The notes under the pieces are model-generated. The model searched no databases and was not told the origin of the DNA. It was given only the letters and a program-made list of their open reading frames with translations. The translations under genes were made by a program, and so were the position numbers. Positions 1 to 64,000 of a stretch of DNA of 64,000 bases are shown piece by piece (the stretch's first letter is position 1; each line of letters opens with the position of its first letter). Origin of the DNA: Syncephalis fuscata (lineage: Eukaryota; Zoopagomycota; Zoopagomycetes; Zoopagales; Piptocephalidaceae); assembly GCA_025786725.1 (NCBI GenBank), contig JAHLTZ010000011.1, positions 496,001-560,000 of the forward strand, read 5' to 3'.

Positions 1-1214
1 TTATAGAATATAAAAGCGATTTTCTACAAATTTGTCAATATCTTGAATGTTAAAAGTAGTGGCTTTAGAGAAAAAGTCATGCTACTAGTCAAGGATGCAA
101 TGTTATAGTGCCATTTATCTGTAAGCTGGTAACGACATGTTTGAAGTCTAACACTGCCATCAAATCCCGGTTTTACGGCCTTGTCTCAATACAACTCGCC
201 TTGGATTTTTGACAATTTCGGTGTATCACCAGTAGCGAGTCATAGCAATTATAATATAAACAAGTTATTCCTATCAAACTGTTAGTAAACAAACCATTTA
301 TAAACCAGAATTGCCACTGGTTGGCATATCATATATTATTGCTGTAAACTCGAAACAGGCTGCATATGACTGGGGTCGCCTTGCGAATACAGTCTAATGT
401 CCTTGCATTACTTTACGGACAGACAGTCAATAGCATCAATGTTCAGGTTCAATGCTTTATAAAATGCCGTTACACGACAGCTAGTGATTGATAGTAGCAA
501 TTGATTGATAGAAACAAGGCTTGTATCAGTATTTGATAGTGTAGCGCCAAAGTCAAGCTGTTCATTCCTATAGCTAAGCTGCAATGCCAAATTAAAAGCA
601 TGTGCAAGACCAATTAATATACTTTCATGGCTTAGAAAACTAAAGCAAGATTATGCGCAACAATAGACATCTGTAACAAAATAAAAGTTTGATACGTTAA
701 TTTTACTATTATATTGGGTCAAGCGTTGCTTGTAATGCATATAAATAGTGATAATTGATTATTATTTTTAAGAATACAGGAGCAACAGAACAAGACATCC
801 ACCTCCATCGTATGGTGAGCCGTGTAACAACAATACAAGTAGATACGTACAGTCTTGTTACATATGCCACTGGATAAATGATATTGCTGTGCCATTTATG
901 TAAATGCCGAGCAGGTTTAAAACAAAGGCCAGGGATTATATCTGTCACGCCATTGACCTATTTGTATATGGGGCCTCAAACCATCACATGTATGTGTTGT
1001 TATTGGTTTAGATTGCGCATCAGTGGCACAATCTATACAAAATTTGCTAGTATTCCAGCATAGATACAAGCTTAAATAGCCGAGATAATACACACATCAA
1101 ATTAGTAGCATAATTTTTACGCCCTATTTCTACCAAGCACTTACCACTATTTACTTTATACCAGTGACTCTTACTGTCCATTATATTTATTTGTTTTACC
1201 AAATCAATATTATC
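1..1214. other. AT-rich non-coding stretch at left edge
   Basis: I see no convincing gene here. A 60-codon open frame on the minus strand (408-590) and one on the plus strand (878-1063) lack splice context, coding composition or recognisable motifs. The last ~80 bases lie directly upstream of the secreted-peptide start codon at 1215 and probably hold its promoter and 5' leader. Confidence 0.5.
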
Positions 1215-2227
1215 ATGAAGCTCTATAGTATTACCGTCTGTACCATCGCCATGGCGCTTGTGGCCAATATGGTCGTAGTGAATGCTAAGCCAACTCTATC
1301 CCCTAATAGTACGTTGTAGTTACAATAATTTGTTATTTATCTAATTAAATACTGTTTATATTGCTAAACCATGCTATTAGCTCGTAAGTAGCCTTATATA
1401 TAATCAGATATATACTGAATATATACTATGCGACATTTATGTTCAATAACTTGTATTAATAGCTGGTAAGTTGTATTATATATTAATCAATAGTCCGTTA
1501 ATTAAATATCGTGCTTTGCGTGTGCTCAATACCTTGTATTAATAGAATGTAAGTAGTGTTGTGAATCGATTTGTAATAAACTAAACGTATGTTATGTACT
1601 ATGTACCTGATGGCTTTTATTAATAGTTTGTAAGTGGTATTACATATTGATTAGCCATTTACTAAATATATGCCATCCATCATATATGTTCAACAATTTG
1701 TATTAATAGGGGGTAAGTGTTATTGTATATTAACCAATTATACACTAATTATATGCTATGTATTGTGCGTGTTTAATAATTTGTATTAATAGGTCGTAAG
1801 TAACATTGTGGATAATTAACAATATATTAAATATATGCCATTTATTGTGTGTGTATCAAATGAATTGCATTAATAGGAGGTAAGTGACATTTAATATTAG
1901 CAAAATGTATATACTAAACATATGTCCTTCATGGCCTATGTTAATAACCTATATTAACAGTTCGTAAGTAACACGTGCATTAATTAACCTTAAACTAAAC
2001 ATAATTTGTTAAACATGTGCTTGATAACTTGGTATTAATAGAACGTAGGTAACATTGTATATGATTACTTACAAGCTAAACATATGTCATGCATTGTGTG
2101 TGTTTAATAACTTGTATGAATAGGCTGTAAGTAGAATTGTACAATGTTGAATTACACATTGATTACATGATACATATTGTATATATTTATTAACATCTAA
2201 TAACCAGGGGCTCGTCGTGAAGATTAA
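1215..2227 (+). CDS. Small secreted peptide gene built from ten consecutive single-codon (3-nt) exons
   Basis: Exon 1 (1215-1308) encodes a clean signal peptide: Met-Lys, a hydrophobic core to about residue 22 and a likely Asn-Ala/Lys cleavage site at residues 23-25. It ends in phase 1 at a GTACGT donor. Ten 3-base exons follow at 1381, 1463, 1546, 1627, 1710, 1793, 1877, 1961, 2042 and 2124: ctc, ctg, aat, ttt, ggg, gtc, gag, ttc, aac, gct. Each is bounded by an AG acceptor (usually attaatag) and a GTAAGT or GTAGGT donor. The last exon (2208-2227) supplies the final codons and TAA. All eleven introns (72-81 bases) are phase 1. Reading across the junctions gives T-P-E-F-W-G-R-V-Q-R-W, then A-R-R-E-D and stop, for 47 residues in total and a ~23-residue mature, Arg- and Trp-containing peptide. 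There are no in-frame stops. The exon triplets are 50% G+C inside strongly AT-rich introns. I recognise no family and assign no function. Use of every micro-exon is inference until cDNA is seen. Confidence 0.72.
1384..2207 (+). repeat. Tandem array of related ~80-nt introns separated by 3-nt exons
   Basis: Ten successive units of about 82 bases begin with gtaagt (one gtaggt). Most share internal blocks (gtattgtatatta, actaaatatatgcca, gtgtgtgtttaataa) and a tattaatag acceptor. The first intron (1309-1380) and the last are the least similar. Between units only three bases vary completely: all ten triplets differ while both flanking splice signals are kept. This is what one expects if an intron-plus-codon unit was tandemly duplicated and selection maintained splicing. 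Confidence 0.75.
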
Positions 2228-2640
2228 AATTAGGAAAGGTGCTTAATTTGCTTGCTTAATATAATCTCGACATGCATACAACAAAAAGCAAGACCATTTT
2301 GACAACTGCCACCAACCATTTATCTATCAAGTTCTCGTCGATTTCTCGATCTATCCGCTTTCAATCGGTGACACCATTATATTACTGACAAATCTGCATT
2401 TGGCTATATATTCAGCTATGCAAATCGTAGTAATAAATATATTAATTTAATCTGATTATATTTGATCAAATTGCTACGACTATTTTAATGTTCCATTAAC
2501 CTACAGATAACAGCAACACTTTTGTATAATCCAATAAAATTAAATGGCTAATCATAATGCATAAACAACACGCACTTATTTTATACGAAAACATAATAAA
2601 CCAACAGTAGCAATCAATAGGTATGATAAATACCGGTGTA
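2228..2640. other. Convergent intergenic region
   Basis: This AT-rich spacer lies between the 3' ends of the secreted-peptide gene (+) and the ZnT6-like gene (-). It presumably holds both 3' untranslated regions. I see no further gene. Confidence 0.5.
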
Positions 2641-4296
2641 CTATGCAAAGGCTTGTCGCACCACCTGAACAGTCAGATGGTGAACACAACCACCGAGTGA
2701 TCGATGAGCCGACGCAAGAATACCCTGAGGATTTGCATTTGTATCGGCAATGACCATTAGCGTGCCAACTACTCGGCCATAGGCATCGGTCCAAAAGTGC
2801 TCTTCCAAATAGCCAAGTACACCCGGTTGTGATGTCAGCTAATAATTTAATATAACATATCATATATTATAGATTAGCTAGTTATTCTAACCCAACACTA
2901 TATTCCGTTTATCCTACCTCATTCAAAGCTGAATCCACACCTTCAACGTGTGTGGCTGACTGCATTAATAGTTTGCTAATTGCAAAAAAGATGGATTGCA
3001 CAGAGTAGACCATAACAATAGCCACCGACATACATGCCAGCTGGTCTAATAAGGCAGGATATGCACTATGACACGTTCATTAAACAACAGTTACTAACTA
3101 TGCTAATCAACTTACCTAATCGCTACCATAAATCGACTAAACAATACGATGGCACAACAAAATAGATTGGCTTTAGTAAATGAGCTTTTCAATAGGCCGC
3201 CCAATAATGTGTCTTCACCACCAAATCGGCTTCCTGGACCTTGTGGTCTGCCGTTCACTATAATTGATATTAATAACAATAATAGCCTATTAATGCGCCA
3301 TAGACTTACATCGATCAAGCTGAGCATGATGACGGAATACGAGTGATGAAACAGCAGTCACTAGAACAGCACAGATCAATACTAGAAAAGACATAAAGAA
3401 ATCTCTATTATAAAATACATTAATCAACTGTATAAACCTATTCCGTATCACTTACGCATGATTGTGTTCACTATGATGGGTCAGAATAACGTGTTCCATG
3501 CCCTCTTTCGTTACATAAATGCTCATAAACAGCATGTAAATAACATTTGTAAACGAAAATAATATTTCAATTCGCCGTAATCTAAACAATTGATCCACTC
3601 AGTTTAATACAGTCATCTGTTCATTTTATCTTAAATACTTACCCAAATGGATGTTCCAATGTCGGTGTGGTATAATAACTTGAACTACGAATAGTACGAG
3701 AAACCAGTAGATTAAATAGGCCAAAAAGGTCAAAAAACAAGAAATATGCATAAGCTGTCAATGCTAAGTAGTATGTAGATCATACAGTATTGTGCATTTA
3801 TAGACATATATCAGTCAAATTGCTCCCTATTGATTTGCGGATACTTACCAAGACTTTCTGCATGATGGCCATGGAACCATACACCAATGGTTGTGAATAA
3901 CTGAAGTGTTGTCCATAGAAAAAGTACTTGGTGCTCCTTGTAGGCTAGCTGCATAAATTCCAGTTTTGAGGGTGCCCGAATACAAGTAGCCTTCGCGCTT
4001 CGCTTAGACGGATGAGCCATTTTGGTAACAGATCCATGTTCATGGTGATGGTGGTCATGTCCATGACTATGCCCATGACTATGCCCATGACTATGATGGT
4101 CATGGCTATGCTCGTGCTTGTGCGTATTATGCTTATGATCATGGTCATGATGAATATGATTGTGTGGTTGATAGTTGGCCTGGTAAGAAGGAGTGTTACC
4201 GGCTAACAAGTGATTGTCATTTGTAGTGCCAGCAGTAAACGTCTCTTCGACAACGCATACAAACGTGTCTTGTAGAGGTACAGGTGCTGGTCCCAT
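2641..4296 (-). CDS. ZnT6/Zrg17-like cation diffusion facilitator subunit (zinc transport, early secretory pathway)
   Basis: Seven exons (4296-3849, 3763-3643, 3581-3456, 3404-3310, 3257-3116, 3065-2918, 2838-2641) join in frame to 425 residues. The body matches the ZnT6 (SLC30A6)/yeast Zrg17 branch of cation efflux proteins: a TM segment reading S-L-A-L-T-A-Y-A-Y...F-D-L-F-G, further TM helices, and a cytosolic C-terminal domain with E-E-H-F-W and L-T-V-Q-V-V. In the second TM the canonical HxxxD zinc site has Tyr in place of His, as in ZnT6. That branch is thought to act as the non-transporting partner of a ZnT5/Msc2-type protein in ER/Golgi membranes. Residues ~50-90 form an extreme His-rich stretch (mostly H with D, G, S, K, E) ahead of the first TM, longer than I expect for ZnT6 and likely zinc-buffering. 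The first ATG at 4296 follows no in-frame alternative. The frame is intact. Confidence 0.85.
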
Positions 4297-4636
4297 CACT
4301 GATACGATGCCAATAACAACAACAACAACAACTGGATAGAAAGTTGGTAAGTAAAGGAGGTTGGTAGGTTGACGGCCCTGCGTCGCTTATTACTTGATTC
4401 CAACTAACAAAAAATAGAAAGCAAGTGATAAAAAAGAAATGGACTTGGATATGGTAGAAATGAAATGCGAGAAGATAAAAGAACTGACTGAGACACGGAG
4501 AAAAGTCAAGTTAATATAGAAATGGTTTATTATGACAATAATAATAATAATAAACACTATTGAATTAATGTTAATCCAAGTGTTGTTAATGTTATTGATT
4601 TGATTCGTGTATCTTTCTTCTACACTTTATTTGAAT
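4297..4636. other. Divergent promoter region between ZnT6-like and EMC10 genes
   Basis: The two genes are transcribed away from this 340-base spacer. It contains short CAA and AAT runs, and no gene is seen. It probably serves both promoters. Confidence 0.45.
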
Positions 4637-5510
4637 ATGCATCCATCAATACTTATATTGAACTTAGTTCTGGGATTGTTTGTCTCTTTAGTTGTAGGAG
4701 AACATAAACAACAGGTAAGTAATACTTGTATACGCGTCTAGTACTTATATTGTACAGTTTCATATTTGGCGCACTGAAGTAGGCTCTACTGAAAAAGTGT
4801 CTTTGGGAGATGTATTCTACGATGCAGACACGCACAAAGGACAACTGGCTGCAGAGTTGTCTGATTGGCAGCCTACTACGGAAATAGTAACAATGACGAT
4901 AGAAGAACAAGATACTGGTGTTAAGATAACTCGTAATGTAAGTTGTAACTATCAATATATCAATATAAACAAATGGTTAAGCTACTTGTAAATAATAGGT
5001 GCGTATTCCAGCATCGCCACTTCTTTCATTAGGCTTTTCTGATAAAGGTGTGTGTAATAAATTATGATATATTATATTTATATGTATATTAAATCAATTA
5101 CTTATAAATATAGGAACATTTTTTTATTTTGATTTACTATCGAGTGAACACGAAGTACTGCGACCTGGAGAGGATCAAGTAAGATATGACAATATTTGAT
5201 AGATTTACTATTACTAATTCTATTTAAATAGACGGTAATTGTACGTGGTCAATATCCTGTACCAGCATCGCGGTAAGTACTAGTAAACTACTGGTTAAAA
5301 AAAGCGATAGCTTATAATGACTATTATAGACCAAAGCTTAAACAATTAAATCCGACTAAAAAGGCCGAAGAGGAAGAAGAGGACGACCGTAGTTTCTTTG
5401 CCAAGTACTGGCATGTTATTGTTCCAATCTTAGTTCTTTTATTATTGGGTAGTGGTGGTGGCGAGGAACCAGCTCAAGGCGGTGGTGGTAGTGGTGGTGC
5501 TCGTAGTTAA
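4637..5510 (+). CDS. EMC10: ER membrane protein complex subunit 10
   Basis: Six exons (4637-4714, 4758-4937, 4999-5047, 5114-5178, 5232-5272, 5330-5510) give 197 residues. An N-terminal signal peptide (~21 residues) is followed by a luminal beta-sandwich-like domain. Near the C terminus come the P-V-P-A-S-R-P-K stretch, an acidic linker and the family's F-F-A-K-Y-W-H-V-I-V-P TM segment, and the protein ends in a Gly-rich tail (GSGGGEEP...). EMC10 is a subunit of the EMC insertase, which places TM helices of membrane proteins into the ER. Length and architecture match the family. Introns are 42-66 bases, typical of this genome. The frame is intact, and the gene shares an upstream spacer with the divergent ZnT6-like gene. 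Confidence 0.88.
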
Positions 5511-5763
5511 ATAGCCTGAATAGTGTCTAAACAGCTACTTTTAACCATGGTTGTATCTATCAATGAGTATATACTGTTGCTACACAACCATATTGTGTTT
5601 TCTTCCCTTTTATTAAGAGAAAAGATTACGTAATTGTTTATTGTTTTAGCTTAACAGCACTGCTAAAAGGTTACCAAGTAAAGAAAACTTTGTTTATCAT
5701 ACACACACATATATTTTTAAACTGTGTTTATTCCATTAATATTGAATTTATCTTTGTCTACTA

Positions 5764-6932
5764 ATGTTAAGTAATCATTTATACTATTATACTGTTGGTA
5801 ATATGACAAATATAAGTATTGATAATACTGCTACTGCTGCTTCTCTTCTTTCTTTGTCAAAGTCTGATCATCACGCAATGAAGGTCTTGGAAACCGTACC
5901 TTTAACAATCGATGATAGTACCAGTAATATGCATAATAGTGATCTAGATCTAGATTCACAGCATGCCGACGATGACAATGATACACTAAACGGTTCTACT
6001 ATATCACTTGATCCACCGACTAGTTATCAGTCATCTAAAGCATCGGTAAGCTCAATTTAAGTGATCAGCCATTTCTTATAACTATTTGTAATAGCTTTTT
6101 AAAGAAATTAAGCTAGAATTAGAAAACAATAGTAGTAACCGGCCTTGCGCCACATCAGAAATGATTGTCCGTATTACCGACGATGACATAAGAAGTGAAA
6201 ACGATGCTATAAGAGGTATCCAATATTAACTATGGTTAAATAGTACTAATATCCTGTATAGAGCACGTACGTATGGTCAATGAACGAATGGTTCAAATGG
6301 AAGCGGATTTTACAACATGGCAACAAAAGGTAATACTATCAAGCATATTATATTATTATATTATTGATTGATATGTATAACTATTAGTTAGTAAAGCAAC
6401 AGGAAGATGAAATACAGCGACAAACAACCGAGTTACATGAACATACTGCTCAGTTAAATAAACAAGTAATATTTTATAGGGTTATTTAATTCAATCTAAT
6501 ATTTAGATATGTTTATTTTTAGATATTAACATTAACGGATAAACTAGCAGAACGAGAAACAGAAGTAAATCGACTTGTTGGACGATTGACCAACGAACTA
6601 CAGACTGATCGATTTCTAGCCGACTATCTTACCGAGTTGAATCAACGTAAACAAGCAGCAATGGAAGTACAAATGGCCAAGAAACAGAATGAATGGGAGA
6701 GAGAAAAGGCTGGTTTGCTTGAAGTAATGGCCGATCTTGTACATCAACGTATGGATCCATTACAAACACAACTTGAAGAATTAGAACAAGAGAATGAATA
6801 TTTAAGAAAGGTAAGTTAAATACATATCAAATTAGTCGATGCACTTGATAATTAATATTATTATTTATACATTAGAAACTTGCCAATATACTATCCACTC
6901 CCTATCTACTCATAATAATGATATTACTATAA
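5764..6932 (+). CDS. Coiled-coil protein with possible C-terminal membrane anchor
   Basis: Six exons (5764-6045, 6095-6215, 6262-6329, 6388-6465, 6523-6810, 6876-6932) give 297 residues. The first ~95 are Ser/Thr/Asp-rich and probably disordered. Residues ~135-275 are rich in Glu, Gln, Lys and Leu with heptad-like spacing and no Pro, so a long coiled coil is likely. The last exon adds ~18 residues with a short hydrophobic run (Y-L-L-I-I-M-I-L-L) before the stop, which could be a tail anchor but is short. I do not recognise the family. The start at 5764 is the first ATG, and an in-frame ATG at 5803 is an alternative. The distance to the next gene's first possible ATG is ~290 bases. Confidence 0.65.
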
Positions 6933-7224
6933 TTTGTTTAGATTAATTTTTATTACACAGTCCTATGTTGAAATAAATACGTTGTTGTCACGTGACAGAT
7001 GTGTGATTGGGTCACCTGTTACTCTACCATTTGCCAAGATAACTCCGCTCCTATAGAAGCAATTTTATCCATCCACTCAGTTACTGACTTGTTATTGCTC
7101 ATTTGGTTATTTGTTTGCTCATTAGTTGTGGTTTACTTATCTACGTCTGATTATTTAGAGCCTGTATAACCAACCACTGGTACCGTTACTACGGCTATCT
7201 CCATTTCTGTTAATAGAAATCGCT

Positions 7225-10200
7225 ATGGAAAAGAATTGGCGTGAACAAATTGCTCGCATTCTTCGACCTACAGAATTTCTACGACTTATATCCTTTTAGA
7301 CCTATAACCTACAGGTGTCATTTGCGATATCCACCTTAACCTATAGTTATTACTATGTAGAAGTTAAAGTGTTGACAGCGGGTAAATTTCGAGATCGCCG
7401 TGTACTCGCTCTTATCGGTAATACACAATCAGACGTTGAAGAGGGCGGGTAAGTAGAATGTGTTAATGAATAGAAACAAAAACCCTATTACTTACTGTTG
7501 TTGTTGCAATAGACTATTCTTTCTTAAACGTACGGGTGCCACCATTGTTATTAGGGAGAAATTGGCGATTTTTGCTGATTTTAAAGTAACTCGGTGTAAG
7601 TTAATACTCATCCATGAACATTGACACTAAACATGATCCATTTATTTTTTATTTAGTAACTGGCTATTCAGAAGATGTGTCATCCAATGCTTCTGTACCT
7701 ATTGGTGGGTCTGAAGGTAAATTGGCGCTATTTAAATAAATAAATAGATAAACAAACAACTAATACAAAATAGATGTAACACTAAGATATGCCAATGGCA
7801 TCGATACGGTGGAATTTGAAATTACCCGAGGCGATGACATGGAACAAATGTTAATTGAGTTAAAACGACTTATTAATATTGCTCGTAAGTTATTAATTGT
7901 ATTAATGAAGTATATTTACATAATGATACCAAATTAGAGGATCGGGGTCTTGCTTCTAGTGGATCAAGCCATCGATGGATCCATTACTATTCAATACACT
8001 CGGAACTATCTACCATTAATACTATTGAAGGGCCACCCTCACCTGTCAATGTAGATGGTGTGTACCAGGCATTACTGTCAATCGACTATTGTATAGTGTC
8101 TAACTTTAAATAACTATTTAGACGATGGACATAGTATGATATCGGCACCTTATGGTAAATCTATCTATCTACAACATTACTCTATTAGCCACTGATCAAT
8201 TTATACTATTAGGCTTTCGTAAAACACGTAGCAATCCGCTAATGTCTTTCTCTAATGTGGGCGGCCTTTCTGTCAATGAAATAGAACGAGAATCTGGTGG
8301 TATTGCCTCTACTGATCTTCGTGCGGTTAAAGAAGAATGGGTTTCTAAGCAATTGCTCGATCGAGAGGAGGAGTTTACTGAGAGATCTCCTATTCGGTGA
8401 GCTTATTAGTTTATGTACACGTATCATGGCTAATGAATAGTAATCATTAGTGTGTTTACTGGTACATGGAACGTCAATGGTCGTTATACCGATGAATCAC
8501 TAGATAGCTGGTTAAGAATGACTGAACAGTTTGATATTTATGCTATTGGGTAATTACTATGATATCTATTTAAGTAAATAGTAACTGATTAATCAACACT
8601 AAATAATCAGGTTCAAGAATTGGATCTTAGTGCAGAAGCTTATTTAATTGCCGATACAACTCGTGAAGAAATGTGGTGTGGGGCCATTGAAACTACATTG
8701 AATCAATCACCAGATAAATATGTTAAGGTAAAATAGCTGCATTAATATAGTATATTATTATATTGGTATTGATTACTTGTTGTTTATACTAGATTATATC
8801 CAGGCAATTGATTGGTATGCTTATTGTTGTCTACGTCAAATGTTCTATTTCCGATCAAGTTCGTGAAGTAACATCGGCTTCTATTGGATGTGGCTTAATG
8901 GGCATGATGGTACAGTATTACTCGTCATCTAGCGAATAAGCTCTACTAACACTTGCCGATATCTAGGGCAATAAAGGCGCAGTGGCTGTACGCCTACGTA
9001 TTAAAGATTCGTATCTATGCTTTATCAATTCACATTTGGCCGCCGATACTTATCAAGTAGAACGCCGTAAACAAAACTATTGGGAAATTGTTCGACGTGC
9101 ATCATTCCCTAATCTTGCACTTATGTCTGGACTACAAAGAATGTCCAGCTATACATCTTCAAACCTTACCGGCTATCTTCCAGGCAGTTCCCAGCGATAT
9201 TTTGGCGTATTCGATAATGAGTAAGTCGTTATCGTGTTAGTGTCGTTATACTATTTATTAATAGCCTAATGTAGTCATCTTATATGGATGGGCGATCTTA
9301 ATTATCGAGTAGCCATGTCGGGATCAGAAGTAAAGAAACATCTGGGCAGTGGTAACATTGAAATAGCACTAACTTATGATCAGGTAAGTAGATTGATCAT
9401 TATTTATAATCAGCCATCTAATTGATAGTAATAGTTAATAAATGAACGACGATTAAAAAATGTATTTGATGGATTTGATGAAGGCAATATTACATTTATG
9501 CCCACATACAAATATGATGTAGGCACTAATGTATTTGATACTAGGTAAATAGCATGGCTAGTTAATATTAGTAATTAACCAGCTATTAATCGATATTAGC
9601 GAGAAACAACGTACACCTTCTTGGTGTGATCGTATTTTGTGGCGAAGTCGTACAGGAGCAAGTAAATATATTCAACAATTAAGCTACACCAGCCATCCTG
9701 AACTATTAGCAAGTGATCATAAGCCAGTAAGCGCTGATTTTGAGATTCAGGTAAATAGAATGAATATAGAAATTAGTAGATTACTTATAATAATATAACA
9801 ATAATAGGTTAAGACAATACTGCCAGAAAACAAGCCGATGTTCATGGAAGTATTATACGCGAATTGGACAAGTACGAGAATGAATGCATGCCTGATGTTA
9901 GTGTTTCTCGACTACAAATTGATTTTGGCGAGATTAAATATGAACAGCCAGTAACGGAAACCATTGTTATCGAGAATGTCGGTCAGGTAAATAACTATTT
10001 ATTATTAGATAATCGCGTATAAATATTAATAATACTAAAAATAATGCTATAACAAACTATAGGTTACTGCTCAATGCCGATTTATTCCAAAGTTTGAAGA
10101 AGTTAATATTTGTAAACCATGGCTCTGGGTCAATCCACCTACAGCTATGCTTGTACCAGGTAGGTAGATGTAATATCTAATACTGAATTCATAGATACTT

Positions 10201-11398
10201 AGATGCTCATCTTTATGTATTCTACTATGATTATAATAGGCGACAAGGCTATTATTAGTATGACATTACTTGTTGATGCCATGTCAGCGCCACCACTTAA
10301 TGCTGGAGAAGATGCGCTTGAAGATATCCTTATTCTACACCTTGATAATGGTAAAGATTTCTTTGTTTCCGTATCAGCCTCATATGTGCCGACTTGTTTT
10401 GCCACTAGTCTCGACCGTCTTACACGTCTACCACATCCAGTACGTGCGGTACCTGTAGCAGAAGTTGAGCTTTTACTATCAGAGAATCAATTAAGTATGC
10501 CACGTGAATTGTGGCGTATTATTGATTATTTACAAATGCATGGACAAAATATGGTAAGTATTATAATGCTATTCACATATCTATATATCTATACAGTTGT
10601 ATTGACTCGTTTATTCATAGGATGGACTGTTTATGCAAGCAGGCAATCCATATCTTATTGCCTATATACGTGATTGTTTAGATACAGGTGTTGAGTTTGA
10701 GTTTAATACATTACTTGAAGAAAGTGTATGGCCATCGGGTGAGACGCTGCCTCTAAGTGGCGAGGCACTCTCCTCGTCTGAAGTAATGATGGCATCCGTC
10801 TCTAGCGATAACAGTAATGCCAATGGAGATATTACTCGATTGATGCCGGCCCATAGTATTCATGCCATGGCTGAAACACTACTACGCTTTCTAGAAGCGA
10901 TGCCTGAACCAGTCATTCCGTATGATCATTATCAGCGCTGCTTAGACGCCAGCCATTATGATAAAGAGACGGCATTACAGGTAGAGAGCTTATTAATAAT
11001 AATAAGCGATTATTATGTGGCTAATTAATTTGGTATTTTCTATTTTGTAGGCACTCGAAACACTACCACGTATTAATATGAACATGTTTTTATACTTGAC
11101 CGCATTTTTACGCTTAACACTTTCTTGGCTTAGTCCTCAATTATCCAACGAGGAGAAAATGTTACATTTGAACAAATTGGGTAAGTTAGTCGTGATATTA
11201 CGTTAATTAACACTGAAACAATTGTTTTTAACAGCTATGGTATTTTCGGCTGTTCTACTTCGTTCAAAGGGTACAACGCCCGAACGCTTCCAACAAGGCA
11301 TTCTTAATCAAAAACAGCAATTTCTTAAATTCTTTTTGATTGAAGAACAAGAACATATACGCGATGGAGAGATGAGCGATACATCCTCGGCCGTATAG
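7225..11398 (+). CDS. OCRL/INPP5B-like inositol polyphosphate 5-phosphatase with PH, ASH and RhoGAP domains
   Basis: About 21 exons cover the full OCRL architecture. A PH-like region (exons from 7315 to 7884) precedes a linker. The catalytic domain has T-G-T-W-N-V-N-G (8460), N-S-H-L-A-A (9025), W-M-G-D-L-N-Y-R (9285), P-S-W-C-D-R-I-L-W (9620) and S-D-H-K-P-V (9715), the phosphatase catalytic and Mg-binding signatures. An ASH domain (9900-10450) and a RhoGAP-like C-terminal domain (10480-11398, E-A-M-P-E-P-V-I-P near 10910) follow. The family removes the 5-phosphate of PI(4,5)P2 on endosome/Golgi membranes and binds Rab/Rho GTPases; its RhoGAP domain is usually catalytically dead. Two single-base deletions interrupt it, at ~8612 (expected G-F-Q-E-L-D) and ~9823; adding one base at each makes 7315-11398 exactly 976 codons. 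The 5' end is unresolved: from ATG 7225 the frame is open to an in-frame TAG at 7297 and then resumes in the same frame. Confidence 0.85.
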
Positions 11399-11751
11399 CG
11401 CATTGGTTGCAAGTCAATCGATCTATGCTGTACTCTTCTCATTCTCGCTCTCACTCATTCTTTCACACTCTATTCACTTTTCTCTTTCTCATTTAGCCAG
11501 CCATTATCTGTACAGTGTATATTGTTGCAACTGTGCCATTTCATTCAAATATCAAAATAAATCTGTGTGTAAAGCTATTATATCCGAATCAATTTACTGC
11601 CAACTACTGATAGACCGCCTACTATGTGTATGATTGTTAGCGTTTTGTATCTACAAAAGACCTCAATAGCCTTAATGCTGTAGTTGATTAGCTATACATA
11701 CCACAAGTGGACGCCAATACACTAAAGAGGATAACATAACAGCGAGACGAC
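11399..11751. other. Convergent 3' spacer
   Basis: The 3' ends of the OCRL-like gene (+) and NDUFB3 (-) face each other here. A pyrimidine-rich stretch (tctcgctctcactc) lies at ~11,440-11,500. A 76-codon open frame at 11403 has no support. Confidence 0.45.
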
Positions 11752-11952
11752 TTAATGGTGAGTGCCCTCTACGTGTTTGCTAGAGTTCTTGGAAAATGCC
11801 CATTCTCCAATACAGTACGCGGTAAAAGCCACTGTGGCAATACCGAGGCCGGGGAATGCAGCACGGAGCTGATTCGTGCCACGGAAGACTGGATGATTGC
11901 GCCAAGCGTGCAACTTTGTCCATGGATCACGACGAGTACTAGGAGACGACAT
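11752..11952 (-). CDS. NDUFB3: NADH:ubiquinone oxidoreductase B12 subunit (complex I)
   Basis: A single exon of 66 residues. The sequence has the family's D-P-W-T-K...W-R-N-H-P-V-F-R region followed by one membrane segment (P-G-L-G-I-A-T-V-A-F-T-A-Y-C) and a short polar tail, the layout of the small accessory subunit NDUFB3/B12 in the distal membrane arm of mitochondrial complex I. Length fits the fungal homologues. Its presence implies a complex-I-containing respiratory chain, unlike fermentative yeasts. The frame is intact and no intron is needed. Confidence 0.85.
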   Translation of the reverse strand: MSSPSTRRDPWTKLHAWRNHPVFRGTNQLRAAFPGLGIATVAFTAYCIGEWAFSKNSSKHVEGTHH

Positions 11953-13217
11953 GGTGATAGTGTAAAAAGAAGTGGTTTTTTTGATGGATTCAATTGCAAG
12001 CAGCAGCTATAATCAACTGGGGAAGAAAAGGAGAGGGAAGACGAGGAAAAAGAATAGCTGGCGCGTTTATACTAAATTACAACTTAATTCGTTAAAATCG
12101 ATTCGTCATTGATTTAAACATGGATTGTCATAATACTTAACAAATAACAAATACCATTAATATTCATCTTGAAAAGCTAGATTATTACACGTACAATAAT
12201 AAGTACATTATATTTTCTTTAGACTGTATAGATAAAAATGCATAAATTACTTAATGTATTTACTTGATTATTTTGCAAATTGACAAATGAAAATATTTAT
12301 GGTTTTAAAACCAAACATTATTATTGATCGATATTATGTGCTCATTAATCACAATTCATTAAATAAAAGCTTATTATAATGCTTATAGTCTAATACATGA
12401 TAAGCAAACTAGTAATGTGTAAAGTCGAGGCGACATAAACTAGCATTATTGTAAATTTCCATCTGGATATTATTATTGTTACACCATAAGCTGAATTATG
12501 AAATCATAAATATGATGAGGTGAATTTAAAAGAGTATATTACAAACTTTTATACGAAACTATTAATTGATGGAGAAACATCGACTATACAATTCTTATCC
12601 TTAAATTCAATGTGATATTACCATGATGCACTGACTTAAATGTGATGATATAGCGTATTTCCAGTTTACAATTACATATTGAGTACAAATAAAAAATAAA
12701 AAGAAATGCTATCGAGTTAAATGAGCAATTCACTATGCTCAAGCTTTCATTGATAATCATATGCCGGCGTAACAGTCCTTTAGCCATCACTGCAGTCATT
12801 TAGCAATAATATTTCTGAGGCCTTTCTTTTTAGTCAAGAAAATGGTATTAATTCAGTAAACATAGGCTAATTGACGAACAGTTCATTTGTAAATACTGGC
12901 TAAACCTCTGTTGATGTATCACTATAGTCGTTTGTTACAGATAAGGCCTTGCGCGGGGTGTTAATCAAGCTAAGTATTTGTCTATTAATTAAATGTTATG
13001 CATTCCCTGCATTAGGAACTAGGACTGGAATTTATGCCTGTCAATATCTATATAATCGTCGTCTATTGTCGATGTTTTGTACAGATTATTCAACTATCCA
13101 ATTTTTCTAATACTCTCTATTATCCTCATTAAAACTTGTTACAACATCGTTACCATTACTGGTCAGATAATTAACGTTTAATCTTACTCGTTTCTATTTT
13201 ACTTTTATTTACAAATA
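11953..13217. other. AT-rich intergenic region upstream of fungalysin
   Basis: This 1.26 kb divergent spacer lies between NDUFB3 and the fungalysin gene. A 71-codon minus-strand frame at 12584-12799 has no family resemblance. I see no gene, tRNA or repeat. The final ~200 bases contain pyrimidine-rich and TATA-like patches expected of a promoter. Confidence 0.5.
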
Positions 13218-15192
13218 ATGAATAAATATATTCATGCCACTTTGCTGCTATTGGCTGTAGCCAATGCTGCAAGCTTTGTAGCTGCAGAACGTTTCAATGC
13301 CCAGCTAATTCAGCCGGGCCCAACACCAAAATACGAAATTGCACTATTATCTCCCATGCTGAAACGACAGCCTAGTCATTTTGGACCAGTCGGTAATCCA
13401 GTGGATGTTGCAAAAGCTTTTGTCAGGCAAAATATAAAAATTAAAGATAGCGACTATGTTATTAAAGATTCCTACGTCACCAAATCGACCGGCGTAACGC
13501 ACGTTTACTTTAAACAATTATTCCAAGGAGTTGAAGTGACCAACGGCGATATTTCCGTTAATGTTGATGCTGGAGGTAAAGTAATCACCTATGGTGATAG
13601 CTTTTACCATAGCTCAGATGCCTCTAAACGCAACCTATGGGCTGGCCAATCATCACAACGTTTTGTAGAACCAAGCAAAGCGTTTGTATCACTAGCCGAG
13701 CATATCGGCAAGCCTGTAGACCCTCCAAAATTACTATCATCCCTTACATCAATCCAAATGATAAAAAGAAACAATATATTTTGCAAAACATTCCTTATGT
13801 TTTAAAGGATGTTATTACTCAACAGTCCTATATTCACACTGCGGATGGGTCGCTTAAGGCGGCCTGGGAATTCTTTGTCGATTTAGGCGATAACTATTTT
13901 AACGCCCATGTATCGGCAGATGGTAAAGAAGTGGTATCACTATTTGACTGGATATCCGATGCCACCTATAATGTCGTCAAAGTTGGTGATGCTGGTCCTA
14001 ACACAAGTAGCGCGTACTACTAACTAATCCGGAAAACAAAAAAGCATCACCAAAAGGCTGGCATGACTACAACAATACACAGACAAGCACAACGTTGGGA
14101 AACAACGTAGAGGCATCAGTGCGTAAAAATGAAACCGCTAATATTCCTTTTGTTCAGCCGATTGCCATAAATAACACATTTGATTATCCTGTGAACCTAA
14201 CCAGCGAGCCAGACACCTATCGCGAGGCCGCTGTTACCAACTTGTTTTATATGAACAACGTTATGCATGATATCTACTACCAATATGGCTTTGACGAAGC
14301 AGCGGGTAATTTTCAAAATGACAACTACGGCAGAGGTGGCAAAGAAGGGGACAATGTTCTTGCTTTCGATCAAAGTGCCGCAAGATCAATAATGCCCATT
14401 TCTTCACGCCACCAGACGGAGAAAACCCAAGAATGACCATGGATATTTGGAAACGGACCTCGCCATCCCGTGATAGTGCCTTCGACAACGATATCATTGC
14501 CCACGAGTATACACACGGACTTTCCAACCGACTAACTGGTGGTCCAAAATCATCCAGTTGTTTAGGAAGATACGAGACCGGTGGCATGGGCGAAGGTTGG
14601 GGTGACTTTTTTGGTGCTTGGTTGCGTATGGGCCGACCGATACGCACGATAGAGTAGCAGGAGTTGCCGAATACGCAAATGGCAAAAGTATTCGCAAGTT
14701 TCCGCTCTCGACAAAATGACAACTAATCCGATGACTTATGGTTGGGTATATGGACCGAAAGCATCAGAAGTTCATGTAATCGGCACCCTTTGGTCTAATA
14801 TTCTATACCAGATGTACTGGAATTTGGTAGACAAAATTGGATTCAACAACGATAAATACTCAGCCGATATTACCAAAGGTAGCACATTAACCGCACAGTT
14901 GATTATTGATGGCATGAAGCTACAGCCATGTCGTCCAACATTTGTCTCTGCTCGTGACGCCATTCTGCAAGGTGAGCAGCAAATTACTGGCGGTAAACAT
15001 CAATGTGAGATCTGGGCTGCTTTTGCCAAACGTGGCGTCGGCGTAAAAGCGACTACCGATGGCAGTACGAAAGTAATAGAAGATTTTACACTACCTACAG
15101 AATGTAAACATTTGGAAGTTCCAAGATCAGGGGAACCAAAGACAGAAGTTCCTAAGCCAGAAGTTCCTAAGCCAAAAGTCCAGAATTCATAA
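13218..15192 (+). CDS. Secreted fungalysin metallopeptidase (M36), frame broken by five 1-nt deletions
   Basis: This is an intronless gene. A signal peptide (~23 residues) precedes an FTP propeptide and the M36 catalytic domain with the zinc motif H-E-Y-T-H-G (~14502) and the downstream [12 protein letters not shown] region carrying the third zinc ligand. Fungalysins are secreted zinc endopeptidases, made as zymogens, that digest external protein. The reading frame changes at five places: ~13727 (CCAAAATT), ~14022, ~14388, ~14632 (GGCCGACC) and ~14713 (ACAAAATG). Each is fixed by one added base. 1,975 bases plus five gives exactly 660 codons, and all catalytic residues are kept, so I read this as a functional gene with assembly deletions rather than a pseudogene, though reads must decide. 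The C terminus has imperfect E-V-P-K-P repeats. Confidence 0.85.
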
Positions 15193-15418
15193 GCTAATCT
15201 AGTACTTCTAGGCAACAGCCACACTTTGCATTCTGATTGTTTTGTAATGGATTTATTATAATAAATACTACGTTTCTTCAAATTCAACATGTTATTCATT
15301 ATCAATTATTTAATAAAATTAATGGTAATTTACTGTTATTTATGCAACACAATTAAACTGAAATGGTCTGTTTCTTTTTACTTTAAATAACAATGATATT
15401 TCAAAGCCATAATAATTA
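15193..15418. other. Spacer between fungalysin and repeat copy 1
   Basis: AT-rich 3' flank of the fungalysin gene. No gene seen. Confidence 0.4.
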
Positions 15419-17625
15419 TTGTTATGTATTTTGATGCTCCATTGTAAGCGGTAAATTCAAATTCTTCTTACATGCATTGTATTCATGTTTTAGCAATATA
15501 GAATGAAGTGACTTGATCACATGTTATGACCTCTATTATGCTGACATTCTCTTAACCTAGGCCAGTATATGGCACAACTGCTGCGATGTAAATAAAGTAC
15601 GGTACATTTAATAGATAATTATTTGAACCAACTTATCAATAATAGCACATTAATAGTATATAATATATTTTACTCTTGAATCATAATAAAGTAAAATGAA
15701 TAAAAATAAAACATCCACAGTTATTATCAAACGACATAGTTGATCTAATAAACATATTGCTACTTACAAATATTAAAAACAATGTGTGTTTGAAATGTAT
15801 AATAGTAAAATAAATAACTAGAAAATAGCTAGTCGGTGATTTGTTACAAACACTGACATCAACTATATTAATAAAGTAGGGAAAGCAACAGAGAAACAAG
15901 ACTATCAACAGAATAGCATTCGATTATCACTGAATACATACTAAAATGTGTTTAAAGTGGAAACACAAAAAAACAAAGCAATGAGCATAATAGTAAAACA
16001 AAAAGTATCATATCAAGATCCAATATAATCATGAAAATAGCTTTTAATACAGAATAGAAAGTGAAATGATGCTTTACAAATTAGATTAAATAAATATCAA
16101 ATTGGATTGAAATGCGCATATAAATGTCAAACTGCTTCATAAACAGGCTATGCTTAGCGCTGGAACATTCAATTTAGATGTATTGTATCTGCAGTTCGCC
16201 ATGTCATTTCATTTAATCCAAAGGCCTTGTTCGCTACAAGTAAACATATCTTTGTTCAGTTTTATTCCCATCATGTCAACGCAAAATAGCAACACACTAC
16301 CAAAGATATGGCAAGTTGTCGAGATAGTTCATCATATATCACTCTTGAGTGAACCATCTGCCACACTTGCTTTGGCATGCACTTGCAAACTACTTTATAA
16401 TTCCATTACAAGCTACAATAGTTTTTGGCACAAATTGTATCAACAGAAATTTCCTCGTGATATCAACACTGCCATTGACTGGTCAGAATGGCAGTTAGAA
16501 CAAGAGCAAAAAGTAGAGACTACAGAAACGGATGCTAAAATAAACTTGAATCAAAACTTACTTGGTTTCAACGATATAATCAGCGTATCGGCATGTGCTT
16601 AAACTGACAAAATAACAAACCAGCATCAATGGTTCATATAAAATCTTTTAATGTAGATATACTAGCACTAATACAGCTTTCTAATCGATTAACTACGGAA
16701 GCTTATCCTAGCCGGTTTGCAATAGTAAGTCCTGACAATTTGCAAGTCGACTTGCTTAAACTCTCGCGAAAGAACATAGTCGATATTAATATTTTAAATC
16801 TGAATAAAAACATGTAGAAATGGTAAGCATAAAATTTTACCAACATTGCCAACAAGCAAATGGCAGTAATAATGGTGTGCGCGTAATTCTATACTTATCA
16901 CTTTGAATGGTGCCCAAATGAACTTTAAATATGGAATGCAAATAATCGTCAACTGCTGGAGTCTATCAATTCCGATAATCATTGGGACCGTAGAATTATA
17001 GGCACATTTTTGATGTTTGGTAGATTTCAGTGCAGGTACAACACCCAGATACTCTATAGCAGCTTTTCAAAAACAAATTACGTGAACCTCAGCTCCTTAG
17101 TGTCTTGAGTATTAGTAACAGGGATATTTTAAAAATACACACGACGTACAACAGTGAAATGGCTCTTTTGCAATATTATAATTATGAAAACAAATATTGT
17201 GCAAAATAAGCCACGTGCCATTGATGTCCGATGCCGATTAATTATGACCAATTATGGCACGACACAAATGACTACAATTATTTCGAATAGTTTCACGCTA
17301 CCTGATTCCAGTTGTGCAGGACAGCTGAACTTTTACTCAATCGATCACAATCGTACATTATTCCACTTCAGAGGTTTGTTAGTTAGAATATGGCAGATAA
17401 CAATGGAATAAAATGGAAAAGTTGTATTAAAATAATAGCTTTAAGCAAAGGTATTGTTCATGAACATAATTATCTAAAAACAAATTTGATGCTGTTACGG
17501 ATGATGTGGATATTCATCCATTTCCAATACTAGCAATAAAGCATTGTATAGTTGTATACGGACATATGATATTGATGTCTAAAGATACAACACATTACAA
17601 GCTTTGTGCCTAAATTAAATTAAGC
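15419..17625 (+). repeat. Dispersed ~2.5 kb element, copy 1 (shorter at both ends)
   Basis: Nearly identical sequence recurs at 39568-42108 (same strand) and 60551-63086 (inverted). Copy 1 lacks ~90 bases at the left end and ~240 at the right end that copies 2 and 3 share. It holds an AT-rich left part with no gene and, from 16273, a decayed F-box gene. I found no terminal inverted repeats or clear target-site duplications by eye. The element may be a segmental duplication or a non-autonomous transposon. Confidence 0.85.
16273..17411 (+). pseudogene. F-box protein gene remnant in repeat copy 1
   Basis: From ATG 16273 the frame encodes an F-box-like N terminus: L-P-K-I-W...I-S-L-L-S-E-P-S-A-T-L-A-L-A-C-T-C-K-L-L-Y, then F-W-H-K-L-Y...F-P-R-D. 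F-box proteins recruit substrates to SCF ubiquitin ligases. After ~110 residues the frame is lost near 16560. Coding-like pieces continue in other frames (16629-16817 and 17154-17411), with a TGA in the stretch that would join them. All three copies share these lesions, so the gene was probably already dead when it spread. The translated downstream pieces resemble no domain I can name. Confidence 0.65.
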
Positions 17626-18212
17626 AATGAAATACGTACTAAATAAAAATAGTGTTATTTGTTGCAATTTTAATTAAAAATATTGCAAACTAAATGATCA
17701 AGCAATACCTTATCCTGGTGTTATTCTATAGCTTTAGCTTTCGATGTTTAATAGCACATATTTAAAGTTTAAGAATCAATGTTTTAATTAGTATTGTTTT
17801 TAATAGTAAACTGAATACTTTTTTAATACTAAGTAAAAACAATATGAAACTAGAAGCTTATTTTTTTATTGAGATTAAATAAAGCTATCATTTTACAATA
17901 AAAATAGTCAGTAATAGAAGTTGAGCGCTGTGTAATATTTTATCATTGACACGATGCTATCAGTTTATGCAACTATTTATATATTTACAAAGTATTTGCT
18001 GGTTATATTATTGTAATAGCTGTTTATCGTTGGTAATTGGCGCTGATATCCAATTGATGCATCATTCATGTGGCCAATCAAATGTAACCTTAGAAAATTG
18101 CTAAGCACATGGTGTATTTTAGTTATACTATTATAACAGTATTATAATTATAATATTGAGATAATAGCAATACAAACATTGTAAAAATCGAATATTTTTA
18201 TTTCTAATGGCT
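17626..18212. other. AT-rich spacer between repeat families
   Basis: Very AT-rich with many short A/T runs. I see no gene or structured element. Confidence 0.4.
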
Positions 18213-19240
18213 ATGATCACAGCAAAAAAACAACTATTTTGATGTTTACTATTTCAAAATGCTGATAAAACGTTATTTTACACATATAAGCGTAAAAATT
18301 ACCGCGCCAATGCCATAAAAGTATGCTACAGTATTAAAAAGTGCTTTAGTGTAACTAGGTGGTAAAAAACAATGACATTTCAATTAAAAAGTAATAGAAA
18401 CAAATAAATTAATAAAATGTTGATAGTACTACGTATAACTTTACGTATAATAAAGCAAATTGTATGATATTCTGCACAAGTGTACATATAACATGTAGAT
18501 AGCTATTAGCAAAGTATACGGTTATTGTATTGCGTAATAGTGTAACAATTATGATAATACACTAATAAATATGTAAAAATAGCAGTTTTTTACTGTTTAT
18601 GACTCATACAAACAAAATGCAGCAAAATCATTGCCAAATTCAAGTTTTCCATGCTTTGTTATACAGATTGGTATGAAATATAGAGCAATGATTTTTGCAA
18701 AAAGTGTTAGCCAAAAAGTGATTTACGTGTAAATTAGTTAACAATACTTTACGGTATTTGTACATATAAAACATAAACCGTTACTGTAAGTTGGTATTTC
18801 TGCATGCTAATTTGCTATCATGATTTTTGACGCTGTGGAACGCTTTGGATTTGCTTTATAGTAAATTTTATTTTATTATTAAAAATTCTAGAATCATAGA
18901 GTTAAATCACTTTTTATTAAGTATTACACATAAATCACATTTTGGCTAATACTTTTTGCAAAAATCGTTGTCCTATAAGTCATACCAAACGATACAGCCA
19001 AGCATGGAAACTCAAATCCAATAATCATTTTGCTGTATTTTAATTATACAAGTTATAAATGGCATAATACTGCTATTTCTACATATTTATTAGTGTATTA
19101 TCATAATCATTACACTATTACGCAATACAATAACCGTATACTTTGCCAATAGCTATCTACATGTTATATGTACACTTGTGCAGAATATCATACAGTTTGC
19201 TTTATTATACGTAAAGTTATACATATTATTAAGCTATATA
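18213..19240 (+). repeat. AT-rich element R2 copy A, with ~330-base imperfect inverted arms
   Basis: Bases 18213-18895 match 28077-28757 almost base for base (for example cataagcgtaaaaattaccg and gtagatagctattagcaaag occur in both). In addition ~18425-18745 pairs as an imperfect inverted repeat with ~18905-19235, separated by ~160 bases, so copy A could fold back on itself. There is no coding potential. The layout resembles a foldback or MITE-type element, but I see no terminal repeats that would prove it. Confidence 0.75.
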
Positions 19241-19434
19241 TAAATGTGTGTATTCAATTTAACATACGTTTTGTTACAATCAATGATAGGCCTGATTTAA
19301 AGCTAATAATTTAAAGAGAAAAACATTATAATTACTAGAACTGTATGACTCAGATGGCTATTATTCTTAACAACAACACAATCACTTGCTTTCATCACAC
19401 AGATACTTTACTGTTTGTCGTTTTACAAATTAAG

Positions 19435-20320
19435 ATGCCAAAGAAATTTGGAGAAAATAGTAAAGGTAGGCAAATAATTTAGCGAGAATAGCAATTTATT
19501 AAGATTCATAATGTTTCTTTTACATGCTGTAATTAGCTGCGGTGGGCAGAGAGCGAAAGGCTGCTCAAGAAGCCGAAAAGAAATCCAAGAAACAAGCAGA
19601 ACTGGATAAAAAAGAAGAGGAAAAGTGGAATAAAGGCGCTAAAAAGTCTGGTAAAAAGGAATCTGAAGAAGAGAAGCGAGTAAGTAGTTGCTTTGTGTCT
19701 AGTACAGCTTTAATTGACGCTATATATTTTATTTGTTTTTTTATAAAAGGCTGCACGTTTGGCCAAGAAGGCAGAGTTGGACGCATTAAAGGTGCAAGAA
19801 GATAAGGAAATAAGCAAGATAAAGCGTGCAACTACTGGTAAAAATCTTCGTATTGAAGAGGTAAATAACTAGTATCAGTGATTAATTGGACCAGTTGTTA
19901 ATGGCTGAACAATAGAAACGTAACGAAAAGAATCTTAAGAAGGCAGAAGATTTGGGTAAAACAGTTGGCACAGCCATTCCAGTATTTAGTGCAGACAATT
20001 TAGATGATGCACTTGATGCGCTTGAGATTATTGACGAAAAGTCATCGCGTCCTGGTGGCAGTGGAGCGCCAGATCGACATGTCGAGCGTCGTTTGAAAGC
20101 TGCCTACGCAGCCTATGAAGAGCGTGAATTGCCCATATTAAAAAAAGAAAACCCCAGCTTGAGACTTACGCAGCTAAAGCAGCTACTATGGAAACAATGG
20201 CAGAAATCGCCGGAAAATCCGCTTAATCAAGCGTCATTGGCTTACAATGCTACGCGTGGCCAGGAAGAGACACATCTTGAGCAGCGACGAGAAGATATTG
20301 AACAGCGTTTAAAGGAGTAG
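19435..20320 (+). CDS. CCDC124/Lso2-like ribosome-associated protein
   Basis: Four exons (19435-19465, 19537-19679, 19750-19860, 19916-20320) give 229 residues. The start is the family's M-P-K-K-F-G-E-N-S-K, followed by a long Lys/Glu/Ala-rich helix (residues ~10-110) and a compact C-terminal part with R-L-T-Q-L-K-Q-L-L-W-K-Q-W-Q-K-S-P-E-N-P-L-N-Q. CCDC124 (and its short yeast relative Lso2) binds idle 80S ribosomes in the mRNA channel and helps them recover from dormancy. Length and domain order match the long (CCDC124) form, not the short yeast Lso2. The frame is intact. Confidence 0.88.
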
Positions 20321-20690
20321 ATTAGATCTTATATTAAATGGGATGCTAATGGGCATAGCTATAGCCCATCATCATCTTTAGCCCAACTTGATAATAGTCA
20401 ATGTTGTAATGGAAAATAAACACTATAAGCAACTCCCCATTTTAAATTAAGCTGGAATGTGCAAACTATTACAAATGTATTTAATTAAAATATTCTGCTT
20501 ATAGCGTAGTTTATTATTAAAGTTAATAACTTTTTAAAAAGTTTTACTGATAACAATGTGCTTTTATATTTTATATAATATATAGTATTATGTTTAATGG
20601 TAGTGTAAGTATATATTAATATATAGAACAAATGTCAAAGTAACTATTATGCATTAATTAATCATACAGCAGAATCTGCTTGGTGAAACT
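20321..20690. other. Convergent 3' spacer
   Basis: AT-rich spacer between the 3' ends of the CCDC124-like gene (+) and the first MFS gene (-). No gene seen. Confidence 0.45.
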
Positions 20691-22668
20691 TTACACATTT
20701 GAAATTTCGTGATTTTTGGCGCTATTTCTAATTTGCTTAATGATTGCAGCTGGTACACACCCTGATGCCGGTATAGTTTGTGTACTCCAAAATGCTGTCC
20801 ATTCACGCTCTTCATCCTCTGATGATAATAATTCAATGCCTCGCCGTGTACTGACACGTAGCAATCGTTTTCCTAATCGGATACGGAATAGCTGGCCTGG
20901 TACTGGCAATAGCAAACGATCCCGTACACTCATGCGTAAAAAGTATAGCACAATCACACCTGTGCAGCAAACACTAAGTAGCCAATAGTAGTTAGTAATG
21001 TACACCATAGGATCGGCAGTCGTGTACTGTTTGGAATCAATTAAGTGGTCATAGATGGCAGCAAATATCAATCCACCACTGATTCCCATGATTCCCCAGC
21101 CTAAAAATATTACTCTAGAATACATTATAATTGTGCTAGTATTATTTCTGTATCAGTATACTAACCCACAGCCGGTGCTAACACTTTTGCTTCCAAATAA
21201 TTCCGCCAACATTGGAGTAAGCACGCTAAAGCCACCACCAAAGCATGAAGTCACAAGCCAGTTTGCAATCAAATATGACCAGAAACTGTCATAATGAATA
21301 AATATAATCATTAATGTAATGCATGTTACTTGTAAAGTGAAAATTCCCATAAATGTCGATTTACGTCCAGTAAAATCGGATATCCATGGAATAATTATGC
21401 GACCTAGTACGCTAAACGCACCATCAACTAATACTAGGTGTTATTGTAGTTCTGTATGTTATCTATATTTATTTACCTGATACTGCTGTTGAAGCTATAC
21501 TGCTATCTTTTTTAAATACGTCGATAGTGATATTTGAAAGTCGTGAAGCAAGCACTAAATCTACATATCATTATTAGCAATGTTAATATTAGTATACATA
21601 ATACATACTAAATATAGAATTGGCCAAAAACACCCAATATATAACACGATATTCACGATTTGCCAACATTTCAAGAAGCGTATATTGAATTCGTGTAGGT
21701 GCTGATGTATTTGTCTGTTCTACTTGATCCACAGGTTGATTCTGTCCAGCTACGGCAGTTGGTACGCCATCGGAATTCATGCCTTTGACAGTAAAATCTG
21801 GTGGCGGTGTACGAATGATAAATGTGCCTATGGAAAGCAGTATAAGGTGTACCACACCATATGCCACAAATGTCCAAGGAACACCCAGTAGATTAATGAC
21901 AGGTAGTGCTATTTTGGCATAGGACACAGTTCCAATGCCTAGACCACCGACGGAAAACCCAGATGCAAAACCACGATAGTCTGGGAACCATTTTTGAATT
22001 GTCGCTACCACTGCTAGATAGCAAATTCCAGTTCCAGTTCCAGTAAATAGCCCATGACCACAGTACACTAATAAAATATATTTAAAATATACACCAGTCA
22101 CGGAAATAAAGTGTCCAATTACAAAAAAGAATGTGCCTATGATAAGTGTTGGTCGAGGACCGTGGCGTTCCAGCCATGGCCCTATAATACAAGCACCTAT
22201 ACCGCTGAAACAAAACAGTATGGAATATGTAAGCGGAGCTTTGTCTACATGGCAAGATTAGTATATTATAACTTTTGCTTTACGATTGTCTGACCTTCAT
22301 GAATGTTGTTATAGATGTATCCATCAACTGGCTGATTAAATACGCTCCATGCGTAAACCGATCCCAACGAAAGTTGAACAAGCAATGAAGCAAGTAGAAT
22401 TAACCATCTTTGAAAGTTAAATCCTAAAATCTTGCGGTCCTTCTCTATCTGTTTCTCGGTGATCAATGACATGGAGTCGCTGGAAATATAGTTAGATTAA
22501 ATGTCACATATTTATTTATTTATATTACCCATAGTACTGTAAAATCAATCGGATTAATGGATTGATAGACTGCGGGGCAGTTGACGTTTTTTGAACAGCA
22601 CTCAGTGTTTTTGTAAGATCCATGCCAAAGCTAGTGCTTATCACTTCGTTTGGCACATGTTTGGACAT
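20691..22668 (-). CDS. Major facilitator superfamily carrier, oxalate:formate antiporter-like (copy 1)
   Basis: Six exons (22668-22529, 22479-22295, 22244-21609, 21560-21477, 21433-21166, 21114-20691) give an intact 578-residue protein with about 12 hydrophobic segments. An N-terminal cytosolic part of ~70 residues precedes TM1 (W-L-I-L-L-A-S-L-L-V-Q) and the signature A-W-S-V-F-N-Q-P. A G-x-G-x-G-I-C segment and Q-K-W-F-P-D-Y-R-G (the typical loop after TM4) follow, then a long central loop and D-F-T-G-R-K-S between TM8 and TM9. These features fit the OFA/monocarboxylate branch (TC 2.A.1.11), carriers of small carboxylates; the substrate cannot be told from sequence. A paralogue lies in inverted orientation at 25975-27943, with the same intron positions and a nearly identical 3' exon. 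Confidence 0.85.
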
Positions 22669-23346
22669 CTTGAATGGTAGATACAATTATTTAAACAAAC
22701 TTATATAAGAACAGATATTATTTTAACTACTAGTAACTGATTATAGGTGGGAAAATATAAAGTGCTTTTATTACATGCCGAAAAGTAGACGAATATATAA
22801 GGCGCCGCTGACCGATTTCAGCGTAGATGTTGAATGTTTAAGGAGACACAAACGAACGTAACTATTGGTTCCTGGAATGTTGTGCTACCATCATGATTAA
22901 TTTCAAGCTGAACAAAATGCAATGCATTTTCATATGGCACCAATCAACGGCTCATGTTTATCCTCGCTAATCAGCACGCGATTTAGAGCAATGCGATAAA
23001 CTTACATTCCATTTAACAAGCCCAAGTAAAATCGCATGTTTTCCAAATTAAACATGTCGATCCTTAAATTCATGTGACCTTTAGTGTTTCTTATTTATCC
23101 TTTTGGAGTGTGATTGTTAAAAACAGATATTGAGTGATTGCAATGATGACTTTGCTAATAAAAGGGGATTACTTATTAAAATGCCTTTTAACTTGTTAAT
23201 GCGTTGGCAATAATTATAACAAGCCATGGAAATACGTAACAACTATAAGATATTATGATTTAATCAATCGTAACTTTATTGATAAACAATATCGTATAAC
23301 AAGATAACAGCAAAAAAGAAATAACATAAGCAAAAGCTTTATTTAA
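22669..23346. other. Spacer upstream of MFS copy 1, downstream of aminopeptidase
   Basis: It holds the promoter of MFS copy 1 and the 3' flank of the aminopeptidase gene. A GC-richer patch (~22,800-22,860) has no frame or tRNA-like fold that I can support. Confidence 0.45.
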
Positions 23347-25433
23347 TTAATCAATGTGTAGATTCTTATCCAATTGCGCAAATTGATTAAGAAAGCCTAC
23401 ACGGCAAATTACAAATGTTAATTGCAAGTAAAAGTGCAAACACTAACTTACCTCAAACAATCTATCGCGTGCTGAACATCTCGAGCACCGCCCATTTCAC
23501 GAATACTGTGCATGGCTAATGTGGACAGCCAACATCTAAATGGAAAAACATTGTAAGTTAAAGCGTTTCCTTTTCATTTCCACATACCAACGGTGCGTAG
23601 GCCAAGTTTAGCGCTCAGCATGGACCAATGGTAGAGCCACAGGAAGAGTCATTACGAATAACAAATTCCTAAATGTAATAAAAAAATGTTAGATAAGACC
23701 GTTGTACCATAATTGTATTTACCTGGATTGGGATATCATGCTGGCGCGCTAGTTCACGCAACACAAGTCCAGTGGCAGCGGTAGTTGCATATCGCTAAAC
23801 AGCAATGGTTGTTATTCTAACCAAATCTACAAAGGAATAATAAGATTACCTGGTTTGCATTACGTTTAATGACAATACCACTATTTATACGTGGTCGATG
23901 ATTTTCCTCATGCACTTCACTATACATTTACTCGTAAGCGCTGTATCTATCTACTGATCACATCTACCTACGCGTAATTGGGATGGACGGCATGAGCCAT
24001 GTCCGCACTAATTAAAAGACTTTTCTGTATACCTTCCTCGAATGCCGTCTATGATCTGGTTAGAAACAATAGCCAGCCTGTATATATACATACTGGGTGG
24101 CCGTCAGCTTGCAAACGACGGATCGTCGATTCCAATAAAGCAGAATCGGCTCCATAGGCTGAGGTTGAGCCAATTTCCTCATTATCAAAGAGGGCAATCA
24201 GTCGAATATTCTCATCATTGTTGGTATAGTCGGCGTTTTGCAATGAATCCAACAACGACTAGCATCATATTGTTAGTAGATAATACTTGGTGTTTTATAA
24301 TTCATGGTACCTCTAATGCGCAATAGGACATGAATAGATTATCAAGACGTGCTGATAAAACAAATTCATCAGCAGCACCGCCAAGAGTAGGAGGCTGTGT
24401 ATCGTATAAACAAAGCTCCATGTCACGAATCTTATTGGCTATAATCAATGTAAGTAATTAAATAGTGTTAATTGAATATAATGACAGCTACATACCATCC
24501 ACGTCCAATTGTTCTTCAAGCAGTTTTATTAGTACTGAGCTATGTCGAGCAGCCTCAAGTACAGGTTGGCTGCTTTTTGTCGCCTTTTCCGCGTTGTCAT
24601 TCAATCTAATAATTGTTCAAATCAGTGTTTGTTGCTTAATTATGCATCTATTCACAACTTACTGGTCATTGACCAGGCTAAGAACCGGTGTAAGATGAGT
24701 CTCGTTGTTGAACTTAAATGCCTCATTCACTGTACGATCCAAATGAATAGCCAAGGTAGGAATTCGTAAAATAGGACGGCTTATATTCACCAAATGATGC
24801 GTATAATTGCCCTTGCTGGTTTCAACAAGCACACGACCGGCCAAACCAAGATCACGATCAAACCAAGAGTGCCTAAACACATAGCAAATAAATAACATAA
24901 TCCTAATATATCGGTTTTGTTTTATTTATTTTTTGACATACCAAACGCCACCGCCATAAAGCTGAACACCAACCTGAACATAGCCCAATTTTTCACGCTT
25001 TGAAACTGGCTTGACCTATCAAATAACAATAATTGCTGTCTAATTAGAAAGCAAATAAAGTATATAAAATACAGTACTTGCCTTGAAGCATGGGCTGTCG
25101 GTGTGGGCTGCGACAATGCTTACGCCATTACCTGGTTTCTAATAACGATGAGTTAAGAAGACTACTTGGTGCGTCATTCAGCTAAAAGGATACAAAACGA
25201 CCGCCAACTACAAAGGCGACGATGGTGCTTTGATTACGCGTAAAGTAGTAGCGACCGCCAGCCGTTATCGACCAGCAATCGCGTTCATTCAGCTCCTTAA
25301 ATCCGTGCTTGGTCAGACGTTCACGGCATTGATTCACCGCGTGGAACGGTGAAGGTGAATTGCGAAGAAAACGCAAAAAGTCGGTTAGTCGACCAGAGGA
25401 AGTTTGTGCAGTGACCGAGGTAATAGCCGACAT
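23347..25433 (-). CDS. Aspartyl aminopeptidase (M18), DNPEP/Ape4-like, with several 1-nt deletions
   Basis: Thirteen exons run from ATG 25433 to TAA 23347. The sequence follows M18 throughout: N-S-P-S-P-F-H-A-V at the N terminus, A-A-H-T-D-S-P-C-F-K (zinc ligands His/Asp), G-G-G-V-W-H-S-W-F-D-R-D-L, L-D-N-L-F, F-D-N-E-E-I-G-S-T-S (catalytic Glu), M-A-H-A-V-H-P-N-Y and N-D-S-S-C-G-S-T-I-G-P. M18 enzymes are cytosolic dodecameric zinc peptidases that remove N-terminal Asp/Glu; yeast Ape4 is a relative. Five single-base deletions are needed (~24358, ~23619, ~23519, ~23455, ~23390), all in short homopolymers and all restoring family sequence. Intron 2 (25081 downwards) starts with GC (AAG/gcaagt), a GC-AG intron. 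An upstream in-frame ATG at ~25460 is an alternative start. Confidence 0.85.
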
Positions 25434-25974
25434 TGTACGAAATAAAGGTATTTGCATTCGAAAGCGAAGTGTTGTTGTGGTATGGAGTAAGATAACTTGG
25501 ACAATAAGGCGAATGTGAATGTGAATAATTGCAGTAAAGACGAACACGTCATCGTAATTAAACAATGCCATAAATGGCATAAAAGAGATAGCTTCATAAA
25601 ATATTTCTTTAATATCTTAATTGTGCATTTATTAATATTTTGTTTTGTTAAACAAATAAAACCAATTTCAAAACATTAAATATGTTGACTTATTATCCAT
25701 TACGTCTAGTTTAAAGCTTACGCGTATTCGGCCACTCAGTTCACCGTATCTATGAGGCATGAAATATACACGTAATGGGGTCACGTGTAACTAAGCCTAT
25801 TGCCATGTTGTGTAAATATCGATAACTGGTATGGTGATCACTCAACAAGCAATCTACATAAAGCTGCAGCATTTTTGTTTGGTCTAAAAACAATCATCGT
25901 ATCCGCCCTTTTCATCGTATCCGCTTTTTTTAACATATATTAAATTATTTGCTAGCAATTTAACTATTTGTAAG
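25434..25974. promoter_or_regulatory. Shared divergent upstream region of aminopeptidase and MFS copy 2
   Basis: 541 bases separate the two start codons, which point outwards, so the region probably contains both promoters. It contains a cacgtgt (E-box-like) site at ~25,790 and duplicated tcatcgtatccgc at ~25,900. Regulatory roles are not shown. Confidence 0.4.
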
Positions 25975-27943
25975 ATGTCCGAAAAAGCACCAAAAGAATG
26001 GTAAACAACAGTTTTGGTCTGGATCTTACAGAAGCATTGAACATGGATCAAGAAACACAGGCTATTCCACAGTCTACCAATCCATTAATCCGATTGATTT
26101 TACGGCACTATGGGTAATATAAATAAATAAATATGTGACATTTAATCTAACTACATTTCCAGTGATTCCACGTCGTCAATTACCGAAAACAAATAGAAAA
26201 AGACCGCAAGATTTGGGATTTAACTTTCAAAGATGGATGATTCTACTTGCTTCATTTCTTGTTCAGTTTCCAATGGGACTAGCTTTTGCTTGGAGCGTAT
26301 TTAATCAGCCAGTTGATGGATACATCTATAACAATGTTCAAGAAGGTAAGTGTATACTAATTAGGATTGCACCCGCTAAACTTTACAATGTAGGCAGAGC
26401 ACCACTTACATATACAATAATGTTTGGTCTCAACGGTCTAGCAGATTGTATTGCAGGGCCATGGGTGGAGCGTCTTGGTCCTCGTAAGGTACTTATTATA
26501 GGCACATTGTTTTATATAACTGGTTTTCCTATAAGTGCATTGGGAATATACTATAAGTATATTGGACTGGTATATTTTGGCCAAGGTATATTGGCCGGAA
26601 GCGGTGCTGGCATCTGTTTTATGGTACCTACCACGATAGTTCAGAAATGGTTTCCAGATTATCGTGGTGTTTCATCCGGAATTGCTATCGCAAGCTTAGG
26701 CATTGGCAATCTAGTCCATTCCCAAATAACACTGCCTGTTATTGATCTACTGGGAATTCCATGGACACTTATAGCATATGGTGCAGTACATCTTATACTG
26801 CTTTCCATAGGCACATTTATTACGCGTATACCACCACCGGATTTTACCGTCAAAGGCATGAATTCCGATGGCATACCAACTGGCGATGCTGGACAGAGCC
26901 AACCCGTGGATGAAGTAGGACAGACAACTGCATCAGCACCTACACGAATTAAATATACACCGCTTGAAATGCTGGGAGATCGTGAATATCGTATTATATA
27001 TGGGCTATTCTTGGCCAATTCTTTTTTAGTAAGTTGATAGATACTGATTTGAACAACGCTAATAATGATATGTAGATTTAGTGATTGCTTCACGACTTTC
27101 AAATATTGTCATAGATGTATTCCAAAAAAGCGACAATATAGCCTCGGCAGCAGTATCAGGTAAATAAATGTAAATAGCATTTGAAATGTAATAACACCTG
27201 GTATTAGTTGATGGAGCTTTCAGTGCATTAGGATCTATCATTGTCCCGCTGATATCTGATTTTATTGGACGTAAATCAATATTTGTGGGAACGTCTCTCA
27301 TACAAATAACATGCGTAGTATTAATGATAATTTTCCTGCAATACAGCAATCTTTGGGGATTCTTAGTGGCAAAATGGTTTGTGACCTCATGTGTTGATGG
27401 CGAATGTAGCACACTTCCTTCCATGCTGGCAGAGCTGTATGGCAATACGAACGTTAGTACCGGCTACGGGTTAGTATACTAGCACAAACTTAATATTAGC
27501 ACTAATCTATCAGATTTTAGAGTGCTATTCGCAGGCTGGGGAATCATGGGAATCAGCGGTGGATTTATATTTGCTGCCATCTATGACCACTTGATTGATT
27601 CCAAACAGTACACGGCTGCCGATCCTATGGTGTACATAATTAACATATATTGGATGCTCGCCGTTTGCTGCGTAGGCATGGTTGTGCTATGCTTTTTGCG
27701 CATGAGTGTACGGGATCGTTTGCTATTGCCAGTACCAGGCCAGCTATTCCGCATCCAGCTAGGAAAACGATTGCTACGTGTCAGTACACGGCGAGGCATT
27801 GAATTATTATCATCAGAGGATGAAGAGCGTGAATGGACAGCATTTTGGAGTACACAAACTATACCGGCATCAGGGTGTGTACCAGCTGCAATATTAAGCA
27901 AATTAGAAATAGCGCCAAAAATTACGAAATTTCAAATATTTAA
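25975..27943 (+). CDS. Major facilitator superfamily carrier, oxalate:formate antiporter-like (copy 2, with 1-nt deletions)
   Basis: Paralogue of the 20691-22668 gene. Exons: 25975-26113, 26163-26345, 26394-27028, 27076-27159, 27208-27469, 27521-27943. Compared exon by exon, lengths are 139/140, 183/185, 635/636, 84/84, 262/268 and 423/424. So five single bases are missing (~25998, ~26188, ~26213, ~27024, ~27892) and exon 5 is six bases shorter. That change comes from a lost acceptor AG (now gg) and use of the next AG six bases on, which removes two residues and keeps the frame. With the five bases restored it reads as a full 12-TM carrier of ~576 residues. As the sequence stands, the frame breaks early in exon 1. 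The 3' exon is close to identical to copy 1, whereas the middle exons have diverged clearly. Confidence 0.8.
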
Positions 27944-28076
27944 ATTCGTATTACATAAATTCTAATGCACAAGTTGTAAAACATTATTTTATTTTATTTA
28001 ATATGATAATGATTGCAATAAAGTTTTATTTTTTTTATTTACAGCTATTTCAATTACACATATGCCTTGTCATTAA

Positions 28077-28757
28077 CCATGATTACAGCAAAAATACTAT
28101 TTTGATGTTTACTATTTCAAAATGCTGATAAAACGTTATTTTACACATATAAGCGTAAAAATTACCGCGCCAATGCCATAAAAGTATGCTACAGTATTAA
28201 AAAGTGCTTTTAGTGTAACTAGGTGGTAAAAAACAATGACATTTCAATTAAAAAGTAATAGAAACAAATAAATTAATAAAATGTTGATAGTACTACGTAT
28301 AACTTTACGTATAATAAAGCAAATTGTATGATATTCTGCACAAGTGTACATATAACATGTAGATAGCTATTAGCAAAGTATACGGTTATTGTATTGCGTA
28401 ATAGTGTAACAATTATGATAATACACTAATAAATATGTAAAAATAGCAGTTTTTTACTGTTTATGACTCATATAAACAAAATGCATCAAAATCATTGCCA
28501 AATTCAAGTTTTCCATGCTTTGTTATACAGATTGGTATGAAATATAGAGCAACGATTTTTGCAAAAAGTGTTAGCCAAAAAGTGATTTACGTGTAAATTA
28601 GTTAACAATACTTTACGGTATTTGTACATATAAAACATAAACCGTTACTGTAAGTTGGTATTTCTGCACGCTAATTTGCTATCATGATTTTTGACGCTGT
28701 GGAACGCTTTGGATTTGCTTTATAGCAAATTTTATTTTATTATTAAAAACTAGAATT
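28077..28757 (+). repeat. AT-rich element R2, copy B
   Basis: Almost identical to 18213-18895 but without the inverted second arm. It lies 134 bases past the stop of MFS copy 2. The match starts at the acagcaaaaa block and ends in the attattaaaaa block before agaatcata/agaattata. Confidence 0.8.
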
Positions 28758-29726
28758 ATAAAAATAAGATATTTTTGTTGTAATCATAGTTATTAGAATC
28801 ATGATATTATATTTTGTAATGGTCATATTTGTTGTAAATAACAAATAATGCCATTTAGGATGTTCATAGATATTATGCGCCAATAATAAAATTCTATGTA
28901 TTATGAACGCCACACTGCTAGCCACATACTTTCCATTGTATATTCATTCTATGCTATATTGTTTATTTGCAATAGCCACATACTAGTTATAACTGTTGTT
29001 TGTTTGTCTCTACCAATAAATGTTGATTAACTTTGTTTATTAAGCCATATAGATGAACAAACAAATAATGTAGGTATGCGTAAACTTTTACGTTATTAAA
29101 AAGTATGTATTAGTCTGGTTATTTATGTTTATTGATCGCTGGATTAGCTAACGCCAAATAAGCTGGTATGGAACCGGAGAAAGTTAAAAATAAAGCATAT
29201 AAGTATTAATGCAGCAATATAACGATATTTAAATTAAATATGACCATTTCTTTACAAATGTTAAGATATATAATAATATTTTGTGACTATTCTATTTGAA
29301 GTAAAACAATAAACACCTACTGACGTTACACTAGTTTTAAATGACTTATAAGGTAGATTGTAATTTATTATCTTTACATTGTTGCTTTATATTATTAACG
29401 TTGGTATAAGCTAGTTAATTAATAAATTTATTGAGAAGTTGGGCACCAATAGAACATAATCTGATAGAAAAAGTTGCAACGTCCAGGATGCACCTTTTGA
29501 TCTGTAAATTCGCCATAGAGGCCATCGTTCTTATATTATACCGCGTTCTACCAGGCAATTGTTTATATTACTCTAGTAAGGTTTGTAAAAACCCCACTAT
29601 GTTTTGCGACCAATAAATGTAATAACAGCATCAAAAACGGCAGTAGAAGCAGCAACAAAAATAACAACAGCAACAACGACAAGAGCAGTAGTCGTCATTG
29701 CACATGCACAACACAACACCGATCCC
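28758..29726. other. AT-rich intergenic region
   Basis: No supported gene. A 61-codon frame at 29431 is not credible. The last ~120 bases contain CAA/ACA-rich low-complexity sequence at the 3' side of the kinase gene. Confidence 0.45.
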
Positions 29727-32293
29727 TTATTCGTTTAGGAATTGTAGTAGCGGTGTAATACCGGATGGAGTGCAGGCCTTTTTCAAAAACTCGTGTCGTA
29801 CAAGCTCGGCTGCTGTTGCCCGGCTTTTCACGTCAACGCACAAGCACTCGGCCAGGAAAGTCTTTAGTTCCGCGCTTAGCTTCTCTGGCTTCTTCAACGC
29901 CGGTGTGCCGTTGGTGGCAATGAGATAGAGTGCTTTAAGTGGCTCTTCATCCAGATAAGGTGGCTCTTTTTCAATCATTTCAATGGCCATAATACCTAGC
30001 GACCAGATATCTACTTTGGCGCCGTATTCCTTTTGTTTAACCACCTCTGGAGCCATCCAGTACGGTGTGCCCACCATAGTGGCACGTTTATTATGTCGTT
30101 CAGTCAGTTTAGCACAAAAGCCAAAATCGGCTAGTTAAATAAATAATAGTTAGTATTCATTATACTGTTGTAATATATTACAATAACTCACTAATCTTCA
30201 CTTGACCCGATGCATCCAATAGCACGTTATCACTTTTAATGTCTCTGTGAATGATATTGCGTTCGTGTAGATGTTGCAGTCCTTTTACCGTCTAAATGAG
30301 CGATTAGTCCACCAATGCAATTATATTGGCTGGTTGTGAGCATATCATTCATACCTCGTAACAAATACAGGCAATTTGCGACTCGTTCATGGTATTTTGA
30401 TCGATGACATCGGTCAATGGACCACCTTCCATAAAGTCCATAATTACCCAGAGTTCATTGCTGCGGACCAAATAACTGTCCAAGTAGTTTACGATATTAG
30501 GGTGCTGCGACTCTTTCATAACAAGAATTTCATTAACAATCAATTCTTTTCGTGGCTGGTTGCTTAGATCCATTTGTTTAATAGCCACTTTCATGTTGGA
30601 TGTAAATGAACGTGCTACATAGACGGATCCAGATGCACTAGTAGCAATAATAAACAGGTGATGTTGGCATTAATATGGCTAGCCTAGATTTAACCAATAT
30701 TCATTGCACCTACCCTTGACCAATCTTCTTAATCTTGTTATATAATACGGTAGGATCGCCTCTAGATACAACAGAGCCTATAGTAGTTATTAGATAAGTA
30801 TCCAATGAATAGATAGCATAATTATAGTATCTTACGTAGTTTTTGCATAATTTCTGCTTCTGTCATCGTGGAAATTCGTTTTTCTTCTCGTTTTTGCTTT
30901 GGTTTAACCGTGACATTGTTAGAGCCTGATGCGCTAGGCTGATTAGCAGTCAGCTTCTCAAGTGCACTCTGCTGCGACGATTTGCTCTACATAAAATGCA
31001 GATTAGTTTCACTAGTATTGTTTATTACCATTGCACCTACCTGACTGGAAGGCGGCGACAAATTAGATGGTGGTGGTGGTGGCGGGTGTGGTTTAGCAGG
31101 CTAATTGCAGTATATTGGTTAATAAAATCCACTATAACTAGCATCGACTTACTGAGTAGTCGTTTCCAATACCTACATTAATGCTGGATGTACGTTTTGG
31201 TGGCTCGGGCAAGGCAGATGTTTTATTAGAGTATAGTGTACTGCTGCCAGAGCTGTGTGAACTAGGAGCTGACACAGGTGGTCGTTGGGTAGGAGATGCA
31301 CCCCACTGACCATGCTGCTCCATCATCATATCGTCATATTCATCTTTACGCTGTGTCTGTCCGTGTAAAACTCTAGTACATCAATAACGGCCTGCGGATT
31401 CTTTGTGTAATCCTCTTGGGTAATGGCCGATGCCGACAACAGCTTGGACCATTGATCAGGCAATCCCTGTACACAATAATGTTAGAATTACGTGTTTATA
31501 TCGCCTAATGCAGCTCTATTCGATTACTTACCGTAAATACACCACTATCTGGATCAAAACCAACATGGACTTTGTGTACAAAGTTGGTAGGATTAGATAC
31601 GCCCATAAGTGGCGAACGCTAGTCGATACCGTCAGCATAAGCAGATGTATCTATTAATTAATGGCATTACCTGATAAATTTCATCCATCCAGGAATACAG
31701 TTCTTCATCATTTCTACAGGAAATATAATAGCTTTTATCCTTGGTAGTCAATTCAAAGCAATACGGCTTTGAATCAGTACGTGATACATTGTTGACCTCG
31801 CGCAGAAATATCAACGCAGTGGCCTGTGTAGTGGACTGTAGAAAAAAAAAGTTTAATTAATTAGCCGCACAAAAATAAAACAGCATGCTGTAGACATGTT
31901 CCCGTGCAATTAATAATAAGCCCTCGTCCAAATGACGTGTATCTATCTCAAACTAGCTACACATATTTACTGTTTATTGTTTCAACAATCTGCAGATATG
32001 CAAATCGTTTCCTCCTATGCTAACTAGCCTCTAAATAGAGCCATGCTATCTCAAGTCAGCTACTGTAATGTAGGTAACCATTACAATAGAATAGCCTCGT
32101 CATCCCAGTCATGTCTCATCGACCTCGCTCTCCTTTATACGTGTTCTCTCTGTACCCGTGTAACACTTACCTCATTTCGAAAAAAAGTCAAAGTTGGTTC
32201 GCGTAGTACGAGCCATCTCTTGGACCAAATCCAAGAACGTATTCCATCTTCCTTTACAGAGACGTTTCCTTTCTTCACGATGAATGACGCCAT
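29727..32293 (-). CDS. PAK/Cla4-type serine/threonine kinase with PH and CRIB domains
   Basis: Ten exons (32293-32171, 31835-31671, 31618-31532, 31466-31153, 31100-31041, 30986-30836, 30777-30714, 30637-30355, 30291-30192, 30130-29727) give ~583 residues. A PH domain (residues ~1-95) precedes a CRIB/p21-binding domain with [16 protein letters not shown] (~103). A Pro-rich disordered linker with P-P-P-P-P and P-P-K-R follows. The kinase domain has [12 protein letters not shown], catalytic [17 protein letters not shown] and activation-loop [17 protein letters not shown] plus CRIB plus a STE20-class kinase identifies the Cla4 branch, Cdc42/Rac effectors in polarity, septins and hyphal growth. 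One base is missing at ~31363 (ACGGACAG, expected an extra G); restoring it makes exon 4 a multiple of three. Confidence 0.88.
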
Positions 32294-34665
32294 GGCTGGT
32301 GATATCTAAAGCCAGATACAGTCAATCACTGGCACACGATGAATAAACGATTATTAAACGTCCAGACAGGACTAAGCTGTATGAACAAATAAAGGTGTAC
32401 AAACACAAAGATACGGAGATAGAGAAGGAAAAGGCCACTCGACAAGAACGCTATAGTCACAAACTGACACTATTTAACTTGAAATAAGATGAAAATAAAT
32501 AGTGTGCGAATAGATGGTATGTTGGCGGTGAAGTCAAAGGGGAAACGTGTGCGTAGACGTGCGTGTGTGTGTGTGACTTTGAAGGAACTTCGCTTTGAGA
32601 GAAAGAGAAAGAGAAAGAGAAATGAAAGAGAAAGAGAGCGCGTGTAGCTATTGTTGTTGTTGTTATAATAGAAGCGAGAGAAAGAAAGAAAGAGAAGTAA
32701 GCATGCGTGTGTGTATGTTAATAGCATGTGTGTGGGTGTGTGGGTGAATGGATGAATGTGTGTGTATAGATCGGTGTGTGTGTGTGTGGATGAATGGGTG
32801 TGTGCGTGTAGACCACGATGACCATGGTCATAAAGAAACAACGTTGCCACCACGTTCATTTAAACGTTAAGCTACTGATTGGTATTCAACTTTACTTCAT
32901 CTAATGGTCTTAGTGGCCGATTATGCCAACAGACAAGCAATTATAAAAGTATATGCGTATACATTCATATTCCATGCCAAGGCACGTTTATCGTTTCTGC
33001 ACAACTTGTAGTAAACTTTGTTACCTACCGAAATAAGCTTTTTCTTAATACTTGTTGTTGTAATACTAATCGCACGCTGTATAATAAAGGAAAATAAAAT
33101 CTTGTTGCCTGATCTTGTTATAGTCGCCGTCGTCGTTGTATATAACTAACGAAGAAGCAAACAAGGAACGAGACGAGAAAATAATTGAAGGTGAAACTGT
33201 AGAGGAGGACAGGCTTAGAAAAAGCAACTATTAGCCACCCACGGCTGTGTACACTTGCCTGTACACGCTACACGATAAAAAGAAAAGGTGGACTACTAGC
33301 AGTAACAATACAAATACAATATATTAGTAATGTGATCGTAATAGCGTAGTAGTAATAGTATTAGCAAGGACAGTAGCAATAATAATAGGTGGTGACAATA
33401 GTGATGAAACGCAGCGCAGCAGCAGATGACGACACCACCACAATTACGCAGTTCAAGTCTGTTTGTCTGTCGGCAGGCGGTGACAGTAAGTAGAAAGGAT
33501 AGACGAACGAACGAACGAACGAATAAAGCAAAGCAAAGAAACAGAAGGAAAGAGAAGGAAAGGGTGCACGCGTGTTGCTGTAAGGTAAGGAGAGTAGAAT
33601 GGAAAGAGTAGAAAAGTCTTTAGATCAATGTATACCAACACGCGTAGATATATTCTCTACCGACTGATTGTTTTAGATCAAAAGTGCTTTTAGCGCAAAT
33701 GTTGTAAAAGAAGAGCAATTGTAGTAGATTTTACGAGAAATAGATTAATTAGCAAAGTTTAATCAAACCAACTATTATCATTTCAATTACTTATGAATCC
33801 ATCTTAGCCACCTATCAATGCTACATGAGGTAGAAGTTTGCTTATCAGCTATTTTTATGCTAATTACTATAGATGGCTACTGATTAAAATAAATTTAAAT
33901 AACAGCTATCATTACTATTAGCAATGTTAATCGTGTTATTACTATCAATAGTGTTGCTACTATTATAGTCGGCCTATGTTAGTGGACAGGCGCTTATTCA
34001 GTCTCCGACAGACTACACACCTAATGCGTGCAAGTAAATCGACAGTTCATTGGCATGTTCAGTAATTACACTGATAAGATTGATTGGCCGACAGGCCATA
34101 ACTAAGCGGAGTTGGTAAATGAACACAATGGGTTACAGAAAAGCCAGGACTATGTGTAGTTAATACTACATTTATAAAGATACTAACATTATTACTGGTG
34201 TTACTATTAATGGCCTATAGTTCATCATTAAATAGAAAAATATTGTTTACTGTCATTATTCTTTTTTGTTTTTATTATTCTATTCTTGATCGCTCTATTG
34301 CTACACACTAATTCCTCGTGTTCTTTCAACCATCTTGTGATAGTGCATTATTACTTGGCACGTGTATGTACGTATGAATGTACGGTCATGGCGATTACTT
34401 GTACAACAGTGACTATAATACATACAAGGACAACCGCATGTCTATAGACACGTGATATCATGCCACATGTTATGGCATGGTCATGATAACGATAGTGATA
34501 GATCTGTTCTATCTCGCATTCTATAACAAACAATCCAATAAATATGGTAAACTGGTACAAATGAACAATTAAAACACAATAGACATGGAAACATTAATAG
34601 TAATTATTATCGTTATTGCAACAATAATAGTAACAACATAGATAAACACAATAGATATTGATTGT
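32294..34665. other. Long spacer between PAK-like kinase and PP6-like phosphatase
   Basis: 2.37 kb without a supported gene. It includes simple-sequence tracts (32.5-32.8 kb), a cgaa tetranucleotide run at ~33,506-33,524 and AT-rich sequence. Open frames here are products of the low-complexity sequence. The first part is the kinase 5' leader and promoter; the last ~200 bases are phosphatase 3' flank. Confidence 0.5.
32540..32830. repeat. GT/GA-rich microsatellite tracts
   Basis: Interrupted gtgtgtgtgt, gagaaagagaaagag, gttgttgttgtt and gaaagaaagaaag runs, most likely in the kinase 5' leader or promoter. Translated frames from it are artefacts. Confidence 0.8.
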
Positions 34666-36025
34666 TCATAGAAAATAGGGCGTGCCGTAGTACGGACAGG
34701 TACTTTGCGTTGGTCATCAGGCACCGCTGTAAATATCTTAAAATTGCTCTCTTCAACCTGTAGCGTCTCGTCAATCTGCATAATACTGGCTACATTGCCG
34801 CATCGATAGCAGTAATTCGGTGCTGACCATACAGTGACGAGATTCTCATCGGGAAACATAAACTTGTAGCCTTCCTGTACCAGCTGATGGGCTCGAGCAA
34901 TAAGTGTTAAATCATTGACTTGATTAAACTGTGTCATAAATGATTAATAATAGTAAATAATCAGTTAAACGTAATACGATCGGCCTATTATGCTTACTTC
35001 ATTGGTCACTTTGCCACCAAATAACCAACCGGCTCCACGTGGACTCACAGCCCATGCATCAATTTCCTCTGGATCTGACCACATCAAATCTAATACGTAG
35101 TAATACATCATAATACATCATAATACATCAATCCCACTATTTCATATTATAATACAACAACATGCTATGCTTACCACAAAATGATCCTTCATGAGGAATT
35201 TCTTGACAACGATGAATTGTCCTAATCTGGTCTAATGTGCGGATATCTGGTGATAATCCACCGTGTACACAAAGTATACGACCATCGACAATCTATTAAT
35301 ATATTGTAAGTTAAACCATTTATTAATAAATACTATGCTATTAATACTTACTGCAGCCAAGGTTAAATAGTCAAATACTTGACAGCAGTATTTCCATACA
35401 TTAGCATTGTTGTATTTTGTTTGACATTCATCTAGATAATTCACATCAATCAGTGTAACAATAATGTATTATTTAACTTACCATAAAATCCATAGACTTG
35501 AGTAATTTGTCGACTTTCATGATTGCCACGCAATAATGTAATCTTATCGGGATAACTGTCAATGATCAATTAGACACTTGTATACGCTGTATTCTATACA
35601 TAGCCTACCGAGCTTTTAACACCATCAGCATTGTAAATGTCTCTAGACTGTAATAGCCACGATCTACAAAATCTCCCTATTATAAATATTAGCCACACTT
35701 TAATTCTACACTCAACTATCTACTAGCATCATTACCATAAAGATATAGTTTGTATCAGGAATATCGCCACCTACTCGAAACAGTTCCAATAAATCATAGA
35801 ACTGCCCGTGAATATCACCACAGACGGTCACTGGTGATCGCACTGGCTGCACATTCGACTCCTCCATCAACAGTTCCTTAACCTATTCGGTATATATAGA
35901 ATTGGCGCTTATACTTGTACATCTATTCATCTACTTACCTTTTCACACAGCTTCTTTATGTCAGGTTCCGGTAGATACTGGCATTGACGGATAGTTTCTA
36001 ACCATCGGTCGGGATCGCCGCTCAT
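34666..36025 (-). CDS. PP6/Sit4/Ppe1-type serine/threonine phosphatase catalytic subunit
   Basis: Eight exons (36025-35939, 35882-35736, 35676-35609, 35555-35482, 35431-35352, 35292-35175, 35089-34998, 34928-34666). The PPP signatures are all present: [56 protein letters not shown] and [11 protein letters not shown]. The N terminus (W-L-E-T-I-R-Q-C...[10 protein letters not shown]) and spacing fit PP6 (PPP6C; yeast Sit4, fission yeast Ppe1) better than PP2A or PP4. These enzymes act in cell-cycle entry and TOR signalling with SAPS subunits. As written the frame runs past the expected end. One missing C at ~34678 would restore the conserved R-P-Y-F-L C terminus (the site of Leu carboxymethylation) and the TGA at 34668-34666, which I take as the true end. 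Confidence 0.88.
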
Positions 36026-36563
36026 GATGATACTGTAGTTTTAGGACTGAGTCCATTCAAATTACGAGTCAGATGCCATATTCGATAATTTCCATGCATA
36101 CCTCGCAATAATAACAGATAGACTCGATTGCGGCACGAGGACGGCGAAGAAAGAACTACAGATGGTGACGAGTAAAGAGGATACTAATGACAAGGTTATA
36201 GAAGTAAGAGGGGAGCTGTGTGTGTGGTGTCAGGACTAAAGAAACTAACGAATTCGCTTTGATTCAGGCAATGTTTTTATTTTTAAGCAGCGTAGATCCA
36301 ACGCTATATTTGCCTACACGCACCGACCAATCAATTCCGGTCCAAAAGAAAAGAAAAATAGAAGAGGAAAGAAAGATTGCCGTGTTAGTCAATAATCGCT
36401 TACGATGATAGGAAAGGAATAGAGAGTGGTGTGTAGTGTGTATTACTGTTGTTGTTATTACTAATTAAATAAAATAAAATTGAGACTATTACACTTTTGC
36501 ACTTTAGTGTAGATCTCAATATGAATGGACTATTTCACCTATTTATTATAGTTATTGTGATTA
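36026..36563. other. Spacer between PP6-like and PDCD2-like genes
   Basis: Both neighbours are on the minus strand, so this is the phosphatase promoter and leader plus the PDCD2 3' flank. A purine-rich stretch lies at ~36,340-36,430. No gene seen. Confidence 0.45.
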
Positions 36564-38331
36564 TTACGTCGATGGTGTCGAGGTTGATGCTGGTGGTGGC
36601 CGTGCAGTCACACGATCTTGTAAGCCATCTCGGCTAAATTCTTGCCGCCATATTAATTCATCGACATAAGCTTCGTCGGGAACGTGGCAGTTGCGTGTGC
36701 AGGTATAAATAGCAAGTGTGCCCCAATCAAGAGCATCAGAAGCCGAGTGATCAATACGCAAAAAGTTAAGAATTTGTGGCAGTATCTAATAAAGCATAAT
36801 ATAAATATTAATGTTAGAAAAAGATAATTTAATAATGTAATACTTACCTGGAATTCAAAGGTGCGTTCTGCGCCACAATGGCTACACGCTACAATATCAC
36901 TTGTTTCTGATGGCATGCCTATATCACTGACCCATAATGGTTGAGCCGGTGTTTTGGTGTATTCAACACGAGCATATCTACAATCAATGGTATATTAGCA
37001 TTGATGAATATTAGCTAATGCAAACTTACCGAATGACTTGATCGGGATAACGAGCAATACGTCGCTGGAAAGCTAGAAAGGCGGCATCAACGTGCACCTC
37101 TGTATCCTCGTATTCCTCCTCCATAGCTTCTTTGTCCTCCCTTGCGCGCATCTCTAATAGCAACATTAATCATAATTAATAAATATTGGTCAAAATAGAT
37201 AAAAGTATCAATATAACTGCTAATTACCAGTAATATTAAGACCAGCCATACGATGTGGTAATTCTAAAGCATCTGGATTAATTGATTCCTCTCCACTGCC
37301 TTCTGGCTCAGAAACAATTTCGCGCTCATCAAATAAACACTTTTCTCGTCGGGTCTTCATTAATGGATCGTCTATATCTGGTGTTGTTTTTCCACACTGT
37401 TCACGATGGCCACCAACAGTCCAATCAAGGATTTGATGTGGACGAGCACAGTAACTAACTGCGTGGCAGCGCGCACACTGCTTTGAGCCATTTAATCCAC
37501 ATAATACACACTCAGTTGCTATAATTCCAATAATCATTAATTATTATATAGTAAAAACTATAATACAAAGATATACCTGGATTACAGTTCAGTTGCCAGA
37601 CAGGAGCCTCATCGTCAGTTAGATCTTCATCGTTTGCATTCCAGTCACCATCATCATCATTTTTATTATTAGTCTTATTTGTTGGTGTGTCCTTTGTAGA
37701 TGCTCGTTTTTTGTAAAATGAATTATCTTGAGGTAATTGGCTACGTAACACACGGAAGCTATTATAACTGTATAAATTATTATGAAAATATTGCTACTAA
37801 TTCATTACCAATCACGCCATGATTTTTGATGACAGGCACCTTTTGGACAGCAATATACATAAATAGTTCTATGAAACGCTTCAGCTGGCTGATCCTCGGG
37901 CGCATATAACTTTTAAGTGATTAGTTAGTAAAGTATTTAATTATCTCATTAAATTATAACATCTACCTGAAGTAAAAAGGTCATTGGGTCTTTGCAAACA
38001 CCACATAGAACACGCGCAGCCGCTAATGGCTTGGTTGGATTTAACCAGACCTTTTTGACATTTTAATTAATTATTAATTGCTAATATTACAAACGAGTAA
38101 AATAAAACTACTTACAGGTCGACCGCCAATTTTTGATGGAAATGACTCGTAAGAAAATGCTTCCTCACGTTCATCTTCATCTACTCGTTCAGCAAATCCA
38201 AGTTGGATAACAGCTGGTTCTTCGTCGTTTTTAGCTTTACCAGGCGCTAAGCTGTCATCACAGTCTGAAGCCGAGTCGTTGGAACAAATACTTGCTCGAC
38301 GTGGAATTTGCTCATGCGTGGCGGTCGTCAT
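36564..38331 (-). CDS. PDCD2/Tsr4-like uS5 (Rps2) chaperone with MYND-type zinc finger
   Basis: Eight exons (38331-38116, 38050-37967, 37909-37809, 37758-37577, 37518-37228, 37153-37030, 36977-36848, 36785-36564) join in frame to 449 residues. The N-terminal part carries Q-L-G-F-A-E, I-G-G-R-P-V-W-L-N-P and C-G-V-C-K-D-P-M. The MYND-type finger follows with C-V-L-C-G...C-A-R-C-H...Y-C...H...C. The PDCD2_C domain has R-Y-A-R near its start, C-S-H-C-G-A-E-R-T-F-E-F-Q, and L-D-W-G-T-L-A-I-Y-T-C-T near the end. In yeast Tsr4 and human PDCD2 this family binds nascent ribosomal protein uS5 (Rps2) for 40S assembly. An acidic linker (~residues 165-190) lies before the finger. The protein ends in a Pro/Ser/Thr tail. 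Intact, no corrections needed. Confidence 0.88.
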
Positions 38332-38782
38332 TGTACACCTTTACCTAATTTTAATAAAGCAATTTGTCATATACCATACTTGTTACTATAACGAATCTAT
38401 AAAGTATATGGCTATTTACCGTGAAGTAAGGCTGCTGTAGAGATTCAACAAAAGTTAAAAGGAATCCGTTGTTTTTTTTTGTTTTTTATTGAGAACAAAA
38501 TTTTATTGTAATGGCTGTTAAACATTTACTTTGTATCCCCATCCAGGGTACTAATTTTTTTACACAATCCATTGTAATAATCCGATTAATTGATTTATGT
38601 TTTAATGATCATTCACAATAAATATTAATGTAACATTATTGTCCATTATTATTTTCATGAAATATAATTAAATGTAAAAAAGCATTGTATCAGTAGCTGC
38701 TATTTTAAACATTTAAATAGACAATGTAACATGCCATTTGCTTTTTTTTGGAACATTTGAGGTCAATCATTGTTGTTCTTTG
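38332..38782. other. AT-rich spacer
   Basis: Promoter side of the PDCD2-like gene. T-rich runs at ~38,470-38,490 and 38,740. No gene seen. Confidence 0.45.
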
Positions 38783-39135
38783 TTATGTATAGAAAATTGA
38801 TCGAATATTGATAGAAGTCATATGACTGCAATTCCATGTCATTCCATATTTTTCGTTGTTGTTACTACTTACAGTGTGGCTTTTTGCAGCTGAATGGCCT
38901 CTTCTATTTTTCAACCTTTTACTGTTGTGTTTTGAGCATATTTGCGATGTAAAATACTCATCTATGGTGACAAAAAGGTAGGACGAGTAGCATTTCTGAT
39001 GTTCACCATTCTCTTGAGCATTCTTGGTATCAACTTGGTAGGCGCAGTTTATTTGCCGACCATTGATGAAGCAAATTACCTCCACCATATGCAATAATGA
39101 TAGGTTGAGTGTCTTCACCAGGGAAATCTTGTAGC
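38783..39135 (-). pseudogene. Decayed Fanzor/TnpB-like nuclease C-terminal fragment
   Basis: On the minus strand a short piece in one frame (~39126-39040) reads P-I-I-I-A-Y-G-G-G-N-L, like the RuvC-II region of Fanzor proteins (P-I-x-A-Y-G-D-G-x-F). A second piece in another frame (to 38783) reads T-I-D-E-Y-F-T-S-Q-I-C-S-K-H, like the hallmark D-E-x-x-T-S-x-x-C-x-x-C zinc ribbon, and then T-W-N-C-S-H-M-T-S-I-N-I-R, like the RuvC-III motif W-N-R-D-x-x-A-x-x-N-I. The second ribbon Cys is His and the RuvC-III Asp is lost, so it is inactive. No N-terminal half, guide-RNA end or element boundary is seen. The identification rests on motif order and spacing, not on a search. Confidence 0.55.
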
Positions 39136-39567
39136 GACAGTTATAGCCAAAAGATACGGCATGTCGTTGAGGTTACTTGAACAAATTTTAATGTGAAATA
39201 AGAAAAGTAAAGACTAGGATTGAATACTTTACAGCAACAATAATATGGATTAGCACTTATTTATTATACTTTATTGTAAGTAATATAAAAAATACTATTT
39301 ACATTATTAACACTAATATTGGATATTGAAAATTGTGCTAATTAATTAAGATTCTGATTAATTCAATTAGAATTGATATGGCACTGCTTCAATAAATAAC
39401 GCATCTCAGTATTAAAAGCTAATCAACGGTTTATTTGAGTTATGGATCTTTTTTCCTTTAATTTAAGAATAGGAAGTTAAAGTAAAATAGCTCCTGGCTA
39501 TTAATTAAATAATTGCGTAAAATTGCAGTTTGTGCTTAAACTGTTTTACTTTTATAGAAAAGCTTAA
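39136..39567. other. AT-rich spacer left of repeat copy 2
   Basis: May contain further decayed parts of the Fanzor-like element, but none can be recognised. Confidence 0.4.
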
Positions 39568-42108
39568 TTTATTATTAGTGTTGCACTGTAATGTGCTGAT
39601 TGAATGAAATTTAAATCAATATAAATTGTACACTCGACTTGATAACATTTCGTTTTGTTTATGTATTTTAATGCTCCATTGTAAGCAGTAAATTCAAATT
39701 CTTCTTACATGCATTGTATTCATGTTTTAGCAATATAGAATGAAGTGACTTGATCACATGTTATGACCTCTATTATGCTGACATTCTCTTAACCTAGGCC
39801 AGTATATGGCACAACTGCTGCGATGTTAAAGAAAGTACGGTACATTTAATAGATAATTATTTGAACCAACTTATCTAATAATAGCACATTAATAGTATAT
39901 AATATATTTTACTCTTGAATCATAATAAAGTAAAATGAATAAAAATAAAAACATCCACAGTTATTATCAAACGACATAGTTGATTTAATAAACATATTGC
40001 TACTTACAAATATTAAAAACAATGCGTGTTTGAAATGTATAATGGTAAAATAAATAACTAGAAAATAGCTAGTCGATGATTTGTTACAAACACTGACATC
40101 AATTATATTAATAAAGTAGGGAAAGCAACAGAGAAACAAGACTATTAACAGAATAGCATTCGATTATCACTGAATACATACTAAAATGCGTTTAAAGTGG
40201 AAACACAAAAGAAACAAATCAATGAGCATAATAGTAAAACAAAAAGTATCATATCAAGATCCAATATAATCATGAAAATAGCTTTCAATACAGAATAGAA
40301 AGTGAAATGATGCTTTACAAATTAGATTAAATAAATATCAAATTGGATTGAAATGCGCATATAAATGTCAAACTGCTTCATAAACAGGCTATGCTTAGCG
40401 CTGGAACATTCAATTTAGATGTATTGTATCTGCAGTTCGCCATGTCATTTCATTTAATCCAAAGGCCTTGTTCGCTACAAGTAAACATATCTTTGTTCAG
40501 TTTTATTCCCATCATGTCAACGCAAAATAGCAACACACTACCAAAGATATGGCAAGTTGTCGAGATGCTTCATCATATATCACTCTTGAGTGAACCATCT
40601 GCCACACTTGCTTTGGCATGCACTTGCAAACTACTTTATAATTCCATTACAAGCTACAATAGTTTTTGGCACAAATTGTATCAACAGAATTTCCTCGTGA
40701 TATCAACACTGCCATTGACTGGTCAGAATGGCAGTTAGAACAAGAGCAAAAAGTAGAGACTACAGAAACGGATGCTAAAATAAACTTGAATCAAAACTTA
40801 CTTGGTTTCAACGATATAATCAGCGTATCGGCATGTGCTTAAACTGACAAAATAACAAACCAGCATCAATGGTTCATATAGAATCTTTTAATGTAGATAT
40901 ACTAGCACTAATACAACTTTCTAATCGATTAACTACGGAAGCTTATCCTAGCCGGTTTGCAATAGTAAGTCCTGACAGTTTGCGAGTCGACTTGCTTAAA
41001 CTCTCGCGAAAGAACATAGTCGATATTAATATTTTAAATCTGAATAAAAACATGTAGAAATGGTAAGCATAAAATTTTACCAACATTGCCAACAAGCAAA
41101 TGGCAGTGATAATGGTATGCGCGTAATTCTATACTTATCACTTTGAATGGTGCGCAAATGAACTTTAAATATGGAATGCAAATAATCGTCAACTGCTGGA
41201 GTCTATCAATTCCGATAATCATTGGGACCGTAGAATTATAGGCACATTTTTGATGTTTGGTAGATTTCAGTGCAGGTACAACACCCAGATACTCTATAGC
41301 GGCTTTTCAAAAACAAATTACGTGAACCTCAGCCCTTAGTGTCTTGAGTATTGTAACAGGGATATTTTAAAAATACACACGACGTACAACAGTGAAATGG
41401 CTCTTTTGCAATATTATAATCATGAAAACAAAATATGTGCAAAATAAGCCGCGTGCCATTGATGTCCGATGCCGATTAATTATGACCGATTATGGCACGA
41501 CACAAATGACTACAATTATTTCGAATAGTTTCACGCTACCTGATTCCAGTTGTGCAGGACAGCTGAACTTTTACTCAATCGATCACAATCGTACATTATT
41601 CCACTTCAGAGGTTTGTTAGTTAGGATATGGCAGATAACAATGGAATAAAATGGAAAAGTTGTATTAAAATAATAGCTTTAAGCAAAGGTATTGTTCAGA
41701 ACATAACTAGCTAAAAACAAATTTGATGCTGTTACGGATGATGTGGATATTCATCCATTTCCAATACTAGCAATAAAGCATTGTACAGTTGTATACGGAC
41801 ATATGATATTGATGTCTAAAGATACAACACACAGTACAAGCTTTGTGCCTGAATTAAATTAAGTTTATTAAATAAACATCAATAATGACAACAAAATTAA
41901 ACAATTATTTTTAATTAAACTGTGCATTTAGTATGGAATATTTATAATGATCCAAAGTAAATTGCAATCAACATATTGGTAGATGTAATAAACAATATAA
42001 ACAAAAAAGAATAGTCACTCTGCATCAATGATCGATGTAATCATAAGACATGCCAACTCTCAGCACATTATAGAAAATAAGCAATAACATACATAATAAA
42101 TAAATTAA
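39568..42108 (+). repeat. Dispersed ~2.5 kb element, copy 2
   Basis: Longest direct copy. It matches copy 3 (inverted, 60551-63086) from the tattattagt block at its left end to the acatacataataaataaat block at its right end, and copy 1 (15419-17625) over the central ~2.2 kb. It carries the same dead F-box gene. Confidence 0.85.
40514..41649 (+). pseudogene. F-box protein gene remnant in repeat copy 2
   Basis: Same F-box start (ATG 40514) and same downstream lesions as the copies at 16273 and 62145. It also lacks one A in the AAATTT at ~40690, which ends the F-box frame earlier. Further coding-like fragments at 40869-41057 and 41392-41649 are in other frames. Confidence 0.65.
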
Positions 42109-42704
42109 TAAAGACTACCAAAGTAATATTTTAGTAACTTTTATTTTAATAAATAGCTTTATTTAGTTATTGGAAGTAGAAAAGTTGTTTATTTTATGTT
42201 TGGCCGGTAGTATTAAGTGTTTATAATACTATCGACCGTTAAATGAAGGACAAATAAAAAGGACCCTGATGGGAAAAAACCTTCAAGTACAATGAAGCTT
42301 AAATTGAATTTTGTTGATTTATGTAATTTGGTCAAATAGTAACAATATAATAATAAAAGTCCATCAAACTTAAAACTAAAAAGCTAGCCATTCATACAAC
42401 TGACATAAATAGTTCTTTTGTTTTTTTAATGCTTATTATTTGAATTTATGTCATGTGCCGTGGCTTTTGCAAGTCTACAGTATTATAAAGACAAAAAGGA
42501 AATGTTGCCACATATAATAACAATGGTATATTGTAGTACAAAAATAAATAGTTAAAATAGATGAATATTTAAATAAGTAAAAGTAGGGTAATAAATAAAA
42601 AAGCTTATTATTTTATATATTTATTAAATAAATATATAGTTATTCTGCTGAGTAAACGTAAATAGTGCTAAAGAATATTGATATTAACATGAATGAATAA
42701 AATG
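42109..42704. other. Spacer between repeat copy 2 and desaturase 3' end
   Basis: AT-rich. A short inverted repeat (gtagtattaagtg / aatactatcgacc) sits at ~42,207-42,238. No gene seen. Confidence 0.45.
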
Positions 42705-44210
42705 CTAGACAGCTGCAGTTGCTGCTTTGATGGCAAGCTTACGCATGGAGCTGATAACCATGCGATTGCATTCGTAAAAGCTATGATATGTATAGTTTAA
42801 GCTGTGTTTTTTACACAACTCAATAACAAATGGCTGAATACTACGTAGACGGTGTCGTGGCAATTGCGGGAAAAGGTGGTGAAGCGCTTGAAATTGCAGA
42901 CCGCCGTGGAACCAATCGAGCCACCATGGACAATCAACGTCCATTGTGGTGCGTAGCTGACGAGCGGCAAAACACTCGTCTTCTGGCCCTTCATCGGCCG
43001 GCATACCAAAATGCGACAAAGTGATTTGTACATGTAGTATACTTGTGCCGACAAAAGACACTAGTACGTGTAACAAACGAGTAGTGGTATCTGGCAGCAG
43101 AGAAAGGAAATAGGAATACCATACCCAGTAGCAACATTGTAGGGCAATCTCTATGTTGCGACGGTAACCTTTGGGCTCAAAGGCTAAATATAGCCAGCCT
43201 TGTACAAAAAGATTAAATCGTCCAAATGCCAAAATGACATAGTAGAGATAGTGTTGAACCTGGGCAAAAAGACGCCACACACGATTCCAACGTAGGACCT
43301 TATTGTGATAAGAAGAGTAAACTGAGCCAAAAAAGCTTTCGCTGAGTGCGAAGAATGGCACAAGTTGAATATCGGGATCGTGTTCTGGATGGTTAGTAAT
43401 AATGTGGTGTACATTATGCGACTTTTTCCACCATCCAATACTGAGGCCTCCCATGCCGCAGGCTAGGAATGCACCCAAAAGATAGTCAATGTTGCGGCGG
43501 TGCGTAATGCCATTATGGCCAGCATCGTGCACGACAAAGGAAGCTTGGTGCCAAAACATGGCCAAGACAATGGCACTCGCTAGCCATGCATATTCGAATG
43601 GCCTGGCCACACCAAGATAGATGGCCGTGCCGAAAAACAATACCTGGCGAGCAAACTCCCAAGCATAGGCGGAATAGTGCGTTGTAAAGTAGCCTTCGTT
43701 GTGTAGACGGTCATTAAGTAGTCGAAAGTCTTTTGAAATGGCTTCGTAATCTGGTGATACTGGCATTTTAGTATTGCGATTTTCGTCTTTGCTTTTCGAT
43801 CGAGCAGCACTTTTGCCCTTCTTCTTTTTTAACGTGGTAGGACGAGCACGAACCGTTGTTGTATCGCTACACGATACACTTTGGTCTTGACTGGTGGGTT
43901 TCAAAAAAGTGCCAACGCAGAAGCGAGGCACCATTCGTTGCAGTACATCTTCTGGATGCATTACACGCATAACATCAGTGGCATCACGACCAATGAGTTG
44001 CTGAACGGCCAATTCGCCTCCAGGGTGACTTGGCAGCCAGCGGGTCATATCGTAAACACCGCCATTGTAAATAAACACAACGCGGCCATCTTGAACCGCT
44101 TCATTAATCTGCGTTTGCGTCCATACACGCTGACGAAGTTTTACAACACGCTTTGTACATGGTGTCTCTGTTACTGCTTCTACTCCAGCTTCAATATATT
44201 GTGGTGGCAT
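42705..44210 (-). CDS. Cytochrome b5-fusion front-end desaturase, probably delta-8 sphingolipid desaturase
   Basis: Intact single-exon gene of 501 residues. An N-terminal cytochrome b5 domain carries the haem motif H-P-G-G (residues 62-65). A Lys/Ser-rich linker (~125-150) follows. The membrane desaturase domain has three histidine boxes: H-D-A-G-H (228-232), H-N-V-H-H (265-269) and Q-A-L-H-H (441-445). The Gln at the third box and the fused b5 domain define the front-end desaturases. H-H-I-I-T-N-H-P-E-H-D-P-D-I-Q after box 2 resembles fungal delta-8 sphingolipid desaturases, which act on the long-chain base of glucosylceramides in the ER; a delta-6 fatty acid desaturase is the alternative. 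It is notable as intronless among intron-rich neighbours, like the fungalysin gene. Confidence 0.85.
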   Translation of the reverse strand: MPPQYIEAGVEAVTETPCTKRVVKLRQRVWTQTQINEAVQDGRVVFIYNGGVYDMTRWLPSHPGGELAVQQLIGRDATDVMRVMHPEDVLQRMVPRFCVGTFLKPTSQDQSVSCSDTTTVRARPTTLKKKKGKSAARSKSKDENRNTKMPVSPDYEAISKDFRLLNDRLHNEGYFTTHYSAYAWEFARQVLFFGTAIYLGVARPFEYAWLASAIVLAMFWHQASFVVHDAGHNGITHRRNIDYLLGAFLACGMGGLSIGWWKKSHNVHHIITNHPEHDPDIQLVPFFALSESFFGSVYSSYHNKVLRWNRVWRLFAQVQHYLYYVILAFGRFNLFVQGWLYLAFEPKGYRRNIEIALQCCYWVWYSYFLSLLPDTTTRLLHVLVSFVGTSILHVQITLSHFGMPADEGPEDECFAARQLRTTMDVDCPWWLDWFHGGLQFQALHHLFPQLPRHRLRSIQPFVIELCKKHSLNYTYHSFYECNRMVISSMRKLAIKAATAAV

Positions 44211-45404
44211 GCCGTTATGGCGTTCAGATCAAGTTGAAAACTACGTGACAACTGATGTGGAATAGTTGTAATAAATACGCAGCAATATTAATTTTATTAT
44301 AGTTAAAATAATAAATAAATCTTACATGGGATGGTGTAGAATTGAATGCTGAAAAAGAAACTTGCACAATTGAAAATGAATAGATCAAGAACAATCAATA
44401 AATGGCATAACCAGGAAGAAAACGCGTTACTGAAGAGAGGTGGCATCAGTGGTGTATAATCGTTTATTTATATAGTATCACAACTTGTACAGGACCAGTT
44501 ACGACCGTTGCCATCCTCAATCATTTGACACACCGCTCAAGGTTAAGTTTGAATGGGGAAACAAAGAACTTTTGTTGTATCATTGTTTCAAACTGTTGAT
44601 GAAAATAGACGCTGACTGTTGGCCAATTGTCATAAGACAGAAAGGCTGCAGTAACAACAAAATAGGCCCATTACCATGTGGAATTACTCTTTACATAAAG
44701 CCATTTGCACGAGTGTGTTACTCTGCAAGCGTGTTACTTCGCTGAAGCACAAGACTAGTGCCAGAAGATTGTTCTTTTTTTGGATCAAAGGTCCACTACC
44801 GTTTCCATTCGAATAGTCATTATGGAACATCTGACCAATCAGAGTGGCAGCTGATAAGCTAACGTAGATCTGAATTAATTTTTACACATACACAGCGCCA
44901 AGAAATTTGGCATAAATGGAGCTATAGATAGCACATACCCAACAAAATATTTATGGTAATTTATTCCCGCGCTTAATAGCAAAACAACAGTTATCGTATT
45001 TCTGGGATATTCCAGCTAGATCTGCTGTAAACAAGCTTATAATTGGCTAGTAGCATATCAGCTGATACACTGCCTTAACGGTGCCAAACATCGCGCCTAC
45101 ATGAGACGTTTCGTGACTTGTTTCCTAATGCTTCCTTGATGGCGTATCATGCCCCAGTAAACAATTGGTACAGAGGCCGTTTGGTACAACGTCAAATAGT
45201 AGAAAATAATTATCAAAAATTACTTTTTGGTGTCACGAATAAAGTCTTCAAAATAGATACCTGTATTGCGCGACAGGCAGATAGCCTGGCAGTAGACACG
45301 GTATTAGTGCACACGATATTAATAGAAGAGTTACATTTTATTAGCACTTCAGTTGTATAGTTTGACCATTCATTAAATAGCAAGTATTAATTAGCGTTGG
45401 TTGT
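44211..45404. other. Intergenic region with weak open frames
   Basis: Frames of 86 codons (44485-44745) and 80 codons (45118-45360) on the plus strand are GC-richer than their surroundings and might be gene fragments. They match nothing I recognise and lack splice context. The first 200 bases form the desaturase promoter. Confidence 0.4.
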
Positions 45405-46211
45405 TTAGTCAAATGTTACTTTAGTGCCTTCAAATGGTACGGCGGCCATTGGACCACGCAGTGGTGCAGGTGGTGCCAGTGGCGTGGCTGTCTCGCCTTT
45501 TCGACGCTTTCGACGGCTTTGTCGTTCCGGTTCATCAACTGACATGGCAGATGATGCTGTCGCTTGATGATCAGCAGTTGCATTGTCATGGTGGTCAGCA
45601 GTTGCGTTTTCATGCTGCTCGCTTGCATGCTCGTGTTCATCATCTCGCTTCTGACGTTTTGTTAGGCCTTTAGGATCGTGGATCCATGGAGCACCCCGTT
45701 TAACTGCTTCGCCTGACCCATATTCAACACGTAACAGGCGGCCTTGTAGGTAATGGCTCTTAGGTGATTCGACAGCTGCCTTGGCACTTTCAAGTTCCAT
45801 ATAATCAATATAGGCAAAGCTAATAAACTTTGTTAGCATAATCTAATAGTATGTCGCTGACATTTACCTACCCTTTGCATTTACCCGTATCTTCAAACGT
45901 CATTAAACGAACTTTACGCAGTTTACCAAAGGGTGAAAACAGTTTTTGCATATCGATTTTAGTTGCGTCAAATGGCAAATTACCAACAAATAACGTCACT
46001 GCCGGTGGATTGGCTTGACGTTGACGTTGATTACCGCGTGGTCGAGCGCCATCCATCTCCGTTGGGACTTTTCTTTAAGCGGTGTTTTTTTGACAAAATC
46101 ATTGGCGTTTTTAATTAACACTTTACGGCCATCAAGCATCATTTCACTTTGTGCTATAGCAACCTCTACTTCCTTTTCCGTCTCAAAATCAACATAAGCA
46201 AATCTAATAAA

Positions 46212-46245
<34 letters not shown>

Positions 46246-46733
46246 GACATTAATAGCAGTTGATCTGTTACTTACCCTCGATTGGTACCAGGCCGTGAAC
46301 TAGGTAAATGGACCCGTGTAGGCTTGCCGCAAGTACTGAAAAAGTTTGTAAGCATCTTTTTATCGGTGGCATATGTTAAATTGCCTATCCATACGCCGTG
46401 TTGTGAGCGTTTTGGTTTAGCAGCAGCATCTTTTTCCGCTTTGCTCTCTTTGTCAGTACTCTTGGCTATCATTTCTTCTTTCTTTTTTAGCCGGCGCTGC
46501 TTACGAGATAGCGGTGCATCTGCTTCCAAGTTTACTGCCATTAAGTCATTATCGTCGCTATCTTCTTTGTGATTGCTTTGTATAGTATCGTCAGTCGCTT
46601 CTTTATTTTCTTCTTTGCAATCTTCCTCGTCGTCTGAATTCTTCACCACGTCCATTACGTCCTTTGGACATTCTTCCTCCTCCTTCTCCTCCCGGTGCTT
46701 TTTAATCTTCTTTTCCTTTTTATCTTTTCCCAT
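45405..46733 (-). CDS. Nop13-like nucleolar protein with two RRM domains
   Basis: Three exons (46733-46276, 46203-45872, 45819-45405) give ~401 residues. A Lys/Glu-rich, charged N terminus (~110 residues) is followed by RRM1 (RNP2 G-V-W-I-G-N-L, RNP1 G-F-A-Y-V-D-F) and RRM2 (L-F-V-G-N-L-P-F and G-F-A-Y-I-D-Y). The C terminus is basic, has repeats around H-x-N-A-T-A-D-H, and includes R-R-K-R-R-K. Acidic/basic N terminus plus two RRMs of this kind fits fungal Nop13, a nucleolar protein linked to pre-ribosomes; other two-RRM nucleolar proteins are possible. One base is missing at ~46062 (between RRM1 and RRM2). With it the exons sum to 402 codons. Confidence 0.78.
46213..46244. repeat. ATT trinucleotide microsatellite
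   Basis: About ten ATT units inside intron 1 of the Nop13-like gene. Confidence 0.9.
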
Positions 46734-47499
46734 TCTTGCGTCTAATCTGTTTTGTACTAAGATAGAAGAAACAAAAAATAAAAATAAAAATAAAAAACTA
46801 GCTTTCCTTTTTCTTAAAACAGCTTAAAGCCAAACTAGTTTGAGCTAGATCAACTCGTTTCAAATCAATTTATGGCACAACAATGCTACTGATGATCGTA
46901 GATTTATTATCCAGTATGCATGTATCCAGTATGCATATATCATCTTTATTGTATATTTATACTAACATATATTATTATATGACACGATAGCTACATTTTA
47001 TTGCTTATAAACACTAATACGCTTTATTCATTATACTCATAAGCTATATTATATTATTCTATATATGACATGAATAAAAATTTAAACTTTATGGCAAATA
47101 GCATGTATATAGTATATCATATAATGATATATAATAGTATGGGACATATTGAAAGCATTATAAGTAAATGGTGGATATATGCATACTGAATAATCAATCT
47201 ATATTGATGAGTATTTGATGATTGATGTCACTTATCACTCACCATTATGTTCAGTAGAATAAATGTCTAGTTCAATTACGCGAGTATTAGCAAACTTGAT
47301 CATCTAACCACCAAATTACAATATATCTAAATAATATAATCATTGATATGACTCGCTATCCAGCTCCATGTTTAATAAAGCAAATGTGTAGCTCAGTTAC
47401 GCGAATATTCAATGTATTTATTAACATCGATCATAAAAACTTATCGTTATGACACACGCACACTCATTCTCTTTTTTCATCAATCCTTCAAATTTCATC
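46734..47499. other. AT-rich divergent intergenic region
   Basis: Contains a close duplication of atccagtatgcat at ~46,911-46,940 and a degenerate ~120-base direct repeat (~47,245 and ~47,365, sharing gttacgcgaatatt-like blocks). No gene seen. Confidence 0.5.
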
Positions 47500-50027
47500 A
47501 TGACATCTCGCATCGTATCTCAAACGGAACGTCTTCGTGAAATCTTCAGCACGAACAACTCTCCTGGAGATGAATCACAGAATTCTAACAAACGCAAAGC
47601 AGTAGCCAAGGTGGGTAGATCCATAGATACTATATGTTAGATTGACACGCATATATATACAGGATGATGATATTGCGGCCGATTTCCGCTGGTTTTCCCA
47701 ATCTTCTCGTTACAGCACACCTATACGTGGTGCTAGCATGAATCTTGCCGGTAATGCCAAAGTAAGCATAACGACAGCTAAAATATATGCATTTAACAAT
47801 TATTATAGAATAAATTGATTGATTTCGGAACGCAGACATTCGGATCGGAGCCGGACTCGAGTCTCGTTGCTATTTCAAAGAAGCGATCTGCCAGCCTTAT
47901 GGAAGCTGTGGATCAGCAAGTGGCTGAAGACAGTTTAGGTTTAAATTTAAGCACGACCCTTCCATTCCATGCGCGTCGTCGAACTGCGGCAACGCCATCC
48001 ACAACACGAACACAAACACGATTTGGTCTTCTTCGCTCACCTGATGCCATAAGTCGCACTCGACCATTGACTACAGTCGTTCATTCGGCTAATATTATGC
48101 CGAGTAACAATCAAAATACAATGGCAAATTCCAGTAATAGTGAGTTAATTAAATAGCTTTATAACCCAACCTAGTAACTGACCAATGAATCATTTTAGTT
48201 CCTAATCTATTTGATCGTAATGGGACTTCAAGTCTTATAGAACGAATGGAATCGTCAGCATACCGTTCATCTTCGATGTCTCGCTGCGCAACGATTGTAA
48301 AGGTAAATTGCATTGTTTTGTTTAAAATAAAAGCACTAAACGATTAAAACTGGTATTAGCCTAAGAAAAAGACAGGCACTTTTCCTGAGCGTCCAATGGG
48401 CCTGCCAAGCACCAGCATGAATAGCAATAATGACCAAGACACGTCCAGCTATCTTAAACGACCACGCATTGCTTATTACGGTGCAGGCTGTCGAATGAAT
48501 GAGCCACCTATTAGTCGAGCACAAAGATTCGACGGCACCTTTGGTAAGAAATACAATAAGAATATCTTACTGGCCTATGCTACTCGTCGGAAGATCGAGT
48601 GCACGGAGGCAGTGATAGCATCGACTACTACTGATGAACCGAAGCAAGATAGTGCAAAATCTAAGGGGAAACAACCTGCAGGTAAGCTACATAACTGAGC
48701 GCATAATACGTATTACTGATAAAGACAACCAACCAACTATTAGCAGCTGCAGTGTCTGTTGATAGCAGTAACAATAAAGATAATGAAGATGATGCACCAC
48801 CTACGACTAGTATTGCTGCACAAACATTGCTAGGTGCCATTTATAAGGCAGCCGAGGCAGAGGTTGTAAGTAATTATAAATTGGCTAATTATAGATGCAA
48901 TATCTAACGCTATTACACTAGCCGGTGCCACTGCCAATTACTCCATATAACGTAGTTAACATGCCGCCTAAACTATCCTCGGCTGTACGTCAGCATCATG
49001 AACAGGTTGCCAAACGGGCTGCCGCTATGCCGCCGGTTGACGAATCTCCTTCAAAGCAAAAGAAAACTAAGATAGGTCGAGATTTATTGCTTGAACAAGC
49101 ACCCAAGGTAAGCAATATATAAATATACTATTATTTTATTATAACAATAATCGACCATAGGAAACTAAGGAACGATTTAATTTGAAGCGAAAGCCATCTG
49201 AAGAAGACGAGGTAACCTTGGACGAAGCAACATCAACAAAGAAAGCTGCTTTATCTACTTCTGCCATTCCAGCATTTACCGGTAAAGCAAAGGTAAGTTT
49301 TAACATCATTTGTAATAGGATCGATTTATTGACAAAAACATAATAGGACACTATTATAGCGGATGATAAGAGTACAGCTGTAGCCAAGGAATTGGCAGCT
49401 ACTGCTGGCGAAAAGACTGTCAAGGCCAACATTCCTACTGCGTTTACTGTGCCGCCAGCCATCGTGTCAAGTCCCGAACCAGCTGTTCTATCTACTACTC
49501 CTACGGCCACTGTCTCGCCACCCATTAATGTATCATCGTCTGTATTCCAACCGCCTATTTCTATTCCGTCTACTTCAGTTATTGCACCTATTGTACCATC
49601 TCCACGTTCGCCAGCATCCATTCGAAAAATGGTCAGTGAAGTAAGTATATATTGTCCATTATAAATACACGAATAGAGCAAGTTATTGACTTGCTGATAA
49701 TAGTGTTCGGCCTTGGAAATACCACGGTTCAGCTTCGATGATGCCAATTCATCTGCACCTAGCATGCCCAATGACCCAATAGCGACTAAGGTCCGCTCTA
49801 TGGCAGTATCGCAAGTTCCTCGCATTAGCTTTGAGCCATTTATAGCTGCGAAAGAGCTATTCATTCGCGAGTTGGAACACGACAAACGTCGAGCTGCATC
49901 GGCTGCAAAACATTCCCTTAATAGCTGTCGATTCACGCAATTGACTATACCGTCTAACTTGCCTCGTGTTGCTCAACGTGTCAAGGCGATGCCTCCAAAT
50001 ACGCTACCTGTCTTTCAATTTGTTTAA
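47500..50027 (+). CDS. Low-complexity basic Ser/Thr/Pro/Ala-rich protein with short P-x-[FI]-x-F motifs
   Basis: Ten exons (47500-47610, 47663-47761, 47809-48139, 48199-48302, 48360-48681, 48744-48865, 48922-49107, 49161-49292, 49347-49640, 49704-50027) sum to 675 codons (674 residues) with no break. The protein is rich in Ser, Thr, Pro, Ala, Arg and Lys and has several nuclear-localisation-like clusters (R-K-P, K-Q-K-K-T-K). The last exon repeats a short hydrophobic motif: I-P-R-F-S-F, V-P-R-I-S-F and, at the C-terminal end, L-P-V-F-Q-F. The disordered, basic nature and F-x-F endings suggest a nuclear-pore basket-type or chromatin-associated protein, but I do not recognise the family. An in-frame ATG at 47449 would add 17 residues. 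Confidence 0.7.
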
Positions 50028-50140
50028 CAAACTAGTACTGCATTATCATCAGTGAAATATGTATCATGACTATATGGTCCGTTTATTATATCATGTTACA
50101 TTAGCGGTTAAATATGTATGGAGCAATAAACATGTTTCGT

Positions 50141-51955
50141 TTAATTTGTAGTCAGCATTTGGTACATAGCAGCTGCTTCTTTTTCTTTAGAAAACTGCAA
50201 ACAAAATGTTTGCCACTCCACACGAAAATGAACCAGCTGTGGCGATGTTAAATCAAAAAACTGATCTTGAATAAGTGATCGTAATAATACACAAATCTAC
50301 ATATAGAGTTGTTAATTAGCTAACAAGCTAGTAATAGAGTACATCGACAGCTTACAAGACGTGCAGTGCGCTGTGCTGTTTCCTGGTTAGTCTGACGACT
50401 GCAAGTATCCATACAGGCGGACAAATAGGAGGCCATAAAATCTATATCTAATCGACGATGCTTTGCCAATTCCAAAACAATCTCTGCAATTCTTAAAGTA
50501 AATGGGGCTGCAGCCAGAATATCTAGATAGCTATTTAATGCATCATATAAATATGTAAATATGCAGATATATAGTAGCATATTATATTAGATAGTTTTTT
50601 ATTTAATTTACAAAGTGCACTACTTACATAAGACGCATCGTTTCCGCTTCAATACTAGTGGAGTCAACATCGATTGCAGGTGTATCGGCAGAAGATGTTG
50701 CTTCAATCAGTACTGCTTTTAACAAAACTATAGCAACTCGAGCATTGAATTCCATTAAACTGTGCCATTCACGAGTATCGATTTGAATTGCTTGATTAAT
50801 AGCATCTCGAGATAAATCGTTTGCTAAAGACTTTAATTCCTAATAAATATAACTATTAATATATTGGATACATTATAGAGGCAGATTTGCCAATGGTGTA
50901 ATAGTTGCACAACCAGCTTACCCGAAACTGCTGACTATTTAAAGGAGTTGTACAGGCTAGATTGATTAACGGTACTAATAGTTCAGCAGAGTTTTCAGCA
51001 ATCGACGATGGCTGTGTTATTGATGATAGGACTGGCGCTGTTTCGGATACAACAGACAATGATGCTATAGGTGGTGGTGGTGATAATGATGATGATGATG
51101 TCACATTACTTAATTGAACTAATGTCGATTGTAGGGCCAGTTGATTGTTACTTTCATTGTTGCTATCATGTTTATCATTATTATCGCTAATTGCAGCTAT
51201 TTTACGCTGCAGTTCCGCCATGGCTTGCGATACATCGTCCTGCGTTAAATCAAACGCCTCAAGCAAGCTATCATCCCACATAGGCAGCGGCATATGGATT
51301 GCCGGTGTTATCCAGGTTGGCTATGACGGATATTACCATGACTATTACTATCGTACAAGCGCACTATTCGAATAGCGTATAAACAATACCTTACTGGGGA
51401 ATAAGTTAAATAGAGGTGGCGGGAATGCACAAAGGTCCACGGCGGAAACGGATCGCGTGGCAGCACCGTTCACTTGCGCCGTACGGATTCTACGTGATTC
51501 TTGTCCATATTGGCGCCCTTCCATGGTGACCGGTACACGGCCAAGTCGACGATTCCTATCACGATAAACTAAAGAAGAGGAAAGCGGAGGAAGAAGAAAA
51601 GGTAATTGTAAAAATGAAGTGATTACGTAGAACAAAAACTGAACACTAGGTTAAGAAAATATTTAAATTGGTATTTAGTGTTCAATCATTGTAAATGTTT
51701 GCGAATTGTAACATGATTGATGAAATGAATATTTTTACATTAAACAACCGACTATAATATCAAATGATTTTATTATTTCTGTATCTTGTATTTGCGTATT
51801 GGTGTGTGTATCGATAATATATGCAATTAAGAGTCGACTGATAGCGATTTGCTGCAGTACTCACATGGATAGCTGCACGCAACAAGCGAAAAAACTTGTA
51901 TTCACTTGTATTTGGTTTCGGCAAAAACGGAGATATGTACAACAACAGATCCCCA
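50141..51955 (-). CDS. CNOT11: CCR4-NOT complex subunit 11 (5' end unresolved)
   Basis: Recognised minus-strand exons are ~51955-51865 (with S-P-F-L-P-K-P-N-T-S-E-Y-K-F-F), ~51570-51390, 51320-50922, 50839-50628, 50530-50356 and 50296-50141. The C-terminal domain matches CNOT11: F-N-A-R-V-A-I-V-L-L-K-A-V-L, an I-Y-L-D-I-L region, F-M-A-S-Y-L-S-A-C-M-D-T-C, R-T-A-R-L, I-C-V-L-L-R-S-L-I-Q-D and F-C-L-Q-F-S-K-E-K-E-A-A. CNOT11 forms the CNOT10-CNOT11 module that docks on the NOT1 N terminus in the CCR4-NOT deadenylase. A low-complexity Ser/Pro/Asn segment lies in the 51320-50922 exon. Baker's yeast lacks this subunit. The first exons are not resolved and may extend to ~52,600. Confidence 0.72.
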
Positions 51956-52981
51956 TGAAATACGACGCTATTAGCTATCATTGCATTAAACAGCAGCATT
52001 GGCCTTGTTATCCATTACAATGGTAAAAATGACCGATACAAGGCAGTTCGGGTTGTTCTTGGTACTTGTCATGACTAGTGCCATGCTATTTAGTCTTTAT
52101 TTCAATCGTTGCTCTACATTTCATTGTTCCGGTGCCGATCACACAAACTTGTGATCATGCGTTTTAAACAAGTAATAAATAAAATACATCCATTAGTTGC
52201 TATCCATAATGGCTTTTTTAGTAATAGCAATGCTTGTCGCCAACTAAGCACTGCTGGCAGAATGTTTAAGCGCGTCAGCATTTAGACGTATTGTAAAAGA
52301 CTTGCCGTGCAAATAACCATCATAGCACGCTGTTGCCCAGACCCTTTAACCGGTTGAATGGCCCTTTATGGAAGTCATATTTGTCAGTAACCGAGTACCA
52401 TGTGTCTTCTTGTTAATGTCATGTGCAGCATGCTGCTCCAAAGAATGCCTGGAATGGCATTTGTGGCGCGTGTAAAGCTGCAAAGCCCTTGTTGAAATGT
52501 AGGCATTGTCGTATGGCCGCCCGCGCGACTGCAGGATGGCGACACTCCTACTGTTATTGAAAAGTCCATCAAGAGACGGCCAAATTCCATTTGCAAGTCT
52601 TCTTCTTCGCCATCCTCTACTCCATTGTTCTGCTTTTTATAGTTGGACCACGGTCAACTTACGAGTATTCTCTTTATCATCGCTGTTGGTATTTGTCTTG
52701 CTGCCATATAAGTGCAATTTTTTGACTAGAAAGTACATTCGTATTACTCGAATAGAACGCTTCCTTAGATATATACACCCCAACTAATTACCCGTCTTCT
52801 TTGTAGTTCGTATAGTATATTCAAATCATTTAATATTATATACATCTCGTTTACTACTTGAATTTTTTTATCCATTATTGTATTACCTTGACAAATCGTT
52901 TATAGTTCATTTTATTACAGAATAACTGTCCTTTTTCAACCACAAATTCTCGCTAAATTACTATACATTTATTATCTAAGT
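51956..52981. other. Divergent region that may hold the CNOT11 5' exons
   Basis: Coding-like minus-strand sequence at ~52,384-52,620 (acidic start, then a mixed segment with higher G+C) could be the CNOT11 N terminus. I could not find a consistent splice path. The last ~200 bases are pyrimidine-rich and precede the flavoprotein start codon. Confidence 0.4.
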
Positions 52982-55263
52982 ATGTCTGAAAACACAAACA
53001 GTCAGCCCATCTTATCGGTGACACCTGCTGATGTTGTGTACAAAGATACTAATGGAAACGCGCTGATTAACCAATCACTACCTATTACCAAATCTAAAAG
53101 AGATATCACTCGTTTCACTGATGCACTTAATCGTGAAACTGAAGCTGATAAAAACGAAGAGCTGGGTAAAGGTAGCGGATTTCTTACCCATTGCGCAGCT
53201 AGAAGTGCCGATTTTGAGCAATGTTTAGCCCGTGCCACCAACGAGTTGGACAACAAAAAGCTTAGTCCAGCACCTGCTCTTGGTCCTAGAAGTCTTAGTG
53301 CTAACACTACTCCAGAATTAAAGCCAGCTACGCTGCTATCGATAGTTAATAGTAATCAGAACCAAAATATTACTATTTTAGCCGATAATAAAGATAATGT
53401 GGCTGCAATCAATACTACGAATGACAAAAATCAACGCGATGCAAACCGTCGCAGTTTACCCAGCATACGTACTTGGAGAAGTTCACCATTCCTTAATGTT
53501 CTGGCTACATTAACAGGGCGTAGACCAAAACAAATCCTCGGTAGCTCACCATCGACACCGACATCGCCATTGGGTGCATTGTTTCCAGGATCAACATCGC
53601 TATCGATGACCAATACTGAATCGACAGTCACATCCACTACCACACATGTAACCGAAGATAGCGATGTTACCACTAGAGCCGGCCATGGTAGCAATGTTGG
53701 CCAGCCACTATCAGCTACACGTAAAGAAACAATGATATCTGAAGATGAAGAAGTTAGTAATAGCGATGAATCAGCTTTATCGCGCATTCCATTATGGCCG
53801 CCCATTTCGTCGACTATGGCCAACACAGATGGAGCAGTATCAAGTAGTGAACGGCCTACACGAATTGTTATTGTAGGCGGCTCTTATGCAGGATTGACGG
53901 CAGCAAAAGAGCTTGACCTTTTAGCTGAGCAATACAATCTTCATATTACGGTGATTGAGCCACGCGACCATCTTTTCTATAATGTCGCTTTTCTACGCTC
54001 AGCCGTGATTGATATTAGCCGATTATGCTTCTTATCCGCCGATCGTATGTTCACATCAGGCCGTGTACATCATTGTAGAACACGTGTTCGCCACCTTGAA
54101 AGGCGCCACGTAGTGCTAGAGCAATGGTCCGAAGAACGTATTGCTCAACATAAGAAAGAGAAGCCTACAAAGCCGCCTAATACGGGCGCACTTGGTCAGC
54201 CATTAGAACCACCACCAGCAGTTATTCCTTACGACTATGCAATCATTGCTGCAGGCAGTAATTATCCAGGTCCAATGAAATTGGGTGTCGATACAGTTGA
54301 GGAAGGAATACGTGATTTGGCACAAGTACGCGCGTCCATTCAGCGCTCAAAGCGAATTCTTGTTGTCGGTGGCGGGCCATCTGGCGTGGAACTTGTTACA
54401 GAAATTAAGCACTATAATCCGGAAAAGGAAGTAACACTCGTTCATAAAACAGATCAGCTAGTTAATGGTCTATCGACGTCGCGTAAATTGCATCGTCATG
54501 TTGAACGAAGCCTTCAACGAATGGGCGTAAATATTCGTCTAAATGAGACTCTGTTATTAACTGAGCCACAAAGACTGCGTGGCTTTATTGAAGAAACGAG
54601 TGTATATACAACAAATTTAGGTGAATCAATCGAGACGGATCTATTGGTAAGTAATATATATATATATATATATTAAAGCGCTGTTATACATTAGCTAATA
54701 CAATATTTATTTGTTTAGTTTGTTTGCGCTGGTAATGTGCGTTATAATACAAAACTCGTTGAGAAATTGGCCGCCAACACCTTAGAAGAGGTGATTAATT
54801 CACAAGGAGAGATTCACGTGCTGCCAACCTTGCAGCTCGTGCCATATCCGCATATCTTTGCAGTTGGCGACTGCTCCGATGCCTATCATGTCAAGTTGGC
54901 TGTTGCCGCCATCGACCAAGCACGTGTCTGTGCCCGTAACATTATACGGTTGATACAGCATCGCCGCACCTATGAAGCGGAACAACAAGCAACTAGTGCT
55001 ATCACCGAACAACAGCCAGAAAAGCAAATGCTGAGCGAAATGGAATCGTATGAACATATTGATTCGACCGCCAATCTTATTCGCTATCAACCAACCTTTA
55101 AATTCGTACTTAGTCTTGGACCAGACGACGGTATTGGTATGTGGCTTACATCGGTATTATGCCAAGTTGGATCGCCCGTCGATTCAAAAGTCGTACTTTA
55201 ATGCTACCTTTTATATATCGATTATATAATCTAACTTTTCCCTCAAAAGCTCGTACATTCTAA
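52982..55263 (+). CDS. AIFM2/FSP1-like FAD-dependent NAD(P)H oxidoreductase with long disordered N terminus
   Basis: Two exons (52982-54646, 54719-55263) give ~736 residues. The first ~290 residues are Ser/Thr/Asn-rich and probably disordered, far longer than in typical AIFM2. A two-dinucleotide-binding-domain fold follows: I-V-I-V-G-G-S-Y-A-G-L-T-A-A-K-E-L (FAD, ~residue 293), F-Y-N-V-A-F-L-R, I-L-V-V-G-G-G-P-S-G-V-E-L (NAD(P)H, ~460) and F-A-V-G-D-C (FAD, exon 2). The family reduces quinones with NAD(P)H; animal FSP1 protects membranes from lipid peroxidation, and fungal roles are less clear. As written the frame ends at 55201. One missing C at ~55143 restores W-P-Y-I-G-I-M-P, as in the second copy, and moves the stop to 55263. 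The intron begins with a (TA)n run. A paralogue starts at 63232. Confidence 0.8.
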
Positions 55264-55413
55264 TTGAACTAGCTGCAATCTTTTATTTTATTTGTGAACA
55301 TTTTTATTATTTTGGAAATCTTCAAAAATACAATGTTTTTTAATTTTATTTACCAAAATACACCGTTTTTAATTTTATTTACTAAAATACACTAACTTAA
55401 GAAAATTTACCAT

Positions 55414-55703
55414 AATGTCTACTGAACTATTTAAAGAATTTATATTTAGCGATATCAAAGAACTGAAGGTTGCTATTGATAAGTTTAAACTTGTTAGCGA
55501 TTGCAATTTTAAAAGGAAAAATAATGGTTCAATGCAGTCTTGAGCATTTTAATGGCTGTCCATACGCTTCTGGTAATACTATTATTAAATTTATTAATAA
55601 ATATAGTACAAACGATGTTGCTACATTCTCAAATATAAAATTAAAAGATGTACAAGTAAAAGTATTAAGTACATATTTAATTATTAAATATACACTACAA
55701 CTG
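55414..55703 (+). pseudogene. Possible MULE transposase DNA-binding domain remnant
   Basis: A short frame from 55414 (F-I-F-S-D-I-K-E-L-K-V-A-I-D-K-F...D-C-N-F-K), continued after a shift by V-Q-C-S-L-E-H-F-N-G-C-P-Y, resembles the N-terminal domain of MuDR-type transposases (F-x-S-x-x-E-L-K-x-A-I, then C...G-C-P-W). No catalytic part or terminal inverted repeat is visible within the next kilobase. It could also be an unrelated small protein. Confidence 0.35.
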
Positions 55704-56146
55704 TGATAGTTCATCAAGTGTTATTATTATTTTTATTACAAAAGTTGTAATTATATAAATTCTGATAATAAATTAAAATGAATTAAATTATAAAAGTTAT
55801 CTTTATTGTTGGTTAAGTAGCAGTATTACGTATTTACAATATTATTGAATAATAAAAGTTACAAAGCTAAAATTTTCTGATGGAAAAATTGCCTGAGAGG
55901 AAAAAAGTTAGTCATAATAAATGTAGCAATTTTAGTTAATTGTAGTAATATTGACAGCAATTTCAATCGTGTTTTATCCGTTAAAAGACTTTCAACGATA
56001 TACTTGTAACAAATGCAACCCAAAAACACAATACAAATTATTAATAAAACAGCTATCCATTTATTTGGTTTTTATGGAATATAATTGCAGTGCAATAAAT
56101 TTAAACATCAAGAAAATCTCGACTAATTATTACAACTATTATACTA
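55704..56146. other. AT-rich spacer
   Basis: A 79-codon frame at 55951-56190 overlaps the 3' exon of the minus-strand gene and is not supported. Possible further decay products of the upstream element. Confidence 0.4.
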
Positions 56147-56541
56147 TTATTCATCGAGTGTTGGTGGTGACTTGGCCATTTGGTTTATAGGTAGTTTATT
56201 GGCCATAAGTGGGCCATGAAACTTTTGGCGAATATTGTGAATATGCTATATATAATTACAATTGATATAAATATATGAGCTTACGTTATCTTTACCAGTA
56301 TTATTTAGTAAATACCTCATTGATCTGAGTTTGTGTTAACTGGGCCGTTTGAAGATCCTCAAGACTTATTTTAAGTAAATTGGATACATTCTCTAATGAT
56401 ATAACATGCTATTCGTTAATAGCAAAACTCAAACATAGTAACATCTCGCTTACTTAGTCGGTCATGGAGCTGATTAGCCATTTCAACAAAGCTTTCTTGT
56501 TGACCAAGATCATCATCTTGATGAGATGCAGCCATAGCCAT
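56147..56541 (-). CDS. Small helical protein (87 residues), family not recognised
   Basis: Three exons (56541-56454, 56392-56316, 56245-56147) join in frame. An acidic start (D-D-D-L-G-Q-Q-E) is followed by helical sequence without Pro: F-V-E-M-A-N-Q-L-H-D-R-L-K-N-V, then L-L-K-I-S-L-E-D-L-Q-T-A-Q-L-T-Q-T-Q-I-N-E-type sequence. A short C-terminal tail contains K-S-P-P. Heptad-like hydrophobic spacing over residues ~18-65 suggests a small coiled-coil subunit of a larger complex. The acceptor at 56393 was chosen because it keeps the frame and gives a normal 61-base intron. An ATG two codons on is an alternative start. Confidence 0.6.
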
Positions 56542-57507
56542 TGTTATAGCGTTAAATGCACTAAACTAAACTAGAACAAAATAAAATGATCGTTTTACGC
56601 CATAACACCGCTTTTCTTTTCTTTTTACAGTTAATTGCTATTTATTCATTACTGTGCAGTGCTTGATGCCATAATCTTCATCGCTCATCATGTATGACAA
56701 AGTCATCCGAGAATCACGTCGGTAAGTGGGTAGCTAATAGTAGGTGAAGGAAAGAGTGGTAATAAGTGGCAAATATACGTAGTCTGTGCGTGTACATACA
56801 TGCATACACACATACACACATACATGAATTTATGCGGTATCTTGGTGCGTGTGTGTGTGTGCGTATTTGTGTGCGTGTAATCAATCGAGATATTATTATC
56901 TTTCAGTTTATCTGAACCGTCCAGTTAGCTGCAAGCATCCACTTTGGGATGTAGCCACGCGGCATGCCATGTATTCTCCAGTCCTCGTTTTTTCTGCGCA
57001 TCCTATGCCTGTGTGGATTCAGCGTACCTCACCATGGTTTGCCCCATACGCACACATATATTCCGTCTCGCCCTGGCCACGTATGCGCTAGCCGATGTGT
57101 TAAACTCGCCGGTTCTATTTACTACTTTCTTTACTCACTCTTGAATTATATCACTCTATCTATTATTGAACCACAAATCCTTATTCTTTTTATTGGCTTA
57201 TTTATCTAGGCAATCCGGTGGTCGTTCTTTAGCAAAGCACTTGTATTTTCCTCTACTGTGCTTGGGACTGCTATCTATTTCGCTGGTCGCTGTCGTCGCT
57301 ATTGTTGGCTACTTTCCCACCCAGCTTGGCCCTTCGTTGACGAACGCCGTTCAGCCACTACTTCCTGCAGTTTGTCTACCTTTCTGCATCGTTACCAGTC
57401 TCCTACAGCACTACGTGACTGCAAATAATTATCTTGCTAGTCTACCTTGTGCGTGTTCAAAAAATTTAAACAATTTTATAGCTACTAGCTGGACAGAAAA
57501 TACAGCT
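56542..57507. other. Region upstream of the tandem NDK gene, possibly with extra 5' exons
   Basis: A short exon-like start at ~56,693 (M-Y-D-K-V-I-R-E-S-R followed by a gtaagt donor) has the right phase to splice to an acceptor at ~57,209. From there an open, very hydrophobic frame leads into the NDK start at 57508. This would give a membrane-anchored longer isoform, but the intron (~470 bases) is far longer than usual here, so I did not adopt it. Short ac/gt microsatellites lie at 56,799-56,870. Confidence 0.35.
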
Positions 57508-60450
57508 ATGACTACCGTCGAGCAAACAGAATCTCATGTAAGTGCAGTGGTTTATTACTAGTTTATTCGTTTTACATATCGTTCTAATTGATTATTAATA
57601 CTACTAATGCGTTATAGGCGACTGAAGTAGAGATTGCATCGCTTAAAGAAGTATCGGTTTCAAGCGTTGCAGAACTTGTTATAGAAGAAAGTGTGGCCGT
57701 TGAAAGTGAAGCAGGAGAGGTGATAACTGTTGAGGAAACAGCTGCTGAAGTGGATGCATCAATTGCATCTGCCGATGACGAAGTGGCCGTCGAAGTGTCG
57801 GACGAGCATGAAGACCATGATGATGCATCAGCAGATATTACAGCCAGTGAGACGGATAATGCATCTCATACTGACCATGGCACTTCAATCGGATCATCAA
57901 GTGAAATTGGAGAGGCTGATGTATCCGCATTGACCGATGAAGCAGCCGTTTCTGAGTCTCATGAAGAAAACCAAAGCACTAGTGCCGGTTCGGAGCATAG
58001 TCCAGAACTACAGCGTACATTGGCATTAATCAAGCCAGATGCTTATGGCGCAGGGCATCAAGAGGCAATTAAAGAGCATATTGTAACGGCTGGCTTCCGA
58101 ATTGTTCGTGAAAAGCAGATAAAATTGACAGTAGATATTGCACAACAATTCTATGCTGAACATCAAGGCAAGCCATTTTATGAAGATCTTACTACTTGGA
58201 TGAGCAGGTAATGGTTTATTAATGAATATCTACAATACTAATATTGTAATGCGTTATGCTGTATTGAATAATATTAATACGTTACATAGTGATTATATTT
58301 ACGCAATGGAACTGGAAAAGGATGAAGAGACAACTATTCAGTCATGGCGTTCACTAATGGGGCCCACAAATTCAGAAAAGGCACGCACCGATGCTCCTAA
58401 TAGGTACAATATATGCTTTCTATAATTATGACATAATCTAATGAAATGGCATTCTGTTTAGTATTCGTGCACTATTCGGTAAAGATGGATCGCAAAATGC
58501 CGTGCATGGAAGCGATAGCAGCGAAAGTGCTTTACGTGAAATCAAACTGATATTTGATACCGAGCATATTGATGGCGCGGCGACTGACATATCAACTGGA
58601 CATGAAGTTGGTCAGGACACGTCCGATGAAGCACATAGTGAAATATCTAGTACTACAAATAATATTCAGCGTACCTTAGCGTTGATTAAACCGGATGCAT
58701 ATAACGCTGGTAAAAAAGATGATATTATTACTTTAATCGAATCAAAAGGATTTCATATTGTAGAGCAGAAGGAAGTGCAAAAAACTAGAGAGCAGGCCGA
58801 GGCATTCTATGAAGAACATCGTGGTAAACCGTTCTTTGATAGTCTAACTAGTTGGATGAGCAGGTAAGCCATTAAATAGCAGCAATGAATATACACTTAC
58901 TTTAAATCAATTGGTATTAGTGCACCTATCTATGCAATGGTGTTGGAAAGAGACAATGCTGTTGTTACTTGGCGTGAGCTTATGGGTCCTACAAATTCAG
59001 AAAAGGCCCGTGAACAAGCACCAGAAAGGTAAATATTATTATTGAATAGACTACAAATATTTTAATCAATTGAAATATCATTAGTATTCGTGCTTTATTC
59101 GGTACTGATGGATCACAAAATGCAGTGCATGGCAGTGACGCAGTGGAAAGTGCTACTCGTGAAATTGGATTAATATTTGGCACTACTGAAAAGGTAACTG
59201 AAGAAGCCGTTACTGATAGCAAGGCAAAGTCCGTAAAAAGCAGCAAATCAACTAGCGATGCAAGCAAAAAGACTACAGGTGTTAAAAAAGCGCCTATAAA
59301 GAAGTCAACCGGATCGTCGTCATCGTCAACAACGACAACGAGTGCTGCTAGAACCGGTACAACTGCTAGACGCACTACTAGCTCAACCAGTGCGTCAGCC
59401 AAATCAAAGCCGGCAACAACTACACGTACCACTAGTAAGCCTGCTACTACTGCCACTACTACTACTACTACAAGAACAAGAACAGCGGCCACTACTACTA
59501 CTGCAGGCGCAGCTAAACCACGCACGGCTAGTAGTGCGGCATCATCAACACGTACCACAGGTACTTCTAGTACGTCAGTGCGCAGTAAAACTACTGCTGC
59601 AGCTACGTCGACTACTGCTCGTGCAGCACGTACTTCTGGGTCATCAGCCACTACTAGTACGACAAAAACGGCCACTGCTGCTCGTACTGGTGTTACTGCA
59701 GCGGGTAATGGTTCTATTAGAAGATCTGCTAAACCTGCAACGACAACTGCCACCACTGCCACAACTACCACCAGTGGTGTCCGATCTACATCTACTGGCC
59801 GTACAACATCCACTTCTAGTGTTCGTTCTGCGACATCTACTTCATCACTTGCTGCAAAGAGAGCAGCCGCAAAACCAGCTACAGCGACAACGGCTAGTGC
59901 AGCTGCCAAAACAGCTAGCACTAAACGAACAGTGGCATCTGGAACACGACCGGCTGCATCGGCTGCAACTACCAAGCGAACCGATACTGCTTCTGCCCCA
60001 CGAGCTGCAGGTGCAAAGGCCACCACTGCTAACGGCGCAGTAAAGAAAGTAGGAACGAAGAAACCTGCTGATATCGCCAAGGCGGCAGAGGAAGAGAAAG
60101 CTAGTGATATTGATGAACAAGTCGCTACATCGGCCTCGGAAGATAAAAATACGGAAGAGGCAGAAGTAGCTGTGGAAACTACGGCTGATGAAACTGTTGT
60201 AACGACTGAGGAAAATGTTTTGATCACTGAAGAGGCCAATGAAGCAATTACTACTACAGAGTCACTAATTAACGATAATAATGCATCAGAAGTTGTTGAA
60301 TCTGAAGTAGAAATATCTGAAACTGCAGAAGAAGTAGTTGCACAAACTAGCGAACAAGTTCATGTAGAAACAACTATAGTTGTCGAAGAGGAAACTGTAG
60401 CAGTTGAGGAGCTGACAACCGAACAAGAAGTACATGCAGTTGCCGTTTGA
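57508..60450 (+). CDS. Tandem nucleoside-diphosphate-kinase protein with long charged low-complexity tail
   Basis: Six exons (57508-57537, 57618-58207, 58290-58403, 58462-58863, 58921-59028, 59085-60450) sum to exactly 870 codons with no break. An acidic N terminus (~140 residues) precedes NDK domain 1 (R-T-L-A-L-I-K-P-D-A-Y at ~143; catalytic N-A-V-H-G-S-D at ~258) and NDK domain 2 (same motifs at ~314 and ~425). Both keep the phospho-accepting His. Tandem domains resemble the NME5/7/8 group, although those usually add a DPY-30 or thioredoxin part, absent here. The 420-residue tail is first Thr/Ala/Ser/Arg/Lys-rich and nearly free of acid, then strongly Glu/Thr/Val-rich and acidic. The matching intron positions in both domains show internal duplication. 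A long open frame antisense to the tail is a shadow. Confidence 0.82.
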
Positions 60451-60550
60451 ACGACATGAGAAGTTAATCTAGCATGGCGTTTTGTTTATTAGCAATGAGT
60501 AGCACGAATAAAGACTATTAATTTTAAAGATAAATACAATGCATAATAAC

Positions 60551-63086
60551 ATTTATTTATTTATTATGTATGTTATTGCTTTATTTTCTATAATGTGCTG
60601 AGAGTTGGCATGTTTATGATTACATCGATCATTGATGCAGAGTAACTATTCTTTTTTGTTTATATTGTTTATTACATCTACCAATATGTTGATTGCAATT
60701 TACTTTGGATCATTATAAATATTCCATACTAAATGCACAGTTTAATTAAAAATGATTGTTTAATTTTGTTGTCATTATTGATGTTTATTTAATAAACTTA
60801 ATTTAATTCAGGCACAAAGCTTGTACTGTGTGTTGTATCTTTAGACATCAATATCATATGTCCGTATACAACTGTACAATGCTTTATTGCTAGTATTGGA
60901 AATGGATGAATATCCACATCATCCGTAACAGCATCAAATTTGTTTTTAGCTAGTTATGTTCTGAACAATACCTTTGCTTAAAGCTATTATTTTAATACAA
61001 CTTTTCCATTTTATTCCATTGTTATCTGCCATATTCTAACTAACAAACCTCTGAAGTGGAATAATGTACGATTGTGATCGATTGAGTAAAAGTTCAGCTG
61101 TCCTGCACAACTGGAATCAGGTAGCGTGAAACTATTCGAAATAATTGTAGTCATTTGTGTCGTGCCATAATGGTCATAATTAATCGGCATCGGACATCAA
61201 TGGCACGTGGCTTATTTTGCACATATTTGTTTTCATATTATAATATTGCAAAAGAGCCATTTCACTGTTGTACGTCGTGTGTATTTTTAAAATATCCCTG
61301 TTACTAATACTCAAGACACTAAGGAGCTGAGGTTCACATAATTTGTTTTTGAAAAGCTGCTATAGAGTATCTGGGTGTTGTACCTGCACTGAAATCTACC
61401 AAACATCAAAAATGTGCCTATAATTCTACGGTCCCAATGATTATCGGAATTGATAGACTCCAGCAGTTGACGATTATTTGCATTCCATATTTAAAGTTCA
61501 TTTGGGCACCATTCAAAGTGATAAGTATAGAATTACGCGCACACCATTATTACTGCCATTTGCTTGTTGGCAATGTTGATAAAATTTTATGCTTACCATT
61601 CTACATGTTTTTATTCAGATTTATAATATTAATATCGACTATGTTCTTTCGCGAGAGTTTAAGCAAGTCGACTTGCAAATTGTCAGGACTTACTATTGCA
61701 AACCGGCTAGGATAAGCTTCCGTAGTTAATCGATTAGAAAGCTGTATTAGTGCTACTATATCTACATTAAAAGATTTTATATGAACCATTGATGCTGGTT
61801 TGTTATTTTGTCAGTTTAAGCACATGCCGATACGCTGATTATATCGTTGAAACCAAGTAAGTTTTGATTCAAGTTTATTTTAGCATCCGTTTCTGTAGTC
61901 TCTACTTTTTGCTCTTGTTCTAACTGCCATTCTGACCAGTCAATGGCAGTGTTGATATCACGAGGAAATTTCTGTTGATACAATTTGTGCCAAAAACTAT
62001 TGTAGCTTGTAATGGAATTATAAAGTAGTTTGCAAGTGCATGCCAAAGCAAGTGTGGCAGATGGTTCACTCAAGAGTGATATATGATGAACTATCTCGAC
62101 AACTTGCCATATCTTTGGTAGTGTGTTGCTATTTTGCGCTGACATGATGGGAATAAAACTGAACAAAGATATGTTTACTTGTAGCGAACAAGGCCTTTGG
62201 ATTAAATGAAATGACATGGCGAACTGCAGATACAATACATCTAAATTGAATGTTCCAGTGCTAAGCATAGCTTGTTTATGAAGCAGTTTGACATTTATAT
62301 GCGCATTTCAATCCAATTTGATATTTATTTAATCTAATTTGTAAAGCATCATTTCACTTTCTATTCTGTATTGAAAGCTATTTTCATGATTATATTGGAT
62401 CTTGATATGATACTTTTTGTTTTACTATTATGCTCATTGCTTTGTTTCTTTTGTGTTTCCACTTTAAACGCATTTTAGTATGTATTCAGTGATAATCGAA
62501 TGCTATTCTGTTAATAGTCTTGTTTTTCTGTTGCTTTCCCTACTTTATTAATATAATTGATGTCAGTGTTTGTAACAAATCATCGACTAGCTATTTTCTA
62601 GTTATTTATTTTACCATTATACATTTCAAACACACATTGTTTTTAATATTTGTAAGTAACAATATGTTTATTAAATCAACTATGTCGTTTGATAATAACT
62701 GTGGATGCTTTTATTTTTATTCATTTTACTTATTATGATTCAAGAGTAAAATATATTATATACTATTAATGTGCTATTATTGATAAGTTGGTTCAAATAA
62801 TTATCTATTAAATGTACCGTACTTTCTTTAACATCGCAGCAGTTGTGCCATATACTGGCCTAGGTTAAGAGAATGTCAGCATAATAGAGGTCACAACATG
62901 TGATCAATCACTTCATTCTATATTGCTAAAACATGAATACAATGCACGTAAGAAGAATTTGAATTTACCGCTTACAATGAGCATCAAAATACATAAACAA
63001 AACGAAATGTTATCAAGTCGAGTGTACAATTTATATCGATTTAAATTTCATTCAATCATCACATTACAGTGCAATACTAATAATAC
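60551..63086 (-). repeat. Dispersed ~2.5 kb element, copy 3 (inverted)
   Basis: Reverse-complement match to copy 2 (39568-42108) over its full length and to copy 1 over ~2.2 kb. It ends ~145 bases from the stop of the second AIFM2-like gene and starts ~100 bases after the NDK gene, so it fills the intergenic space without disrupting either. Confidence 0.85.
61011..62145 (-). pseudogene. F-box protein gene remnant in repeat copy 3
   Basis: F-box frame from ATG 62145, nearly identical to copy 1 (one Thr to Ala change in the first residues). The frame loss after the F-box and the later stops are shared with the other two copies. Confidence 0.65.
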
Positions 63087-63231
63087 AAGTAGCTGATTTG
63101 GTAACAAAAATCAGTGTAAAGCAATTTATAAATAAAAAAGATTGTAATAAAGAAGGTACGAATAGAAATATACTTATGTAAAACACAGTAAAAGTGGCAG
63201 AATAATTAATTTTTGTCTGCCTGTTAGATCA

Positions 63232-64000
63232 TTAACAAGTTTGGGACTTGGCTGGCAAATCGGCATTAAAGAACCGATAAATCTGACCAAGCATTAAACG
63301 TTTGCTTTTGTGACGGCAGGCAAACCACGAAGGTAGGATACCAATATATGGCCACTGTCCAGTGCCGTCCTCGGGTCCAAGACTAAGAACAAATTTAGGT
63401 ACAGGCTTGTAGCGAGCAAGTTTGGCCATTTCATCTACATGCTCATATCCTTTTTTATCTTCAGCGTCAATCTGGCTCTGTATCTGACTATCGCCGATAC
63501 ATAATAAACTATCAACGCGACTTCTAGCTGGCAGCTGCCGCTGATATTCCTGTCGGTGGCGCACCATTCTACGAATATTACGAGCACAGAACCGAGCCTG
63601 GTCGAATGCAGCCGTGGCTAGCTTAATAGGCGAAGCATCAGCGCAATCTCCTATGGCAAAAATATGTGGATACGGTACTAGTTGCAAGGTTGGTAGCACA
63701 TGAATCTCTCCCGTTCGGCTAATGACTTCTTCTATGGTGTTAGAGGCCAATTTCTCCACCAAGCGTGTATTATATCGCACATTGCCCGTGCAAACAAACT
63801 AAATCGTACAAGTTAACTAATTAATATACAATCAGTTGCCATTATTTTTGGGTACTTACGAGTAAATCAGTTTCAATAAATTCACCTTGATTTGTTGTAT
63901 AGCGTCGAGTCCCCTCAATCCAGCCACTCATACGCTGTGCTTCAGTTAGCAATACTCGCTCATGTAAACGAAGATTGACACCCATTTTCTTTAATGTTTT
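63232..64000 (-). CDS. AIFM2/FSP1-like oxidoreductase, second copy (5' part beyond window)
   Basis: The last exon (63798-63232) and the end of the preceding exon (64000-63860) are present, and the gene continues past the right edge. Exon 2 starts F-V-C-T-G-N-V-R-Y-N-T-R-L-V-E-K-L, contains F-A-I-G-D-C-A-D (FAD binding) and ends with K-F-V-L-S-L-G-P-E-D-G-T-G-Q-W-P-Y-I-G. It is collinear with the 54719-55263 exon of the first copy, with the intron at the same site. The central part of the exon (~63,440-63,560) has diverged most. The intact W-P-Y-I-G here supports the one-base deletion proposed for copy 1. Confidence 0.8.

Follow-up and report, generated by a model that had tools for sequence, protein, structure and literature searches.

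The window, that is, the whole 64,000-nucleotide stretch of DNA analysed here, comes from Syncephalis fuscata, and near its beginning lies a gene for which the original prediction had claimed an unusual structure: ten consecutive exons of three bases in a fungus, all in phase 1, placed behind a signal-peptide exon and closed by TAA. The host is indeed a fungus, all ten AG-NNN-GTAAGT-type segments are present in the sequence where they had been put, and the gene model, in phase 1 throughout and ending with TAA, was reproduced as it had been given (window 1215-2227; the micro-exons are listed from the sequence and the gene model):

1215..1308, + strand, exon 1: putative signal peptide and start of the propeptide; 31 codons plus one base, ending in phase 1
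1309..1380, + strand, intron 1: by analogy with paralogs, a sequence class apart from the repeated introns
1381..1383, + strand, micro-exon CTC
1463..1465, + strand, micro-exon CTG
1546..1548, + strand, micro-exon AAT
1627..1629, + strand, micro-exon TTT
1710..1712, + strand, micro-exon GGG
1793..1795, + strand, micro-exon GTC
1877..1879, + strand, micro-exon GAG
1961..1963, + strand, micro-exon TTC
2042..2044, + strand, micro-exon AAC, with donor GTAGGT
2124..2126, + strand, micro-exon GCT
2208..2227, + strand, terminal exon GG GCT CGT CGT GAA GAT TAA, with TAA at 2225-2227

The acceptor of the terminal exon was placed after the original model and not by the parser described below. Exon 1 (94 nt) is signal-peptide-like as judged by eye, and its 31 amino acids gave 133 genome matches at E<=1, so that the proposed signal-peptide exon proved to belong to a large signal-peptide-like family. 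In seven paralogs, the window gene excluded, first introns resemble one another across genes at 0.84 and the repeat introns at 0.59-0.64. Spliced in silico, the window gene has the predicted product MKLYSITVCTIAMALVANMVVVNAKPTLSPNTPEFWGRVQRWARRED. Each junction codon is composed of one base of one exon and two bases of the next, about 80 bases apart. Stops appeared in 65% of the shuffles of its exon order, and the open frame, with a chance of about 0.35, is therefore weak evidence. The gene is also a divergent family member without the Cys framework and without RR, and its fate may differ from that of other members; by itself it would prove little. Tandem-repeat detection partly recognised its array (1660-1891).

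Elsewhere in the window, a crude filter for ordinary introns gave only four candidates, of 52-63 nt. Positions 4057-4095 hold a tandem 12-base repeat, by eye a His-rich coding stretch of a putative metal transporter gene, and 42705-44210 on the minus strand hold an uninterrupted delta-6 fatty acid desaturase with 75% identity to a Syncephalis plumigaleata protein.

Genome-wide searches covered 28.95 Mb in 299 contigs. The strict motif TATTAATAG-NNN-GTAAGT was matched 1519 times (719 + 800), and its reversed-pattern control had no match. With the same motif ends, TATTAATAG and GTAAGT, spacings of 4-30 bases were found 46 times versus 5 in the control, and spacings of 0-2 bases 8 times versus 0; the regular 3-base spacing is not due to chance. 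Since the strict motif recovers 165 of 507 modelled 3-base exons (33%), the genome may hold perhaps some 4,700 such exons, copies on duplicated contigs counted in. The original prediction had named copies of the repeat in non-genic positions as one finding that would speak against it. Among the first 100 listed strict units of the 1519 matches, to which this mapping is confined, 92 lie downstream of a same-strand family first exon, within 7 kb of it, and one more (L036) has a family first exon in its own locus; the remaining seven comprise one viewed on the wrong strand (L035), two too near the locus start to tell (L002) and four unexamined.

The scale of the family, its arrays of up to about 40 units and its intronless paralogs all go beyond what had been predicted. 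An intronless member used as query gave 313 candidates. Of the 150 that were scored, 77 have an open frame of 39-43 aa, the length expected where exon 1 reads into the intron. Another nine have 44-69 aa and 64 have at least 70 aa, though these classes are rough: the interrupted window gene has 76 aa and the interrupted gene of L047 has 74 aa, so the 64 overcount the uninterrupted members. Judging from the sequence, S. fuscata seems to have dozens of genes whose products are small secreted peptides and in which almost every mature residue has a three-base exon to itself; the spliceosome would thus need to assemble each peptide codon by codon. Many family hits come in equal pairs on two contigs, and L060 (C2:518700-523300) and L061 (C2:536550-541100) are near-identical, oppositely oriented copies that share a contig; such copies represent recent duplications or uncollapsed haplotypes. 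A like signal peptide also precedes very different uninterrupted mature parts in L076, L073, L087, L083 and L072, including proline-rich tandem repeats, Asn-rich and other types.

Exon lengths were determined by a dynamic-programming parser that weighted all exon lengths from 0 to 45 equally and scored donors and acceptors with matrices trained on the strict motif; the first parse took the window gene and 23 loci as input. Without a length preference, 438 of 476 internal exons were 3 nt and 11 were 6 nt, with up to about 40 exons per gene, and a refined parse of 26 stretches gave 471 of 500 at 3 nt and 14 at 6 nt. The length of 3 nt is not built into the parser, because its matrices omit the exon, though they were trained on 3-base spacings; the genome-wide spacing counts are independent of the matrices. 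When the window gene and 21 loci, together 22 non-redundant stretches, were scanned with a plain pattern, 255 of 259 free-length spacings were exactly 3, and the reverse strand had zero spacings of any length. In 409 modelled units the three exon positions have base entropies of 1.95, 1.83 and 1.99 bits, and the four bases before and six after the exon have 0-0.49 bits.

The final gene models prefer 3 nt by design and were excluded as evidence on exon length. Their 545 exons include 14 of 6 nt, one of 9 nt and ten of 10-15 nt, and they describe the longer chains: 34 exons in L058 (33 of 3 nt and one of 6 nt), 21 of 21 at 3 nt in L062, 29 of 30 in L063 with one of 6 nt, and 41 of 42 in L064, where a single 2-nt exon breaks the frame. 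The modelled introns have GT-AG ends (few GC donors were allowed), strong donors and a branch-like motif abutting the acceptor; 401 of 570 are 76-80 nt long, the commonest lengths being 78, 80 and 79 nt. Introns of 439-502 nt interrupt the regular array in L049 (~950-1450), L069 and L057, and those of L049 and L069 contain a stretch resembling gtgagcccccgctgc, which looks like a dispersed repeat.

Almost all internal exons share one phase, with their first base at codon position 2, and the stop and Cys codons agree with this phase in tests on 18 non-duplicate genes (299 codons), the phase being set by exon 1 and each gene cut at the first exon other than 3, 6 or 9 nt. Dropped from this set were the near-duplicates L053, L057, L060 and L065, three loci with fewer than nine internal exons (L067, L090, L091), L059, which gave no model, L052, removed after the first parse because the start finder missed its first exon, and L054 as intronless. 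In phase 1 there is one stop, the last codon of L066, versus a mean of 14.1 when the exon order was shuffled within genes (minimum 5 in 5000), and there are 42 Cys codons versus 20.5 (maximum 34). The same bases read in phase 2 give 33 stops and 18 Cys, and in phase 0, 2 stops and 2 Cys. An earlier parse, whose gene set was mostly but not entirely the same, gave 3 stops versus 15.9, with 0 of 2000 shuffles that low, and in phase 2 it gave 28 stops versus 28.0.

A framework C-x2/3-C-x3-C, a pattern picked after viewing the peptides, stands at the start of 7 of the 18 peptides, compared with a shuffle mean of 0.06 and a maximum of 2. A profile HMM of six intronless paralogs ranked the actual peptide among the best 2% of its shuffles in 7 of the 18 genes; this profile was too small for a peptide test and the Cys spacing was used instead. 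Several genes have an early phase-1 TAA in their terminal exon. Eight of the 18 (L047, L048, L050, L055, L056, L061, L064 and L089) run into an irregular exon, meaning one of 0 nt, of a length that is not a multiple of three, or longer than 9 nt; some of these are parser errors, and others may reflect decay, assembly error or exon skipping. From oriented position 2184, the terminal open frame of L047 (YRCFQKISIGIVIGLLVWY...) extends further, at a place where other members stop at once, and letters like those of this frame are found in the 3′ region of other members.

Several family members are uninterrupted and allow a direct comparison. The intronless L054 reads KPALVRR and then ADLESPECEECLNICFSQLNSSLHCYSSCRPKCAP, and L074 reads KPDLVRR and then GAQECEDCVHICASAKDRYGNRNSADWCRSERGNCAIPCR; spliced in silico, L063 and L068 continue after RR with GSYEECKACMVVCKDRGELSKEQCQGKCYNQCKADNPQP and GLEECWACMDECTTIYTTAECRKNNYCAKQCRK, respectively. 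An alignment of five spliced and six intronless proteins, hand-chosen for their Cys, has four invariant Cys columns in the mature part. Between 8 interrupted and 7 intronless genes the promoter and upstream region has an identity of 0.78, compared with 0.57 in a shuffled control; for the stop and the sequence following it, the value is 0.81 (7 interrupted and 6 intronless genes). In several micro-exon genes the terminal exon opens with two bases plus TAA, near the stop of the intronless copies. Because framework, promoter, signal peptide and 3′ region are common to both classes, the intronless copies act as stand-ins for cDNA, much as an intronless relative did in the case made for a one-base exon in Fusarium (PMC12940212). 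They probably arose by recombination with reverse-transcribed spliced mRNA, though the change may have run the other way. On the best tree of 19 interrupted and 12 intronless members the two states change 9 times, versus 9.8 for shuffled labels; this tree is poorly resolved, its well supported branches force only 2 changes, and the classes do not form two clean groups.

A profile search with the Cys-type peptides, which reaches only proteins with common short words, found 14 proteins at E<=1 among 165 candidates, all from S. fuscata. None of these 14 annotated family proteins is recognisable as a product spliced from micro-exons. Five lie whole in one uninterrupted frame (P0123, P0125, P0133, P0126 and P0127), and P0126 and P0127 are Cys-rich, close to the profile and intronless. 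By eye, P0121, P0122, P0124, P0128 and P0132 look truncated or seem to continue into intron sequence behind the signal peptide. Searches for a known domain or fold gave leads and not evidence: Pfam Cys_box in one of 11 members (E 0.0011, below its cut-off), Pfam TIL in one of 11 (E 0.018), and, among solved structures, cytochrome c as best match (E 0.23) followed by vicilin-type chains and Ole e 6 at E>=0.37. An AlphaFold model of the intronless P0126 from a two-row alignment had a mean pLDDT of 62 and was not taken on to a fold search.

Taken together, the best explanation, to which we give a probability of roughly 0.87 on the sequence evidence, is a spliceosomal gene family in S. fuscata whose mature peptides are coded mostly one codon per exon. 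The 3-nt spacing, the avoidance of stops, the enrichment of Cys, the framework and the intronless paralogs are the reasons why the one-codon exons are very probably spliced and translated. Under this explanation, exon 1 would supply a conserved signal-peptide-like stretch, in many members with a KPALVRR-like end, and stop one base into a codon. Next would come a tandem array, with some 9 to 44 internal exons where the models are better; its repeating unit would be an intron of about 78 nt (GTAAGT ... TTAATAG) plus a 3-base exon. A terminal exon would then supply the stop in the same phase. In every intron a strong 5′ splice site would be paired with a branch-like motif, TTAAT, that runs directly into the 3′ AG; these features and the lengths of 76-80 nt point to splicing by intron definition. 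The introns are probably removed one after another, because splice sites 3 nt apart could hardly be occupied together.

The predicted products are small secreted peptides, many of them Cys-rich with CxxCxxxC...CxxxC, probably freed by a kexin-type protease after RR. Syncephalis species are obligate parasites of other fungi. The genus is also called mycoparasitic in the available text of a review (PMC10386755), which mentions neither introns nor exons. The peptides resemble secreted effectors that diversify and are often rich in Cys, and they are probably used against host fungi. A unit gained, lost or changed would mean one residue gained, lost or changed, with the frame kept.

How the arrays were formed is a separate question, and comparison of the nine Cys-type genes in 36 pairs offers some clues. 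Exon bases are 0.22-0.53 identical, intron interiors 0.59-0.77, and the splice-site stretches are best conserved (donor 0.77-0.88, acceptor 0.83-0.94); exons are less alike than intron interiors in all 36 pairs. The pair L057/L058 gives 59/78 identical exon bases versus 1498/1718 in intron interiors (Fisher p 0.006). Diversifying selection on codons, homogenisation of introns or slips of alignment register would each account for this. Across genes, introns that occupy matching positions counted from the 5′ end are 0.752 alike and displaced ones 0.703, and no positional signal was seen when counting from the 3′ end (0.738 versus 0.746). These values fit arrays whose 5′ part predates the duplication of the genes and whose middle and 3′ portions were expanded or homogenised afterwards, but they do not amount to proof of tandem copying.

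Alternatively, the introns could be introner-like transposable elements inserted codon by codon and not tandem duplicates. Such elements are known in fungi, as far as the available text of two papers goes (PMC4457414, PMC9860276), and random middle introns of different genes (0.777) are as alike as adjacent introns within one gene (0.765). We consider this origin rather unlikely: the first-listed units lie almost all behind family first exons (92/100), constraint follows one phase, longer multi-codon exons are as rare as counted above in the final models, and within a gene similarity is a little higher between neighbouring introns than between distant ones (0.765 versus 0.724).

A different view of the spliceosomal family is that the one-codon exons are mainly optional cassettes, any subset of which may be skipped in frame to yield many peptides per locus. 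It would suit the refined parse, where 485 of the 500 internal exons are 3 or 6 nt, and the accessible part of one paper says that schistosome micro-exon genes use their symmetrical exons in this way (PMC4350168). We regard it as quite unlikely given that the Cys spacing is kept as if most exons were included. Any inclusion pattern would nevertheless stay in frame, because each exon is one codon in one phase; that each locus is a combinatorial peptide generator, with evolution editing its peptide one residue at a time as single units are gained, lost or mutated at a splice site, is thus a doubtful but conceivable extension of one-codon splicing.

It is very unlikely that the arrays are decaying relics of intronless peptide genes invaded by introns, the copies now being dead. 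Several genes do have irregular exons or damaged splice sites, and uninterrupted siblings are common (the 64 scored hits of at least 70 aa, an overcount). However, between any two of the nine Cys-type genes 47-78% of the exon bases differ, yet frames remain open in the intact stretches read, the Cys start framework is kept in 7 of 18 genes, and it is the splice-site stretches that are most conserved in the 36 pairs. Finally, excision of the whole array as a single intron, with the 3-base segments as tandem-repeat by-products, would be simplest for a gene finder and agrees with the partial tandem-repeat call at 1660-1891 and with several annotated family models that by eye look truncated or read into an intron, yet it is highly implausible, since both the avoidance of stops and the enrichment of Cys are tied to the order and phase of the exons, the Cys frameworks agree with those of intronless paralogs, and the Cys-type genes would be left with almost no mature peptide.

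The one-codon family works like the micro-exon genes of schistosomes and the bicycle genes of aphids. Schistosome micro-exon genes are described, in the available part of PMC10526429, as having exons of 3-81 bp in its abstract or 6-81 bp, the majority 15 bp, in its introduction, with 10-20 per gene, and introns of 0.1 to 5 kb. As predicted for the S. fuscata family, they encode fast-evolving secreted parasite proteins with many tiny symmetrical exons and are hard to annotate; however, the internal exons of S. fuscata are nearly all exactly 3 bp, with up to about 40 per gene, and its introns are near 78 nt. Aphid bicycle genes, according to the excerpts available of PMC9168663, have about 17 exons on average with internal exons starting at codon position 2, and the megacycle gene has more than 100 micro-exons for about 2000 aa, so that its exons average tens of bases. 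They likewise encode secreted putative effectors and have many small exons in nearly all one phase, but belong to a different kingdom, and those excerpts do not describe their exons as one codon long. Among fungi, a one-nucleotide exon in Fusarium CYP621A was inferred via an intronless relative and confirmed by sequence reads, as the accessible text states (PMC12940212). The present case resembles it in minute exon size and in the use made of intronless relatives, but the Fusarium exon stands singly in a P450 gene and is not part of an array. The arrays also recall fungal introner-like elements in having many similar spliceosomal introns within one genome; introners insert into many genes, according to the text available (PMC9860276), whereas the introns of S. 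fuscata lie in tandem in one gene family among the loci examined.

Within the open-access literature, subscription journals and preprints being outside the scope, we found no report of such genes or of micro-exons in Syncephalis. As described in the available parts of PMC10526429, PMC4350168 and PMC9168663, neither schistosome micro-exon genes nor bicycle genes have uniformly one-codon exons. The architecture would be categorically new, or an extreme variant if any micro-exon gene counts as one kind.

If confirmed, the long runs of one-codon exons would set a new limit for exon structure and permit direct tests of the spliceosome on sites three bases apart, where exon definition can hardly act. 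They would also permit direct tests of how intron-rich arrays form and how they become, or arise from, intronless genes. The family suggests that gene finders overlook a whole class of secreted peptides, and in these peptides the intron neighbouring each codon would provide a yardstick for measuring selection.
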